IMG/VR virus record: IMGVR_UViG_3300043568_000787
Span: 1 to 49,157 of that record
DNA from: a virus
Length of the DNA: 49,157 nt
Direction: 5' to 3' (one strand)
The first letter of the stretch is position 1. Each line of letters starts with the position of its first letter. The notes beneath the pieces are model-generated. The model had not been told where the DNA came from. It did not search any database and saw only the letters and a list, made by a program, of their open reading frames with translations. Shown here piece by piece: positions 1 to 49,157 of the stretch. The position numbers and the translations under genes were made by a program.

Positions 1-2669
1 TATTGGCCATCTTGGTATTGAGAAATTACTATATCATTTTGTGTGTTAACAACAACAACAATGTCACTATCATTAGAAATATAACGATAATCTTCTTGAC
101 CTTGTGCTACAACATATTTTTCTAATACAATATATGTGTTAGGTATTACTAATTGATCAAATAATGTAGGATCATCAACTACGCCATCATCGTCGCTGTC
201 ATTGAATGTGACTTGAATTTTTTTAGTATCAACATAACCATCTAGACCTCGAAACTCTTCAGTAATTTCCCAATCTCTATCATAGGTAAATGGAGTTGTG
301 CCGCCTGGAGACAACGGGTTGGTATTAATATTTAAAACTTTGATTACATCTTTAACAACAGTATTATTACGAGTATCATAAATTTTATCGCTAGAATCAA
401 AGAAGAATCTTACCTGTTGGGCACTTTCAAATATGTAACGTGTTAATCTACTAGTCACTGTATAGTATTCTGTATCTGTCGTGAATAGCACTAGCCAACT
501 ACTGTCCGTTTTAGAATTAGTGGCGTCGCCTTGCCTACCAAGGCTAAAGACTTCGCTAGTGTTAAGATTTGTCTCTGTAATAATTTTCCATAATCTTGTT
601 TCAATATCATATCGAAGACCGAATTTTTTATTTCCAAACACCAAATCTACCATGGCAGTTATAGTACTGGATTCTATGCTGGTTCTCCAAGCAGGAATGA
701 TTTCAGATAATACTGCAGTATTTGGAACTATATCATTTAACACAATAGGTCCTGATTTATCAAACAACAGTCCAGTACCATTGGCTGTTCCATCTCCCGC
801 TATTGATACTGCTTTTGTCCAAATGAATGTAGCAGAATTCAATACTGTGGCAGAGCCAGGCACCAACTCATTGTTTTTTGTTTTATCAAAGTAATAACCG
901 GCGGGCGCTGTAAATTTTATCAAGGCACCCACTGTAAAAAATCGTAACAGGGTACCAGTATAAGAAGAAACTTTTTGCTTTGTACCCGATACAGTATCTT
1001 CAATGTAGCCAGTACTCTGATTAACATCCAATGTTCTGTTGTACCATTTAACTTCTAATAAATTTACAGGAATTTTTTCAAAATTATCGTAGTAAAAATT
1101 TTTAAGATTAGATGATTTTAAAACGTCTGACAATTCATTATAAAGAATTGCCTCTATGTCTGTTCTAGTGGCGTACTTAAATCTAAAACTGTCAGAGAAT
1201 TCTTGTTTATATATTAAACCGTCATCCGCAAACAAGTTAGTTTTGCTGTACTTGCCTGTTGGGTCTACTAGGTCAAAATATCGACTGATACCGCTTGAAC
1301 TGCGGTTAACTGCTTTTACTTTTACAACTTGCTGATTAACACTTAGAGGACTAATATTGTAATCTTCTCCTGTAATCATTCTATTTTGTGTATAGTACGT
1401 GGCAGGAGCATTAGTCTTAATACTGTCGTTAGTTTCGGTTGGGCCACTATTAGACACGCTTGATTGTAAACTTAATGTCACACTCAATGTTTCAACTTGG
1501 CCAACTTGACTAATATAAGGAATATCTATGCTAACATTCTTAATATCTTTAGGATTAACAGTATAGTTTAGTCCGTTGCTGGTTCTGTAGTATGTTCTAA
1601 ATGTGCCTTGTGGTAAATTACCAAACACACCGTCACTGAACACTAAACTAACTCTGTCACTGGCTCTAGTTACTACACCATATATGTTTCGGATGCTTTT
1701 GTTAAGACTATTATAGATAACATTATTGCCTTCGAAACTAGGGACTTGTGCCCAATACTCACTTTCCGTTCCGTTGTTATCTAGTCTATATAACCACACA
1801 TCACTGTTGTTAATGTTAACTGCGTCTAGGTCAACTGATTCGTCTGTGGCTGGCTGGCTCAGTGTAAAGCTGCCTTGATTCAATGTACCTTGAGTAAATC
1901 TTAAAAAGAATCCTGTATTGCTACTGCCGTTGCCGCGGCCGCTGTCTCTGTACAAGAATGACAAACTGTTTCCTATGCTAGGAGGTTCTTCATATATTTC
2001 AGTTTTACCAGCAAACGTTGTACTTACAATTTCAAAATTCATACTGCGGCCATCTACTGGTTTGTTAAAAGAGTATACCGGTATAGAAGTGCTCACTGTT
2101 TGAAATCTATATTGTTCAGTGGGAATACCATAAATTTCTTGTTTTGCGTCTGGATTTCCATACTGTCTAGTTGCCGGCAAGGCCGCATTGATAACTTTAA
2201 TAAACTGGTCGTACCAATTGGTGTTAGCTGGATCATTCCACGCAACAACCTGATTGGCTAGATTTCTGCCGTTGCTGTCATACACTGACTGAGTAGTACT
2301 TACAGTATTAAATTTCAACAAGCCCGATGCAGCAATATTACGTTTTGTTTTATAACTTAATAAACGTGCTAGACGCAACACACTTTCGCGTCGTTCTGCT
2401 AGCTCTAGGAAGTTTTCACGGGCATTTAAATCAACACGGAAAGCTATGCTTTGGCCCAAGAACGCAATCATGTCGATTAGGGCAAGGTATTCGCTTGATT
2501 CAATATAGTCGTTGAAATCTTCTGGATAATTCTCGCGGATATAACTAATCATCACGCGGCGTAGATTTTCAAAGTCGTAGCTTTGGAAATCGGCATTACG
2601 GAAGCTCTGGTATATACGTTTCCAGTCTTCTGCTACTAGTAATCTATTTTGTCTATCTGTTGCTGACAT
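1..2669 (-). CDS. 6: Baseplate wedge subunit gp6 (partial, runs off left edge)
   Basis: This reading frame is open from an ATG at 2667-2669 (minus strand) to the window edge, giving about 889 codons without a stop. The N-terminal 130 residues are typical of T4 gp6: a helical region with a YIESSEYLALIDMIAFLGQS stretch, then FRVDLNARENFLELAERRES and LLSYKTKRN. In T4, gp6 dimers form the continuous inner ring of the baseplate that links the six wedges and rearranges on sheath contraction. T4 gp6 is 660 aa, so this protein is already longer, as in marine T4-like phages. It is the last visible gene of the minus-strand tail operon and has its own late promoter box at 2690-2696. A GGGA 8 bases before the ATG is a modest ribosome site. 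Identity is secure; the C-terminus is not visible. Confidence 0.9.
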   Translation of the reverse strand, partial: MSATDRQNRLLVAEDWKRIYQSFRNADFQSYDFENLRRVMISYIRENYPEDFNDYIESSEYLALIDMIAFLGQSIAFRVDLNARENFLELAERRESVLRLARLLSYKTKRNIAASGLLKFNTVSTTQSVYDSNGRNLANQVVAWNDPANTNWYDQFIKVINAALPATRQYGNPDAKQEIYGIPTEQYRFQTVSTSIPVYSFNKPVDGRSMNFEIVSTTFAGKTEIYEEPPSIGNSLSFLYRDSGRGNGSSNTGFFLRFTQGTLNQGSFTLSQPATDESVDLDAVNINNSDVWLYRLDNNGTESEYWAQVPSFEGNNVIYNSLNKSIRNIYGVVTRASDRVSLVFSDGVFGNLPQGTFRTYYRTSNGLNYTVNPKDIKNVSIDIPYISQVGQVETLSVTLSLQSSVSNSGPTETNDSIKTNAPATYYTQNRMITGEDYNISPLSVNQQVVKVKAVNRSSSGISRYFDLVDPTGKYSKTNLFADDGLIYKQEFSDSFRFKYATRTDIEAILYNELSDVLKSSNLKNFYYDNFEKIPVNLLEVKWYNRTLDVNQSTGYIEDTVSGTKQKVSSYTGTLLRFFTVGALIKFTAPAGYYFDKTKNNELVPGSATVLNSATFIWTKAVSIAGDGTANGTGLLFDKSGPIVLNDIVPNTAVLSEIIPAWRTSIESSTITAMVDLVFGNKKFGLRYDIETRLWKIITETNLNTSEVFSLGRQGDATNSKTDSSWLVLFTTDTEYYTVTSRLTRYIFESAQQVRFFFDSSDKIYDTRNNTVVKDVIKVLNINTNPLSPGGTTPFTYDRDWEITEEFRGLDGYVDTKKIQVTFNDSDDDGVVDDPTLFDQLVIPNTYIVLEKYVVAQGQEDYRYISNDSDIVVVVNTQNDIVISQYQDGQ

Positions 2670-2689
2670 ATCTGCTTCCCATATACAGA

Positions 2690-2696
2690 TATTTAT
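2690..2696 (-). promoter_or_regulatory. T4-type late promoter box upstream of gp6
   Basis: The minus strand reads CGATAAATAT here, matching the T4 late consensus TATAAATA recognised by the gp55 sigma factor. The predicted start falls near 2684, leaving a leader of about 15 bases before the gp6 ATG at 2669. The box lies in the short gap between gp25 and gp6, so gp6 could be transcribed apart from the upstream operon. Confidence 0.6.
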
Positions 2697-2720
2697 CGGT
2701 TTTATTATATGCTATTTTAA

Positions 2721-3164
2721 TTAGCCGATTAGACCATTTGCTTGGTCAAATTTAAATTGGAGAGATTCTTGTATGTTATAAGGAAGATAAGTCAGCGTAC
2801 ATTCTATTTGTAGGCCGCTTTCGTAGGTTGTAACAATTACATTGTTGGCATTGACCCGAGGATCGTAATTGATAATCTGTTCAACGTTTTTTACAATAAG
2901 TTGTTTTAGATCTTCCGTCAACGGTTCAAATAATACATCCCATATGATAGTGCCGAACGTAGGATTTTCTAACCGTTCGCCTTGACGAATATGAAAGTGA
3001 TTGATAATATCTTGTTTAATTAAGGCTAGATCATACAGGCTATAGCTCTTGCTGTCGCCGCTGACACTGCTAAAACCTTTGTAGGTTTTAGATCCAGGCA
3101 CAGTTGCTCTGCCGGCAGGGCCTTTTAGTACTACCTTGTTAAATAATTTCTGATTGGCTGTCAT
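2721..3164 (-). CDS. 25: Baseplate wedge subunit gp25
   Basis: This is a 147-aa protein of the gp25/GPW family, homologous to TssE of type VI secretion. It sits in the wedge next to gp6 and gp53 and helps start sheath assembly. Family features seen are the central YSLYDLALIKQDIINHFHIR region, a GERLENPTFGTIIWDVLFEP core, and YDPRVN at the place of the conserved gp25 EPR-type loop. I chose the ATG at 3162-3164 (MTANQKLF) because a GAGGAG ribosome site, formed by the last codons of gp5, lies just before it. A longer frame reaching 3239 would overlap gp5 by 67 bases and has no such support. T4 gp25 is 132 aa. Confidence is high. Confidence 0.9.
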   Translation of the reverse strand: MTANQKLFNKVVLKGPAGRATVPGSKTYKGFSSVSGDSKSYSLYDLALIKQDIINHFHIRQGERLENPTFGTIIWDVLFEPLTEDLKQLIVKNVEQIINYDPRVNANNVIVTTYESGLQIECTLTYLPYNIQESLQFKFDQANGLIG

Positions 3165-3172
3165 AGTAGTAT

Positions 3173-4741
3173 TTACTCCTCGTTCTCGGGTGGCATTTCC
3201 TTGGAGAATGTGTCGGTTATTGTAGAATATTTTTTCCAATACTCCGGTACAGGAATATCACTGCCTGCTTCCCTATCAGTCAAGTCAGGTTTAAAACTAG
3301 CAGGATCTAAATTTTCGTGATGTGGCCAAGGTTCGTGGCTTGGAATACGTAACATAATACTGTCTGTTGTACTTTCAGTTTCGTCTGGATTAGCAAAAGT
3401 AGTCAATGGTTCAGGGGCTGTAGCAGCGACTGCACTAGCTGCAGCTGGGCCGTTTAGATTAATATTGCCACCGGAAATTGTAGTGTTGGCAGCGGCAATT
3501 TCCATATTTCCGCCAGATGTTAATTTGTTTGCGCCGCTGGTGTTAAGGTCAAATCCGCCACCAACTGTGATATTGGTTTGATCCGCAACGGTTTCATCGT
3601 GTGTGCCGCCAACTTGTATAAAATTGTTAGAATCAACAATTAGAATTTTGTCTGTGCCAATTTCTGTTTGATGGCGGGCGCCTACTTTTAAATTAAAATT
3701 TCTACCAACTTCTATGTTAAAATCTCTATCAGCGTAAAAATTAAAATCTTGTTTAGTACGTATGCTTATACTGTCTTCGGCAAAAATATCAATTTTACCA
3801 TCGCTAGACATTTCTATCCAGGTTGTGCCGCGGGCGTTACCTATGTAAATTAAGTCTTCGCTGTTGTGCATCAAAATTTGATGGCCAGTTCTAGTTCTAA
3901 ATCGTATTAATTCATTGTGTGGAATTTCTGGAAGCCCATCATCTTCGTCTTGTTCAACGGCGGCATAGTCAGGAGGACCGTCACTAGCAGTAGTACGACG
4001 AAGGAATTTATCATCTCCATCATCCATAACCACACTGCTGCCGCCCAGTCTGCTGATAAATCCGGCGGCAATCTTGTGCTCGTCTTTACCAAACTTGCCT
4101 TTAGGAGCGCCGCTTCGTTTATCAATTGGGCCAGGAGTGCTGATGCCAAATACCATACTGGGTATCTCTCTCCTGGCACTGCTGGTTGTGATACCCCTAA
4201 TATCGTCTTCTATCAGGCCTTGTTCGTCTAAGATATCCTGCAGTGGGCTGGCAGGTTTAAGAATTTTAGTAGGATCTGTGGCTGCTTCTCTTGCTTTTTT
4301 ATTATATTCAGCAACGGGCACACGTTCATATGTACCGTCTATATTATATTTTGTGGCAGCATGTCCAGGAACTTGAAAATTCATATTTTCATCAGGTACA
4401 CATCCTATCCAATAACCTTTACGTGGATCACCATCAATAAAGATAACCATGACAATAGTACCAACATCAGGAGGAATGAACCACATGCCGTAACTTTTTT
4501 GCGTGGCATTATAGTCATCTTCTTCCGTGATAAACTCTACATTAGTTTGTCCGCCAAACGGTGTTAGATATTTTACTTGGTGTAGCTGGCCTTCTTTAGC
4601 TTCGTCATTACCTACTTCTCTTAATAGCTGTACCTGTAGCGTACCCATGTAGGTAGGATCCAAGTGACTGATAACTTTTGCTAAGAATGGGCCCGGCTTT
4701 TGTTCAGCACTGCCTGTGGGTTGTCGTGTATCTTCTGCCAT
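3173..4741 (-). CDS. 5: Baseplate hub/spike gp5, without visible lysozyme domain
   Basis: This 522-aa protein matches the T4 gp5 cell-puncturing spike in layout. The N-terminal OB-fold spans about residues 18-135 (FLAKVISHLDPTYMGTLQVQ, then SYGMWFIPPDVGTIVMVIFI). A charged linker follows, and then a C-terminal repeat region (about 285-445) of short alternating strands, rich in IDIFAEDSISIRTKQDFNFY-type octads, that would form the trimeric beta-helix needle. T4 gp5 carries a phage lysozyme domain between OB-fold and needle. Here residues 140-270 contain no recognisable lysozyme motif, as in several marine T4-like phages. It follows the 818-aa putative hub gene by three bases, with AGGA before the ATG, and precedes gp25. 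The gp5 call is firm; the loss of lysozyme is judged by eye. Confidence 0.88.
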   Translation of the reverse strand: MAEDTRQPTGSAEQKPGPFLAKVISHLDPTYMGTLQVQLLREVGNDEAKEGQLHQVKYLTPFGGQTNVEFITEEDDYNATQKSYGMWFIPPDVGTIVMVIFIDGDPRKGYWIGCVPDENMNFQVPGHAATKYNIDGTYERVPVAEYNKKAREAATDPTKILKPASPLQDILDEQGLIEDDIRGITTSSARREIPSMVFGISTPGPIDKRSGAPKGKFGKDEHKIAAGFISRLGGSSVVMDDGDDKFLRRTTASDGPPDYAAVEQDEDDGLPEIPHNELIRFRTRTGHQILMHNSEDLIYIGNARGTTWIEMSSDGKIDIFAEDSISIRTKQDFNFYADRDFNIEVGRNFNLKVGARHQTEIGTDKILIVDSNNFIQVGGTHDETVADQTNITVGGGFDLNTSGANKLTSGGNMEIAAANTTISGGNINLNGPAAASAVAATAPEPLTTFANPDETESTTDSIMLRIPSHEPWPHHENLDPASFKPDLTDREAGSDIPVPEYWKKYSTITDTFSKEMPPENEE

Positions 4742-4744
4742 TTG

Positions 4745-7201
4745 TTATCCTGCGAAATCGCCTAGGGCTGCGTTGTTAGCTGATATTTGATCATCTGTCA
4801 GTGGAGCTGTTTGTGGTCCTTCTGCAGCCCACTCTGTTATTCTTGCCTGAGTAGCTTCATCGTCTTCTGCAGCATATTCATTTTCTGTAGGCGCTGAAGC
4901 TGTCTGTGGAGGCTTAGTGCTCTTAACTTCTTGACCTGGTAATCTACTTAATTTTAAAGTTTGTGTAAATTTACCTCTCCTAAAATTAGACGTAACAAGC
5001 GTGACAAGATAAAGTCCACTAAACTGTGGAACTCCAGCGGTTGTACTAAAATCATACACACCATCTTCTAGGTTAATATCAATTGGAGTTCTAAAATTAA
5101 CAGTAATTAATACTCTGCCGCTTTGATAATTCATTGCTCCGTCAGCATTGATAAATTTATTATCTGTAGCCACTGCGCTATAGTTGCCCATACCACTGTC
5201 TCCTAGGAAATAAGGATCTCCTAGAATTGTTAAATTCAAATTGATCATGCTAGTATTGCTAGTAATGCTGTCGTGGAATTGTCTAGCGGCAATACTGGCA
5301 TTATCGTCAAGGCCGCCACCTCCTTTGCCGCCAGTCATGGTCATAATTCCGTCTTTTAATACAGTAGTGGGAATTTGTCCTTCTTTAGGTTTTTCACCGT
5401 CTGGTGTTTTATTATCTGGATCGCCTTCTACTCCAGAGCCAGCATTTGCTTTTTGCTCTTTATCTCCGCTATTCTTGCCGGCGTCGGCGCTCATCTGTGT
5501 AAAAAAGCTGGCATTAAATTCTATATCAAAATCCATTACATCTAAATTTTTGCCTGTATAGATATAATTGTATTCTTTAATAACTTGTTCTTTGGCTTTT
5601 TCTGTTCCAGGGTTTGGAGTGTTCGGAGGTAAAAATGCGCTGGCAGAAGCATCGTAAGGAACAATTCTATAAACAATTAATTTAGGCTTAACCCCTGTTT
5701 TTTTAATATTTTCATCTGAAGGAATATAGTACAAGTGTGTTTCAACTCTCCACCACTGTACTGTACCTTCAGGAGTTATTTGACTTAGAGCGGTTCTTCC
5801 GTATTCGCTCATCAAGATCACTTGATTGATAGCGTTAACAACATCGCTGCCTTGGGTAAATTTAAATTCACTAGATTCAGGATTGATAGAAATAGCGCCA
5901 CGCTTGTAAGTTCCAGATTTTTCATCGTAGGCAAGATTATCTTTAGCAAACGGAGTAGCACCTTTATTATACAAGTTGAATCCCATTGTACTTTTACCAA
6001 CATCATTCATTTCAGATTCATCTTGTACTTGTGTTTTGTTAATGCTGCTGGTGGTGACTCCTAGTTTTTTAAACAAGTTCATGTCCCCACCAGATGAACT
6101 ATTAGGGTTTATGGTTGCACCAGCACTAGAAGTAGAATCATTACTGGGAGGATTAGCATCACCTGTTTTTAAATCTTTAGGAAAACTAATTAATATTTGA
6201 TCAGCCACAACAACATCTTTACGTTTGACTGCTTCATTTAAACGTGTATTCAAAACTGCTTGTAAACTTTTCTCTCCAGTTTGTAACATTTCTCCCACAT
6301 TTTTTCCTGTTATCGACACATCTGTTTTTAATTCAGAATATACTTTACTATAGGCTTTTTCGTTAACTGGGTATGCAGAAATGTCATACTCGGCACCTTT
6401 GCCTGTGGCTCTCATGGAAAATTTATAAAGTTTAATAGGAAAATATTTTGTTGTTTTATCTATTTGTACGTTTTGTAAATCGGCATCAATATGTCCTTTG
6501 AATTCCATACTTAGTAACAGGGGCATTTCCAAATAATTCACATGACCCACATTTTTTGCAGCAACTTGTAATGTTTGAAAAAACATTCCCATACTGTAAG
6601 GTTCGATCAATTTAAATTTAAGGCCCGTGGCATTGGTATTACCAGTACTTTGATCAAAACCTACGGAACTATTGATCTGTACATCTTCAATATAAAAATC
6701 AAAACTGCCGTCAGGGTTTGATTTTGTTTTGTTTGCGGTAGGTACCCTGTCTGAAGGGTTGCCGTTGCCGCTTTTTAAAATTATTGGGCCTAATAGACCT
6801 TTACGATAAGTCTCATTTGGAAAATTTAAACTGGCATCATCTAATACACTTAATGTGAAAATATAATTGTAACTGGCATATTGATGAAGTATGTTAGGAA
6901 ACGGCGGTTTAGCTTCTAACGCCACTTGCGTCTGGGCCTTGGTAGCGTTTTCAGTAAGATTACCTAACTTGTTTATGTTACTTTTAGCTTGTTGTATGGC
7001 GTTTTCTAATTCGGCAACCCCTGGCAAACTAGAAGTGATGTTACTTATGTTGACGCTTAATCCTGATTTAATAGCATTTGCAGCACTGGTGATACTATTA
7101 CTGGCAGCTGAAAGACCTTTAGCAACACCTGTATCCGATAAAACTTTATTAACTGTGTTAGAAGCAGTGGTGGCAGCACTGGCAAGATCAAAAGATGGCA
7201 T
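4745..7201 (-). CDS. Putative baseplate hub / virion structural protein, 818 aa
   Basis: I cannot name this protein with certainty. It starts with an Ala/Ser/Asn-rich helical segment (residues 1-90) and continues with beta-rich sequence. The C-terminal part has FSGLYLVTLVTSNFRRGKFT followed by QTLKLSRLPG, a pattern common at the end of tail-hub proteins. Residues around 160-210 (DFYIEDVQINSS ... FKLIEPYS) also look hub-like. It lies between gp53 and gp5, and no separate gp27 gene is seen in the window. A role as the ring to which the gp5 spike binds (gp27 equivalent), possibly fused to extra domains, is my inference. An AGGAG lies 5 bases before the ATG, inside the end of gp53. A generic 'virion structural protein' label is the safe call. 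Confidence 0.6.
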   Translation of the reverse strand: MPSFDLASAATTASNTVNKVLSDTGVAKGLSAASNSITSAANAIKSGLSVNISNITSSLPGVAELENAIQQAKSNINKLGNLTENATKAQTQVALEAKPPFPNILHQYASYNYIFTLSVLDDASLNFPNETYRKGLLGPIILKSGNGNPSDRVPTANKTKSNPDGSFDFYIEDVQINSSVGFDQSTGNTNATGLKFKLIEPYSMGMFFQTLQVAAKNVGHVNYLEMPLLLSMEFKGHIDADLQNVQIDKTTKYFPIKLYKFSMRATGKGAEYDISAYPVNEKAYSKVYSELKTDVSITGKNVGEMLQTGEKSLQAVLNTRLNEAVKRKDVVVADQILISFPKDLKTGDANPPSNDSTSSAGATINPNSSSGGDMNLFKKLGVTTSSINKTQVQDESEMNDVGKSTMGFNLYNKGATPFAKDNLAYDEKSGTYKRGAISINPESSEFKFTQGSDVVNAINQVILMSEYGRTALSQITPEGTVQWWRVETHLYYIPSDENIKKTGVKPKLIVYRIVPYDASASAFLPPNTPNPGTEKAKEQVIKEYNYIYTGKNLDVMDFDIEFNASFFTQMSADAGKNSGDKEQKANAGSGVEGDPDNKTPDGEKPKEGQIPTTVLKDGIMTMTGGKGGGGLDDNASIAARQFHDSITSNTSMINLNLTILGDPYFLGDSGMGNYSAVATDNKFINADGAMNYQSGRVLITVNFRTPIDINLEDGVYDFSTTAGVPQFSGLYLVTLVTSNFRRGKFTQTLKLSRLPGQEVKSTKPPQTASAPTENEYAAEDDEATQARITEWAAEGPQTAPLTDDQISANNAALGDFAG

Positions 7202-7202
7202 A

Positions 7203-7505
7203 TTAGACTCCTAACACTTTCGAAAGTCCTGAGCGTTTAGGAATATAGATTTCTACTCCTGGAATAAAATCATATATTGGATCTTGAAGTACGTCAAGAT
7301 TACGTTGTATGAATACCCACCACAGTTTAGATGTGCCATATAGGTCATAGGCCAATAGATCAGGCCTGTGAGAATACTGAGGTTCGATAGTATAAAGAAA
7401 ATCATCTGGCTCCGAGCTAACTGGTCTAATAGACAAGATTCCAAGATAATTTTGAATCACCGAAGTATTAAACCAAGGACTCGAACTTGTGTAAGTAGCG
7501 GCCAT
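7203..7505 (-). CDS. 53: Baseplate wedge subunit gp53
   Basis: This 100-aa protein has the gp53 wedge signature: YSHRPDLLAYDLYGTSKLWW followed by VFIQRNLDVLQDPIYDFIPG. That pattern (RPDxxAYxxYGxxxLWW...N) is the family core; T4 gp53 is longer (196 aa), and marine versions are short. gp53 clamps gp6, gp7 and gp25 in the inner baseplate. Its ATG overlaps the gp48 stop by one base (TAATG), so translation is probably coupled. The downstream 818-aa gene begins one base after its stop. Confidence 0.82.
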   Translation of the reverse strand: MAATYTSSSPWFNTSVIQNYLGILSIRPVSSEPDDFLYTIEPQYSHRPDLLAYDLYGTSKLWWVFIQRNLDVLQDPIYDFIPGVEIYIPKRSGLSKVLGV

Positions 7506-8512
7506 TATACATAACCTCCGTTAACATAATCACCTTTAACAAATTTCTGTAAACTAAATCTACGAACAGCTTCTCTACTATAGATAGGACGCACTGTTAT
7601 TTGTAATTCACTTTTGACTGGCACCCAACTGTTACCAGATGTGGCAAAACTGCCACCACCTGCAAGAGCAGTTACACCTGAAATTAATTTGCCAACGCCT
7701 GCTACGGCTCCACCTATTGCACCAATTGTTCCTAGAGCATTGGCTATTTTATTTGCTCCCAAAGCGCCTGCTAGTCCTGCTAGACCAGCTGATACGCCTG
7801 CTATGCCAGCTACAGAACTAAGTGCGCCACCGAGGCCGCCAGTTACCTCACTACCTGCGAATGCTGTACTTGTATTAATATAGTTTGTGTCAGCAGGCAA
7901 ATTGATAGAAAAACTTTCAATCACTACCGGAATGTTTTTAAAAACATAATCACCGTAGCCGTTTAATTTAAAAATAGGAGGAGGATTGCCTTGAAGGTCA
8001 CCTTCGCCGGTAAACATCTTTGTGGCACTTCTTAGACAGTGTACAGCGGCAAGCCAATACATTGCCTGCTCTCCATCTTCAACGTTGAACGCACCATTTA
8101 TTGAAATTGTGTTTGCTCTACTGTTTTGATAATAGACAAATCCGTAATTGCTATGCGTAAAATTTTCTTCGCCGTAACTGGCAGTACTTGAAATGGCAAT
8201 GCTGGGCGTATAAGGAAAAACTAGTCCACCTGCTTGTACTAACGGGCTTAACATTGGACTACTGGAAAATGCAGGCGGAATTGCCAAACGTACACGCCAA
8301 TCGCTGCTGGCATCGGCTCCGCCAAACGAAACACCGGCTGCGCTGGATGATCCTGATTCGCCACCTTTCGGTAGGTTGATGCTCCGTAATGACGAGATCA
8401 AGGCAGCTGGGTTAGATAAATTATTAAGCGCACCGGCTAATCTACCTGCAGTCGACAATGCGCCGCCAACAGTACTGGCTGCTGTATTCAATATTGATCC
8501 AAAATCTGCCAT
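7505..8512 (-). CDS. 48: Baseplate tail-tube cap/junction protein gp48
   Basis: This is a 335-aa protein. Residues 65-215 are beta-rich and resemble a tube-cap protein: DWRVRLAIPPAFSSSP, SNYGFVYYQNSRANTISING and EDGEQAMYWLAAVHCLRSAT. A long Gly/Ala-rich segment (about 225-290) is followed by a C-terminal strand region, WVPVKSELQITVRPIYSRE. T4 gp48 (364 aa) caps the central hub and starts polymerisation of the gp19 tail tube. The gene is first in the minus-strand tail operon, directly behind a late promoter, with a GGAG ribosome site 7 bases before the ATG. The position next to gp53 agrees with marine T4-like phages. A gp54-like role cannot be excluded from sequence alone. Confidence 0.72.
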   Translation of the reverse strand: MADFGSILNTAASTVGGALSTAGRLAGALNNLSNPAALISSLRSINLPKGGESGSSSAAGVSFGGADASSDWRVRLAIPPAFSSSPMLSPLVQAGGLVFPYTPSIAISSTASYGEENFTHSNYGFVYYQNSRANTISINGAFNVEDGEQAMYWLAAVHCLRSATKMFTGEGDLQGNPPPIFKLNGYGDYVFKNIPVVIESFSINLPADTNYINTSTAFAGSEVTGGLGGALSSVAGIAGVSAGLAGLAGALGANKIANALGTIGAIGGAVAGVGKLISGVTALAGGGSFATSGNSWVPVKSELQITVRPIYSREAVRRFSLQKFVKGDYVNGGYV

Positions 8513-8532
8513 TGATTTCTCCTTTTGTCTTC

Positions 8533-8539
8533 TATTTAG
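8533..8539 (-). promoter_or_regulatory. Late promoter box for the gp48-gp6 tail operon
   Basis: The minus strand reads CTAAATAGAAG, a variant of the T4 late box. Predicted start is near 8527, 15 bases before the gp48 ATG, and the short leader contains the GGAG ribosome site. It lies immediately beside the -35 element of the rightward early promoter. Confidence 0.6.
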
Positions 8540-8568
8540 TTGACAAAATAATCTGGGTAGTTTATAAT
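8540..8568 (+). promoter_or_regulatory. Consensus sigma70 (early) promoter for gp55 operon
   Basis: A perfect TTGACA -35 element at 8540-8545 and a perfect TATAAT -10 element at 8563-8568 are separated by exactly 17 bases. The expected start is near 8575, about 16 bases before the gp55 ATG, with an AGGA ribosome site at 8582-8585. Such a strong host-type promoter fits early transcription of the late sigma factor and recombination genes. Confidence 0.85.
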
Positions 8569-8590
8569 AGTACTAGAACCTAGGACTCGC

Positions 8591-9415
8591 ATGAAAGTTA
8601 ATTACTTAAACAACAAAGATTTATTAGAAGAAATACACAAAAGCAAAAATACATTCTGCTCATTTACCCAACCAGAATATCATCGTTATGATTTGATATT
8701 GCCCACTGTTGATAAAATTAACATTCGAACTGTTGCTGAAGCTAAACGGGCACAGGCCAAACGAATGAGTCAAGAGGCGTATGCTCGACGTAAAGCTGCC
8801 GGGGAAAAAGTCAAACAAGCAGACTGCGAAGTGGACTATAAAAAGATTGCTAAAACAGACATTGTGTTTAGAATTATGTCGTTTGAGCACATTCCGTTAA
8901 ACGGTACCCGTAAAAAAAATCCAAAGACCATAGCGGATCATAGAGATAAAGTTAATTTTCCTCCATTTCAACACTGGAAGTTCGACGATAAAGATATTTT
9001 AGTATGTGTTGGAAAAAGTCACTGGAAGGGTGATTTAGAAACTGGTAAATTTAACAAAGATCACGGGCAGATTACAAATACACTTGCCCGTATGTACATT
9101 AAATTATGTGAACGATATGCCACAAGAGGCAATGTACGAGGTTATACTTACAACGACGAAATGAAAGGACAGGCTATTTTACAACTAACACAAATTGGTT
9201 TACAATTTGATGAAAGCAAAAGTGATAACCCATTTGCCTACTTTACGGCAGCGGTGACTAACAGTTTTGTTCGCATTATTAATTTAGAAAAACGTAATCA
9301 AAATATTCGTGACGACCTATTGGAGATGAATGGCATGAATCCTAGCTACAGCAGAACTGGCGCTGGTGAACATGCAAATGCTATAAAACGTTTCGAAGGT
9401 GAATCAGGTGAGTAA
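8591..9415 (+). CDS. 55: Late-transcription sigma factor gp55
   Basis: This 274-aa protein is the T4 gp55-type sigma factor, which binds host RNA polymerase core and recognises the late TATAAATA box. The N-terminus MKVNYLNNKDLLEEI matches the T4 NNKELL start. The sigma region-2-like part lies at about 155-250, with ITNTLARMYIKLCERYATRG, YTYNDEMKGQAILQLTQIGL and QFDESKSDNPFAYFTAAVTN. Between them is an insertion of roughly 120 residues, rich in Lys/Arg, with FPPFQHWKFDDKDIL and CVGKSHWKGD. T4 gp55 (185 aa) lacks it, but I recall a similar arrangement in marine cyanophage gp55. The gene heads the early-type operon and overlaps gp47. Confidence is high. Confidence 0.93.
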   Translation: MKVNYLNNKDLLEEIHKSKNTFCSFTQPEYHRYDLILPTVDKINIRTVAEAKRAQAKRMSQEAYARRKAAGEKVKQADCEVDYKKIAKTDIVFRIMSFEHIPLNGTRKKNPKTIADHRDKVNFPPFQHWKFDDKDILVCVGKSHWKGDLETGKFNKDHGQITNTLARMYIKLCERYATRGNVRGYTYNDEMKGQAILQLTQIGLQFDESKSDNPFAYFTAAVTNSFVRIINLEKRNQNIRDDLLEMNGMNPSYSRTGAGEHANAIKRFEGESGE

Positions 9416-10421
9416 TTTATTTAAAAAAGTTGCTTGCTTTACAGACATACATTTTGGATTAAAATCAAACAGTCAAACACACAATCAAGACTGTGAAGAT
9501 TTTGTTGATTGGTATATTGCAAAGGCCAAGGAGAACGGATGTGATACAGGTATTTTTATGGGCGATTGGCATCACAACCGCAATAGTCTTAATATTACAA
9601 CTATGGACTACAGCCTTAGAGCCCTTGAGAAACTGGGACAGGCTTTTGATAAGTTTTATTTCTTTCCTGGTAATCATGATCTTTATTACAAAGACAAGCG
9701 GGATATTCACAGCGTCGAATTCGGAAAGTATATTCCTGGAATTACTGTGGTACACGAACCTACTACTATTGGCGACGTCACCTTATGTCCGTGGCTTGTC
9801 GGAGACGAATGGAAAACCATAGGCAAGAAAGGTGGCAAATATATCTTTGGTCACTTTGAATTGCCCAGTTTCTTCATGAATGCCATGGTTCAGATGCCGG
9901 ATCATGGTGAAATTCAGTTGGATAGTTTTAAAAACTACGAACTTGGGTTTAGCGGACACTTTCATAAACGACAACAACGTCAAAATATGCATTACATTGG
10001 TAATGCGTTTCCGCACAACTATGCTGATACGTGGGACGACGAACGCGGCATGATGATTTTAGAGTGGGATGGTGTGCCCCAGTATATTAACTGGACAGAG
10101 TGTCCTAAATTTAGAACTATTAAATTAAGTCAGTTGATTGACGAAGCAGATACGCTGATTACCAGCAAGATGCATCTGCGAGTAAGTCTCGACATTGACA
10201 TCAGCTACGAAGAAGCTAGCTTTATCAAGGAAAAATTTATTAGTGATTATGATATTAGAGAACTAACACTGATATCTGAAAAGAAAGAAGTTGAAATCAA
10301 TACTGATATCAATATACAAGCATTTGAAAGTGTGGATCAAATTGTGAGCAATCAGTTGGTCAATATCGAAAGTGACACTTTCGATAGTAAAGTATTATTG
10401 AGTATCTATAATAGCCTATGA
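9408..10421 (+). CDS. 47: Recombination endonuclease subunit gp47 (SbcD/Mre11-like)
   Basis: This is the nuclease subunit of the gp46-gp47 complex, which resects DNA ends for recombination-dependent replication and host DNA breakdown. All metallophosphoesterase motifs are present: FTDIHFG near the N-terminus, MGDWHHN, PGNHD, FGHFE and SGHFHKRQ. The length of 337 aa matches T4 gp47 (339 aa). I take the GTG at 9408 as the start, because an AAGG lies about 8 bases upstream and the protein then begins VSNLFKKVACFTD; a GTG at 9399 in the same frame is the alternative. It overlaps the end of gp55 and shares ATGA with gp46, so the three are translationally coupled. Confidence 0.93.
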   Translation: MSNLFKKVACFTDIHFGLKSNSQTHNQDCEDFVDWYIAKAKENGCDTGIFMGDWHHNRNSLNITTMDYSLRALEKLGQAFDKFYFFPGNHDLYYKDKRDIHSVEFGKYIPGITVVHEPTTIGDVTLCPWLVGDEWKTIGKKGGKYIFGHFELPSFFMNAMVQMPDHGEIQLDSFKNYELGFSGHFHKRQQRQNMHYIGNAFPHNYADTWDDERGMMILEWDGVPQYINWTECPKFRTIKLSQLIDEADTLITSKMHLRVSLDIDISYEEASFIKEKFISDYDIRELTLISEKKEVEINTDINIQAFESVDQIVSNQLVNIESDTFDSKVLLSIYNSL

Positions 10422-12199
10422 CAATTAAAATTAAAGAACTAACTGTTAAAAATTTCATGAGTGTGGGTAATCAAACCCAAGCGGTAGACTTCTGTAAAGA
10501 ACAACTTACCCTTGTACTAGGTGAAAACCTAGATCAAGGTGGAGATGACAGTGGAAGCCGTAACGGTACCGGTAAGACTACCATTATCAATGCCTTAACC
10601 TATGCGTTATACGGCACAGCATTGACCAATATCAAGAAAGATAACTTGATCAACAAGATCAATGGCAAAAACATGTTGGTTACACTGAGTTTTGAAAAAG
10701 ACGGTAACAAGTACAAGATTGAACGGGGTCGCAAACCTGCTATCATGAAGTTCTATGTGAACGATCAAGAACACTCTGTTGACTCTGCTGATGACAGTCA
10801 AGGTGACATGCGGGAAACGCAAAAGGACCTTGATGACTTAATGGGTATGAGTCACGATATGTTTAAGCATATCTTGGCTTTGAATACCTATACCGAACCG
10901 TTCTTAAGCATGAAAGCCAACGAACAACGTGCTATCATTGAACAACTGTTAGGCATTACCTTACTAAGTGAAAAGGCAGAGGCTCTTAAAGAGCAAGTGA
11001 GAGTAACTAAAGATCAAATTTATCAAGAGAACGCAGATATCGAAGCTGTAAAGAAGTCTAATGAAAAAATTCAATTGAGTATTACTGGTTTGGAGACAAG
11101 ACTGAGTGCTTGGTATGCTCAGCAACGAACAGATTGCGATAGAATTACCAAGTCCATAGAAGAACTACAAGCAGTAGACATCGAACGAGAACTCACAGCT
11201 CACGCTAAGTTAAAAACATACAATGAGCAAGCAGCTAAAATAAAAAGCCTTAACAAAGAAAAGGCCACAATTGAAACTGCGTTAATTCAAGCTGATAAAA
11301 GTGTAACCAAATACACAAAAGAAATAGAGCAACTAAAAAATAACACTTGTCCAGCTTGTGAGCAAGAGCTACACACCCACAAGCATGAAGAAATGTCCGT
11401 GCTTGCTGAAAAGAATCTAGCAGATGCTTACACATATCTTCAAAGCCTCAGTGATAGCTATGCTATTATTGTGACTGAGCTTGAAGGTATCGGCGATATC
11501 AACGGTAGGCCAACAACTTATTACGATACACTAGAAGAAGCTCTTAAACATCAAAACAATTTAACCAGTTTAGAAACTGCGTTGGGTGCTAGACAGCAAG
11601 AAACAGATCCTTATCAAGAACAAATAGATGATTTGCGTAATACTGCGCTTCAAGAAATCACATGGGATAGCATAAACAATCTCAATGTACTTAAGGGCCA
11701 TCAAGAGTTTTTGCTCAAGTTGCTGACCAGCAAAGATAGTTTTATCCGTAAAAAGATCATAGATCAAAATCTTGCCTACCTTAATAATAGGCTTACCTAC
11801 TATTTGGATAAAATGGGATTACCCCACACAGTGGTATTTCAAAATGATTTAACTGTGGAAATTACACAACTTGGGCAGGATCTAGACTTTGACAATTTGT
11901 CACGTGGAGAACGCAATAGGTTAATTTTAGGATTAAGCTGGAGTTTTAGAGATGTGTGGGAAAGTTTGTATCAAAGTATCAACTTGTTATTCATTGATGA
12001 ACTTATTGACAACGGACTAGATGCCGCAGGCGTAGAAAATGCCTTAAGTGTCTTAAAGAAGATGGCTAGGGAACGTAAGAAAAACATTTATTTGATCAGT
12101 CACAAGGACGAATTAATCGGACGAGTGAACAATGTACTCAAAGTGATTAAAGAAAATGGATTCACTAGCTATGCTAATGACTTAGAAATTGAAAATTGA
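10418..12199 (+). CDS. 46: Recombination endonuclease subunit gp46 (SbcC/Rad50-like ATPase)
   Basis: This 593-aa SMC-like ATPase partners gp47. The Walker A motif GSRNGTGKTT has its lysine at residue 53. Coiled-coil arms rich in Glu, Lys and Gln flank a zinc-hook CPAC at about residue 310. The ABC signature LSRGERNRLIL is near residue 495 and Walker B LLFIDELID near 525. T4 gp46 is 560 aa. The ATG overlaps the gp47 stop (ATGA), and its own TGA overlaps the next ATG. The role in recombination and replication is established for the family. Confidence 0.95.
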   Translation: MTIKIKELTVKNFMSVGNQTQAVDFCKEQLTLVLGENLDQGGDDSGSRNGTGKTTIINALTYALYGTALTNIKKDNLINKINGKNMLVTLSFEKDGNKYKIERGRKPAIMKFYVNDQEHSVDSADDSQGDMRETQKDLDDLMGMSHDMFKHILALNTYTEPFLSMKANEQRAIIEQLLGITLLSEKAEALKEQVRVTKDQIYQENADIEAVKKSNEKIQLSITGLETRLSAWYAQQRTDCDRITKSIEELQAVDIERELTAHAKLKTYNEQAAKIKSLNKEKATIETALIQADKSVTKYTKEIEQLKNNTCPACEQELHTHKHEEMSVLAEKNLADAYTYLQSLSDSYAIIVTELEGIGDINGRPTTYYDTLEEALKHQNNLTSLETALGARQQETDPYQEQIDDLRNTALQEITWDSINNLNVLKGHQEFLLKLLTSKDSFIRKKIIDQNLAYLNNRLTYYLDKMGLPHTVVFQNDLTVEITQLGQDLDFDNLSRGERNRLILGLSWSFRDVWESLYQSINLLFIDELIDNGLDAAGVENALSVLKKMARERKKNIYLISHKDELIGRVNNVLKVIKENGFTSYANDLEIEN

Positions 12200-12441
12200 T
12201 GGAAGACGCACATACCAGTCTAATGAGAAAAGTACATGAGTACTACAAGCTACACCAGAGATGGCAAGCTAGACAAACTCATGTGGCTGGTATCGAGCTA
12301 CGACGGCTCTTGGCTGAAATAAGAGACTTAACAATCACTAGGCGCGAAGAAATACAGGCAATTAGGGCAACTAAACCAAAAGTTAAAAGTCCCAAGTACA
12401 AAGAATCACTTTTAAAAGATCAAGAGGCCAATAAGAACTAA
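12199..12441 (+). CDS. Small conserved-type helical protein, unknown function
   Basis: This 80-aa, strongly charged and probably all-helical protein starts MEDAHTSLMRKVHEYYKLHQ and ends in a Lys-rich tail. I do not recognise a family. The start is the ATG at 12199-12201, which overlaps the gp46 stop (TGATG) and implies translational coupling to the gp46/47 complex. An early nucleic-acid-binding or regulatory role would fit its basic composition and position, but nothing in the sequence proves it. Confidence 0.6.
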   Translation: MEDAHTSLMRKVHEYYKLHQRWQARQTHVAGIELRRLLAEIRDLTITRREEIQAIRATKPKVKSPKYKESLLKDQEANKN

Positions 12442-12448
12442 CTAGTTG

Positions 12449-12886
12449 ATGTCATGGTATTATCAAAACACAATAGTCGAAACCTTACCTGAAGTATGTA
12501 TTGGATTTGTCTATTGTATCACTAATAACATCACTGGTCGAAAATATATAGGCAAGAAATTATCAAAATTTTCTAAAACAACTTATAAAACAGTAAAACT
12601 CAAGAACGGCACCAAGAAGAAAAAGCGGATTAAATCCAAAATTGATTCTGACTGGCGTGAATACTATGGCTCAAACGACCAACTAAACAAAGACGTAGAA
12701 CAACAAGGCAGAGAAAATTTCCATAGAGAAATAATTTATTACTGCACATCAAAGGCTGAATGTAGTTATATCGAGGCAAGAGAACAATTCTCCAGGCGGG
12801 TATTAGAATCAGATGACTACTACAACGGACAAATCGCTGTTCGTGTACACGGCTCACACATCAAAGGCAAACAACTAAACGGTTAA
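12449..12886 (+). CDS. GIY-YIG nuclease-fold protein, SegE-like
   Basis: This 145-aa protein carries a GIY-YIG-like N-terminal motif: GFVYCITNNITGRKYIGKK (about residues 19-37), where VYC replaces GIY and KYIG provides the second half. A basic stretch, NGTKKKKRIKSKI, and DSDWREYYGSND follow. C-terminal residues include the acidic EAREQF, a candidate for the metal-binding glutamate of this fold. Similar proteins occur in T4-like phages as free-standing homing-type endonucleases (Seg family). It begins 8 bases after the previous gene with no clear ribosome site, and is followed at once by a hairpin-rich non-coding region. Fold assignment is good; activity and any homing role are inference. Confidence 0.7.
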   Translation: MSWYYQNTIVETLPEVCIGFVYCITNNITGRKYIGKKLSKFSKTTYKTVKLKNGTKKKKRIKSKIDSDWREYYGSNDQLNKDVEQQGRENFHREIIYYCTSKAECSYIEAREQFSRRVLESDDYYNGQIAVRVHGSHIKGKQLNG

Positions 12887-13199
12887 GGCTTCCACCGGCT
12901 AATCTCGGGTGGCGAACAGAAGAAACCTGGACCCAGTGTCGCAGGGATCCGTAGACTCTTGCCGTTAAGAGCACTCAATCAGTATCCTTTACAGGACCAG
13001 GATCGCAAAGCTGCCGCGGTTTGATTGTTTCAAGGATTTCAAAGGCAAAAAGAGGGAGAAATACCCACGTTTGCTAGCATGTTAGCGTATGTTAGTGGAC
13101 CGCCGTCATAATAAAGACACAGCTCGAGGTACCGGATGACCGCCTCTGTAACTGCTGTAACGCTAAGTGGATTGTGCAACTCAGATAATGTTCAATTTT

Positions 13200-13219
13200 C
13201 TTTGCCCGCAAGGGCAAAG
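13200..13219 (+). other. Perfect 8-bp hairpin with GNRA (GCAA) tetraloop
   Basis: CTTTGCCC at 13200-13207 and GGGCAAAG at 13212-13219 pair without mismatch around GCAA, a classic stable RNA tetraloop. Neither strand has a T-run after it, so it is not an intrinsic terminator. Flanking GTTCA (13190-13194) and TGAAC (13226-13230), then GATT and AATC, extend the stem. Confidence 0.7.
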
Positions 13220-13297
13220 TGTGACTGAACAATCTAGATAATACTTAAATGCTTCGCATTAATAATAAAGAAAATAGTTCGAGCGTGAGCGAAGAAC

Positions 13298-13316
13298 AGT
13301 TGAACGTAGTTCAACT
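13298..13316 (+). repeat. Perfect inverted repeat just before the late promoter of the next gene
   Basis: AGTTGAAC-GTA-GTTCAACT is an 8-bp perfect palindrome with a 3-base spacer, ending four bases before the ATAAATA box. As RNA it is a hairpin followed by TT and AT-rich sequence, so it could be a weak terminator or an RNA 3' end; as DNA it could be a protein site. Confidence 0.55.
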
Positions 13317-13320
13317 TTAA

Positions 13321-13327
13321 ATAAATA
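13321..13327 (+). promoter_or_regulatory. Late promoter box six bases before an ATG
   Basis: ATAAATA ends exactly six bases before the ATG at 13334. T4 late transcription starts about six bases after the box, so the message would have no leader or only one base. No Shine-Dalgarno sequence is present. Confidence 0.55.
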
Positions 13328-13333
13328 TATATT

Positions 13334-14656
13334 ATGAAAGTCCATCAAATAGTCTCTGAAAGAACTGAATCATTGAATGAAGCCGTACCTCTTGTAATAG
13401 CAGGTATTGGAATAGGTACAATAATTACCGCAATCTCTGTAGGCATGAGTGCTTGGAGTGCCTACGAAATATACAAATTCATTGGCAAATACAACCAAGA
13501 TCCTGAATCAATTACTGACGACGAATGGAATGATCTATTCATAGATGCTGTACTATTGTTTACACCTGGCTTTGCCAAGCTGGGTAAAGCAGGAATACTT
13601 AAACTTATTCCTAAGTCATGGCAAAGTAAAGGCGGCAAGTGGTTAAAAAAGAAAGTTACTGAGCGTCTTGCCCAATTAGAAAAAACAGTAGCTAAAACAG
13701 AAAAAATAAACTTGAGAAAATTTGACCCTGACAGTAAAGTAGGGTTTGAAAAAATTAAAGCCTACTTAAAAATGCGTGGTGCCAATGCTTCCATGAAGGC
13801 AGCAGCCCAGGCAAGGATGGGATTTATACCCGATGTAGCCATGACTGTGATAAAAACTGTTGTGGGTTTAGAATTTGTAAGAGAATACTACGTGGATTTG
13901 TCCGTGTTAGAGGAAGACTACCAAGATTATAAAGCTGGCAAAGATTCTCCTTTTGGAAAAATGTCAGAGCAAGAAGCCTATAACAAGTATCAACAGTTAA
14001 GAAAGAAACTGTTAGGAGAATTGGCCATTGGTGTTGCCTTAAATACTGGAGTGGCCAGCAAATTCTTTGGCGCAATGTCAGGCATGTTTAAAGGTATTGC
14101 CACAGGTGCAGCTACACTGGGCGGCGCCAGCATTACAACAACAAAATATTTAGGTATGTTTGTTAGCTTGCCTACTAACGTGGCAAAAGGTATTTCTAAA
14201 TTAATTGAAATGGGGCCTGCGGCCCCAGCTTTCTTGATATTCATGCGTACCAGTGCTGGTAAAGAATTTTTAAATAGTTCTTTGGTAAGAGCAATTACTG
14301 AACCAACAGGGGCATTGACAGCAGCCGCTATTGATTTACTAGAAAAAGGATTACAGGAAGCTGGACTACTAGATGGTCCACTACCTGGTAAGACCGCAGT
14401 AAAACCACCAACTGGTGATGCTGCCGATGGCGCAAGACAAGCTACAAATGGTATGAATATTCAATGGGTTGGCAAGAAACTTTACATTAATAATCAACAA
14501 ATTAGTGATGAAAATGGATATCGTCTAGTAGGCAACGACAAACTTAATGACATAAAAGCTAGGGTTGGTGTTGCCGGCATTCCTGATCCTACTTTAAAAA
14601 TACAGGACGACCCTAAGAAAAAATACGGCGTCTATGGTTACGACGAAATTAAATAA
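13334..14656 (+). CDS. Putative packaged/injected virion protein with capsid-targeting-like N-terminus
   Basis: I do not recognise this 440-aa protein as a named family. Its first 17 residues, MKVHQIVSERTESLNEA, resemble T4 capsid-targeting peptides (MKTYQEFI...EA) and end in LNE-A, which fits the gp21 protease consensus (L/I)-x-E. Hydrophobic or Gly/Ala-rich segments follow at about 18-50, 75-95 and 235-315 (for example VIAGIGIGTIITAISVG and ELAIGVALNTGVASKFFGAM), with a basic stretch PKSWQSKGGKWLKKKV between. Such membrane-active composition would suit a protein packed in the head and ejected with DNA. It lies alone between the early operon and convergent gp26 genes, with a late promoter box directly before it and a terminator after it. 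Virion location and function are inference. Confidence 0.6.
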   Translation: MKVHQIVSERTESLNEAVPLVIAGIGIGTIITAISVGMSAWSAYEIYKFIGKYNQDPESITDDEWNDLFIDAVLLFTPGFAKLGKAGILKLIPKSWQSKGGKWLKKKVTERLAQLEKTVAKTEKINLRKFDPDSKVGFEKIKAYLKMRGANASMKAAAQARMGFIPDVAMTVIKTVVGLEFVREYYVDLSVLEEDYQDYKAGKDSPFGKMSEQEAYNKYQQLRKKLLGELAIGVALNTGVASKFFGAMSGMFKGIATGAATLGGASITTTKYLGMFVSLPTNVAKGISKLIEMGPAAPAFLIFMRTSAGKEFLNSSLVRAITEPTGALTAAAIDLLEKGLQEAGLLDGPLPGKTAVKPPTGDAADGARQATNGMNIQWVGKKLYINNQQISDENGYRLVGNDKLNDIKARVGVAGIPDPTLKIQDDPKKKYGVYGYDEIK

Positions 14657-14864
14657 TAGCCATACGGCTATTTTTGGTAATTTCAATATTTTCTTTTATA
14701 ATCTCATTCATGATCTGCCTATCCTCGTAGCCGTAAACGTGCATTAGATCCTGACTGCTTACTCCGCCTCGCATGTACCAACTTATGCGAAAGATTTCAT
14801 CTTTTATTTGTTTTGTATCTAATTCTAAACTGTTAACCAACTCTTCGATGTCAGATCTAGACAA
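14649..14864 (-). CDS. Small gp26-linked protein, possible tail/hub assembly factor
   Basis: This is a 71-aa helical protein with MSRSDIEELVNSLELDTKQI, then WYMRGGVSSQDLMHVYGYED. I recall similar small proteins downstream of gp26 in marine T4-like phages, with no proven function. It starts 11 bases after the gp26 stop on the same strand. By position it could be a hub assembly factor working with gp26, comparable to T4 gp51 or to tail assembly chaperone pairs; that is inference. Its last codons overlap the 3' end of the convergent gene by 8 bases and contain that gene's terminator. Confidence 0.7.
   Translation of the reverse strand: MSRSDIEELVNSLELDTKQIKDEIFRISWYMRGGVSSQDLMHVYGYEDRQIMNEIIKENIEITKNSRMAII
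14655..14675 (+). terminator. Intrinsic terminator of the 13334 gene, inside the convergent gene
   Basis: AATAGCC (14655-14661) pairs with GGCTATT (14666-14672) around ATAC and is followed by further T residues to 14675. It begins at the stop codon of the plus-strand gene and lies inside the last codons of the minus-strand small gene. Confidence 0.7.
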
Positions 14865-14875
14865 GGGTAACAGTT

Positions 14876-15691
14876 TTATACGAAAAAACTTGATTGGTCC
14901 ATTACAACTTCAATAGCGTTTTCAGTGCCACAATTGCCGCAAATGACTTTTTGTTTTGGCATCTCCCAAAGTTCTTTATTCTTTTCAAGTTTACTCTTGA
15001 TAAGAGTATAATGTTCTCGGTTAGTGTTAGACAACCACTCTCGAATATGATCTTTCTCAGTTACTAATACATTGGGAATTTGAACTGACTCAATGGCAGT
15101 TAAAAATACATGTACTTGTATTTCAGCTAGTTTAGCATAGATATCATCCATGACTTGTTGCCTACGGTCGATATCTATATCAGCAATCTGACCAAGCATT
15201 TTTTGTAATTTAAAATTTTCCAAGTTTACTATTGTCATTTCTTCGTAGCTTAACGGCTTAAAGTTAATGGTAATTTCTTCGTCAACTACTAGTCTATTGT
15301 CAAAATTCTTATCAGCATAGTGATCCATGACACTAGTTAAATCAATGGCAAAGTCGTTTTCAGTACCACAGTTAGTACAGGTATGTCCAATACTCATTTC
15401 TTTACCGTATGTTGCCATTCTAATGGAAACTAATAATACATCTAGATCAATACTGGGCACTTTATGTGCGTCTGTAATATATGGACAACAACTTTCTATT
15501 AATTTTACTGTGGCTTCACCGTTAAACAAGCTGTCAGGTGTTTTCATTATGAGTTCATCCATGCCAGTCATGGCAAAAATTGGCACTTTACTAACATCTC
15601 CTTGTAGAGTACCTTCCTCGTAGTACAGCCCTTTGCTGGGCAAACTGATAAACAACTTGGGTTGTCTAAAGTATTTTTGTAATGGATTCAT
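14876..15691 (-). CDS. 26: Baseplate hub subunit gp26 (T4 baseplate family)
   Basis: This 271-aa protein matches the T4 gp26 family (Pfam T4_baseplate). The N-terminal NPLQKYFRQPKLFISLPSKG is characteristic, followed by VPIFAMTGMDELIMKTPDSL and ESCCPYITD. Two CxxCG knuckles, C105-C108 and C251-C254, could form one zinc ribbon. T4 gp26 (208 aa) works in assembly of the central hub. The gene is separated from the main tail operon and has its own late box at 15725-15731 (minus), facing the tape-measure promoter. A weak GGGA precedes the ATG. The family call is strong; the zinc site is a reading of the cysteines. Confidence 0.88.
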   Translation of the reverse strand: MNPLQKYFRQPKLFISLPSKGLYYEEGTLQGDVSKVPIFAMTGMDELIMKTPDSLFNGEATVKLIESCCPYITDAHKVPSIDLDVLLVSIRMATYGKEMSIGHTCTNCGTENDFAIDLTSVMDHYADKNFDNRLVVDEEITINFKPLSYEEMTIVNLENFKLQKMLGQIADIDIDRRQQVMDDIYAKLAEIQVHVFLTAIESVQIPNVLVTEKDHIREWLSNTNREHYTLIKSKLEKNKELWEMPKQKVICGNCGTENAIEVVMDQSSFFV

Positions 15692-15706
15692 AGCTTTTTT
15701 ATCCCG

Positions 15707-15713
15707 ATAAATA
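15707..15713 (+). promoter_or_regulatory. Late promoter box for the tape measure-head operon
   Basis: The plus strand reads CGATAAATAT. Predicted start is near 15719, giving a leader of about 39 bases to the ATG at 15758, with GGAA at 15746-15749 as ribosome site. Confidence 0.6.
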
Positions 15714-15724
15714 TATTATACGAT

Positions 15725-15731
15725 TATTTAT
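15725..15731 (-). promoter_or_regulatory. Late promoter box for gp26
   Basis: The minus strand reads ACATAAATAATC. Predicted start is near 15719, 28 bases before the gp26 ATG at 15691. It faces the plus-strand late box 11 bases away, so the two transcripts would start at almost the same base pair. Confidence 0.55.
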
Positions 15732-15757
15732 GTGCGTAGTTTTTTGGAAATTTTAAT

Positions 15758-18607
15758 ATGGCTTTAGATAGAAATGATCAGTTAATGATGCAACAAGCGT
15801 TTGAAAACGCTTTGAAATCTAGTGGCCGCGGCCCTGTAACTGTAGGTGGCGGAGGTGCGCCACCAAGCGGTGGTGGCAATCAAGGGTTTGACACAAGTAA
15901 AGTTAAAGAAGGCTTGAAAGATGGCGCAGAGTCTTTCCTACATGCTGCTAAGTCAAGTGCTGATACGTTCCAAGGACTTAGCAAACATGGCGCTAATTTT
16001 AGCAATGACCTAATTGGCATGAATGTTGCTGCCGCTGGCAGTAGATTGAGCCTAAATGATTTCGCTAACGTTATTGCTAATAACGGAAAACAAATGGCCG
16101 GCCTTGGTGGCAGTGTCACTCGCGGTGCTGAAGCATTTGGCAAATTAAGCAAGAGTTTCTTTGATAGTAACGCTGGCGACGAACTACAGCAGATGGGATA
16201 CAATGCTAAAGAACTTAACGAAGTTCTTGCGTTACAAGCCAGTACACAACGTTACACTATGGGTATTGAAGGTGCCGCAGGTGTAAAATCAAGAGAAGCT
16301 GCAGCTTCATTAGCTAAAGAGATGGATGCCATTGCCAAACTCACAGGCAAAAGTAAAGAAGAACAAATGGAAGCTGCTAAGAAACGCAGCACCGACGGAC
16401 AAATTGAAGCAAAGTTAAGATTAATTGGAATTGAACAAGGTGCCGCCGCAGAAGCGGCAGCAAGAGAAGGATTCCAAAAACAATTTGCTCAAGCAGAAGC
16501 TCGCGGTATGGGACAAATGGCAAAAGAAATGTTTGCCACTGGAACAGTTACTAGCGAAGAAGCTGCCACTCAATACGCATTACTAGGCGAGGCCGCACAG
16601 AAAACTGGCGAGCAAATGGGCCACTTGGCCAAAGGTAACATTGTTGCAGCAGAAGCAGCCAACAAGGAAGCAGAAGCAGCCAACGCTCGTAATCAAAGAG
16701 ATCCAACACTTTTACGAATGGCCGCCATGGGAGATGCTGCAGGCAGCGTAGGTACAATTTTAAAGAAGAGTACAGAAGACAACATGGCATTACACGATAG
16801 TGTAATGAGTGTAGTAAAAGGAAATACAAACTTATTAAAAAGTCAAACTGATTATGCTACTGCCCTTAGCAAAATTAGAACTGATATTATAGCAAGTCAA
16901 GAAGGTCGATTAAAACCTGGCGGAGAACGTGTTAGCGGAGCAACTCAAGGAGTTATAGCAACACAAATAGCTGGACAAAATCTTGGAGCAGGTGTTGCTG
17001 CCGCATCGGAAGTTAAGAATAAAGCGACCGGCGAAAGCATTGCCGGTGGCGCCCGTCGTATAGGTGAAATTGGAGAACAAACTGCTAACAATCTAGCAGG
17101 TCCGGGTAAGAATGCCGCAGTCAATATGGAAGATGCCGCCAGGAAAGGTCAAAACCCACAACCGTTTGTGCCCAAGCCAGGCGAAGGCAAATACGAAGCA
17201 GAAGCAAGAAAAGAAAACGAAAGTGGCGGTGTAGTTGGTGAAATTACAAAAGCTCTGAGTAATTTATCAAACATTGGAGCCGACACTCTAAATATTACTG
17301 GTAAGGTTACAGGTTTAACACGACATGCAGATGGCGGATATGTTAGCCAACCAACACTGTCAACTTTAGCAGAAGAAGGTCCTGAGTTTGTATTAAACCA
17401 AGGACAGATGAAGGACACTATTGCTGCTGCTGGCATGAGTGGTGTTAAGAATATACTTGGAAAACTTCCTCCTCCAGACTTGGACACTAAAGAAGACAAA
17501 TTTAAAGCAGCATACGAATCAATGAAAGGTATGGCTCCGCCAAGGGGAAATCCTACAGGTGGCATGGACGGATTTGACTTGAGCAGTATATCCAAAGCTA
17601 TTAGTATGCCAGCCAAAGCACCTGCCGTTGATATGGCTGGCATTGCCAAAGCTATCAGTATGCCTGCTAAGACAGAACCTAATATCAATATGACAGAAAT
17701 GTCTAAGACTATTAGCACATCAATCAGTTCCATGACTGGCGGCGAGTCAACTACTAAACGTGTTCAAAGTGATGACAGTAAGAGTGCTGAAAAAGAAATG
17801 TCAGAATTAAAATCAAAGTTTAATGAAGACATGGCCGCAAGAAAAAACATTCTGATTGAAGGAATGGCTGTTGAAGATAGAAAATTTTCCAAAGTCCAAG
17901 CTGTTATGAAGGCAGACGACGAAGCAATAAAGATAAAAGAAGAATTTTCAAAAAAACAGGAAGAGCTACAAAAGAAAATTGCTGACGGTATCACATGGGA
18001 AACCAGTAAAAAACAAGAATCAGTTGAAGAGACTAAAAAACTTGTTACAGAACAACTAGCAGTAACTTTACAAGGACAAGAAGCCAGATTATCTGAAATA
18101 GAAAAAGAAGAAGCGTTAAAATTAATTGGTATCGAACAAGGTGCCGAAGCAGAAAAAGCAGCTAGAGAAAAGTATCAAAAAGATACTTCATTATTAAACA
18201 TGGCTGCTATTGGCGCAGAAGAACCAGAAGCCTCTATGGGTGCCGGCAAGTACTCAGCACCCATAGCAGCCACTCCTGCTATAGATTTGAATGCCATTAA
18301 TTTGCCCGGCTTTGGAGCCCAAATGAAAGCCAATGCTGCCAGTGTGCCTGCTGCAGTAAATAAACCTGCAGAAGAAGCCAAAGCCCAAGCAGACGCGAAA
18401 GAACAAGCTGCCAAGGCACCAGCTGCCAAATCTCAAGCTGACGATAAACCAGCACAGCGAGGCGGCAAGACCGCTGCTCTAGAAGACGTAGTAAAGGGTT
18501 TAGATATGTTAAATATAACTATGAACAAGCTACTTTCACAGAGCGATGATTTGGGAAGAAAACAAATCACGGCGCTCGAGAAAAATCCAAAGAACATGTA
18601 TAGTTAA
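15758..18607 (+). CDS. 29: Tail tape measure protein (gp29 equivalent)
   Basis: This is a 949-aa, Ala/Lys/Glu-rich, mostly helical protein. The telling motif is RHADGGYVSQPTLSTLAEEG followed by PEFVLNQGQM (about residues 524-553), a form of the GG-x-V-x-x-PTL...GEEGPE-hV motif shared by tail tape measure proteins. Two similar segments, LIGIEQGAAAEAAAREGFQK and LIGIEQGAEAEKAAREKYQK, occur near residues 225 and 788, and a SKAISMPAK unit repeats near 610-650. The C-terminus again is helical. T4 gp29 has 590 aa and sets tail length, so this phage may have a longer tail. It precedes portal gp20 by two bases. The motif makes tape measure the best call; generic structural protein is the alternative. 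Confidence 0.75.
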   Translation: MALDRNDQLMMQQAFENALKSSGRGPVTVGGGGAPPSGGGNQGFDTSKVKEGLKDGAESFLHAAKSSADTFQGLSKHGANFSNDLIGMNVAAAGSRLSLNDFANVIANNGKQMAGLGGSVTRGAEAFGKLSKSFFDSNAGDELQQMGYNAKELNEVLALQASTQRYTMGIEGAAGVKSREAAASLAKEMDAIAKLTGKSKEEQMEAAKKRSTDGQIEAKLRLIGIEQGAAAEAAAREGFQKQFAQAEARGMGQMAKEMFATGTVTSEEAATQYALLGEAAQKTGEQMGHLAKGNIVAAEAANKEAEAANARNQRDPTLLRMAAMGDAAGSVGTILKKSTEDNMALHDSVMSVVKGNTNLLKSQTDYATALSKIRTDIIASQEGRLKPGGERVSGATQGVIATQIAGQNLGAGVAAASEVKNKATGESIAGGARRIGEIGEQTANNLAGPGKNAAVNMEDAARKGQNPQPFVPKPGEGKYEAEARKENESGGVVGEITKALSNLSNIGADTLNITGKVTGLTRHADGGYVSQPTLSTLAEEGPEFVLNQGQMKDTIAAAGMSGVKNILGKLPPPDLDTKEDKFKAAYESMKGMAPPRGNPTGGMDGFDLSSISKAISMPAKAPAVDMAGIAKAISMPAKTEPNINMTEMSKTISTSISSMTGGESTTKRVQSDDSKSAEKEMSELKSKFNEDMAARKNILIEGMAVEDRKFSKVQAVMKADDEAIKIKEEFSKKQEELQKKIADGITWETSKKQESVEETKKLVTEQLAVTLQGQEARLSEIEKEEALKLIGIEQGAEAEKAAREKYQKDTSLLNMAAIGAEEPEASMGAGKYSAPIAATPAIDLNAINLPGFGAQMKANAASVPAAVNKPAEEAKAQADAKEQAAKAPAAKSQADDKPAQRGGKTAALEDVVKGLDMLNITMNKLLSQSDDLGRKQITALEKNPKNMYS

Positions 18608-18609
18608 TT

Positions 18610-20340
18610 ATGAGCTGGAAAAAATATTTCACCCCTGTTAATGTAAGATCATCGGGCTCAAACAGCAGTCCGTTAACTAATAGCGGCAACGGTGTAGGCC
18701 CAGCTAGAAAAAACTATTCTAGCTTTTTACCGGATGTTTATTCCGGCGCCCCTAATCGTATTGAACGCTATTTGCAATATGATACCATGGACATGGACAG
18801 TGAAGTCAATGCGGCCTTGGACATCATTGCTGAATTTTGTAGTCAAAAGAATAGAGAAAATCAAACACCATTCCATTTATTTTTCAAGAGCAAAGCTACT
18901 AATAGTGAAATTGCCATCTTGAGAGAATATCTACAGCAATGGACAAAATTACAAAAGTTCGAAACTAGAATTTTTAGAATTGTACGCAACGTATTCAAAT
19001 ACGGCGATGCATTCTTTGTAAGAGATCCTGAAAATAAAAAATGGGTTTACATAGATTCTAGTAAAATAGTTAAAATTATTGTGAACGAAAGTGAAGGCAA
19101 AGAACCTGAACAATACATTATTCGTGATTTAAATCCTAATTTTATGGACTTGGTCACAACCACTATTCAGCCCAACAATCTTAACACCAACAATCGCGGA
19201 ACTAATTACGCTGGGCCCAACGGCAGCGGCCCCGCAAGAGGCATGACTGGTTCATATCCGCAAGGTGGCACTGTGGGCACACGCTTTGATACACAACAAA
19301 ACGAACTAGCAGTAGATGCCAAGCATGTGATACATTTAAGTTTAAGCGAAGGTCTAGACAATAACTTTCCGTTTGGAAACAGTTTATTAGAAAATGTTTT
19401 TAAAGTATTCAAACAAAAAGAATTACTAGAAGATGCTATTTTAATCTATCGCATACAACGTGCTCCTGAAAGACGTATTTTTTACATTGATGTGGGTAAC
19501 ATGCCCAGCCACTTGGCCATGGGCTTTGTGGAACGTGTTAAAAATGAAATTCATCAAAGACGTATCCCCAGCGCAACTGGCGGTGGTACCAACGTTATCG
19601 ATAGTGCTTACAATCCATTAAGCATTAACGAAGATTACTTCTTTCCAACCACAGCAGAAGGTCGCGGAAGTAAAGTTGAAACACTGCCAGGCGGTACAAA
19701 CCTAGGTGAAATTGACGACTTAAGATACTTTACAAACAAATTATTTCGCGGTTTAAGAATCCCAAGTAGCTATCTGCCAACTGGTGCAGAAGACAGCCAA
19801 TCACAGTATAACGACGGAAGAGTTGGCACAGCATATATTCAAGAATTGCGATTTAACAACTACTGTATGCGACTACAGAGCTTGATGCAAGATGTATTTG
19901 ATCAAGAATTTAAACTGTATTTGTATGAAAGAGGCATCAATATTGACAGTGCTCTGTTTGAATTAAAGTTCCAACCGCCGCAAAACTTTGCCACTTATCG
20001 TCAAGCAGAGTTAGATAATCAGCGTATCAACACATACGGTACTATTAGTCAACAGACTTATATCTCAAAACGTTTTGCTTTGAAACGTTATCTAGGACTA
20101 AGCGAAGAAGAAGTTGCAGAAAACGAACGCTTGTGGGCTGAAGAAAACGGCAAAGGCAAGCCAACACCCACTGACAGTAGTGGAGAATTACGCGGCGTTG
20201 GAGTTAGTCAAGCAGGTATAGAATCTGATGCTGGCGCTGCCGCCGACACCGAAGCGCCACCAGGAATGGAAATGCCTGGCGCACCACCGGGAACAGCACC
20301 AGCAGCACCTGGGCCGGTTCCTACAGCACCGGCAGCATAA
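18610..20340 (+). CDS. 20: Portal vertex protein gp20
   Basis: This 576-aa protein is the dodecameric portal through which DNA is packaged. Conserved stretches are RIERYLQYDTMDMDSEVNAA, LDIIAEFCSQKN, FRIVRNVFKYGDAFFVRDPE, LLEDAILIYRIQRAPERRIF and YIDVGNMP. The region YFFPTTAEGRGSKVETLPGG followed by TNLGEIDDLRYFTNKLFRGL is also typical of gp20. T4 gp20 is 524 aa; this one has an extra Pro/Ala-rich tail (APPGTAPAAPGPVPTAPAA). It starts two bases after the tape measure stop and is followed by core and capsid genes in T4 order. Confidence 0.96.
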   Translation: MSWKKYFTPVNVRSSGSNSSPLTNSGNGVGPARKNYSSFLPDVYSGAPNRIERYLQYDTMDMDSEVNAALDIIAEFCSQKNRENQTPFHLFFKSKATNSEIAILREYLQQWTKLQKFETRIFRIVRNVFKYGDAFFVRDPENKKWVYIDSSKIVKIIVNESEGKEPEQYIIRDLNPNFMDLVTTTIQPNNLNTNNRGTNYAGPNGSGPARGMTGSYPQGGTVGTRFDTQQNELAVDAKHVIHLSLSEGLDNNFPFGNSLLENVFKVFKQKELLEDAILIYRIQRAPERRIFYIDVGNMPSHLAMGFVERVKNEIHQRRIPSATGGGTNVIDSAYNPLSINEDYFFPTTAEGRGSKVETLPGGTNLGEIDDLRYFTNKLFRGLRIPSSYLPTGAEDSQSQYNDGRVGTAYIQELRFNNYCMRLQSLMQDVFDQEFKLYLYERGINIDSALFELKFQPPQNFATYRQAELDNQRINTYGTISQQTYISKRFALKRYLGLSEEEVAENERLWAEENGKGKPTPTDSSGELRGVGVSQAGIESDAGAAADTEAPPGMEMPGAPPGTAPAAPGPVPTAPAA

Positions 20341-20343
20341 ATA
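20337..20343 (+). promoter_or_regulatory. Late promoter box overlapping the gp20 stop, six bases before an ATG
   Basis: CATAAATAAC overlaps the TAA stop of gp20. The box ends exactly six bases before the ATG at 20350, so transcription would start at or one base before the start codon. No Shine-Dalgarno sequence is present. Spacing is identical to the box at 13321. Confidence 0.5.
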
Positions 20344-20349
20344 ACGTAT

Positions 20350-20589
20350 ATGATACTACGAGAATTGTTTTACGTTGATAAAGATATTAGGGCCGTGACA
20401 TCTGACAGTCGTTATGATGCTGGCCGTGACGACACCTCTGTGCGAAAAGGTGACACACGTAAAACTAGATTGACTTTAAAGCAGATAAACGAACTGCGTA
20501 AAGCCAGTGAACAGCATATTTTAGAACAAGAAAAAGAACTAGAATTTGTTGAACAGATGTATAAAGCACCAGCACAGCCTGTTGCTTAA
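20350..20589 (+). CDS. Small protein between gp20 and core genes, unknown
   Basis: This 79-aa, charged protein starts MILRELFYVDKDIRAVTSDS. It has a basic middle (VRKGDTRKTRLTLKQINELR) and an acidic helical end. In T4 this position, between gp20 and gp21, holds prohead-core genes 67 and 68. The next gene looks gp67-like, so this one may be another core or portal-associated protein, but I see no motif that proves it. It is preceded by a late-type box and no ribosome site. Confidence 0.6.
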   Translation: MILRELFYVDKDIRAVTSDSRYDAGRDDTSVRKGDTRKTRLTLKQINELRKASEQHILEQEKELEFVEQMYKAPAQPVA

Positions 20590-20682
20590 CAAAAATCCCC
20601 GAAAACTTACCATTTAAGCGTATATTTTACAGTTATATGTAAATATATCGACAGCCTTGCAATAAACACATAGGAGACAAAC

Positions 20683-21579
20683 ATGACTGATCGATCAAAG
20701 TTCGAGCAGATGCTCGAGTATCTAATTTCTGAAGAACAAGACAAAGCCAAAGAGCTTTTCCATCAACTGGTAGTTGAAAAATCTAGACAAATCTACGAAG
20801 AAATTCTTTCTGAAGACTTCGAAGAAGATGTTGAAGAAGGTAAAGACGACGAAGACGACGAAGATCGTACAGACGAAAATCGTGCAGACGAAGATGATGT
20901 TGAAGAGGGTTTCGGCTTTGAAGCTGACGACATGGGCGACGATGAAATGAACGGTGACGAAATTGGTGGCGATGCTACTGATGACTTCATGGGCGACATC
21001 GAAGCAGGTGATGACGAAGAAGGCGATGACATGGGCGGCGATGGCGACATTGAAGATCGTGTAGTTGACCTAGAAGATGCTTTAGATGACCTAAAAATGG
21101 AATTCGAAAAGATGATGGGCGGTGAAGGCGATGACATGGGCGACATGGGCGGCGATGACATGGGCGACATGGGCGGCGATGACATGGGCGACATGGGCGA
21201 CGAAGAAGAAGTTAAAGATAGCTTCAGCATAGGCGACAACTTCATGCGCGAGTACATCGAAAAAGTAGCAAACCCAAAGCACGGTGATGACGGTGTTAAC
21301 AACAAGTCAATCGTAGCAGGTAAGAACGATATGGGCGGTACAACTGCTAATATGACAAAAGGCGGTACTGAAGGCGGCAAAGGCGTACAAAGCGGTTTAC
21401 TAAAGCCAAACACTAAAGAAGAAAACTTTGGTAATGTAAATGTACCAGGCGGCACTAATGCTAAACAGTTCTATAAAAAGAACGGTTCAGGCCACGGCGC
21501 TGAAAAGAAAGGCAACGGCGACAACGGTGACAAGGGCGCAGGCTCTCCAATCAACGGCGTCAAAACCAGAGCCAAATAA
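20683..21579 (+). CDS. 67: Prohead core protein, gp67-like with long acidic repeat tail
   Basis: This is a 298-aa, extremely acidic protein. The N-terminus (KFEQMLEYLISEEQDKAKEL, QIYEEILSEDF) followed by a Glu/Asp run matches the layout of T4 gp67 (80 aa, helical head then DEDEDD tail), an inner core protein of the prohead cut up by gp21. Here it is extended by Asp/Gly/Met repeats: three 24-bp units (21130-21201) encode DDMGDMGG. A Gly/Lys/Asn-rich C-terminal part follows. ISE and LSE tripeptides could be gp21 cut sites. A good AGGAG precedes the ATG. Position before gp21 supports the call; the function of the extension is unknown. Confidence 0.72.
   Translation: MTDRSKFEQMLEYLISEEQDKAKELFHQLVVEKSRQIYEEILSEDFEEDVEEGKDDEDDEDRTDENRADEDDVEEGFGFEADDMGDDEMNGDEIGGDATDDFMGDIEAGDDEEGDDMGGDGDIEDRVVDLEDALDDLKMEFEKMMGGEGDDMGDMGGDDMGDMGGDDMGDMGDEEEVKDSFSIGDNFMREYIEKVANPKHGDDGVNNKSIVAGKNDMGGTTANMTKGGTEGGKGVQSGLLKPNTKEENFGNVNVPGGTNAKQFYKKNGSGHGAEKKGNGDNGDKGAGSPINGVKTRAK
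21130..21201 (+). repeat. Three tandem 24-bp repeats in the gp67-like gene
   Basis: Units at 21130-21153, 21154-21177 and 21178-21201 differ at only one base (21200). They encode DDMGDMGG-type octapeptides. Copy number could change by slippage without breaking the frame. Confidence 0.85.
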
Positions 21580-21589
21580 GGTTAAGTAG

Positions 21590-22216
21590 ATGAATTATCT
21601 TCGTGAAAACCTGAGTTTCGACCAAGCAAAAATGGTCGTTGAATCCGACGGCGAAGGAGGCAAGAACCTTTATATGAAAGGTATTTGTATCCAAGGCGGC
21701 GTTAGGAATCAAAATCAGCGTGTTTATCCTGTTAATGAAATCGACAGGGCTGTCAAGACCCTGAACGATCAACTTGAAGGTGGATACTCAGTACTCGGCG
21801 AAGTGGATCATCCAGATGACCTAAAAATTAACCTTGACCGTGTGAGCCACATGATTACAAATATGTGGATGGATGGCCCAAACGGTTATGGAAAATTAAA
21901 AATCCTACCGACTCCAATGGGCAACTTAGTGAAAACTATGTTGGAAAGCGGAGTTAAGTTAGGAGTAAGCAGTCGCGGATCCGGTAACGTCAAAGAAGAC
22001 GGATCCGGTGAAGTGTCAGATTTTGAGATTATCACAGTAGATGTGGTAGCTCAACCAAGTGCTCCGGGAGCGTACCCAACACCAATCTATGAACACCTTA
22101 TGAATAATAAGGGAGGTTATAGTAGCCTTCGTATAGCGAAGGAAGTGCAGGGCGACCCTAAGGCGCAGAAATATCTCAAAGAGAGCTTATTAAGATTAAT
22201 AAGCGGACTCCAATAA
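21590..22216 (+). CDS. 21: Prohead core protein protease gp21
   Basis: This 208-aa protein is the head maturation protease (T4 gp21, 212 aa), a serine protease related to the herpesvirus assemblin fold. It degrades scaffold and trims capsid proteins at (L/I)-x-E sites. The conserved GEVDHPDD holds His74, and LGVSSRGSG holds the probable catalytic Ser127 or Ser128. FEIITVDVVAQPSAPGA is also family-typical. It lies between the core protein and scaffold gp22, 13 bases before gp22. Confidence 0.94.
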   Translation: MNYLRENLSFDQAKMVVESDGEGGKNLYMKGICIQGGVRNQNQRVYPVNEIDRAVKTLNDQLEGGYSVLGEVDHPDDLKINLDRVSHMITNMWMDGPNGYGKLKILPTPMGNLVKTMLESGVKLGVSSRGSGNVKEDGSGEVSDFEIITVDVVAQPSAPGAYPTPIYEHLMNNKGGYSSLRIAKEVQGDPKAQKYLKESLLRLISGLQ

Positions 22217-22229
22217 AGAGGAGAAACAC

Positions 22230-23324
22230 ATGTTGGAAGCACTAAAAAGTCTATTCGAAAACAATGTGGTTTCTGAAGATGTAAGAGCAGAAATTGAGAA
22301 AGCTTGGGATTCTCGTATCAACGAAAATCGTACACAAGTTACTCAACAACTAAGAGAAGAATTCGCACAACGCTACGAGCATGACAAGTCTGTCATGGTA
22401 GAAGCTGTTGATCGCATGTTGGGTGACCAACTACGCGAAGAAATCGCTCAATTTGTTGAAGATCGTAATCAATTAGCCGAAGCAAAAGCAAAAGTAGTGG
22501 TGAAAGCCAAGAAAGACGCAGAAAAAATTAAAGAATTTGTTGTGCGTCAGCTAGCTACGGAAGTTAAAGATTTACATGAAGATCAAAAACAAATGGCTGA
22601 CAAGTTTATTAAACTTGAACAGTTCGTTGTAGAAGCTCTAGCACAGGAAATCGCAGAATTCCATACAGACAAACAAGATCTTGCAGAAACAAAAGTGCGA
22701 TTGATCCGTGACGGCCGAGAGGCATTCACTAAGGTCAAAGAACAATTTGTTAAGCGTGCAGCTAGTTTGGTAGAATCTGCAGTTGAAAAAACTCTTACCC
22801 AAGAGATTGGTCAACTAAAAGAAGATATTGAAACAGCACGTAGAAACGACTTCGGTCGCAAATTGTTTGAAGCATTTAGTAATGAATATCAAACAAGCTA
22901 CCTTTCAGAGAAATCTGAAACAGCAAAATTGCTCAAGGTTATAAACCAAAAAGAGTTGGAAGTTGCAACAGCTAAAAATGATGCAGCACAAGCTAGACAA
23001 CTCGCAGAAAGCAAAGAACACAAAATTAAGGCTCTAGTGGAGAGCAAAGAACGTCAAGAAGTTATGACGGAATTAGTAGCACCTTTGTCCAACGGACAAA
23101 AAGCTATTATGACAGAGCTTCTTGAAAGTGTACAGACATCAAAATTACAAAATAGTTTTGACAAGTACCTTCCGGCTGTAATCGCTGGAGAAGCTCCACA
23201 AAAACGTAAGGCACTAGTAGAGGCAAAGGAAGTAACAGGAAATAAAATTCCTAACAGCGCAAGTAGCAGCGAGAATGACAACAATATTGTTGATATTCGT
23301 CGACTCGCTGGATTAAAAATTTAA
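22230..23324 (+). CDS. 22: Prohead scaffold protein gp22
   Basis: This 364-aa protein is rich in Glu, Lys, Gln and Ala and predicted almost wholly coiled-coil or helical, for example VKAKKDAEKIKEFVVRQLAT and QKQMADKFIKLEQFVVEALA. It forms the main scaffold core on which gp23 assembles and is later digested by gp21. The C-terminal IVDIRRLAGLKI is family-like. T4 gp22 is 269 aa. An AGGAG ribosome site precedes its ATG, and the gene sits between gp21 and gp23 as in all T4-like phages. Confidence 0.92.
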   Translation: MLEALKSLFENNVVSEDVRAEIEKAWDSRINENRTQVTQQLREEFAQRYEHDKSVMVEAVDRMLGDQLREEIAQFVEDRNQLAEAKAKVVVKAKKDAEKIKEFVVRQLATEVKDLHEDQKQMADKFIKLEQFVVEALAQEIAEFHTDKQDLAETKVRLIRDGREAFTKVKEQFVKRAASLVESAVEKTLTQEIGQLKEDIETARRNDFGRKLFEAFSNEYQTSYLSEKSETAKLLKVINQKELEVATAKNDAAQARQLAESKEHKIKALVESKERQEVMTELVAPLSNGQKAIMTELLESVQTSKLQNSFDKYLPAVIAGEAPQKRKALVEAKEVTGNKIPNSASSSENDNNIVDIRRLAGLKI

Positions 23325-23335
23325 GGAGACAATAA

Positions 23336-24520
23336 ATGTCAGAACTACTATCAAGCCGTTGGAACGAAACCAAGGAAGCCCTATTAGAAGGCCTACAAGG
23401 CAATCGTAAAACATCGATGGCTGTAACATTAGAAAACACTCGCAAGTATCTAGCAGAAAGTGCGTCAGCAGGCGCAACTTCAGCAGGTAACGTTGCTACA
23501 CTTAACCGCGTGATCCTTCCAGTGATCCGTCGTGTTATGCCAACCGTTATTGCTAACGAGTTGGTTGGCGTTCAGCCAATGACCGGTCCAGTTGGACAAA
23601 TCCACACTTTACGTGTTCGCTATAGCGATTCATCTACAGGTGCTGGAGTTGTTGCTGGTGAAGAAGCATTCAGCCCATTCAAGATTGCTGAATCTTATTC
23701 TGGTAACCAAGTTTCAGGAACTCCTAAGGCAGCTACTACAGCCAACTTAGAAGGTGCTGCTGGTAACAGAATGAGCATTCAAATCTTGAAACAAACAGTT
23801 GAAGCTAAGACACGTAAGCTATCAGCTCGCTGGACATTTGAAGCTGCTCAAGATGCACAAGCCCAACAAGGTATTGACATCGAAGCAGAAATCATGGCTG
23901 CTCTTGCTCAAGAGATCACAGCTGAAATCGACCAAGAAGTTCTTGCTTCTTTAAGCACTTTAGCTGGTGCAGCTACACAGACATACGATCAGAGCTCAGT
24001 ATCTGGTGTTGCTACATTCGTTGGTGACGAACATGCCGCATTGGCAGTTCAAATCAACCGTGTTGCTAACTTGATTGCTCAACGTACACGTCGTGGCGCA
24101 GGTAACTGGGCTGTTATCAGTCCAATGGCATTGACAATTCTTCAAAGTGCTACAACTAGTGCGTTTGCTCGTACTACAGAAGGCACATTCGAAGCACCTA
24201 CAAACACCAAGTTTGTTGGTACATTGAACAACGCTATGAAGATTTATGTTAACACATACGCTTTAGAAAGCGGCGGATTTGACAACGTTCTAATCGGCTA
24301 CAAAGGTTCTAGCGAAGCAGATGCGGCAGCATTTTATTGCCCATATGTTCCGTTGATGAGCAGTGGTGTTGTATTAGATCCATCAACATTCGAACCAGTC
24401 GTTTCATTCATGACACGTTATGGTTATGTTGAGTTAACAAACACAGCGTCATCTCTTGGTAACGCTGCTGACTACTTAGGCAAGGTTGCTATCACTGCTG
24501 CCGCTGTCAAGTTCAGTTAA
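23336..24520 (+). CDS. 23: Major capsid protein gp23
   Basis: This 394-aa HK97-fold capsid protein has clear gp23 motifs: NRVILPVIRRVMPTVIANEL, VGVQPMTGPVGQIHTLRVRY, LSARWTFEAAQDAQAQQGID and GNWAVISPMALTIL. T4 gp23 is 521 aa, so this is a shorter marine-type version. The N-terminal helical propeptide contains TRKYLAE-SASAG; cutting after Glu41 by gp21 would leave a mature protein of about 353 aa. AAGGAG lies 7 bases upstream of the ATG. A strong terminator follows the gene, as expected for the most abundant late product. No gp24 gene follows. Confidence 0.97.
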   Translation: MSELLSSRWNETKEALLEGLQGNRKTSMAVTLENTRKYLAESASAGATSAGNVATLNRVILPVIRRVMPTVIANELVGVQPMTGPVGQIHTLRVRYSDSSTGAGVVAGEEAFSPFKIAESYSGNQVSGTPKAATTANLEGAAGNRMSIQILKQTVEAKTRKLSARWTFEAAQDAQAQQGIDIEAEIMAALAQEITAEIDQEVLASLSTLAGAATQTYDQSSVSGVATFVGDEHAALAVQINRVANLIAQRTRRGAGNWAVISPMALTILQSATTSAFARTTEGTFEAPTNTKFVGTLNNAMKIYVNTYALESGGFDNVLIGYKGSSEADAAAFYCPYVPLMSSGVVLDPSTFEPVVSFMTRYGYVELTNTASSLGNAADYLGKVAITAAAVKFS

Positions 24521-24547
24521 TCAATACACCGCAAGGTGGTATGATTC

Positions 24548-24572
24548 AAAAGGCTCTTCGGAGCCTTTTTTT
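24548..24572 (+). terminator. Strong intrinsic terminator after gp23
   Basis: AAAAGGCTC at 24548-24556, a TTCG loop, and GAGCCTTTTTTT at 24561-24572 form a perfect GC-rich stem with a UUCG tetraloop and T-run. It closes the head operon. Confidence 0.93.
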
Positions 24573-24579
24573 ATATCTG

Positions 24580-24586
24580 CTAAATA
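24580..24586 (+). promoter_or_regulatory. Late promoter box for the surface-protein operon
   Basis: GCTAAATACA directly follows the gp23 terminator. The predicted start near 24592 gives a leader of about 84 bases with strong hairpin potential before the gene at 24676. Confidence 0.6.
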
Positions 24587-24599
24587 CATAGTAATGATT

Positions 24600-24656
24600 C
24601 ACATAGTGTGAGTTTTATGCGGAAATCCAACCGCGTACAGCCTAGAACGCTGTTAT
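24600..24656 (+). promoter_or_regulatory. Structured 5' leader with three consecutive hairpins
   Basis: TCACA-TAG-TGTGA (24600-24612), ATGCGG...CCGCGT with an eight-base loop (about 24617-24636), and CAGC...GCTG (about 24640-24654) lie in tandem between the late promoter and the ribosome site AAGGAG. They could stabilise the message or control translation of the next gene. Confidence 0.5.
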
Positions 24657-24675
24657 TTCTTAAGGAGAAAATAAA

Positions 24676-25368
24676 ATGGGACGTCCTTTACATAAAAAAT
24701 TCTTTGGTAACCGAAACATCGGTTCCGCAAGCGTAACCACTGATGATGGCATCGGTGGCAGTCGAGTAGGCAGTGTTACTGTGGGTGGTGTCAACAACTC
24801 TACAGGTTATACCACTGGCGGCGCAGTTACATTCACGCAACCACAACTACCAGGCGGCGTTCAAGCTACCGGCACAGTGGTAGCCACTGCAGGTGCTATT
24901 GTCAGCATCACAATAGTGGAAGCAGGTTCGGGTTACACATCAGTTCCTACAGTAACAGCAGGCACAGGTACAATTGGCACAACCACTCTCACAGCCGTGT
25001 TTCAAGTGGACACAGGTGCAGTAAGTACAGCAACCAATCAAGAAAATGCCATCACAGTGTTTGCTTTTGTCACAGGCGGCAGTCGCAAAGTTGGAGACAT
25101 CATCAAACAAGTATCCGGCACACGCTACAAAGTTAGAACAGCAGACGGCACTATGATTTGTAAATTAAAAGCATCAGCCGCATCAGCCGCAGGTGAAATG
25201 GATATACAGGCCACAGATGCAGCAGCAGGCACATATTTTGTGACCAAACTGACATCACACAGAGCCAGACTGACTCAAGGCACTGGCACAGTGTATGCTA
25301 ACAATACTTCACATGCTTGGACATTAGGTTCTGCTACTGCCACAGTGGCTAAGATTCCTAACGCTTAA
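24676..25368 (+). CDS. Virion structural protein, possible head decoration, 230 aa
   Basis: I cannot name this protein. It starts MGRPLHKKFFGNRNIGSASV, continues with Gly/Thr/Val-rich beta-type sequence including VEAGSGYTSVPTVTAGTGTI, and ends in mixed sequence. The GSGYTxxPTV motif recurs in phage fibre and decoration proteins and also appears in the 1802-aa protein here. A strong AAGGAG and a dedicated late promoter right behind gp23 suggest high expression, which would suit a capsid decoration or abundant structural protein. That role is inference. Confidence 0.6.
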   Translation: MGRPLHKKFFGNRNIGSASVTTDDGIGGSRVGSVTVGGVNNSTGYTTGGAVTFTQPQLPGGVQATGTVVATAGAIVSITIVEAGSGYTSVPTVTAGTGTIGTTTLTAVFQVDTGAVSTATNQENAITVFAFVTGGSRKVGDIIKQVSGTRYKVRTADGTMICKLKASAASAAGEMDIQATDAAAGTYFVTKLTSHRARLTQGTGTVYANNTSHAWTLGSATATVAKIPNA

Positions 25369-25390
25369 TAGTATATTGGAAAAATAGATA

Positions 25391-26644
25391 ATGTCAAAAA
25401 TAGTTAGAGTCCAAGACGGTGACTACAAGATAGTTGTAGGATCCGAATCCAGTGAAGGGTATATCTATCTAGATACAAACCCTAACGGAATAACTGGATT
25501 CCAGGGCAAGGTTACTATTACAGGTGACCTATTGGTCATGGGTAATACCACAACTGTGTCTTCGGAGACTTTAACTGTTGTCGATCCAGTAATTGTTGTA
25601 AACCAAGGAGAACTAAATCCAGGTGTGGCAACAGCAGGTACTCGAGCTGGTATAGAAATTGATAGAGGAATTAGACCAAATGCGTTTGCCATTTGGGATG
25701 AAAGCGTAGACAGTTATGATCCGACAGGCGTATTGATTGGCGAACCAGATAATAATTTTCACGGTAGTTTTATTTTTAAAGATGCTAACGAAAATCTAAG
25801 AGCCATTGTTACAAACACTGTTAATACTCTAGGCGGTGACCTTGCGTTGATTACTCAAGGTAACGGTGTTATAACTGTATCAGGAACAAGTAGCTACGAG
25901 AATCAGATTCTTGATTACACAGCCTTAGTTACTAGTTATAATATTGCCAGTGTGTCACGAACAACCAACGTAGCAACAGTTACGTTAACTAGTGCGCCTA
26001 GTCCAGCATTTACGGCAGGGCAACGAGTATTTGTCACTTGTGGCACCAATGCAACATTTAACGGTTCTTTTATCACAATTATTTCTGCGGTAGGTTCAAG
26101 CTTCACTTATGCCAACACTGGTATCAATTTACCCACAACTGTGGCAACTGGAACGGTAAGACCGGATGCCATACTCGACGACGACAATATTCCAAACATG
26201 AAAGCAGTGGCAGATTATGCTGCCAATGTTGCTTCTTTAGCAACGATTAACAGAATTTTAGAAAACGATACCAAAGTACAAGCCTACGATTTCGACACTA
26301 GCGGAGTTAGTGAAATAACTTTTGAAGTTGATGGGACTGAGCGAGCGGTAATTAATTCAAGCGGACTAACAGTAAACAATATCAGAATTCAAAATAATAA
26401 TATTTTTAATATATCGACAGAAAATGTGTTATTAGGAGACGGTGCTGATCCAAGAGGCGGAGTGTTAAACATTGCCAATAGGTCTTTACTTTCTACACCG
26501 TCTACTCCATTAGGATACGTAAAATTGTATTCTCGTGATGTGGTAGGCACTGGCGGCACAGGATTATATTTTGTAAATACTTTAGGAACCGGCGATGAAT
26601 TAATCAGTAAAACTAAAGCATTTCTGTACTCGTTAATACTTTAA
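25391..26644 (+). CDS. Fibre-like virion structural protein, 417 aa
   Basis: This beta-rich protein begins MSKIVRVQDGDYKIVVGSES. It contains VTITGDLLVMGNTTTVSSET followed by LTVVDPVIVVN, a module typical of marine phage fibre proteins and also seen in the 1794-aa protein (GDLIVNGTTTTVNSTIVSVD). An Ig-like insertion, VSRTTNVATVTLTSAPSPAF to FTYANTGINLP, lies near residues 190-255. The C-terminal part has repeated short strands. It lies 22 bases after the previous gene with a weak GGA ribosome site. Probably part of a tail or whisker-like fibre; the exact structure is unknown. Confidence 0.65.
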   Translation: MSKIVRVQDGDYKIVVGSESSEGYIYLDTNPNGITGFQGKVTITGDLLVMGNTTTVSSETLTVVDPVIVVNQGELNPGVATAGTRAGIEIDRGIRPNAFAIWDESVDSYDPTGVLIGEPDNNFHGSFIFKDANENLRAIVTNTVNTLGGDLALITQGNGVITVSGTSSYENQILDYTALVTSYNIASVSRTTNVATVTLTSAPSPAFTAGQRVFVTCGTNATFNGSFITIISAVGSSFTYANTGINLPTTVATGTVRPDAILDDDNIPNMKAVADYAANVASLATINRILENDTKVQAYDFDTSGVSEITFEVDGTERAVINSSGLTVNNIRIQNNNIFNISTENVLLGDGADPRGGVLNIANRSLLSTPSTPLGYVKLYSRDVVGTGGTGLYFVNTLGTGDELISKTKAFLYSLIL

Positions 26645-26653
26645 GGATACGAA

Positions 26654-26965
26654 ATGGCAATTTTAAGCACACTACTCGGAACTTCAGCAATAGCTATTAC
26701 ACCTAATCTTACTACAGATTCGGCAATAACTGTAATAATGTTTTGTAATTTAAACACCTCAATAGAAAATATTGATGTGCATGTAGTAGCCAGTGGTGGA
26801 ACCCCAACAAACACAAATAAAATTGTAGACCAAGCTCCAGTTGATCCAAGTGATACATTTATTTTCAGTACTGAACGATTGGTGTTAAGCCCAGGTGATA
26901 GAATTTATGCTCTAACAACAACTCTTAACATGGTCAGTGTAACAGCAAGTTATGTGGTTATCTAA
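26654..26965 (+). CDS. Small beta-rich structural protein, 103 aa
   Basis: Starts MAILSTLLGTSAIAITPNLT and appears to be a single beta-sandwich-like domain with SDTFIFSTERLVLSPGDRIY. A TAAGGA ribosome site overlaps the stop region of the previous gene. Its place among fibre genes suggests a small virion or fibre-associated protein. I recognise no family. Confidence 0.6.
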   Translation: MAILSTLLGTSAIAITPNLTTDSAITVIMFCNLNTSIENIDVHVVASGGTPTNTNKIVDQAPVDPSDTFIFSTERLVLSPGDRIYALTTTLNMVSVTASYVVI

Positions 26966-26967
26966 TT

Positions 26968-29900
26968 ATGAAATATTTACGCAGACATAATGTAAATCCC
27001 CAAAGTTTTTTAGACGATACCATTCTTCAAAAAGCTGATGGTAATATAGAGTTTAATCCTACCAGTGACGTATTGATCAACGGTAATCTTGTTTTTGGAG
27101 CAGGATTTGGTATTCCAGGACCCACAGTCTCAAATGTGATGTATGTTACCCTAGATGGTAACGACGCCAACGACGGCCTAGGTGAAGGCCCTAATCAAGC
27201 TAAACGAACACTGAAGGCCGCATGTGCCGTGGCACAACAAGGTACAACTATCTATGTACGCAGCGGCGAATATGAAGAAGACAATCCTATACGTGTACCT
27301 CCTAAAGTTTCTATTGTAGGCGACACACTACGCACAACAATTATTAGACCACTTAACGGCCCAATAACTTATACAATTACTAATGTTGATAGAACAGACG
27401 GGTATGTCACAGTCACTACACTGACCAATCACGGATTAACTTCGGCAGATAGAGTTAGAGTTGACTGTGCGACTTTCCCCAGTATCGATGATACCGCAGC
27501 AAATGTTATAGACACACCAACTTTAACAACTTTTAGGTACAGAGATTTTGGAACAAATATTGCCAGTGCGTCTGCCACAGGCACGGTTAAAAAAGGTTTT
27601 GATTTATTTCATCTCAACAGTGCTGACTACGTAGCACAACTTGTAATTAAAGGTCTTCAGGCCCCTGCGTATGCATTTGCCATAGACAGCGATGCTATAG
27701 TCGACACTAGCCCGTATGTACAAAACTGTAGTAACATCAATGGTCCCTGGATGCGTAATGGCGTTGAATGGCTACCATTCCAAACAGAACAACCTGACAC
27801 AAACGGAACTATGGTTACTGGCCCTCGACCATTGTTGGATAACGAAATTGATCCAACACAAGTAAACAGCTATGGTATTAATGTTGAGGGCGGTGGTGGT
27901 GGTATGCTGATTGACGGCGACAAATATAATAGTCAAAGTCCAATCAAATCTATGGTAGGCGATGCGTTTACCCAAGTTAGTCAAGGCGGCATAGGATTCC
28001 ATATCACTAATTTTGGTTACATGCAGTTAGTTAGTTGTTTTGCGGTATTTTGTAGTAAAGCATTTTATACCACAAAAGGCGGTTATCTAAGTATTTCAAA
28101 CAGCGTGTGCGACTTTGGAGAGAAAGCATTCGTAGCTGACGGTTATTATCCTACTCCGTATGCTACCGGAGTATTAAACAGCGATTATTACTCAACAGTT
28201 GGTTCTATCACCATAAGCGAAGAAGGCGCTGGCTATACTGTGGCACCTAGCGTTACTATACAGTCACCAACAACACCAGGCGGCATTACAGCCACAGCCA
28301 CAGCAGTTATTGATCCAATTTTACAAAAAGTAGTTTCGATACAAGTAGATAATGCTGGCTCGGGTTATGACTTTCAGCCAACCATATCATTTAGTGGCGG
28401 CGGATCACCCACGGTGACAGCTGGTGCTATTATAAATCTAGCTAAAAATTTAACCATCGATGTTTATGAAATTTCTAATAAACCTCAAATTGGTAGCATA
28501 ATGTTTTTAGGAAACGATCCTACAGCTTATTATATTTCAGCAACTGGTTCTCCTACATTTACTTTTAGATACGACGAACAAAAATGTCGACGTGACGTGG
28601 GTTATATCATCAGCGCAGTATTAGGCGATATGGTTTTTAACAGTAATCATCAAAGTGTTTACGCAGGCCTATCATATTTAAGAAGCTATTCTAGCAAAGT
28701 AACTAGCTTACAAAAAGCACAAACTATTGCTGGTATACAACAAGCAAAAACAGATGTACTAGCAAATGCCAGCGTGGTTGCCAACGCAACTGCAACGTCG
28801 AGAGTTACTAGTTTGTTCAACACCATTGTTAACATTATTAATCTTGGTGCTTCGGCAGCACCTAGTATCAATATTCCATTTACTGCCACACGATTGCCAG
28901 GATTTACTGAAGCTGCTACACTATTAGTAGCTAACAAAAACTTTATTAAAGATGAAATTGAAGCATGGATTACCGTTAATTTTCCAGTATTCACCTATGA
29001 TGTTGCCACTTGTAAACGGGATATAGAATATATTATTGACGCTATAGCATATGATTTAACCTATGAAGGCAATGGACAAACTAGAAATGCTGCACTGGCT
29101 TATGCTGAAGGTAGCGTCATTGCCGGTCAAATTGAAGAAACGCAGGCAGCATACGAGTACTGGCAGACTATAATTGGTAGGATTGTCAAAAATCAAACTG
29201 TAACTCCTAGTGTAGGAAACACTACGCCACAAAGTTTTGGATCTGTAGGATCTCCCGTAGACCCTAATGGACCAGCAAGTACAGCTGAAGATTTACTAGA
29301 ATATATTATAAATGTTGTAGATCATGGAACTGGCTATGTTCCCGAACTTATAGTATTGCCTAATTACAGCTACGGTGATGCTACAATGTACGGTATTTCA
29401 AATACTGTATTCCCGACAATTTCAACTATTCAAGAAAGTGTTATTGACTTTTTAAATGATGCATACGGCGGCTCAGTGGAAGTAACTATGTTTCCTCCTA
29501 TTCAGAATGCGCTGGCCTTGACGGATGTAAGATTCCATAACGTATCCACTGTGTCCACAGCTAGTACAGCTATGGAATACGTAGGCGCTGGCGTTACTTA
29601 TAATGCGTTACCGTTCTTTGGCGGTGAACCTGTTCCATCGAACGAACGTATTGAAATCAACAACGGAAAATGTTTTACTGTAACCAGCGACCAAATTGGA
29701 AATTATCGCATTGGTGAATTCTTCAGTGTTAACGCTATCACTGGTGAAGTAACAATTGATGCAGAAAACATTAACCTACAAGGATTGGCAGCAATTGGTC
29801 CATTTAAACGTAATGGTATTCCAGTTGGTGTACAACTTAGAGAAGTTAGTGATAATACAAGTTTATTGGCCAGTAACGGTTTACAAGATGTCAACACAGC

Positions 29901-32376
29901 GCCAACTCAACATGCTGTTGCGGTCTATGTTCAAAACAATTATCTAAACAAAGTACAGAGTGCTGCTCAAACTATTGTAGGACCAGTAACATTTTCATTA
30001 GACGTCGAAGTAAACGGCGGCGACCTAACCACGACTGCTACTACATTTAATATTTTAAATAGTACCGCCACTACTGTTAATTTTGCCGGTGCGGCCACAA
30101 CTATCGGTATAGGTGCTGCTACTGGCACATTGACCATTGGCAATACAACCATTACAGGGACCAACGCTACTTCATTCAACATGAACGGAGTAAGTCCAAG
30201 TATTGTTACTAGTTCAACTGGCACAGCTAGTGTTTTCAACACAAATATTTTAACAGGCAATCTATTTGGTGCAGCAACTACCATAGCTATTGGAGCGGCC
30301 GGTGCCAGTGGCACAATAACAATCAAAAATGATAATGTAGTATTAGACGGTGATTTACAAGTTAAAGGAGGAGATTTAACCACTAATCAAACTACTTTTA
30401 ATTTGATAAATGATACCGTTACAACTGTTAACACATTCGGTGCAGCAACTACCATAGCTATTGGAGCAGCAGGCGCCGCTGGCACAGTAACAATTAAAAA
30501 TGATAACGTAGTATTAGATGGTGATTTACAAATTAAAGGAGGAGATTTAACCACTAATCAAACTACTTTTAATTTGATAAATGATACCGTTACAACTGTT
30601 AATTTTGCTAGCTCGGCAACCGTTATTGAAATTGGGTCGTCAACCGGAACTACTAACATCAATCACAACCTTGATGTGGACGGGGATATCAACATCGATG
30701 GCGGCGACCTAACGGTAAGTTCAGCAACATTTAATCTTGCTAATACATCGGCCACTACTATTAACGCATTCGGTGCAGCAACAATAATCAAATTTGGATC
30801 TAATACTGGTACAACATCTGTTCTCAATAATTTTGAAGTTGATATCAATTCTAGATTAGGGCTTAATACTGATAGTGTAAACACTATCAATGGCAAATTA
30901 ACTGTAGATTTAAAAGATAATGTTGCTGATATCTTCACTATAAAAGAAAATACCAATAATTATATTAAGATTAATACTAGTAATAGTATAGAATTAATAA
31001 CGTTTGGAACTATACCTAAATATGAATTCTTAAATACTGTAGACTCGTCTAGTATTAGTGTTGCTAGCACAACTTTTGCAGGTGGCGTGGGTATTGCTAA
31101 AAGTTTGTTTGTTGGACAAAACTTAAACGTTGCAGGAAATACAACATTAGGTGACGATAGGACAGCTGATACACACACTATTAGTGGCAGTACAACAGTG
31201 GACGTTCCAGACAATACAGCCGTTGCTTTTCAAATTAAAGAAAACACACAAACATATATCACGGCTGTAACAACTAATACAAGCGAAAGTGTTACAATTG
31301 AAGCAACACCAAAACTATTAGTTAAGAACACAACCGACAACACATTAGGTACAGCGGCTTCGGGTTCAGCACAATTTACAGGCGGTGTTGGCATTGCTAA
31401 GAATTTGACAGTTGGAGATAACTTAACTGTAATTAGCAATCTTGATGTAGACGGTGACGCCAACATTGACGGTGGCGACCTAACCACATCTGCCACTACA
31501 TTTAATATTTTAAATAGTACTGCCACTACTGTTAATTTTGCTGGCGCAGCCACAACTATTGCCATGGGCGCTGCTACTGGCACATTGACCATTGGCAATC
31601 AAACGATTACAGGTACTAATGCCGCAACATTTAATATGAACGGCACCAATCCAAGTATTGTAAGTTCAAATACTGGCACAGCTAGTGTTTTCAACACAAA
31701 TATTTTAACAGGCAATCTATTCGGTGTGTCGACAACGGTTAATATTGGAACAAGTGCAGCGGCATTGAGTACAATAACAATTGGTCCAGCTATTACTGGT
31801 AACATATTTAAAATTGGTTCGACTGCAGCAGGTACAATTAATTTAACAACCGATGTTACCAGCGGCACAGTTAATGCTTGGCAAAGTGTAACTGGCACAG
31901 TTAATATTGCTAATAGCGGTACTATTAATTTAGGTAACAGTACTACAGCTACTACTGGTGCAGTAGTTGGCGGAGCATTTACTGGTAACAGTTTAAAGAT
32001 TGCCGGAACAGCAGCAGGCGCTGTTACATTGAACAGCGATGTTACAACTGGATCAGTTAACTTATTCAATAACATTACTACTGGTACATTAAACGTAGCA
32101 GGCGCTGGCGCAAGCACAATCAATCTAGGCAGTGCAACCAGCACGGTAAATATTGGTGTACTAACATTAACAACTGATTTAGCAGTACAGTATGGTGGAA
32201 CAGGACAAAGTAGTTTTACAACCAACGGTGTAATTTACGGACAGAATGCTAGCGGACTAGCAGTAACAGCCGCAAGTGTTCCAGGAAGTAACGCGACAAC
32301 AAGTTATGGAATTTTAACAACGGACGTGAGTAACGTTCCAGTATGGACAGATACGATAGATGGTGGTAGTTATTAA
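26968..32376 (+). CDS. Giant tail-fibre-like structural protein A, 1802 aa
   Basis: The order of parts is as follows. An N-terminal segment (1-45) is followed by a parallel beta-helix-like domain (about 50-250) with MYVTLDGNDANDGLGEGPNQ and IYVRSGEYEEDNPIRVPPKV. An Ig-like NHGLTSADRVRVDC insert lies within it. GAGYTVAPSVTIQSP and GSGYDFQPTISFSGG units come next, then two related helical units (CRRDVGYIISAVLGDMVF and CKRDIEYIIDAIAYDLTY). A conserved unit IGNYRIGEFFSVNAITGEVT follows, then about 700 residues of TVNFAGAATTIGIGAA-type repeats. The end has YGGTGQSSFTTNGVIYGQNA, a motif common at phage fibre ends. There is no ribosome site, so translation probably depends on the gene just upstream. 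It is likely a trimeric fibre or whisker; precise attachment is unknown. Confidence 0.75.
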   Translation: MKYLRRHNVNPQSFLDDTILQKADGNIEFNPTSDVLINGNLVFGAGFGIPGPTVSNVMYVTLDGNDANDGLGEGPNQAKRTLKAACAVAQQGTTIYVRSGEYEEDNPIRVPPKVSIVGDTLRTTIIRPLNGPITYTITNVDRTDGYVTVTTLTNHGLTSADRVRVDCATFPSIDDTAANVIDTPTLTTFRYRDFGTNIASASATGTVKKGFDLFHLNSADYVAQLVIKGLQAPAYAFAIDSDAIVDTSPYVQNCSNINGPWMRNGVEWLPFQTEQPDTNGTMVTGPRPLLDNEIDPTQVNSYGINVEGGGGGMLIDGDKYNSQSPIKSMVGDAFTQVSQGGIGFHITNFGYMQLVSCFAVFCSKAFYTTKGGYLSISNSVCDFGEKAFVADGYYPTPYATGVLNSDYYSTVGSITISEEGAGYTVAPSVTIQSPTTPGGITATATAVIDPILQKVVSIQVDNAGSGYDFQPTISFSGGGSPTVTAGAIINLAKNLTIDVYEISNKPQIGSIMFLGNDPTAYYISATGSPTFTFRYDEQKCRRDVGYIISAVLGDMVFNSNHQSVYAGLSYLRSYSSKVTSLQKAQTIAGIQQAKTDVLANASVVANATATSRVTSLFNTIVNIINLGASAAPSINIPFTATRLPGFTEAATLLVANKNFIKDEIEAWITVNFPVFTYDVATCKRDIEYIIDAIAYDLTYEGNGQTRNAALAYAEGSVIAGQIEETQAAYEYWQTIIGRIVKNQTVTPSVGNTTPQSFGSVGSPVDPNGPASTAEDLLEYIINVVDHGTGYVPELIVLPNYSYGDATMYGISNTVFPTISTIQESVIDFLNDAYGGSVEVTMFPPIQNALALTDVRFHNVSTVSTASTAMEYVGAGVTYNALPFFGGEPVPSNERIEINNGKCFTVTSDQIGNYRIGEFFSVNAITGEVTIDAENINLQGLAAIGPFKRNGIPVGVQLREVSDNTSLLASNGLQDVNTAPTQHAVAVYVQNNYLNKVQSAAQTIVGPVTFSLDVEVNGGDLTTTATTFNILNSTATTVNFAGAATTIGIGAATGTLTIGNTTITGTNATSFNMNGVSPSIVTSSTGTASVFNTNILTGNLFGAATTIAIGAAGASGTITIKNDNVVLDGDLQVKGGDLTTNQTTFNLINDTVTTVNTFGAATTIAIGAAGAAGTVTIKNDNVVLDGDLQIKGGDLTTNQTTFNLINDTVTTVNFASSATVIEIGSSTGTTNINHNLDVDGDINIDGGDLTVSSATFNLANTSATTINAFGAATIIKFGSNTGTTSVLNNFEVDINSRLGLNTDSVNTINGKLTVDLKDNVADIFTIKENTNNYIKINTSNSIELITFGTIPKYEFLNTVDSSSISVASTTFAGGVGIAKSLFVGQNLNVAGNTTLGDDRTADTHTISGSTTVDVPDNTAVAFQIKENTQTYITAVTTNTSESVTIEATPKLLVKNTTDNTLGTAASGSAQFTGGVGIAKNLTVGDNLTVISNLDVDGDANIDGGDLTTSATTFNILNSTATTVNFAGAATTIAMGAATGTLTIGNQTITGTNAATFNMNGTNPSIVSSNTGTASVFNTNILTGNLFGVSTTVNIGTSAAALSTITIGPAITGNIFKIGSTAAGTINLTTDVTSGTVNAWQSVTGTVNIANSGTINLGNSTTATTGAVVGGAFTGNSLKIAGTAAGAVTLNSDVTTGSVNLFNNITTGTLNVAGAGASTINLGSATSTVNIGVLTLTTDLAVQYGGTGQSSFTTNGVIYGQNASGLAVTAASVPGSNATTSYGILTTDVSNVPVWTDTIDGGSY
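30362..30602 (+). repeat. Two exact 70-bp copies (171-bp period) in fibre gene A
   Basis: Bases 30362-30431 and 30533-30602 are identical. The 171-bp period equals 57 codons, so copies can be gained or lost in frame. Sequence between the copies is also very similar. Confidence 0.9.
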
Positions 32377-32377
32377 A

Positions 32378-32428
32378 GGGCGTCTAGGAAACTAGACCTG
32401 ACCCGCAGGGCGTCGAAAGACCTGACCC
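32378..32428 (+). other. Tandem GNRA-capped RNA hairpins between two giant fibre genes
   Basis: Two copies of one design occur. GGG-C-GTCTAG, loop GAAA, CTAGAC-CTGA-CCC spans 32378-32404. GGG-C-GTC, loop GAAA, GAC-CTGA-CCC spans 32408-32428. Both keep the same one-base (C) versus four-base (CTGA) internal loop and the same GAAA tetraloop while the upper stem length differs. They begin one base after the stop of fibre A and end 21 bases before the ATG of fibre B. Confidence 0.75.
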
Positions 32429-32449
32429 AACCTTTTTAGGAATAGCAGA

Positions 32450-35400
32450 ATGGCAACAAAGATTATACACAAACGCAGCAGCGTGGCTGACAAAGTACCT
32501 TTAGCGGGTGATTTATCAGCAGGCGAATTAGGTCTAAACACAGCAGACGCTAAGATTTATATGAAGAATGACGCCGGCACAGTGGTCGACGTTACAGCAA
32601 GCATATACAAAAAAAATACAAACGTAACAGTAAGTGATACAGGCACTGACGGTACTGTTACAGCCGTAGCTGATGGCACAACAGTACTTACAGCAACTAG
32701 TACTCAGATTAGTTTAACACAAAATACTAGTCTTGACAATGCTAGTACATTACAATTAAAAGAATTAACGGTCAACGGTGTAAACTACACAGGTATAAAG
32801 GCCGCAGATAATTTAGCATCGTCTTACACTCTTACATTGCCAACTGCTACAGGACTACTAAATCAAATATTAAAGACAGATGGCAGTGGACAACTAGGCT
32901 GGATAGATTCAGATACATTCGGCAGTAACCGAGTTTACGTTAGTGCCACTAAAGGTAATGACCTCAATGACGGTATAAGCGCACCTGTATTGACAATTAA
33001 ACGAGGATTACAAATAGCATCGGGCTTAGTTTATACATCAGGCAGTGCTGTTAATGGTGTTAGAATTAACGTTATAGTATCAGCAGGCGACTATGTTGAA
33101 AATAATCCTATTATTGTTCCAGACAACGTAACAGTTAAAGGCGATAGCTTACGTTCAGTTAGCATTCGTCCGTTGAATGCTAACAGAGATTTGTTACGTG
33201 TGCGCAACGGTTGCTATTTTGGTGAAGTAACTTTTAAAGATGGATTAAGCTCTGGTATTCCTGCCTACTCATTTGCGTATGCTGTGTCATTTGATAATCC
33301 ACTGGATACTACAACCAGTCGAGTAGGTTACACTTACCTACCAAGCACTAAACCTATAATTAGTCAGTCACCATATATTCAAAACTGTACACTATTATCA
33401 TTTTTAGGAGCCAGTGGTGTACTAGTTGACGGTAGTTTAGTGGTTACACCCAACACACCAACTAATCAGATTGAATCAGAAAATCCAATAAGCGGAGCAG
33501 CACCTGAACAAGGTAAATCTATGGTGGCCAACGCCTTTACCATGTTGAGCTTTGGAGGCACCGGCTGGCGAGTTATTAACGATGCTTATGTACAATTAGT
33601 ATCATGTTTCCAGATTTTCATGTTGAACGGAACGTACACGCAGTCTGGCGGCTACTGTTCTATTACCAACTCAGCTACTAACTTTGGATTATATGCTTTA
33701 CGTGCCAGCGGATTTAGTCCTAACGCTTTTGCCTTTGACAAAGGATACATTGGCACTACGGGAACAACCGGTAGTATACAAACAATTACAGCGTTCGGTT
33801 GGACTCGCATTAATGGTCCTGTTGAAGAGTTTGTTATTCAAATTTATGATCCAACAACAAATGCCAACTTGACAAATAGTTATAAAACAGCATTGGGAAA
33901 TTATCTAAGTGTTAGTTTTAATTCTGCCACAGCTATCGATATAGGCACTGATACATTTACCATAGTAGCTCACGGTTTATTAAATCAAGATCAGATATCT
34001 TATGAGTCTAACGGCACTACACAATTGGGAAATATATTTGACGGCGACATTTTTTATGTTAAGAAATTAACAAATGACACGTTTCAATTATACTACGATA
34101 ATAGTTTAACAAAATTAGTCGACATTACCTTTGCGGGTGTTGGCACACAAAATTTTATTAGACAAGATTATGATATGTTTGTTAATGCTGTTACAGACAC
34201 ACATAATACATTTCAAACCCTTGTTCTAGCAGCAGGAAGCCCAAGCGGCTACACGTTTGTTATAGGAGACTTAGTTGAAGGTACTACTGGCGGATTCCCC
34301 AGCAAAGGCTACGTCTACAGTTATGTCAGCGGAACACGAACATTAACGTTAAACATTAATAAAGTAACTATTGGACTTACTGAAACTCGTAATGTGTTTA
34401 CAGCAGCAAGCTCAATTACACAAGTTGCAGGTGTAAGTGTAACCTACACCGTGAGTACAGCAACTGCTAGAACAGATTTATACGGTGCTGATTTTGAAAT
34501 TGCCCCTTCACTAATTGGCGGATCATATACCAATGTTGTAACATTACCGGGTAAAGAAATTTGGTTCCATAGACCCAGTATTACCAACAGCTCAAGCCAT
34601 ACTTGGGAATATGCAGGCAGCGGCACAGATTACAATGCGTTACCGCAAAACGGTGGTAAAACTGTATCAGCATACGAACAGGTAAGTGAAGCTGCTGGTC
34701 GAGTTTATACATCGGGTACTAACGAACTAGGCGACTTTAAAGTTGGCACTTTTATTACAGCCTTTAACAGAACTGGTAACGTAACATTCACAAACAAAAT
34801 CACAGTTGACACACTAGATGTGTTGCGTCTCGGAGTTGGCGGCGTAACTGTTGAAAGTATTAGTGTTGATCCTGAGCTTGGCAATGATGAACCTGGTGGA
34901 CCAAAACACTCTAGGCTCAGTACACAACTAGCAACCTATACATATTTTCAAACTCACTTGGGTAATGTATTAGATAAGAGCGTAAGCACTAACGCAATCC
35001 CAGGTTCGCTGGTACAACTAAACAGTAACGGACAAATTAATAGCGATTTGATTCCAACTAGCCGTAGTTTTACCAGTTGGAGTTCAAATGGTATCGACAG
35101 CCGTTTGATACAAGTTGACAACATTCCAGCAAGCGACATATTATCAGGTGACATTGCTACAGAAAATTTCTATCAACAAGAATTAACATTGACAGGCGGA
35201 GTTGTTACAGCTCCTATTGGATCTGTTGTTATACAAACTACAGCTAATACAGCCACCACTGCAATTACATCGGGCATCAACACATTTACTGTGACACACA
35301 GCGGAGCTGTCACATTGACAGCAAATACTTATGTGTTAATTGAAGGTGTTACTCCTGCTGCCTATAACGGTGTTTGGAAAATTAATAGAGCAGCCGCAGG

Positions 35401-38400
35401 TACATTCACAGTATTCACAAATATTAATCCTGGCACTGCCACAGTACAAGGTACAATTTATTACGGTGGTGCTAGTGGTATTACCAAAGCAGACTACACT
35501 GCTGCCAGTGCAATTATTGTGGGCAGCGTTGGAGCAAACTTCAACACACCATTTACCGCTTCGGCCAATACATTGATTATAGGCACTGATAGAACTCCTA
35601 GTACTACTAACACAGCAGTAAATCCAAGTGCGGTAACAGCCGCTGCTTCATCAACTAATAACTATTTTCTACGTATTTCAACAACTGGACAATATTTAAT
35701 CACTGAAAATACAGCAAGTCCAATATTTACTAATGGAACTATCAGTGCGGCATTTAGATATAACAACAATGCTTACATCACAAGCGCACTAGTTCATAAT
35801 TTTATAACAAACAATGAAGTTAAAATTAGTGCAACAACTTCAAGTTTTTCAGCAACTGCGACTATTACCGTAACAAGTACTACTGAATTTTATTACACAA
35901 ATACTGCTGCCGACAGCTCAACTAGTGCTAGCACCACAGCAACAGCCACACTAGCAGGCGCATCTAGTGCATTAACAATGACTGGTAGTGTGGCATCAGC
36001 CAGCTTAACCGGAACCATCACGGTAGGCGACTTTGTATTTGATACAGCTGGAACTATACCATTAGGTTCAAAGATTACTGTAGTCAATATGGGAGTTAAC
36101 CCACGAACTTTTACAGTTACGTTTCCAGCAACTAGTACAGTGGCAAGTACAACTACAGCTACTTTAAAATTCTTTACTCCCGCTGTAGAAACAGGCTCAA
36201 TACGTACAGTATTAACTGCAGCTGATAATCAAGCACAGGCGGAATTTATTGAACTACGTGCTGGCATAATTACCAGTGTTAACAATTTGTCAGGTCTAAC
36301 AGGCGGAACATTATATACCAACGGAGTATATTACAGTGTTCCATTAACCAACGTTTCAGGCACTGGTGTTGGCGCCCTGGCAGACATCACAGTGGCCGCT
36401 GGAGCAGTAACAGGTGTTGACATTGTATTTGGCGGAGCAAATTATGCTGTAGGTAATGCTCTATCTGCTGTATCGGTAGCAGGCGGATTTGGTAACGGCA
36501 CTGGATCAGGCTTTCAAATATTAGTTAATGCTATTGAAAAACGCATTTATACAAACTTATTTGGCGGCGAGACCTTTGTTGCTACTAACGGTGCGCCTGA
36601 CTTTGTTGAAGATAATGCCGCAACACAACTAACTGTCACTGCCACTACAACCGTAACGGCAACATTCAATGCTGCTTCAACAGGCAGTGGCGGCGGCGTT
36701 GACACTGTATTAAATAGAATTACCACACTGGCACTCCACGGATTCACTAACGGCGACCCTGTAATATACAGTCCCGGTACAGACCCAGCAGTAGGTGGCC
36801 TAATATCTGGTAACGTTTATTATGCTAAAGTTATTACCACAAGCACAATTGAATTGTATAATAACTATTCATTGGGAACAATTCAAGTACTAAGTTCTAG
36901 TACAGGCACCGGCCATACATTTACACGTAAGACGGTAGATATTGTTAACAATACTATTACTGTACCTGCTCATGGATTTACTACAGGCGACGCTTTTCAG
37001 ATAATAGGATCAAGTTTACCAGAGCAGAGTAGTGTACAAATTACTTCAGGAAGGCACTTCTTTGTTGGCAGCATAACTACAAATAGTTTTAGTATTCATG
37101 AATTGCGAAGCGATGCGTTAGATAGTACTGCTGGTGTAACTATCGGTGCTGTTGATTTAACTGCTACAGGTTCAGGAACTATAACATTTATTAAGAATAG
37201 CATTAAAATTACTGGAGTAGTGAATACAAGTAGTCAAACACGGGGCAACTGGAATAGTTTAGTTGCTACCACAATTGATGCTAGTAATATTGTATCTGGT
37301 ATTATTGCAACATCACGATTAGCCACTGGTTCAGCTAGTAGCAGTACGTTTTTGCGAGGTGATAGTATTTGGTCAACTGTGGTACAAAGTGCAGCTCTTG
37401 CAGCTAGCAGTGCTTTAACATTAACAGGCAGCGGATCAAGCCCGTACTACGGCGCACTAACATTTGATGTTACTAAAGTAAACAGTACTGGTGCTGTGGG
37501 CAACTATACAAGCCCAGGCGTAGCTAGTTTTAACACTGTACAATTTAGTGTAGGACTTGGATCTAGTTTAGGTGAAGGTCAAGTGTTGATAAAAGACAAT
37601 GTTATTGATGCTGGAACATTACAAACTAAAAATTTAGCTTACGTACTAGATTCTGCCAATCACACAACTCAACCAGTTAGCGTGGGAGGAACTGGTTTAG
37701 TAACGTATACACAAGGTGATACACTATATGCTAGTGCATCTGCTACACTAAACAAATTAAATATTGGTGTTGCTAATACCGTAATGACTAGTAGTGGCAC
37801 CGCGCCACAGTGGAGTCCAGGTTTAACAATTGCTAAATCATATGATGCTACAGGTGCTGCAATTACAACCAGTAGTACAGCACAAGCATTTGTATTTGAC
37901 GCCAACACCAAAGCAGTATCTATTGGCAGTGCTGCAAGCAGTGTAGTTATTGGATCAAATACAGCCAGTGAAGCATTTACAACCAATGTTAAGAGTTACA
38001 CAACCGGCGGCAGTGCTATAGTAACTGTAACAGCCAACGTTGGACTAACAGGTGTTATCAGCACAGTAGCACGAAACGGCTCAAACGTGGCAACAATTGC
38101 CACAACTACCAATCACGGATTAATCTCAACTGATACAGTGACTATTGTTTGCGGTGACGCTGGATTTAATACTGTTAACGCCGTTGTTACAGTAACCAGT
38201 TTGACTACATTTACCTACGCAAATACTGGTGCTACTGTGGTGTCAACAGCAGGAACAGGCAGTGTGTTCATTGGCGCAACTGGCATGAGTTTAGGCACAG
38301 CATCAACTAATGCAGACACATTCTTAATGTTTGGATCTAGTCCAATTGCTGCGGGTGTACGAACAGGTATGCTTGTACAAGGTAACGCATTTATTCCAGC

Positions 38401-39628
38401 AGGTACAACAGTATCAGGTGTTGACGCTGCCCGTGTGTACTTGAGTTCAGCAGTAACAGGAATTATCACAGTAACAACCCCAATAGCGTTCACTGACACT
38501 AACACAAGTTTAGGTATTAGAACAGGAGATCAAGTTACTGTCGCTAGTTCAGGCGATACTAACATCAACGGCACATGGCCTGTAACGTCGGCCAGCGCAA
38601 CAAGTACTACATTTAGTTTTAAAATTACTACAGCTACTACACAATCTAACTTGGCTCGTGTTGGTACAATAGTAAGAGAAAGTACTATTGTTTTGAGAAA
38701 TAGAAACATAACGCTAGGCTCAAGCGAAGCCAGTGTTGCACCAGTAACTTCAACGTTAAAAGGCGAAAACGCAGTAGGTACAAACATAGCCGGCGCCAAC
38801 ATTATTATTCAAAGTGGCGCCAACACTGGCAACAGTATGGCGGGCGGCTCAATAAAGTTTAAGACACCGTCACAGGGAAGTTCGGGAGACGAGCAACAAG
38901 TGATGACTGAGCGTATGCGTATTGACCAGTCGGGGGTTTCGAATCAATTAGATTTAGAAACTTCAATGTCCACTGCTAATGTGTTTAATCAGATTGTTGG
39001 CACAGTTAACTTTGCTGGCTCGGCAACCACACTGGCACTAGCCAACTCATCATCTAGTGCCACAGCCATCAATATTGCTACAAATGCTACGGGTGGAGCA
39101 AGTACACTAACATTTGGCGGTGCTGTAACTGGTAATATTGTTAAAATTAAAAGCACTACAGCAGGCACAGTTAACTTGACCAGTGATGTGACTACTGGCA
39201 CAGTCAATATCTATACCGGTGTAACTACCGGCACAATTAATATTGGTAGCACAACAAGTACACTTGCTATAGGAACACTATCATTAAACGGTCAAGCATA
39301 CGAAAGTTCAAGCGAAACAGCTAGCATTGTCGCTAGCGCTCCTACAGTAGTAAGTACATTTCCAATAGCTACATACCGCAGTGCCAAGTACATTTTACAA
39401 GTAACTTGTACAGCAGGTACTGACAGTGGCAACTATCAAGTTAGTGAAATTTTAACAATTCATAACGGCACAACAGCACAAATGACAGACTACGGTGTAG
39501 TTAAAACTGGCAATAGTTTAGTAGTGTTTACAGCCGCTGTGAACGGTGCTAATTTAGAACTTTCTGCCCAATCGACAGCAGGTAATACAATCAAAGTGAG
39601 GGTAGTGAGAACGTTAAACACTATCTAA
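32450..39628 (+). CDS. Giant tail-fibre-like structural protein B, 2392 aa
   Basis: The N-terminus (TKIIHKRSSVADKVPLAGDL, SAGELGLNTADAKIYMKND) is a module found at the start of many phage fibre proteins. Residues about 155-260 hold a beta-helix-like domain paralogous to that of fibre A: RVYVSATKGNDLNDGISAPV and VSAGDYVENNPIIVPDNVTV. A unit LGDFKVGTFITAFNRTGNVT also parallels fibre A. Ig-like NHGL inserts recur (for example TTTNHGLISTDTVTIVCGDA), and GGTGLVTYTQGDTLYAS is a trimer-type motif. The C-terminal 200 residues return to ATTLALANSSSSATAINIAT repeats and end in a globular tail. AGGA precedes the ATG. Very likely a distal or long fibre component; receptor unknown. Confidence 0.75.
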   Translation: MATKIIHKRSSVADKVPLAGDLSAGELGLNTADAKIYMKNDAGTVVDVTASIYKKNTNVTVSDTGTDGTVTAVADGTTVLTATSTQISLTQNTSLDNASTLQLKELTVNGVNYTGIKAADNLASSYTLTLPTATGLLNQILKTDGSGQLGWIDSDTFGSNRVYVSATKGNDLNDGISAPVLTIKRGLQIASGLVYTSGSAVNGVRINVIVSAGDYVENNPIIVPDNVTVKGDSLRSVSIRPLNANRDLLRVRNGCYFGEVTFKDGLSSGIPAYSFAYAVSFDNPLDTTTSRVGYTYLPSTKPIISQSPYIQNCTLLSFLGASGVLVDGSLVVTPNTPTNQIESENPISGAAPEQGKSMVANAFTMLSFGGTGWRVINDAYVQLVSCFQIFMLNGTYTQSGGYCSITNSATNFGLYALRASGFSPNAFAFDKGYIGTTGTTGSIQTITAFGWTRINGPVEEFVIQIYDPTTNANLTNSYKTALGNYLSVSFNSATAIDIGTDTFTIVAHGLLNQDQISYESNGTTQLGNIFDGDIFYVKKLTNDTFQLYYDNSLTKLVDITFAGVGTQNFIRQDYDMFVNAVTDTHNTFQTLVLAAGSPSGYTFVIGDLVEGTTGGFPSKGYVYSYVSGTRTLTLNINKVTIGLTETRNVFTAASSITQVAGVSVTYTVSTATARTDLYGADFEIAPSLIGGSYTNVVTLPGKEIWFHRPSITNSSSHTWEYAGSGTDYNALPQNGGKTVSAYEQVSEAAGRVYTSGTNELGDFKVGTFITAFNRTGNVTFTNKITVDTLDVLRLGVGGVTVESISVDPELGNDEPGGPKHSRLSTQLATYTYFQTHLGNVLDKSVSTNAIPGSLVQLNSNGQINSDLIPTSRSFTSWSSNGIDSRLIQVDNIPASDILSGDIATENFYQQELTLTGGVVTAPIGSVVIQTTANTATTAITSGINTFTVTHSGAVTLTANTYVLIEGVTPAAYNGVWKINRAAAGTFTVFTNINPGTATVQGTIYYGGASGITKADYTAASAIIVGSVGANFNTPFTASANTLIIGTDRTPSTTNTAVNPSAVTAAASSTNNYFLRISTTGQYLITENTASPIFTNGTISAAFRYNNNAYITSALVHNFITNNEVKISATTSSFSATATITVTSTTEFYYTNTAADSSTSASTTATATLAGASSALTMTGSVASASLTGTITVGDFVFDTAGTIPLGSKITVVNMGVNPRTFTVTFPATSTVASTTTATLKFFTPAVETGSIRTVLTAADNQAQAEFIELRAGIITSVNNLSGLTGGTLYTNGVYYSVPLTNVSGTGVGALADITVAAGAVTGVDIVFGGANYAVGNALSAVSVAGGFGNGTGSGFQILVNAIEKRIYTNLFGGETFVATNGAPDFVEDNAATQLTVTATTTVTATFNAASTGSGGGVDTVLNRITTLALHGFTNGDPVIYSPGTDPAVGGLISGNVYYAKVITTSTIELYNNYSLGTIQVLSSSTGTGHTFTRKTVDIVNNTITVPAHGFTTGDAFQIIGSSLPEQSSVQITSGRHFFVGSITTNSFSIHELRSDALDSTAGVTIGAVDLTATGSGTITFIKNSIKITGVVNTSSQTRGNWNSLVATTIDASNIVSGIIATSRLATGSASSSTFLRGDSIWSTVVQSAALAASSALTLTGSGSSPYYGALTFDVTKVNSTGAVGNYTSPGVASFNTVQFSVGLGSSLGEGQVLIKDNVIDAGTLQTKNLAYVLDSANHTTQPVSVGGTGLVTYTQGDTLYASASATLNKLNIGVANTVMTSSGTAPQWSPGLTIAKSYDATGAAITTSSTAQAFVFDANTKAVSIGSAASSVVIGSNTASEAFTTNVKSYTTGGSAIVTVTANVGLTGVISTVARNGSNVATIATTTNHGLISTDTVTIVCGDAGFNTVNAVVTVTSLTTFTYANTGATVVSTAGTGSVFIGATGMSLGTASTNADTFLMFGSSPIAAGVRTGMLVQGNAFIPAGTTVSGVDAARVYLSSAVTGIITVTTPIAFTDTNTSLGIRTGDQVTVASSGDTNINGTWPVTSASATSTTFSFKITTATTQSNLARVGTIVRESTIVLRNRNITLGSSEASVAPVTSTLKGENAVGTNIAGANIIIQSGANTGNSMAGGSIKFKTPSQGSSGDEQQVMTERMRIDQSGVSNQLDLETSMSTANVFNQIVGTVNFAGSATTLALANSSSSATAINIATNATGGASTLTFGGAVTGNIVKIKSTTAGTVNLTSDVTTGTVNIYTGVTTGTINIGSTTSTLAIGTLSLNGQAYESSSETASIVASAPTVVSTFPIATYRSAKYILQVTCTAGTDSGNYQVSEILTIHNGTTAQMTDYGVVKTGNSLVVFTAAVNGANLELSAQSTAGNTIKVRVVRTLNTI

Positions 39629-39634
39629 TAAATA
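39628..39634 (+). promoter_or_regulatory. Late promoter box before fibre gene C
   Basis: AATAAATACA, beginning on the last base of the stop codon of fibre B, matches the late consensus. Predicted start near 39640 gives a leader of about 22 bases containing GGAG at 39647-39650 before the ATG at 39662. Confidence 0.6.
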
Positions 39635-39661
39635 CAACATACTGGTGGAGAGTGAAACCAA

Positions 39662-42600
39662 ATGGCAACAATAGACTTCGTCGTTAAGAACGGCCTGACT
39701 GTCACAGAAAAGACTACAATACAAAGCACGACAGATGCATCAAGCTCATCTGATACAAATGCTTCTTTAAATACTGCTGGCGGCAGCGCAATTGCTAAGA
39801 AACTGTACGTAGGTACTGATTTTCAAGCAGGCGGCACAACAATTAATTTAGGCACTAGTGCTGCAGCATTAACAACAACTACGTTAGGCGGAGCAATTAC
39901 TGGCAATATATTGAAAGTGTCTGGCACAGCAGCAGGTACAATCAATTTATCAACAGACGTAACAACTGGTATTATAAATGCGTTTACTAGTTTGACTACT
40001 GGTACAATGAATATTGGTACCGGTGCTGGCGCCGGTACATTCAATATCGGTGGCACGGCCGCTGTATTAAACATTGGCACTACAACTGGTAACAGCATAC
40101 TTGAAGTTCGTGGAGATGCCACAACTGGTACTGCCACTATTAGAACTAATACAGGTGTTACAACAGCCAACGTATTCAATACAGTGTCAACAACTGGTAA
40201 TTTATTTGGCGCAGCGACTACTATTTCGGTAGGTACAACTAGCGGAACTATTACACTAAGTAATCCAACTGTAGTAGGAACACAAGCAACTGTTACCTTG
40301 TGGAATACAACAAGTACAACAGTTAACGCATTTGGTGCAGCCACAACTATTGATATAGGCGCTGCCACTGGCACATTGACCATTGGCAATCAAACGATTA
40401 CAGGAACCAACGCCCACACATTCAATATGAACGGCACCAATCCAAGTATTGCAAGTAGCAATACAGGTACAGCAAGTTTATTCAACGCTAACATTACTGC
40501 AATTAACTTTGGTCAAGCTGCCGCAATCAGCATGGGTGCCACCACTTTGAATACCACTGTAAGAGGTAATTTATTAGTCGATGGCAATACAACACTTGGC
40601 AATGCAAGTGGCGACACAGTCACTTATAATGCTAATACTTCGTACGTTCCAAACACTTATACATTTACGCTAGATGATGCTGTTGCTAACAATACCACTT
40701 ATCCAATTAAATTTAGTCATACAACCACAGGCACTGCCGCTGCAGGTATTGGCACTGGTGTACAGTTCATTACAGAAAACGCTGCTGGTACAGGTATTGC
40801 CGGTTCTTACATTGAATCAGTATCGACCAACGTAACTGCTGGCGCCGAAGCATTCAATCTAGTATTTAAAACGATGACAGCTGGCGGCACTGCTGCCCAA
40901 GCAATGTCGGTTAATAATAATACACTGACAGTAGGTGCAGGTTCAACATCAACCACAATCACAACACAAACAAGCAGTAATTTAACCATCCTTCCTGGTG
41001 CGACTGGAGTGACTAGTAATGGTACTAGTTTAACATTAAAAGCGGGCCCTGGTGGTGCAACCAGTGGAAATGGCGGAGCCGCGACAATAGGCGCGGGCGA
41101 TGCCTCAACTTTAGGCCTAGGAGGAATAGCAACTTTCCGCTCTGGAATCTCTGTAGGTACGAATCAAGTAGGCGTTAATACAATAATTGAAGCAGGTAAT
41201 GGCACTGGCACGGGCGGCAGCGGAGATATTGTATTTAGAACTGCTCAGGTTGGAACCAGCGGAGCAACCTCTAACACTATGGCTGATAGATTTTATATTA
41301 GGCCAAGCGGAGCAATTGATATAGTTGGGACAATGACTGTATCTGGAGACTTGATAGTTAATGGAACAACCACTACTGTTAATTCTACCATAGTATCTGT
41401 TGATGATAAAAATATAGAATTAGGTAGTATTGTTGCCAAATCAGGGTTACAGGCCACACTAACATTGGTAACTGCTATTGTAAATTTAACAACAGGCGAT
41501 ACTAAAAGTTTGATTCCTGGAATGTCATTGACTGTTAATACAGGACCCGGAGCTTTCGGCGCAGCCGCATTAATCTTAACTGTTAACAGTTTAACTCAAT
41601 TTACAGCTAGCATTAATCACTCAGTCGCAGGCAATGTGACATTTACAGTTGGAGCAGCAACTGATTTTACTGCAGACGGTGGCGGAATCACACTTAAAGG
41701 TGATACTGATAAAACATTTACATGGGTTAAAACTACTAACGCATTTTCTGCTAACACAAAATTATCAGGAACAGAATTAATTTCAACAGTGGCTGTAGGC
41801 ACAGCACCGTTGACAGTAACCAGCACAACAGTAGTCACTAACTTAAACGCAGATTTATTAGATGGACAAAACGGTAGTTACTATAACGATTGGACTAATA
41901 TAACAAACAAGCCCGACCCAGTTGTCACTATTACATTAACAGGTGACGTTACAGGAACTGGTACTGCCACGCTAACAGACTTAGCCAGCGGCACCGCTAG
42001 CTTTGCCACAACAATTGCTGCCGACAGCGTGGCATTGGGAACAGACACTACAGGTAACTATGTTGCTTCAATGACAGCAGGCACTGGCATTACCGTGGGA
42101 ACAGCCACAGGTGAAGGATCAACTCCGGTAATTACCAATACAGGTGTTACTAGTTTAGTTGCAGGTAATGCAATCACGATATCTGGTGCCACAGGTGCGG
42201 TCACAGTTAATCATGCCGATACTAGCAGTCAAGCAAGTGTTGATAATTCTAACGGAACAGTAATTCAAGATGTAACACTTGATACTTATGGACACGTAAC
42301 TGGGTTAGCATCTGTAGATCTAGATTTAAGATATCTAGGTAAAACTGCAAAAGCTGCAGACTCTGAACTGTTAGATGGATACGATTCTACAGCATATCAA
42401 GGTCCTGTGTCGGCAGTTAAAACGTTTTATTGGGCAATACCACAAAGCGGTAACCAGGCAAAACAATTTGAAATAGCAAGAGTTGCTGTGGATTTCAACG
42501 ACTGGAATAGCATTGGTGTTATTGAAATTGAATTGTTGGAAAAATATTACGGTTCTGGTCTTAAGAAAAAATACACTGTATCTTATGGCAGCGGTCCAAC

Positions 42601-45046
42601 ATCAACACTTAGACTAGTTGAATATATAGGCATTGGCCCAAACAATTTTAGAGTAACTGTGGGCGCATCAGTGACAGGCACAGGTGATCAACGATGGATA
42701 CCCATCTACGTCGAAACTACCGCTTACGCACAGTGCGATGTTCGGCTAACAACCAATTGGAATCAAACAGGGACAAATCCACCGCCAATGGACACAATGT
42801 TTATCATTAGCAGCCCTGGCGCTGGCACCAATATTGCTGCCTTTACTCCAGATAGCGTACCTGAACTTACCAGTGCTTCAAGTGCTACTATTAACGGTGC
42901 TACTATTTTAACATCATTTGCTGAAGCTGATACACTGTCAACTGTTACTAGCCGAGGCGCCACTACCAGTACTCTATCAACTTTCTCAGGTGGTCTAACA
43001 GCAAACGGCTCTGTCAAACTTCCAGACCTTGGAACATCTGGATTCGTTAAACTTGGCGTTGGCGGCGTACTTAGTGCAGACACTAGCACGTATCTTACAG
43101 CAGAAGCCGATACACTGGCCACCGTGACAAACCGCGGGTTTATTACAAGGGGCAGTTCTGGAACATTTGCTGATGGTTCTCAAGGTACTCCAGGATTGGA
43201 AATATATGGAACTGGCAGTACTAACCCTGCTTACATGACTTTCCATAGACCTGGATCATATGCTATAAAACTAGGATTAGATGGTACTGACTTAAAAGTT
43301 GGTGGTTGGAGCATGGGCGCAGTTGCTCATAGAGTGTGGCATGAAGGAAACATTACTCCACTAACTGCTGAAGCCGATACTCTGGCCACAGTAACTGGCC
43401 GAGGCTCAACTACAACTACAATGTCAAGCTTCAATGGCGGAGGCAGATTCCTTGCGCCCAACGATGAGTTTTTTAGTTTTACTAACGTGGATTCAGATTC
43501 AACTCACTATACTTCAAGAAATAATCGACTATTAACATCTAATGGCACTAATTGGGCTGCGGATGGTAAAGATGCAGTTATAGCCATCACAAGAAGCAGC
43601 TCTGGAACTACTAGAGGCCAAAGTATTGGTCTTACACTTCATAATGAAAATAATACAACTAATTCTTATTCTCCAGCAATAACATTCTCAGCTCTTTCTA
43701 ACTCCGGTAGTTACAACTCGATGTATGCTGCCATTATGGGCAAAAAGACGGGCATCGGTGGCGCTAGCGGCACCGACCCTAATTGGAATAGGGGAGAGTT
43801 GCATTTTTATACAGTGGGCGCAAGTTATGTGGGCGATGTTCCTACCATGGTGCTAGTTGGTACTTCGACCTCAACTGGCGGAGTTGGCATTGGCACCACC
43901 ACAGTTGCTAATGGATATTCGTTAGACATTCAAAATGCCTCGGTGTTAACGAGAATGGAGTCAACAACAGGTGCAAACGCCGCTTTGTTTGTTATAAAAA
44001 ACACTGCTGGAAACACCATATTTGGTAATCAAGGTTCAGTTGCCTCAACATTTTCAGGATCTTATAACTACGCAACTGTTTTGGGAACAGATTCGGCCAG
44101 AGCATTACAATTTGCAACAAACAACACAGTTCGCTTTGAGGTTAATAGTGCCGGGACATTTACTGCTTATCACAATAGTTACATGATCGGCGAAACCTTT
44201 GGTGGATTATCTATTGGTGAATCGCCTACTAATTACAATGGGTGGGACAGACAATTGAATGTTCACGGCAGCGGCAATGCTAGAATACATGTAAAGACCG
44301 GCACTGTTAGTATGGGTATGTATGCTCATGATGCATGGCAAGCTGTTAGTGGCGTAACACCTGGTGGATTCGTTGGAACATATAATAGTTATCCATTATC
44401 ATTCATGGTTAATGCTTTACAAGTAGGCGTATTTAATACTAGTGGATATTTTGGAGTAGGCACATCAAGTCCAGGATATAAACTTAGCGTCAATACTGCT
44501 GCGGACGTATGGCATTGTCAGTTTGGAACTAGTGGCGGAAAGCAACTAAGGATAGGTGGAAGCACAACCAATGGTAGTGTTATCGGAGCATATAACAATG
44601 ATAGCAATTCATCTCCAGCAAGTTTATTATTGAACAGAGATGGCGGCAATGTTGGTGTCGGTACTAGTGCTCCAGTGTACACACTTCAAGTCGTTGGTTC
44701 ATTCGCAGCAACTACTAAATCTTTTGTAATTGATCACCCAACTAGAGCTGGAATGAAATTACGATATGGTAGTTTAGAAGGACCTGAAAACGGTGTTTAT
44801 GTAAGAGGTAGATTAAAAGGTAATACGATTGAACTTCCAGAATACTGGACCAAACTTGTAGATCCTGACTCCATCACAGTAAACTTAACACCAATTGGTA
44901 AACATCAAAATTTGTATGTTCTATGTATTAAAGACAATGTTGTTCATGTTGAAAATAGTGGGTTGTTTCCATCTAAGATTGATTGTTTCTACACAGTATA
45001 TGGGGAGCGAGTCGACGTTGAAAAACTTGTGGTGGAGATTGAGTAA
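39662..45046 (+). CDS. Giant tail-fibre-like structural protein C, 1794 aa
   Basis: The N-terminus ATIDFVVKNGLTVTEKTTIQ is followed by about 300 residues of TTVNAFGAATTIDIGAATGT-type repeats that share near-identical DNA with fibre A. A GDLIVNGTTTTVNST unit follows, then repeats of the form AEADTLATVTGRG, and several GTSSPGYKLSV-like strands. The C-terminus carries a conserved fibre-tip domain: KSFVIDHPTRAGMKLRYGSL, EGPENGVYVRGRLKG, then IELPEYWTKLVDPDSITVNL and TPIG. Marine phage structural proteins often end this way. The last base of its TAA stop is the first base of the next ATG (TAATG). The fibre role is strong by pattern; whether the end domain cleaves itself is not evident. Confidence 0.78.
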   Translation: MATIDFVVKNGLTVTEKTTIQSTTDASSSSDTNASLNTAGGSAIAKKLYVGTDFQAGGTTINLGTSAAALTTTTLGGAITGNILKVSGTAAGTINLSTDVTTGIINAFTSLTTGTMNIGTGAGAGTFNIGGTAAVLNIGTTTGNSILEVRGDATTGTATIRTNTGVTTANVFNTVSTTGNLFGAATTISVGTTSGTITLSNPTVVGTQATVTLWNTTSTTVNAFGAATTIDIGAATGTLTIGNQTITGTNAHTFNMNGTNPSIASSNTGTASLFNANITAINFGQAAAISMGATTLNTTVRGNLLVDGNTTLGNASGDTVTYNANTSYVPNTYTFTLDDAVANNTTYPIKFSHTTTGTAAAGIGTGVQFITENAAGTGIAGSYIESVSTNVTAGAEAFNLVFKTMTAGGTAAQAMSVNNNTLTVGAGSTSTTITTQTSSNLTILPGATGVTSNGTSLTLKAGPGGATSGNGGAATIGAGDASTLGLGGIATFRSGISVGTNQVGVNTIIEAGNGTGTGGSGDIVFRTAQVGTSGATSNTMADRFYIRPSGAIDIVGTMTVSGDLIVNGTTTTVNSTIVSVDDKNIELGSIVAKSGLQATLTLVTAIVNLTTGDTKSLIPGMSLTVNTGPGAFGAAALILTVNSLTQFTASINHSVAGNVTFTVGAATDFTADGGGITLKGDTDKTFTWVKTTNAFSANTKLSGTELISTVAVGTAPLTVTSTTVVTNLNADLLDGQNGSYYNDWTNITNKPDPVVTITLTGDVTGTGTATLTDLASGTASFATTIAADSVALGTDTTGNYVASMTAGTGITVGTATGEGSTPVITNTGVTSLVAGNAITISGATGAVTVNHADTSSQASVDNSNGTVIQDVTLDTYGHVTGLASVDLDLRYLGKTAKAADSELLDGYDSTAYQGPVSAVKTFYWAIPQSGNQAKQFEIARVAVDFNDWNSIGVIEIELLEKYYGSGLKKKYTVSYGSGPTSTLRLVEYIGIGPNNFRVTVGASVTGTGDQRWIPIYVETTAYAQCDVRLTTNWNQTGTNPPPMDTMFIISSPGAGTNIAAFTPDSVPELTSASSATINGATILTSFAEADTLSTVTSRGATTSTLSTFSGGLTANGSVKLPDLGTSGFVKLGVGGVLSADTSTYLTAEADTLATVTNRGFITRGSSGTFADGSQGTPGLEIYGTGSTNPAYMTFHRPGSYAIKLGLDGTDLKVGGWSMGAVAHRVWHEGNITPLTAEADTLATVTGRGSTTTTMSSFNGGGRFLAPNDEFFSFTNVDSDSTHYTSRNNRLLTSNGTNWAADGKDAVIAITRSSSGTTRGQSIGLTLHNENNTTNSYSPAITFSALSNSGSYNSMYAAIMGKKTGIGGASGTDPNWNRGELHFYTVGASYVGDVPTMVLVGTSTSTGGVGIGTTTVANGYSLDIQNASVLTRMESTTGANAALFVIKNTAGNTIFGNQGSVASTFSGSYNYATVLGTDSARALQFATNNTVRFEVNSAGTFTAYHNSYMIGETFGGLSIGESPTNYNGWDRQLNVHGSGNARIHVKTGTVSMGMYAHDAWQAVSGVTPGGFVGTYNSYPLSFMVNALQVGVFNTSGYFGVGTSSPGYKLSVNTAADVWHCQFGTSGGKQLRIGGSTTNGSVIGAYNNDSNSSPASLLLNRDGGNVGVGTSAPVYTLQVVGSFAATTKSFVIDHPTRAGMKLRYGSLEGPENGVYVRGRLKGNTIELPEYWTKLVDPDSITVNLTPIGKHQNLYVLCIKDNVVHVENSGLFPSKIDCFYTVYGERVDVEKLVVEIE
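40367..40451 (+). repeat. DNA segment shared between fibre genes C and A
   Basis: 40367-40404 is identical over 38 bases to 31576-31613 in fibre A, and 40424-40451 is identical over 28 bases to 31633-31660. The two genes are about 8.8 kb apart. A third, more diverged copy begins near 30121. Confidence 0.85.
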
Positions 45047-45750
45047 TGTCAACCACCTACGGAGTTGCTGACTCTTTGATAAATTCGTCAAAGGAAAATT
45101 CACGAGCCGGTCTCATATCTGCAAATTTAGATTTTGCAGTAGATCTCAACAGAACACTGTCATACTCAGGAACCACACTAAATGATTTGCAAGGTACTAG
45201 GGTAGGAACGCTGCTTAACGGCCCCACATTCGACAATGTTAACAATATCAAATATCTATCATTTGACGGATCGAATGACTATATTGCTCACACCGATTTT
45301 ACATTACCAACTGTCTGCACTGTATATTTTTCTGTACGCACAACAGCCACTGGTCAGCGAGCATTATTTTCACACTGGAGCGGCGGCCCTGTTAATGTAG
45401 GTTACGGATTAAATGACGGAAAACTATATTACGTTCAGTACGACAGTCAATGGAATTATTATACCAGCACTGGAGCATCGGCCAATACAGGCGCCTGGGT
45501 ACATCTTGCGTTTGTTAGAACCAGTGGTACCAATATGGTCATGTACATAAATGGTGTACAAGATTATGTATTGAATGTAGTTTCGCCTCGTTCACTTGGT
45601 GGCGGCAACATGGGCAGTATTGGAATTTTTTGGGGCTGGGGACATTGGCTAGGAGATTTTGGAGCCATGCAGGTTTACAACGCCGCACACTCAGCTTCAC
45701 AAGTTATTCAACAATACCAAACATCACATAGAAAACGATACGGAACATAA
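45046..45750 (+). CDS. LamG/concanavalin-like lectin protein, putative adhesin
   Basis: This 234-aa protein has a LamG-type jelly-roll pattern: YLSFDGSNDYIAHTDFTLPT, TVYFSVRTTATGQRALFSHW, GAWVHLAFVRTSGTNMVMYI-NGVQDY and a closing GDFGAMQVYNAAHSASQVIQ-QYQ. Such domains bind glycans or surface polymers and often form phage receptor-binding tips. It overlaps fibre C by one base and the next gene by one base (TAATG at both ends), so the three are translationally coupled. Carbohydrate binding is inferred from the fold. Confidence 0.75.
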   Translation: MSTTYGVADSLINSSKENSRAGLISANLDFAVDLNRTLSYSGTTLNDLQGTRVGTLLNGPTFDNVNNIKYLSFDGSNDYIAHTDFTLPTVCTVYFSVRTTATGQRALFSHWSGGPVNVGYGLNDGKLYYVQYDSQWNYYTSTGASANTGAWVHLAFVRTSGTNMVMYINGVQDYVLNVVSPRSLGGGNMGSIGIFWGWGHWLGDFGAMQVYNAAHSASQVIQQYQTSHRKRYGT

Positions 45751-46976
45751 TGTCATTATTTCATTCACCTAAAGTAGTCACAGATGGATTGGTATTTTAC
45801 TATGATATGTCAAATACTCAGAAGTCTTTCCAAGGTGCGCCCACTACAAATATTTCTGCTGGCATAGGCATAGGCACCTATTTAAATACACCATCGGATG
45901 TAACTTCATCTTTAACTGTGACAACAGAATCGTATAGAGGCCAACCTGTTTATAAACAAGTACTCACTCCTGTTACAGCCACTGGAGTCAGCTATTTGAC
46001 CAATGCTGGCAATCCAGGTATTGGTGTTGTAACAGGAGCAGGCGGCGGTGCAGCAGCAAGATACACAGGACATAGTATATTTTTTAAACCAGCTGTGGGC
46101 AGATCCGGATTAAATTCATCAACTCCTATTTACACACACTATTCCAATATCGGCGGCTGGCAAAGTACAGGAAACTACGATGACATGGGCGACGGTTGGT
46201 ACAGAGCACATGTTATATTCTACAGTGCAGGCGGCGGCAGCGATGGAAAATATTGGGCAATAAATCCAGCAGGCGCTACTCTCAATGTGCCAATTACCGT
46301 ATATTGGGCTGCACCATTTAAAGAAGATCGCAACGACTCAACATTTGTTTCACCGTACACGAATAACACACGATCTACCACGCAAGCCCTATTAGATTTA
46401 ACAAATAATAGTACAATTACAGCCGCGAGTTTGACTTATGCTAGTAATAGTACGTTTAGTTTCAACGGTAGTAACTACGCTTCAGTTAACGCAATTACAG
46501 GTATATCAAATTTTACTGTAGAGATATGGTTTAAATCTGATAGTGTAGCTAATTATAGGAATCCTATAGATTGTAATTGGCTTAGATACCCTGGATCATA
46601 CAGTAATGTCGGACCTAGATTAGAACAAAATAGTTCAGGAAATTTAGTTTGGATTACTGGAGACCTGTCAGGTAACTACGAATTTTGGACTGTTGTGTCG
46701 TCTGGACTAAATTCGTCGGTATATCACTGTGCCTGCCTAACAAAAAATGGAAATACCTTTACATCATTTTACAATGGATCAGTTGTACAGAGTGCTGCTG
46801 CTTCGTATACCTGGCCTGGAAATTTTAATAATGTCAATATTGGAAGAGGTTTTCAAGATTCCGGGGAACGCTGGTTTATTGGACAGGTCCCCTCAGTTAA
46901 AATATATAACAGTCCATTATCAGCCGCAGAAGTCAAACAGAATTTTAACGCAGTAAAAGGAAAGTACGGATTATGA
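45750..46976 (+). CDS. Two-part adhesin with C-terminal LamG domain
   Basis: This 408-aa protein starts VTDGLVFYYDMSNTQKSFQG, a common lead-in of phage lectin proteins, with a beta-rich domain at about 30-205 (GVVTGAGGGAAARYTGHSIF, YDDMGDGWYRAHVIFYSAGG) that looks like a carbohydrate-binding module. A C-terminal LamG domain follows at about 225-400: FSFNGSNYASVNAITGISNF, TVEIWFKSD, ending in VPSVKIYNSPLSAAEVKQNF. It is similar in design to the previous gene, so the pair may offer two specificities or stacked tips. Function in receptor binding is inference. Confidence 0.72.
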   Translation: MSLFHSPKVVTDGLVFYYDMSNTQKSFQGAPTTNISAGIGIGTYLNTPSDVTSSLTVTTESYRGQPVYKQVLTPVTATGVSYLTNAGNPGIGVVTGAGGGAAARYTGHSIFFKPAVGRSGLNSSTPIYTHYSNIGGWQSTGNYDDMGDGWYRAHVIFYSAGGGSDGKYWAINPAGATLNVPITVYWAAPFKEDRNDSTFVSPYTNNTRSTTQALLDLTNNSTITAASLTYASNSTFSFNGSNYASVNAITGISNFTVEIWFKSDSVANYRNPIDCNWLRYPGSYSNVGPRLEQNSSGNLVWITGDLSGNYEFWTVVSSGLNSSVYHCACLTKNGNTFTSFYNGSVVQSAAASYTWPGNFNNVNIGRGFQDSGERWFIGQVPSVKIYNSPLSAAEVKQNFNAVKGKYGL

Positions 46977-47054
46977 GTGTAGCATATAGTAGGATCATTA
47001 TATGATTAAATATAAGTTTAGAACATGCCCTTTAAACAAATGGAGTATAGAATA

Positions 47055-47387
47055 ATGGCACATTACGCAAAAATAGAAAACAATCAAGTAGTAAATATCA
47101 TTGTTGCTGAACAAGAATTTATCGAATCGGGAGCCTTAGGCGATCCAGTAAACTTTATACAAGTTCTGGATAACAACGGTGTGGCCCATCATCATGTAGG
47201 TATTGGATATACTTACAATGTAGATTTAGCTGCATTTATTGCCCCAAGACCGTTTGATAGTTGGACTCTAGTTGGCACAGTTTGGACAGCTCCTGTTGAT
47301 ATGCCACAAGATAACAAACATTACATATGGCATGAAAAAACAAAATCTTGGAATGAAATACCTTCTGTATTACCGGACATATCATAA
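47055..47387 (+). CDS. Small fibre-region accessory protein, 110 aa
   Basis: It begins MAHYAKIENNQVVNIIVAEQ-EFI, a pattern frequent in small proteins of marine phage fibre clusters. It ends with KHYIWHEKTKSWNEIPSVLP. I chose the ATG at 47055 because GGAG lies at 47042-47045; a longer frame from 47025 lacks support. Its TAA overlaps the next ATG (TAATG). A role as fibre accessory or chaperone is possible by location only. Confidence 0.65.
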   Translation: MAHYAKIENNQVVNIIVAEQEFIESGALGDPVNFIQVLDNNGVAHHHVGIGYTYNVDLAAFIAPRPFDSWTLVGTVWTAPVDMPQDNKHYIWHEKTKSWNEIPSVLPDIS

Positions 47388-49157
47388 TGGCTTCATTTTC
47401 AGGAACTAACCGGGTTGGAACCAGCAACACTGTTTGGGTGTTTAAAACATCGGGCACATTTATCCCTCAATTTAGTGGAACTGTTGAAGTCCTAGTGGTT
47501 GCTGGAGGCGGTGGTGGTGGAATGGACATGGGTGGTGGCGGCGGAGGTGGCGGAGTCATTAGTAATTCAAGTTTTACCGTAACAAGCGGCACAACTTACG
47601 TAGCGACTGTGGGCGCAGGCGGATATGGCGCACCAGCAGGTGGCGGTACTTATAGAACTGACGGCGCAGGCCCACAACCAGGAGGTCATCAATTTACAAT
47701 TTCAGCAACCAACGGCGGCAATTCGGTGTTTGGATCATTGACTGCCATTGGCGGTGGCTATGGCGGCAGTTCCTATTATGGATATCTTCCAAACTATGGC
47801 ATAGGTGGAGCAGGAGGATCAGGAGGCGGCAATTCAGGATACACAGCAGGAGCAACTACTATAGGGCCATCTGGAACTGCTGGTCAAGGAAATAAAGGCG
47901 GCAATGGCGGCGGCGGCAGTTATTATTCAGGCGGTGGCGGTGGTGCAGGTGGTGCAGGTGCCGACGGGCCAAATAGGGCAAATGGGGGTGTCGGAGTTTA
48001 TAACAGTATTTTAGGAACAGGCTATTATTGGGCTGGTGGTGGTGGAGGCTCTAACTATTCGTTAGGTGATGGTAGCAACGGTGGACTTGGCGGCGGCGGC
48101 GGCGGCACTGCATACAGCGGAATCGCAGGACTCGGCGGCACCGGATACAATAATGGATCCAATTCTGCGGTGCCCGCAGCAAACGGAACGTCCGGCGGAA
48201 ATGCTGGCGCAAATACCGGCGGTGGCGGAGGTGGTGGATCTCATTACAACGTAACAAATAAAGGCGGCGAAGGCGGCAGCGGCATAGTTATTGTTCGTTT
48301 TTTAACCAGTCAAGGAATTGCCACTGTTACCAACGGGACTGTTATCAGCAACAGTAACTTAGTATTGTCTCTAGACGCTAACAACATAAAATCATCTGGA
48401 CCTACCACAGTAGAAGCACTGGTAGTAGCAGGTGGTGGAGGTGGCGGTTTTGAAATGGGTGGAGGTGGTGGTGGCGGTGGCGTAGTTTATAATAGTGCAT
48501 ACAATATGTTTCGTGATAGAACATATTATATAGCTGTGGGACAAGGCGGCAGCGGCCGCACTTCAAACGGTGACAATACTAGTAATGCTGGAAATTCTTC
48601 TATTGGAGGATCAGGAATTGTTAGTATCACAGCCATCGCCGGAGGTGCTGGCGGCAATAATACTAATACATATGACGGAACAGCAACCAGCGGCCGGCCA
48701 ACAAATGGTGGATCAGGCGGCGGCACAGGTGAAGGACAATCTGTAGCGCCAGGCACACCTGGACAAGGATATGCCGGTGGAGCCGCAATAGAATCAGGAT
48801 ACTATCATTCTGGTGGTGGCGGTGGCGCTGGAGGCGCAGGATCGGCAGGTGCCACCGATGGTGGTGGCAATGGTGGAATTGGACTAGCGACTAGTATTAG
48901 TGGAACACTGACCACAGTGAGCACATTGGTAGTTGGAGGCGGTGGTGGTGGTGGAATGGACATGGGTGGTGGTGGCGGCGGCGGAGGAGTGCTCTATAAT
49001 CCCAGCATCAGTGTTATTCCCGGAACTGCTTATACAGTGACTGTGGGCGCAGGCGGATATGGCGCACCAGCAGGTGGCGGTACTTATAGAACTGACGGCG
49101 CAGGCCCACAACCAGGAGGTCATCAATTTACAATTTCAGCAACCAACGGCGGCACCA
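47387..49157 (+). CDS. Glycine-rich adhesin, partial (runs off right edge)
   Basis: The frame is open from the ATG at 47387-47389 to the window end (590 codons). It is dominated by Gly-rich runs. Three units share one design: VEVLVVAGGGGGGMDMGGGG near 47480, VEALVVAGGGGGGFEMGGGG near 48410, and LVVGGGGGGGMDMGGGGGGG near 48930, each followed by Gly/Asn/Tyr-rich sequence. The first unit ends in GGEGGSGIVIVRFL, typical of such domains. Gly-rich runs of this kind form polyglycine-II packed adhesins at tips of some T4-like fibres (for example gp38 of S16-type phages), so a receptor-binding role is a fair inference. Residues in runs vary mostly at third codon positions, except in the exact DNA repeat noted separately. 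Confidence 0.72.
   Translation, partial: MASFSGTNRVGTSNTVWVFKTSGTFIPQFSGTVEVLVVAGGGGGGMDMGGGGGGGGVISNSSFTVTSGTTYVATVGAGGYGAPAGGGTYRTDGAGPQPGGHQFTISATNGGNSVFGSLTAIGGGYGGSSYYGYLPNYGIGGAGGSGGGNSGYTAGATTIGPSGTAGQGNKGGNGGGGSYYSGGGGGAGGAGADGPNRANGGVGVYNSILGTGYYWAGGGGGSNYSLGDGSNGGLGGGGGGTAYSGIAGLGGTGYNNGSNSAVPAANGTSGGNAGANTGGGGGGGSHYNVTNKGGEGGSGIVIVRFLTSQGIATVTNGTVISNSNLVLSLDANNIKSSGPTTVEALVVAGGGGGGFEMGGGGGGGGVVYNSAYNMFRDRTYYIAVGQGGSGRTSNGDNTSNAGNSSIGGSGIVSITAIAGGAGGNNTNTYDGTATSGRPTNGGSGGGTGEGQSVAPGTPGQGYAGGAAIESGYYHSGGGGGAGGAGSAGATDGGGNGGIGLATSISGTLTTVSTLVVGGGGGGGMDMGGGGGGGGVLYNPSISVIPGTAYTVTVGAGGYGAPAGGGTYRTDGAGPQPGGHQFTISATNGGT
47605..47720 (+). repeat. 116-bp perfect direct repeat, copy 1
   Basis: Bases 47605-47720 are identical to 49039-49154 in the same gene and frame, including third codon positions. 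The second copy ends three bases before the window edge, where the sequence diverges. Confidence 0.95.
49039..49154 (+). repeat. 116-bp perfect direct repeat, copy 2
   Basis: Identical to 47605-47720. The distance between copies is 1434 bp (478 codons), so recombination between them would delete or duplicate one set of Gly-rich units in frame. Confidence 0.95.

Follow-up and report, generated by a model that had tools for sequence, protein, structure and literature searches.

The motif Polynucleobacter-1 (Rfam family RF01718) is scored as probably cis-regulatory and assigned to 'Burkholderiales, fresh water/estuary' in Table 1 of Weinberg et al. (2010; PMC2864571), where it is not called a phage RNA. 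Within the open-access journal literature, this is the only paper in which 'Polynucleobacter-1' or 'RF01718' was found, and a table of the Rfam 15 paper is the sole place where the name of a second family, cow-rumen-2 (RF02947), was encountered. GOLLD, ROOL, and OLE are large structured RNAs, of which GOLLD and ROOL occur in phages and have no function assigned to them in the sections of PMC12286853 that concern them. The RNA analyzed here is likewise large and structured; however, it lacks a gathering-level match to the Rfam families of these three, and there is no tRNA in the window, the whole stretch of DNA of 49,157 bases that was analyzed. The full RF01718 model matches the 5′ part of the RNA; however, the model ends at position 13030 and does not include the pseudoknot domain, the twin 7-mers, and the 3′ hairpins of the RNA.

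The window is a virus record of a T4-like phage, as indicated by PHROGs matches to a late sigma factor, gp47-like and gp46-like proteins, a portal protein, and a major head protein. The RNA stretch 12887–13317 is flanked by the stop codon of a GIY-YIG gene (12886) and the ATG of the next gene (13334). A preliminary description of the locus claimed that these 431 bases contain no convincing gene, which is borne out: the largest listed open reading frame within them has at most 46 codons for amino acids, and no frame of the + strand is kept in 36 homologues. The frames of the + strand are open across the core in 0, 1, and 0 of the 36 homologues, those of the minus strand in 9, 4, and 9, and stop-to-stop runs, taking the longest of each RNA, have a median of 68 codons and a maximum of 127. 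The hidden conserved reading frame looked for in these homologues was not found, and the RNA thus lacks the conserved open frame of a protein-coding gene. ARAGORN detects no tRNA or tmRNA genes in the window, and there is no Rfam match in it to self-splicing intron, tRNA, or tmRNA families.

Two families reach the gathering level in an Rfam 15 scan of the window. One is RF01718, which matches 12887–13030 with an E-value of 1.3e-15 and a model that is not cut off. The other is the freshwater-2 RNA RF02980 at 24597–24678 on the + strand (74.3 bits, cut-off 49.9), located between the gp23-like major head gene, which ends at 24520, and a gene starting at 24676. Matches to CRISPR-DR57 and RefA5 lie below gathering and were rejected as chance level. 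The remaining 287 bases of the RNA (13031–13317) match no Rfam 15 family at the gathering level. In blastn comparisons with related viral contigs, 13031–13317 is frequently matched over a longer stretch than the Rfam part. Because these 287 bases are conserved and covary, RF01718 represents the 5′ third of an RNA of ~430 nucleotides, and its boundaries do not describe the whole RNA. The earlier statement that no known RNA class could be recognized is therefore wrong for the first third and correct for the other two thirds; the match to a known family is restricted to 12887–13030 and is not to a tRNA. The claim of a wholly new RNA class does not hold. The full architecture, the place in T4-like phages, the probable link to cow-rumen-2, and the twin 7-mers are new as far as has been searched.

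Table 1 Features of the RNA locus. Positions are those of the window; E-values are from the covariation test on 124 sequences and paired cells are from 36 homologues.
Feature	Position	Strand	Evidence
gp47- and gp46-like recombination nuclease genes (9399-10421, 10418-12199), upstream	9399..12199	+	PHROGs SbcD/SbcC-like
SegE-like GIY-YIG protein, 146 aa, immediately upstream of RNA	12446..12886	+	Pfam PF19835, 111.7 bits
Whole structured RNA, ~430 nt	12887..13317	+	Length and sequence conserved downstream of GIY-YIG gene; covariation throughout
5′ domain, RF01718 Polynucleobacter-1 RNA	12887..13030	+	cmscan 80.7 bits, gathering 37, model 1-141 complete
Helix P1 (12892-12896/12908-12912)	12892..12912	+	12894-12910 E 6e-5, 12896-12908 E 4e-3
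Junction-closing helix P4 (12976-12980/13023-13027)	12976..13027	+	12980-13023 E 8e-7, three further significant pairs; 93.3% of cells paired
Helix P6 (13002-13006/13016-13020)	13002..13020	+	13004-13018 E 3e-5, 13006-13016 E 5e-5
Hairpin P8 (13073-13080/13089-13096), loop GTTAGCGT	13073..13096	+	13073-13096 E 0.016, 13080-13089 E 0.038
Pseudoknot PK2 (13105-13109/13136-13140)	13105..13140	+	13107-13138 E 2e-5
Helices P10 (13119-13123/13154-13158) and P11 (13126-13129/13143-13146)	13119..13158	+	13120-13157 E 2e-9, 13121-13156 E 3e-7
Copy 1 of variable 7-mer (AGATAAT in window), after invariant CTC	13183..13189	+	Equal to copy 2 in 124/124 aligned and 177/177 blind
Hairpin P12, GCAA (GNRA) loop, between the two 7-mers	13200..13219	+	76.6% paired; alignment register slips
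Copy 2 of variable 7-mer, after invariant TCT	13236..13242	+	Identity with copy 1
3′ hairpin P13, GTGA (GNRA) loop	13277..13297	+	Two helix parts 62.4% and 98.5% paired
3′-terminal hairpin P14	13299..13315	+	91.6% paired; both partners changed in 6/7 pairs; gaps in 15-20 of 36 rows
Downstream gene, 440 aa, variable body, conserved N-terminal leader (MKVHQIVSE)	13334..14656	+	Leader pattern

Covariation has been evaluated with a script of our own, written in the manner of R-scape but not R-scape itself, which uses a G-test with average product correction and a null in which parsimony substitutions are moved along a FastTree tree. In the main alignment of 124 sequences that are <90% identical, 30 column pairs reach E < 0.05. 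Twenty of these are standard pairs in at least 77% of the sequences and lie in helices 5′ as well as 3′ of the Rfam boundary; one pair among the twenty, 12881-12963, extends into the GIY-YIG gene and was set aside. Four pairs are direct-repeat pairs, and the other six connect neighboring-register or non-pairing columns. An earlier run with 56 sequences gave nine pairs, seven of them standard and one other the repeat pair 13183/13236. When the named structure was scored with a separate tool in 36 homologues, 86.3% of the cells were paired, compared with at most 42.9% with slid partners. Changes on both sides occur in 53 of the 75 pairs, and the number of both-side-changed cells is 363 versus 121 ± 10 when shuffled and 50–118 when slid. 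Covariation across homologues, in the 124 as well as in the 36 sequences, thus runs along the whole length, and the large structured phage RNA that had been proposed is real. Thirty chosen pairs include 257 G·U cells versus 33 A·C cells, and therefore the + strand is the structured strand. The folding energy is unremarkable (z −1.54; 5 of 100 shuffles as good) and alone would not have revealed the structure.

The helices differ in how well they are kept. The weak ones are P2 (69.8% of cells paired), inner P3 (58.8%), P7 (62.0%), outer P8 (70.4%, the inner part of the same hairpin reaching 94.4%), P12, and P13, whereas all scorable cells of the pseudoknot PK2 are paired in the 36 homologues, and its pair 13107-13138 is exclusively U-A (65) or C-G (59) in the 124 sequences. 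Helices P10 and P11 enclose the conserved motif GGTACCGGATGACCGCC. The loop of P1 also pairs, through 12898-12899, with 12888-12889 (12888-12899, E 0.04). Non-Watson–Crick covariation is present in the 5′ domain at 12985/12997, which is U with C or C with U, and at 12988/12992; perhaps it reflects two loop types of P5. The preliminary description included neither the pseudoknot nor the twin 7-mers. The long bulged stem that it placed at 13119–13158 corresponds to P10 and P11. Its GNRA-capped stem at 13170–13234 survives as the inner hairpin 13200–13219; by eye, the outer part is not kept in the alignment. Its three-way junction closed by GATCC at 12946 and GGATC at 13000 finds no support, as 13002–13006 pairs with 13016–13020 and the closure is formed by P4.

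The two copies of the variable 7-mer flank a GNRA hairpin near the 3′ end of the RNA. Their columns covary by identity, not by complementarity, at a fixed offset of 53 columns (13183/13236, 13187/13240, 13189/13242, and 13178/13231). The copies are identical in all 124 aligned sequences, which contain 10 types of the 7-mer. The arrangement CTC-N7 ... TCT-N7 with identical N7 is present in 178 of 181 distinct RNAs, with 13 types, and lacking in L058, L114, and L131; this search picked the closest pair of 7-mers. In a register that is blind to identity, 177 of 177 RNAs have identical copies, versus 20% for randomly paired copies; the blind pattern is lacking in four of the 181 RNAs, the same three and L312. 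Position 8, just beyond the 7-mer, is the same in only 20 of the 177. The tree of the 124 sequences requires at least 39 changes of 7-mer type; for position 13183 the minimum is 23, in both copies. The association of 13183 with 13236 has a G of 172, and that with the next-best column of the RNA a G of 26. The triplets in front of the copies are invariant in the 124 sequences, yet different from each other.

No partner strand in cis was found for the 7-mers within the RNA, and an RNA's own 7-mers are not enriched in its flanks (direct 96 versus 98.9 expected, reversed 94 versus 94.8 expected). A candidate third strand at 13026–13030, with neighbors to 13024, matches 5-base parts of the 7-mers by wobble in at best 98 of 124 sequences. 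It was rejected because the segment hardly varies and can wobble-pair with any RRAUR word, because the match fails in eight of nine GCATAAT types, and because none of its columns is among the top eight associated with any variable position of the 7-mer. A stop codon or programmed bypass was likewise dismissed: most 7-mers have the form NNA-TRA-N, but ACGAAAT, AGATCAA, AGACGAA, and ACTTAAA do not, and the + frames are not kept. A helix of AGAT at 13183–13186 with ATCT at 13232–13235, proposed by RNAalifold, is on reading broken in the GCAT and GAAT types.

Related viral contigs were collected with the GIY-YIG protein and the gp46 protein, using for each the best 80 loci among the matches listed. 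Two scans of 50 related records each put RF01718 above its cut-off in 35 and 37 of them, respectively, and many of the others are short fragments. A covariance model of the core 13100–13243, here called R1, which is mostly sequence-driven and has nine base pairs, matches intact in 69 of the best 80 GIY-YIG loci, and three more have truncated matches. Fewer than 350 downstream bases are available in nine of the 11 GIY-YIG loci without an intact match, the exceptions being L034 and L067. In total, 221 intact R1 matches were kept, which represent 181 distinct RNAs, 178 in viral and three in bacterial contigs. Among 50,697 phage records, blastn found no match of isolated phages to the RNA of the window or to three divergent copies. 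Two copies, L087 and L131, lack internal stretches of about 118 and 67 bases, respectively, of the equivalent of 13031–13317, which are natural deletions or assembly artefacts.

The GIY-YIG gene is upstream on the same strand in 158 of the 162 loci with enough sequence, and the distance between the GIY-YIG match and the core match is below 400 bases in 149 and at least 1000 bases in eight of them. The four RNAs without the gene are L236, in which a RusA-like/PDDEXK gene takes its place, L279, L307, and L340. Another open reading frame lies between the GIY-YIG gene and the RNA in L018, L029, L035, L036, L059, and L076. The GIY-YIG protein has a weak PADLOC match to homing endonucleases, and relatives of it occur in 481 phage records. 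In Melnitz and C48C1 the annotation places such a relative near ribonucleotide reductase genes, with no gap of 450 nucleotides, and neither phage matches R1. The preliminary description suggested that the RNA might be linked to the adjacent nuclease; the four loci without the gene, and the lack of a GIY-YIG domain among the neighbor proteins of bacterial RNA copies that were searched, leave this suggestion unsupported. A catalytic RNA was suggested as well, and none of the features observed points to catalysis.

On the other side of the RNA, the next mechanically called open reading frame of at least 60 aa is co-directional in 87 of 143 loci and opposite in 56, with 38 of the 181 loci being too short. 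A same-strand gene follows the RNA in the window, namely gene 13334, but such an arrangement, typical of a cis-regulatory RNA, is not general across the loci. Co-directional downstream genes mostly start 440–515 bases past the GIY-YIG stop codon. An open reading frame of at least 100 aa follows the RNA closely in 97 of the 181 loci, and 83 of these 97 have the N-terminal leader, versus 26 of 939 other mechanical open reading frames of at least 150 aa from the same loci. The co-directional genes differ in body and length, while the leader is common to most of them. Gene 13334–14656 itself has no Pfam, PHROG, or PADLOC match. The gene adjacent to the RNA in L307 resembles phrog_15752, a protein kinase with which phages inhibit transcription of the host. 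Between the RNA and gene 13334, TAAATAAATA reads like a T4 late promoter.

Internal proteins of T-even phages combine a variable body with a constant short N-terminal leader that targets them to the capsid (PMC3012670). The gene downstream of the RNA resembles them in both respects; however, the likeness concerns the neighbor gene, and no structured RNA is mentioned in the sections of that paper on internal protein loci. By analogy, the leaders of the RNA-adjacent genes may be capsid-targeting sequences, and 13334–14656 is perhaps a locus of exchangeable, injected proteins.

The RNA also occurs in some bacterial genomes. A pattern scan of bacterial genome contigs gave 34 matches, three of which, L356, L354, and L340, are clearly confirmed by R1. 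The Methylococcales contig L340 belongs to genome G117, and five of the 201 genomes in the family of G117 contain RF01718; we take this to be a methanotroph family, probably Methylomonadaceae. One of the five genomes has two copies, and the contigs reach 228 and 153 kb. In 369 genomes of the class, R1 with stricter filters detects only the already known copy. The bacterial copies have twin 7-mers as well: of the four loci read, three share AGATGAA, and the fourth, which is diverged, has ACTTAAA. This diverged copy lies in the 153-kb contig, surrounded by genes that are usual for bacteria (histidine kinase, short-chain dehydrogenase, PilY1). Phage contamination of draft genomes could account for the short contigs L340, L354, and L356. 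All five bacterial copies checked, two of them in stretches that are 94% identical, are accompanied by a divergent gene whose leader is of the same kind; the copies in L354 and G318 are not among these five. Near the bacterial copy in L501, two genes match a library of defense genes, a TIR effector-type gene at 9374–10228 (PF10137, PDC-S35) and an NYN-domain gene at 5632–6360 (HEC-09).

The middle domain of the RNA is probably related to the cow-rumen-2 RNA, after whose Rfam name the RNAs of the second family are called rumen-type here. By eye, the two share in the same order a hairpin with a UUAGC-type loop, GCCGYCAU, a stem, a ACAGGAUGACC loop, and UAA, repeats around a hairpin follow, and both occur in viral contigs. 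By contrast, the 5′ part and the neighbors differ, and the rumen-type repeats are shorter and looser than the 7-mers of the window RNA; by eye they are recognizable in many RNAs and often imperfect in others, for example in L390 and L420. When viral contigs were scanned with a pattern of the cow-rumen-2 core, at least 120 stretches were obtained, many of them fortuitous and within genes. Tightening the pattern reduced the matches listed to 40 distinct rumen-type sequences, and thinning reduced these to 30; five of the 30 (L380, L426, L428, L443, and L468) appear to be chance matches, and the others have their parts in the same order. Many rumen-type RNAs have, by eye, a sigma-70-like promoter before them and a TATAAATA-like sequence after them. 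RF02947 exceeds its cut-off in three of ten rumen-type records, the viral contigs G686, G687, and G688 (L408, L433, and L458; 424, 411, and 137 kb), which hold four, three, and two copies; the other seven, pattern matches with spacings of 60–70 bases, have no RF02947 match. L458 also carries a tmRNA gene with the tag ANTYAMAA.

Covariance models connect the two families weakly. RF02947 scores 16.7 bits in the window, well short of its cut-off of 66, and exceeds this cut-off in none of 50 related records, the best reaching 21.8 bits. It weakly matches the place of the RNA in 25 of 50 freshwater-type records, with 20 full-length matches at 14.3–21.8 bits; three more weak matches lie elsewhere, two of which (17.6 bits) beat the RNA's own match in that record, and one of 14 control genomes also has a weak match. 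In the opposite direction, the best R1 score on rumen-type RNAs is 22.8 bits (E 0.027), and most weak R1 matches fall on these RNAs. A model from 19 rumen-type cores, R2, was run on 40 sources and gives, up to an E-value of 1, eight matches, each of them located on the RNA: one is strong (L438, 62.4 bits), seven are at E 0.07–0.9, and the other 32 sources, including the window, have none. L438 bridges both families, since it also scores 20.1 bits with R1. The relation rests on motifs in a shared order, judged by eye, and on weak matches in homologues that are not independent of each other, and it is therefore called probable. A more tentative idea, to which we give somewhat less than even credence, is that RF01718 and RF02947 are fragments of one large RNA class of T4-like phages and bacterial elements, defined by a twin 7-nucleotide address with one changing partner. 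If true, this would be a 'twin-address RNA', with a free sequence of seven nucleotides, both copies of which are necessarily alike, and one partner that is recognized twice. We know of no described RNA class with such a duplicated address around a GNRA hairpin.

On balance, we lean towards a stand-alone, trans-acting RNA of ~430 nucleotides of T4-like phages, the two identical sites of which bind one partner. The 5′ and middle domains, with the junction and the pseudoknot, would form a rigid body, and the 3′ domain would present the same 7-nucleotide word on both sides of the GNRA hairpin. Both words would bind one and the same partner, which could be single-stranded DNA, a dimeric protein, or an RNA of either the host or the phage. 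A change of partner would demand a change in both copies, and it is therefore proposed to underlie the lockstep evolution of the 7-mers; the identity of all 177 blind pairs through at least 39 changes of type, together with the G of 172 against 26, favors such twin sites, while the looser rumen-type repeats speak against them. That the fold covaries over its whole length with a wobble bias for the + strand, and that the next open reading frame is reversed in 56 of 143 loci, is consistent with an RNA that acts in trans rather than as the leader of one gene. The sigma-70-like promoters seen by eye just upstream of the RNA in the GIY-YIG-less phage loci L307 and L279, and the isolated copy in the 153-kb bacterial contig, point the same way, as do the several rumen-type copies per record, which are relevant only if both families are related. 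However, the phages grouped with that of the window almost always hold the RNA at a single position shortly after the GIY-YIG gene, and no + strand promoter was found for it in this group; in these phages it may therefore be only the 3′ part of the gp46 transcript. The published cis-regulatory score, and the lack of a partner for the 7-mers in the RNA and its flanks, also weigh against a stand-alone RNA. The neighborhood, with its variable gene and capsid-targeting-like leader, suggests a role in host takeover or protection in the host.

The same constant position behind the GIY-YIG gene, with the entry 'cis-reg: y' for RF01718 in Table 1 of PMC2864571 and the common leader of 83 of the 97 closely following genes, would fit a cis-regulatory element, either a riboswitch or attenuator of the leader-bearing gene or a 3′-UTR that controls or protects the gp47-gp46-GIY-YIG transcript. 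We regard such an element as unlikely, given the 56 loci with a reversed neighbor, the six in which another open reading frame separates the GIY-YIG gene from the RNA, the different surroundings in L279, L307, and bacteria, where the leader gene is divergent, and the late-promoter-like TAAATAAATA in front of gene 13334. It is less probable still that the stretch functions partly as DNA, as a recombination, packaging, or mobilization site of T4-like phages and satellite-like host elements, with the 7-mers as crossover sites that need identity. Site-specific recombinases require identity in an overlap region of free sequence, which the strictly identical 7-mers resemble; a tRNA and an integrase-like gene, the latter with Pfam matches below curated cut-offs, lie beside the RNA in the bacterial contig L354, and leader genes of the same kind accompany the RNA in phages and in the five bacterial copies checked. 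However, the covariation is RNA-like with a G·U bias on one strand, the flanking triplets CTC and TCT are invariant but different, no inverted arms were seen, and both copies are kept with the hairpin span between them in 178 of 181 RNAs. A partner or guide of the adjacent GIY-YIG nuclease, for which the same-strand gene in 158 of 162 loci could be adduced, is very improbable, as the RNA exists without the gene, the relatives in Melnitz and C48C1 have no such adjoining RNA, and eight loci have at least 1000 bases between the two.

A motif listed since 2010 as short and probably cis-regulatory is thus one third of a large RNA, which many T4-like phages hold in a fixed place and which also occurs in some bacterial genomes. 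The twin 7-mers are a testable clue to its function, because any partner that reads them has to treat the two copies in the same way. Exchange of one 7-mer copy or of both could open a class of phage RNA.
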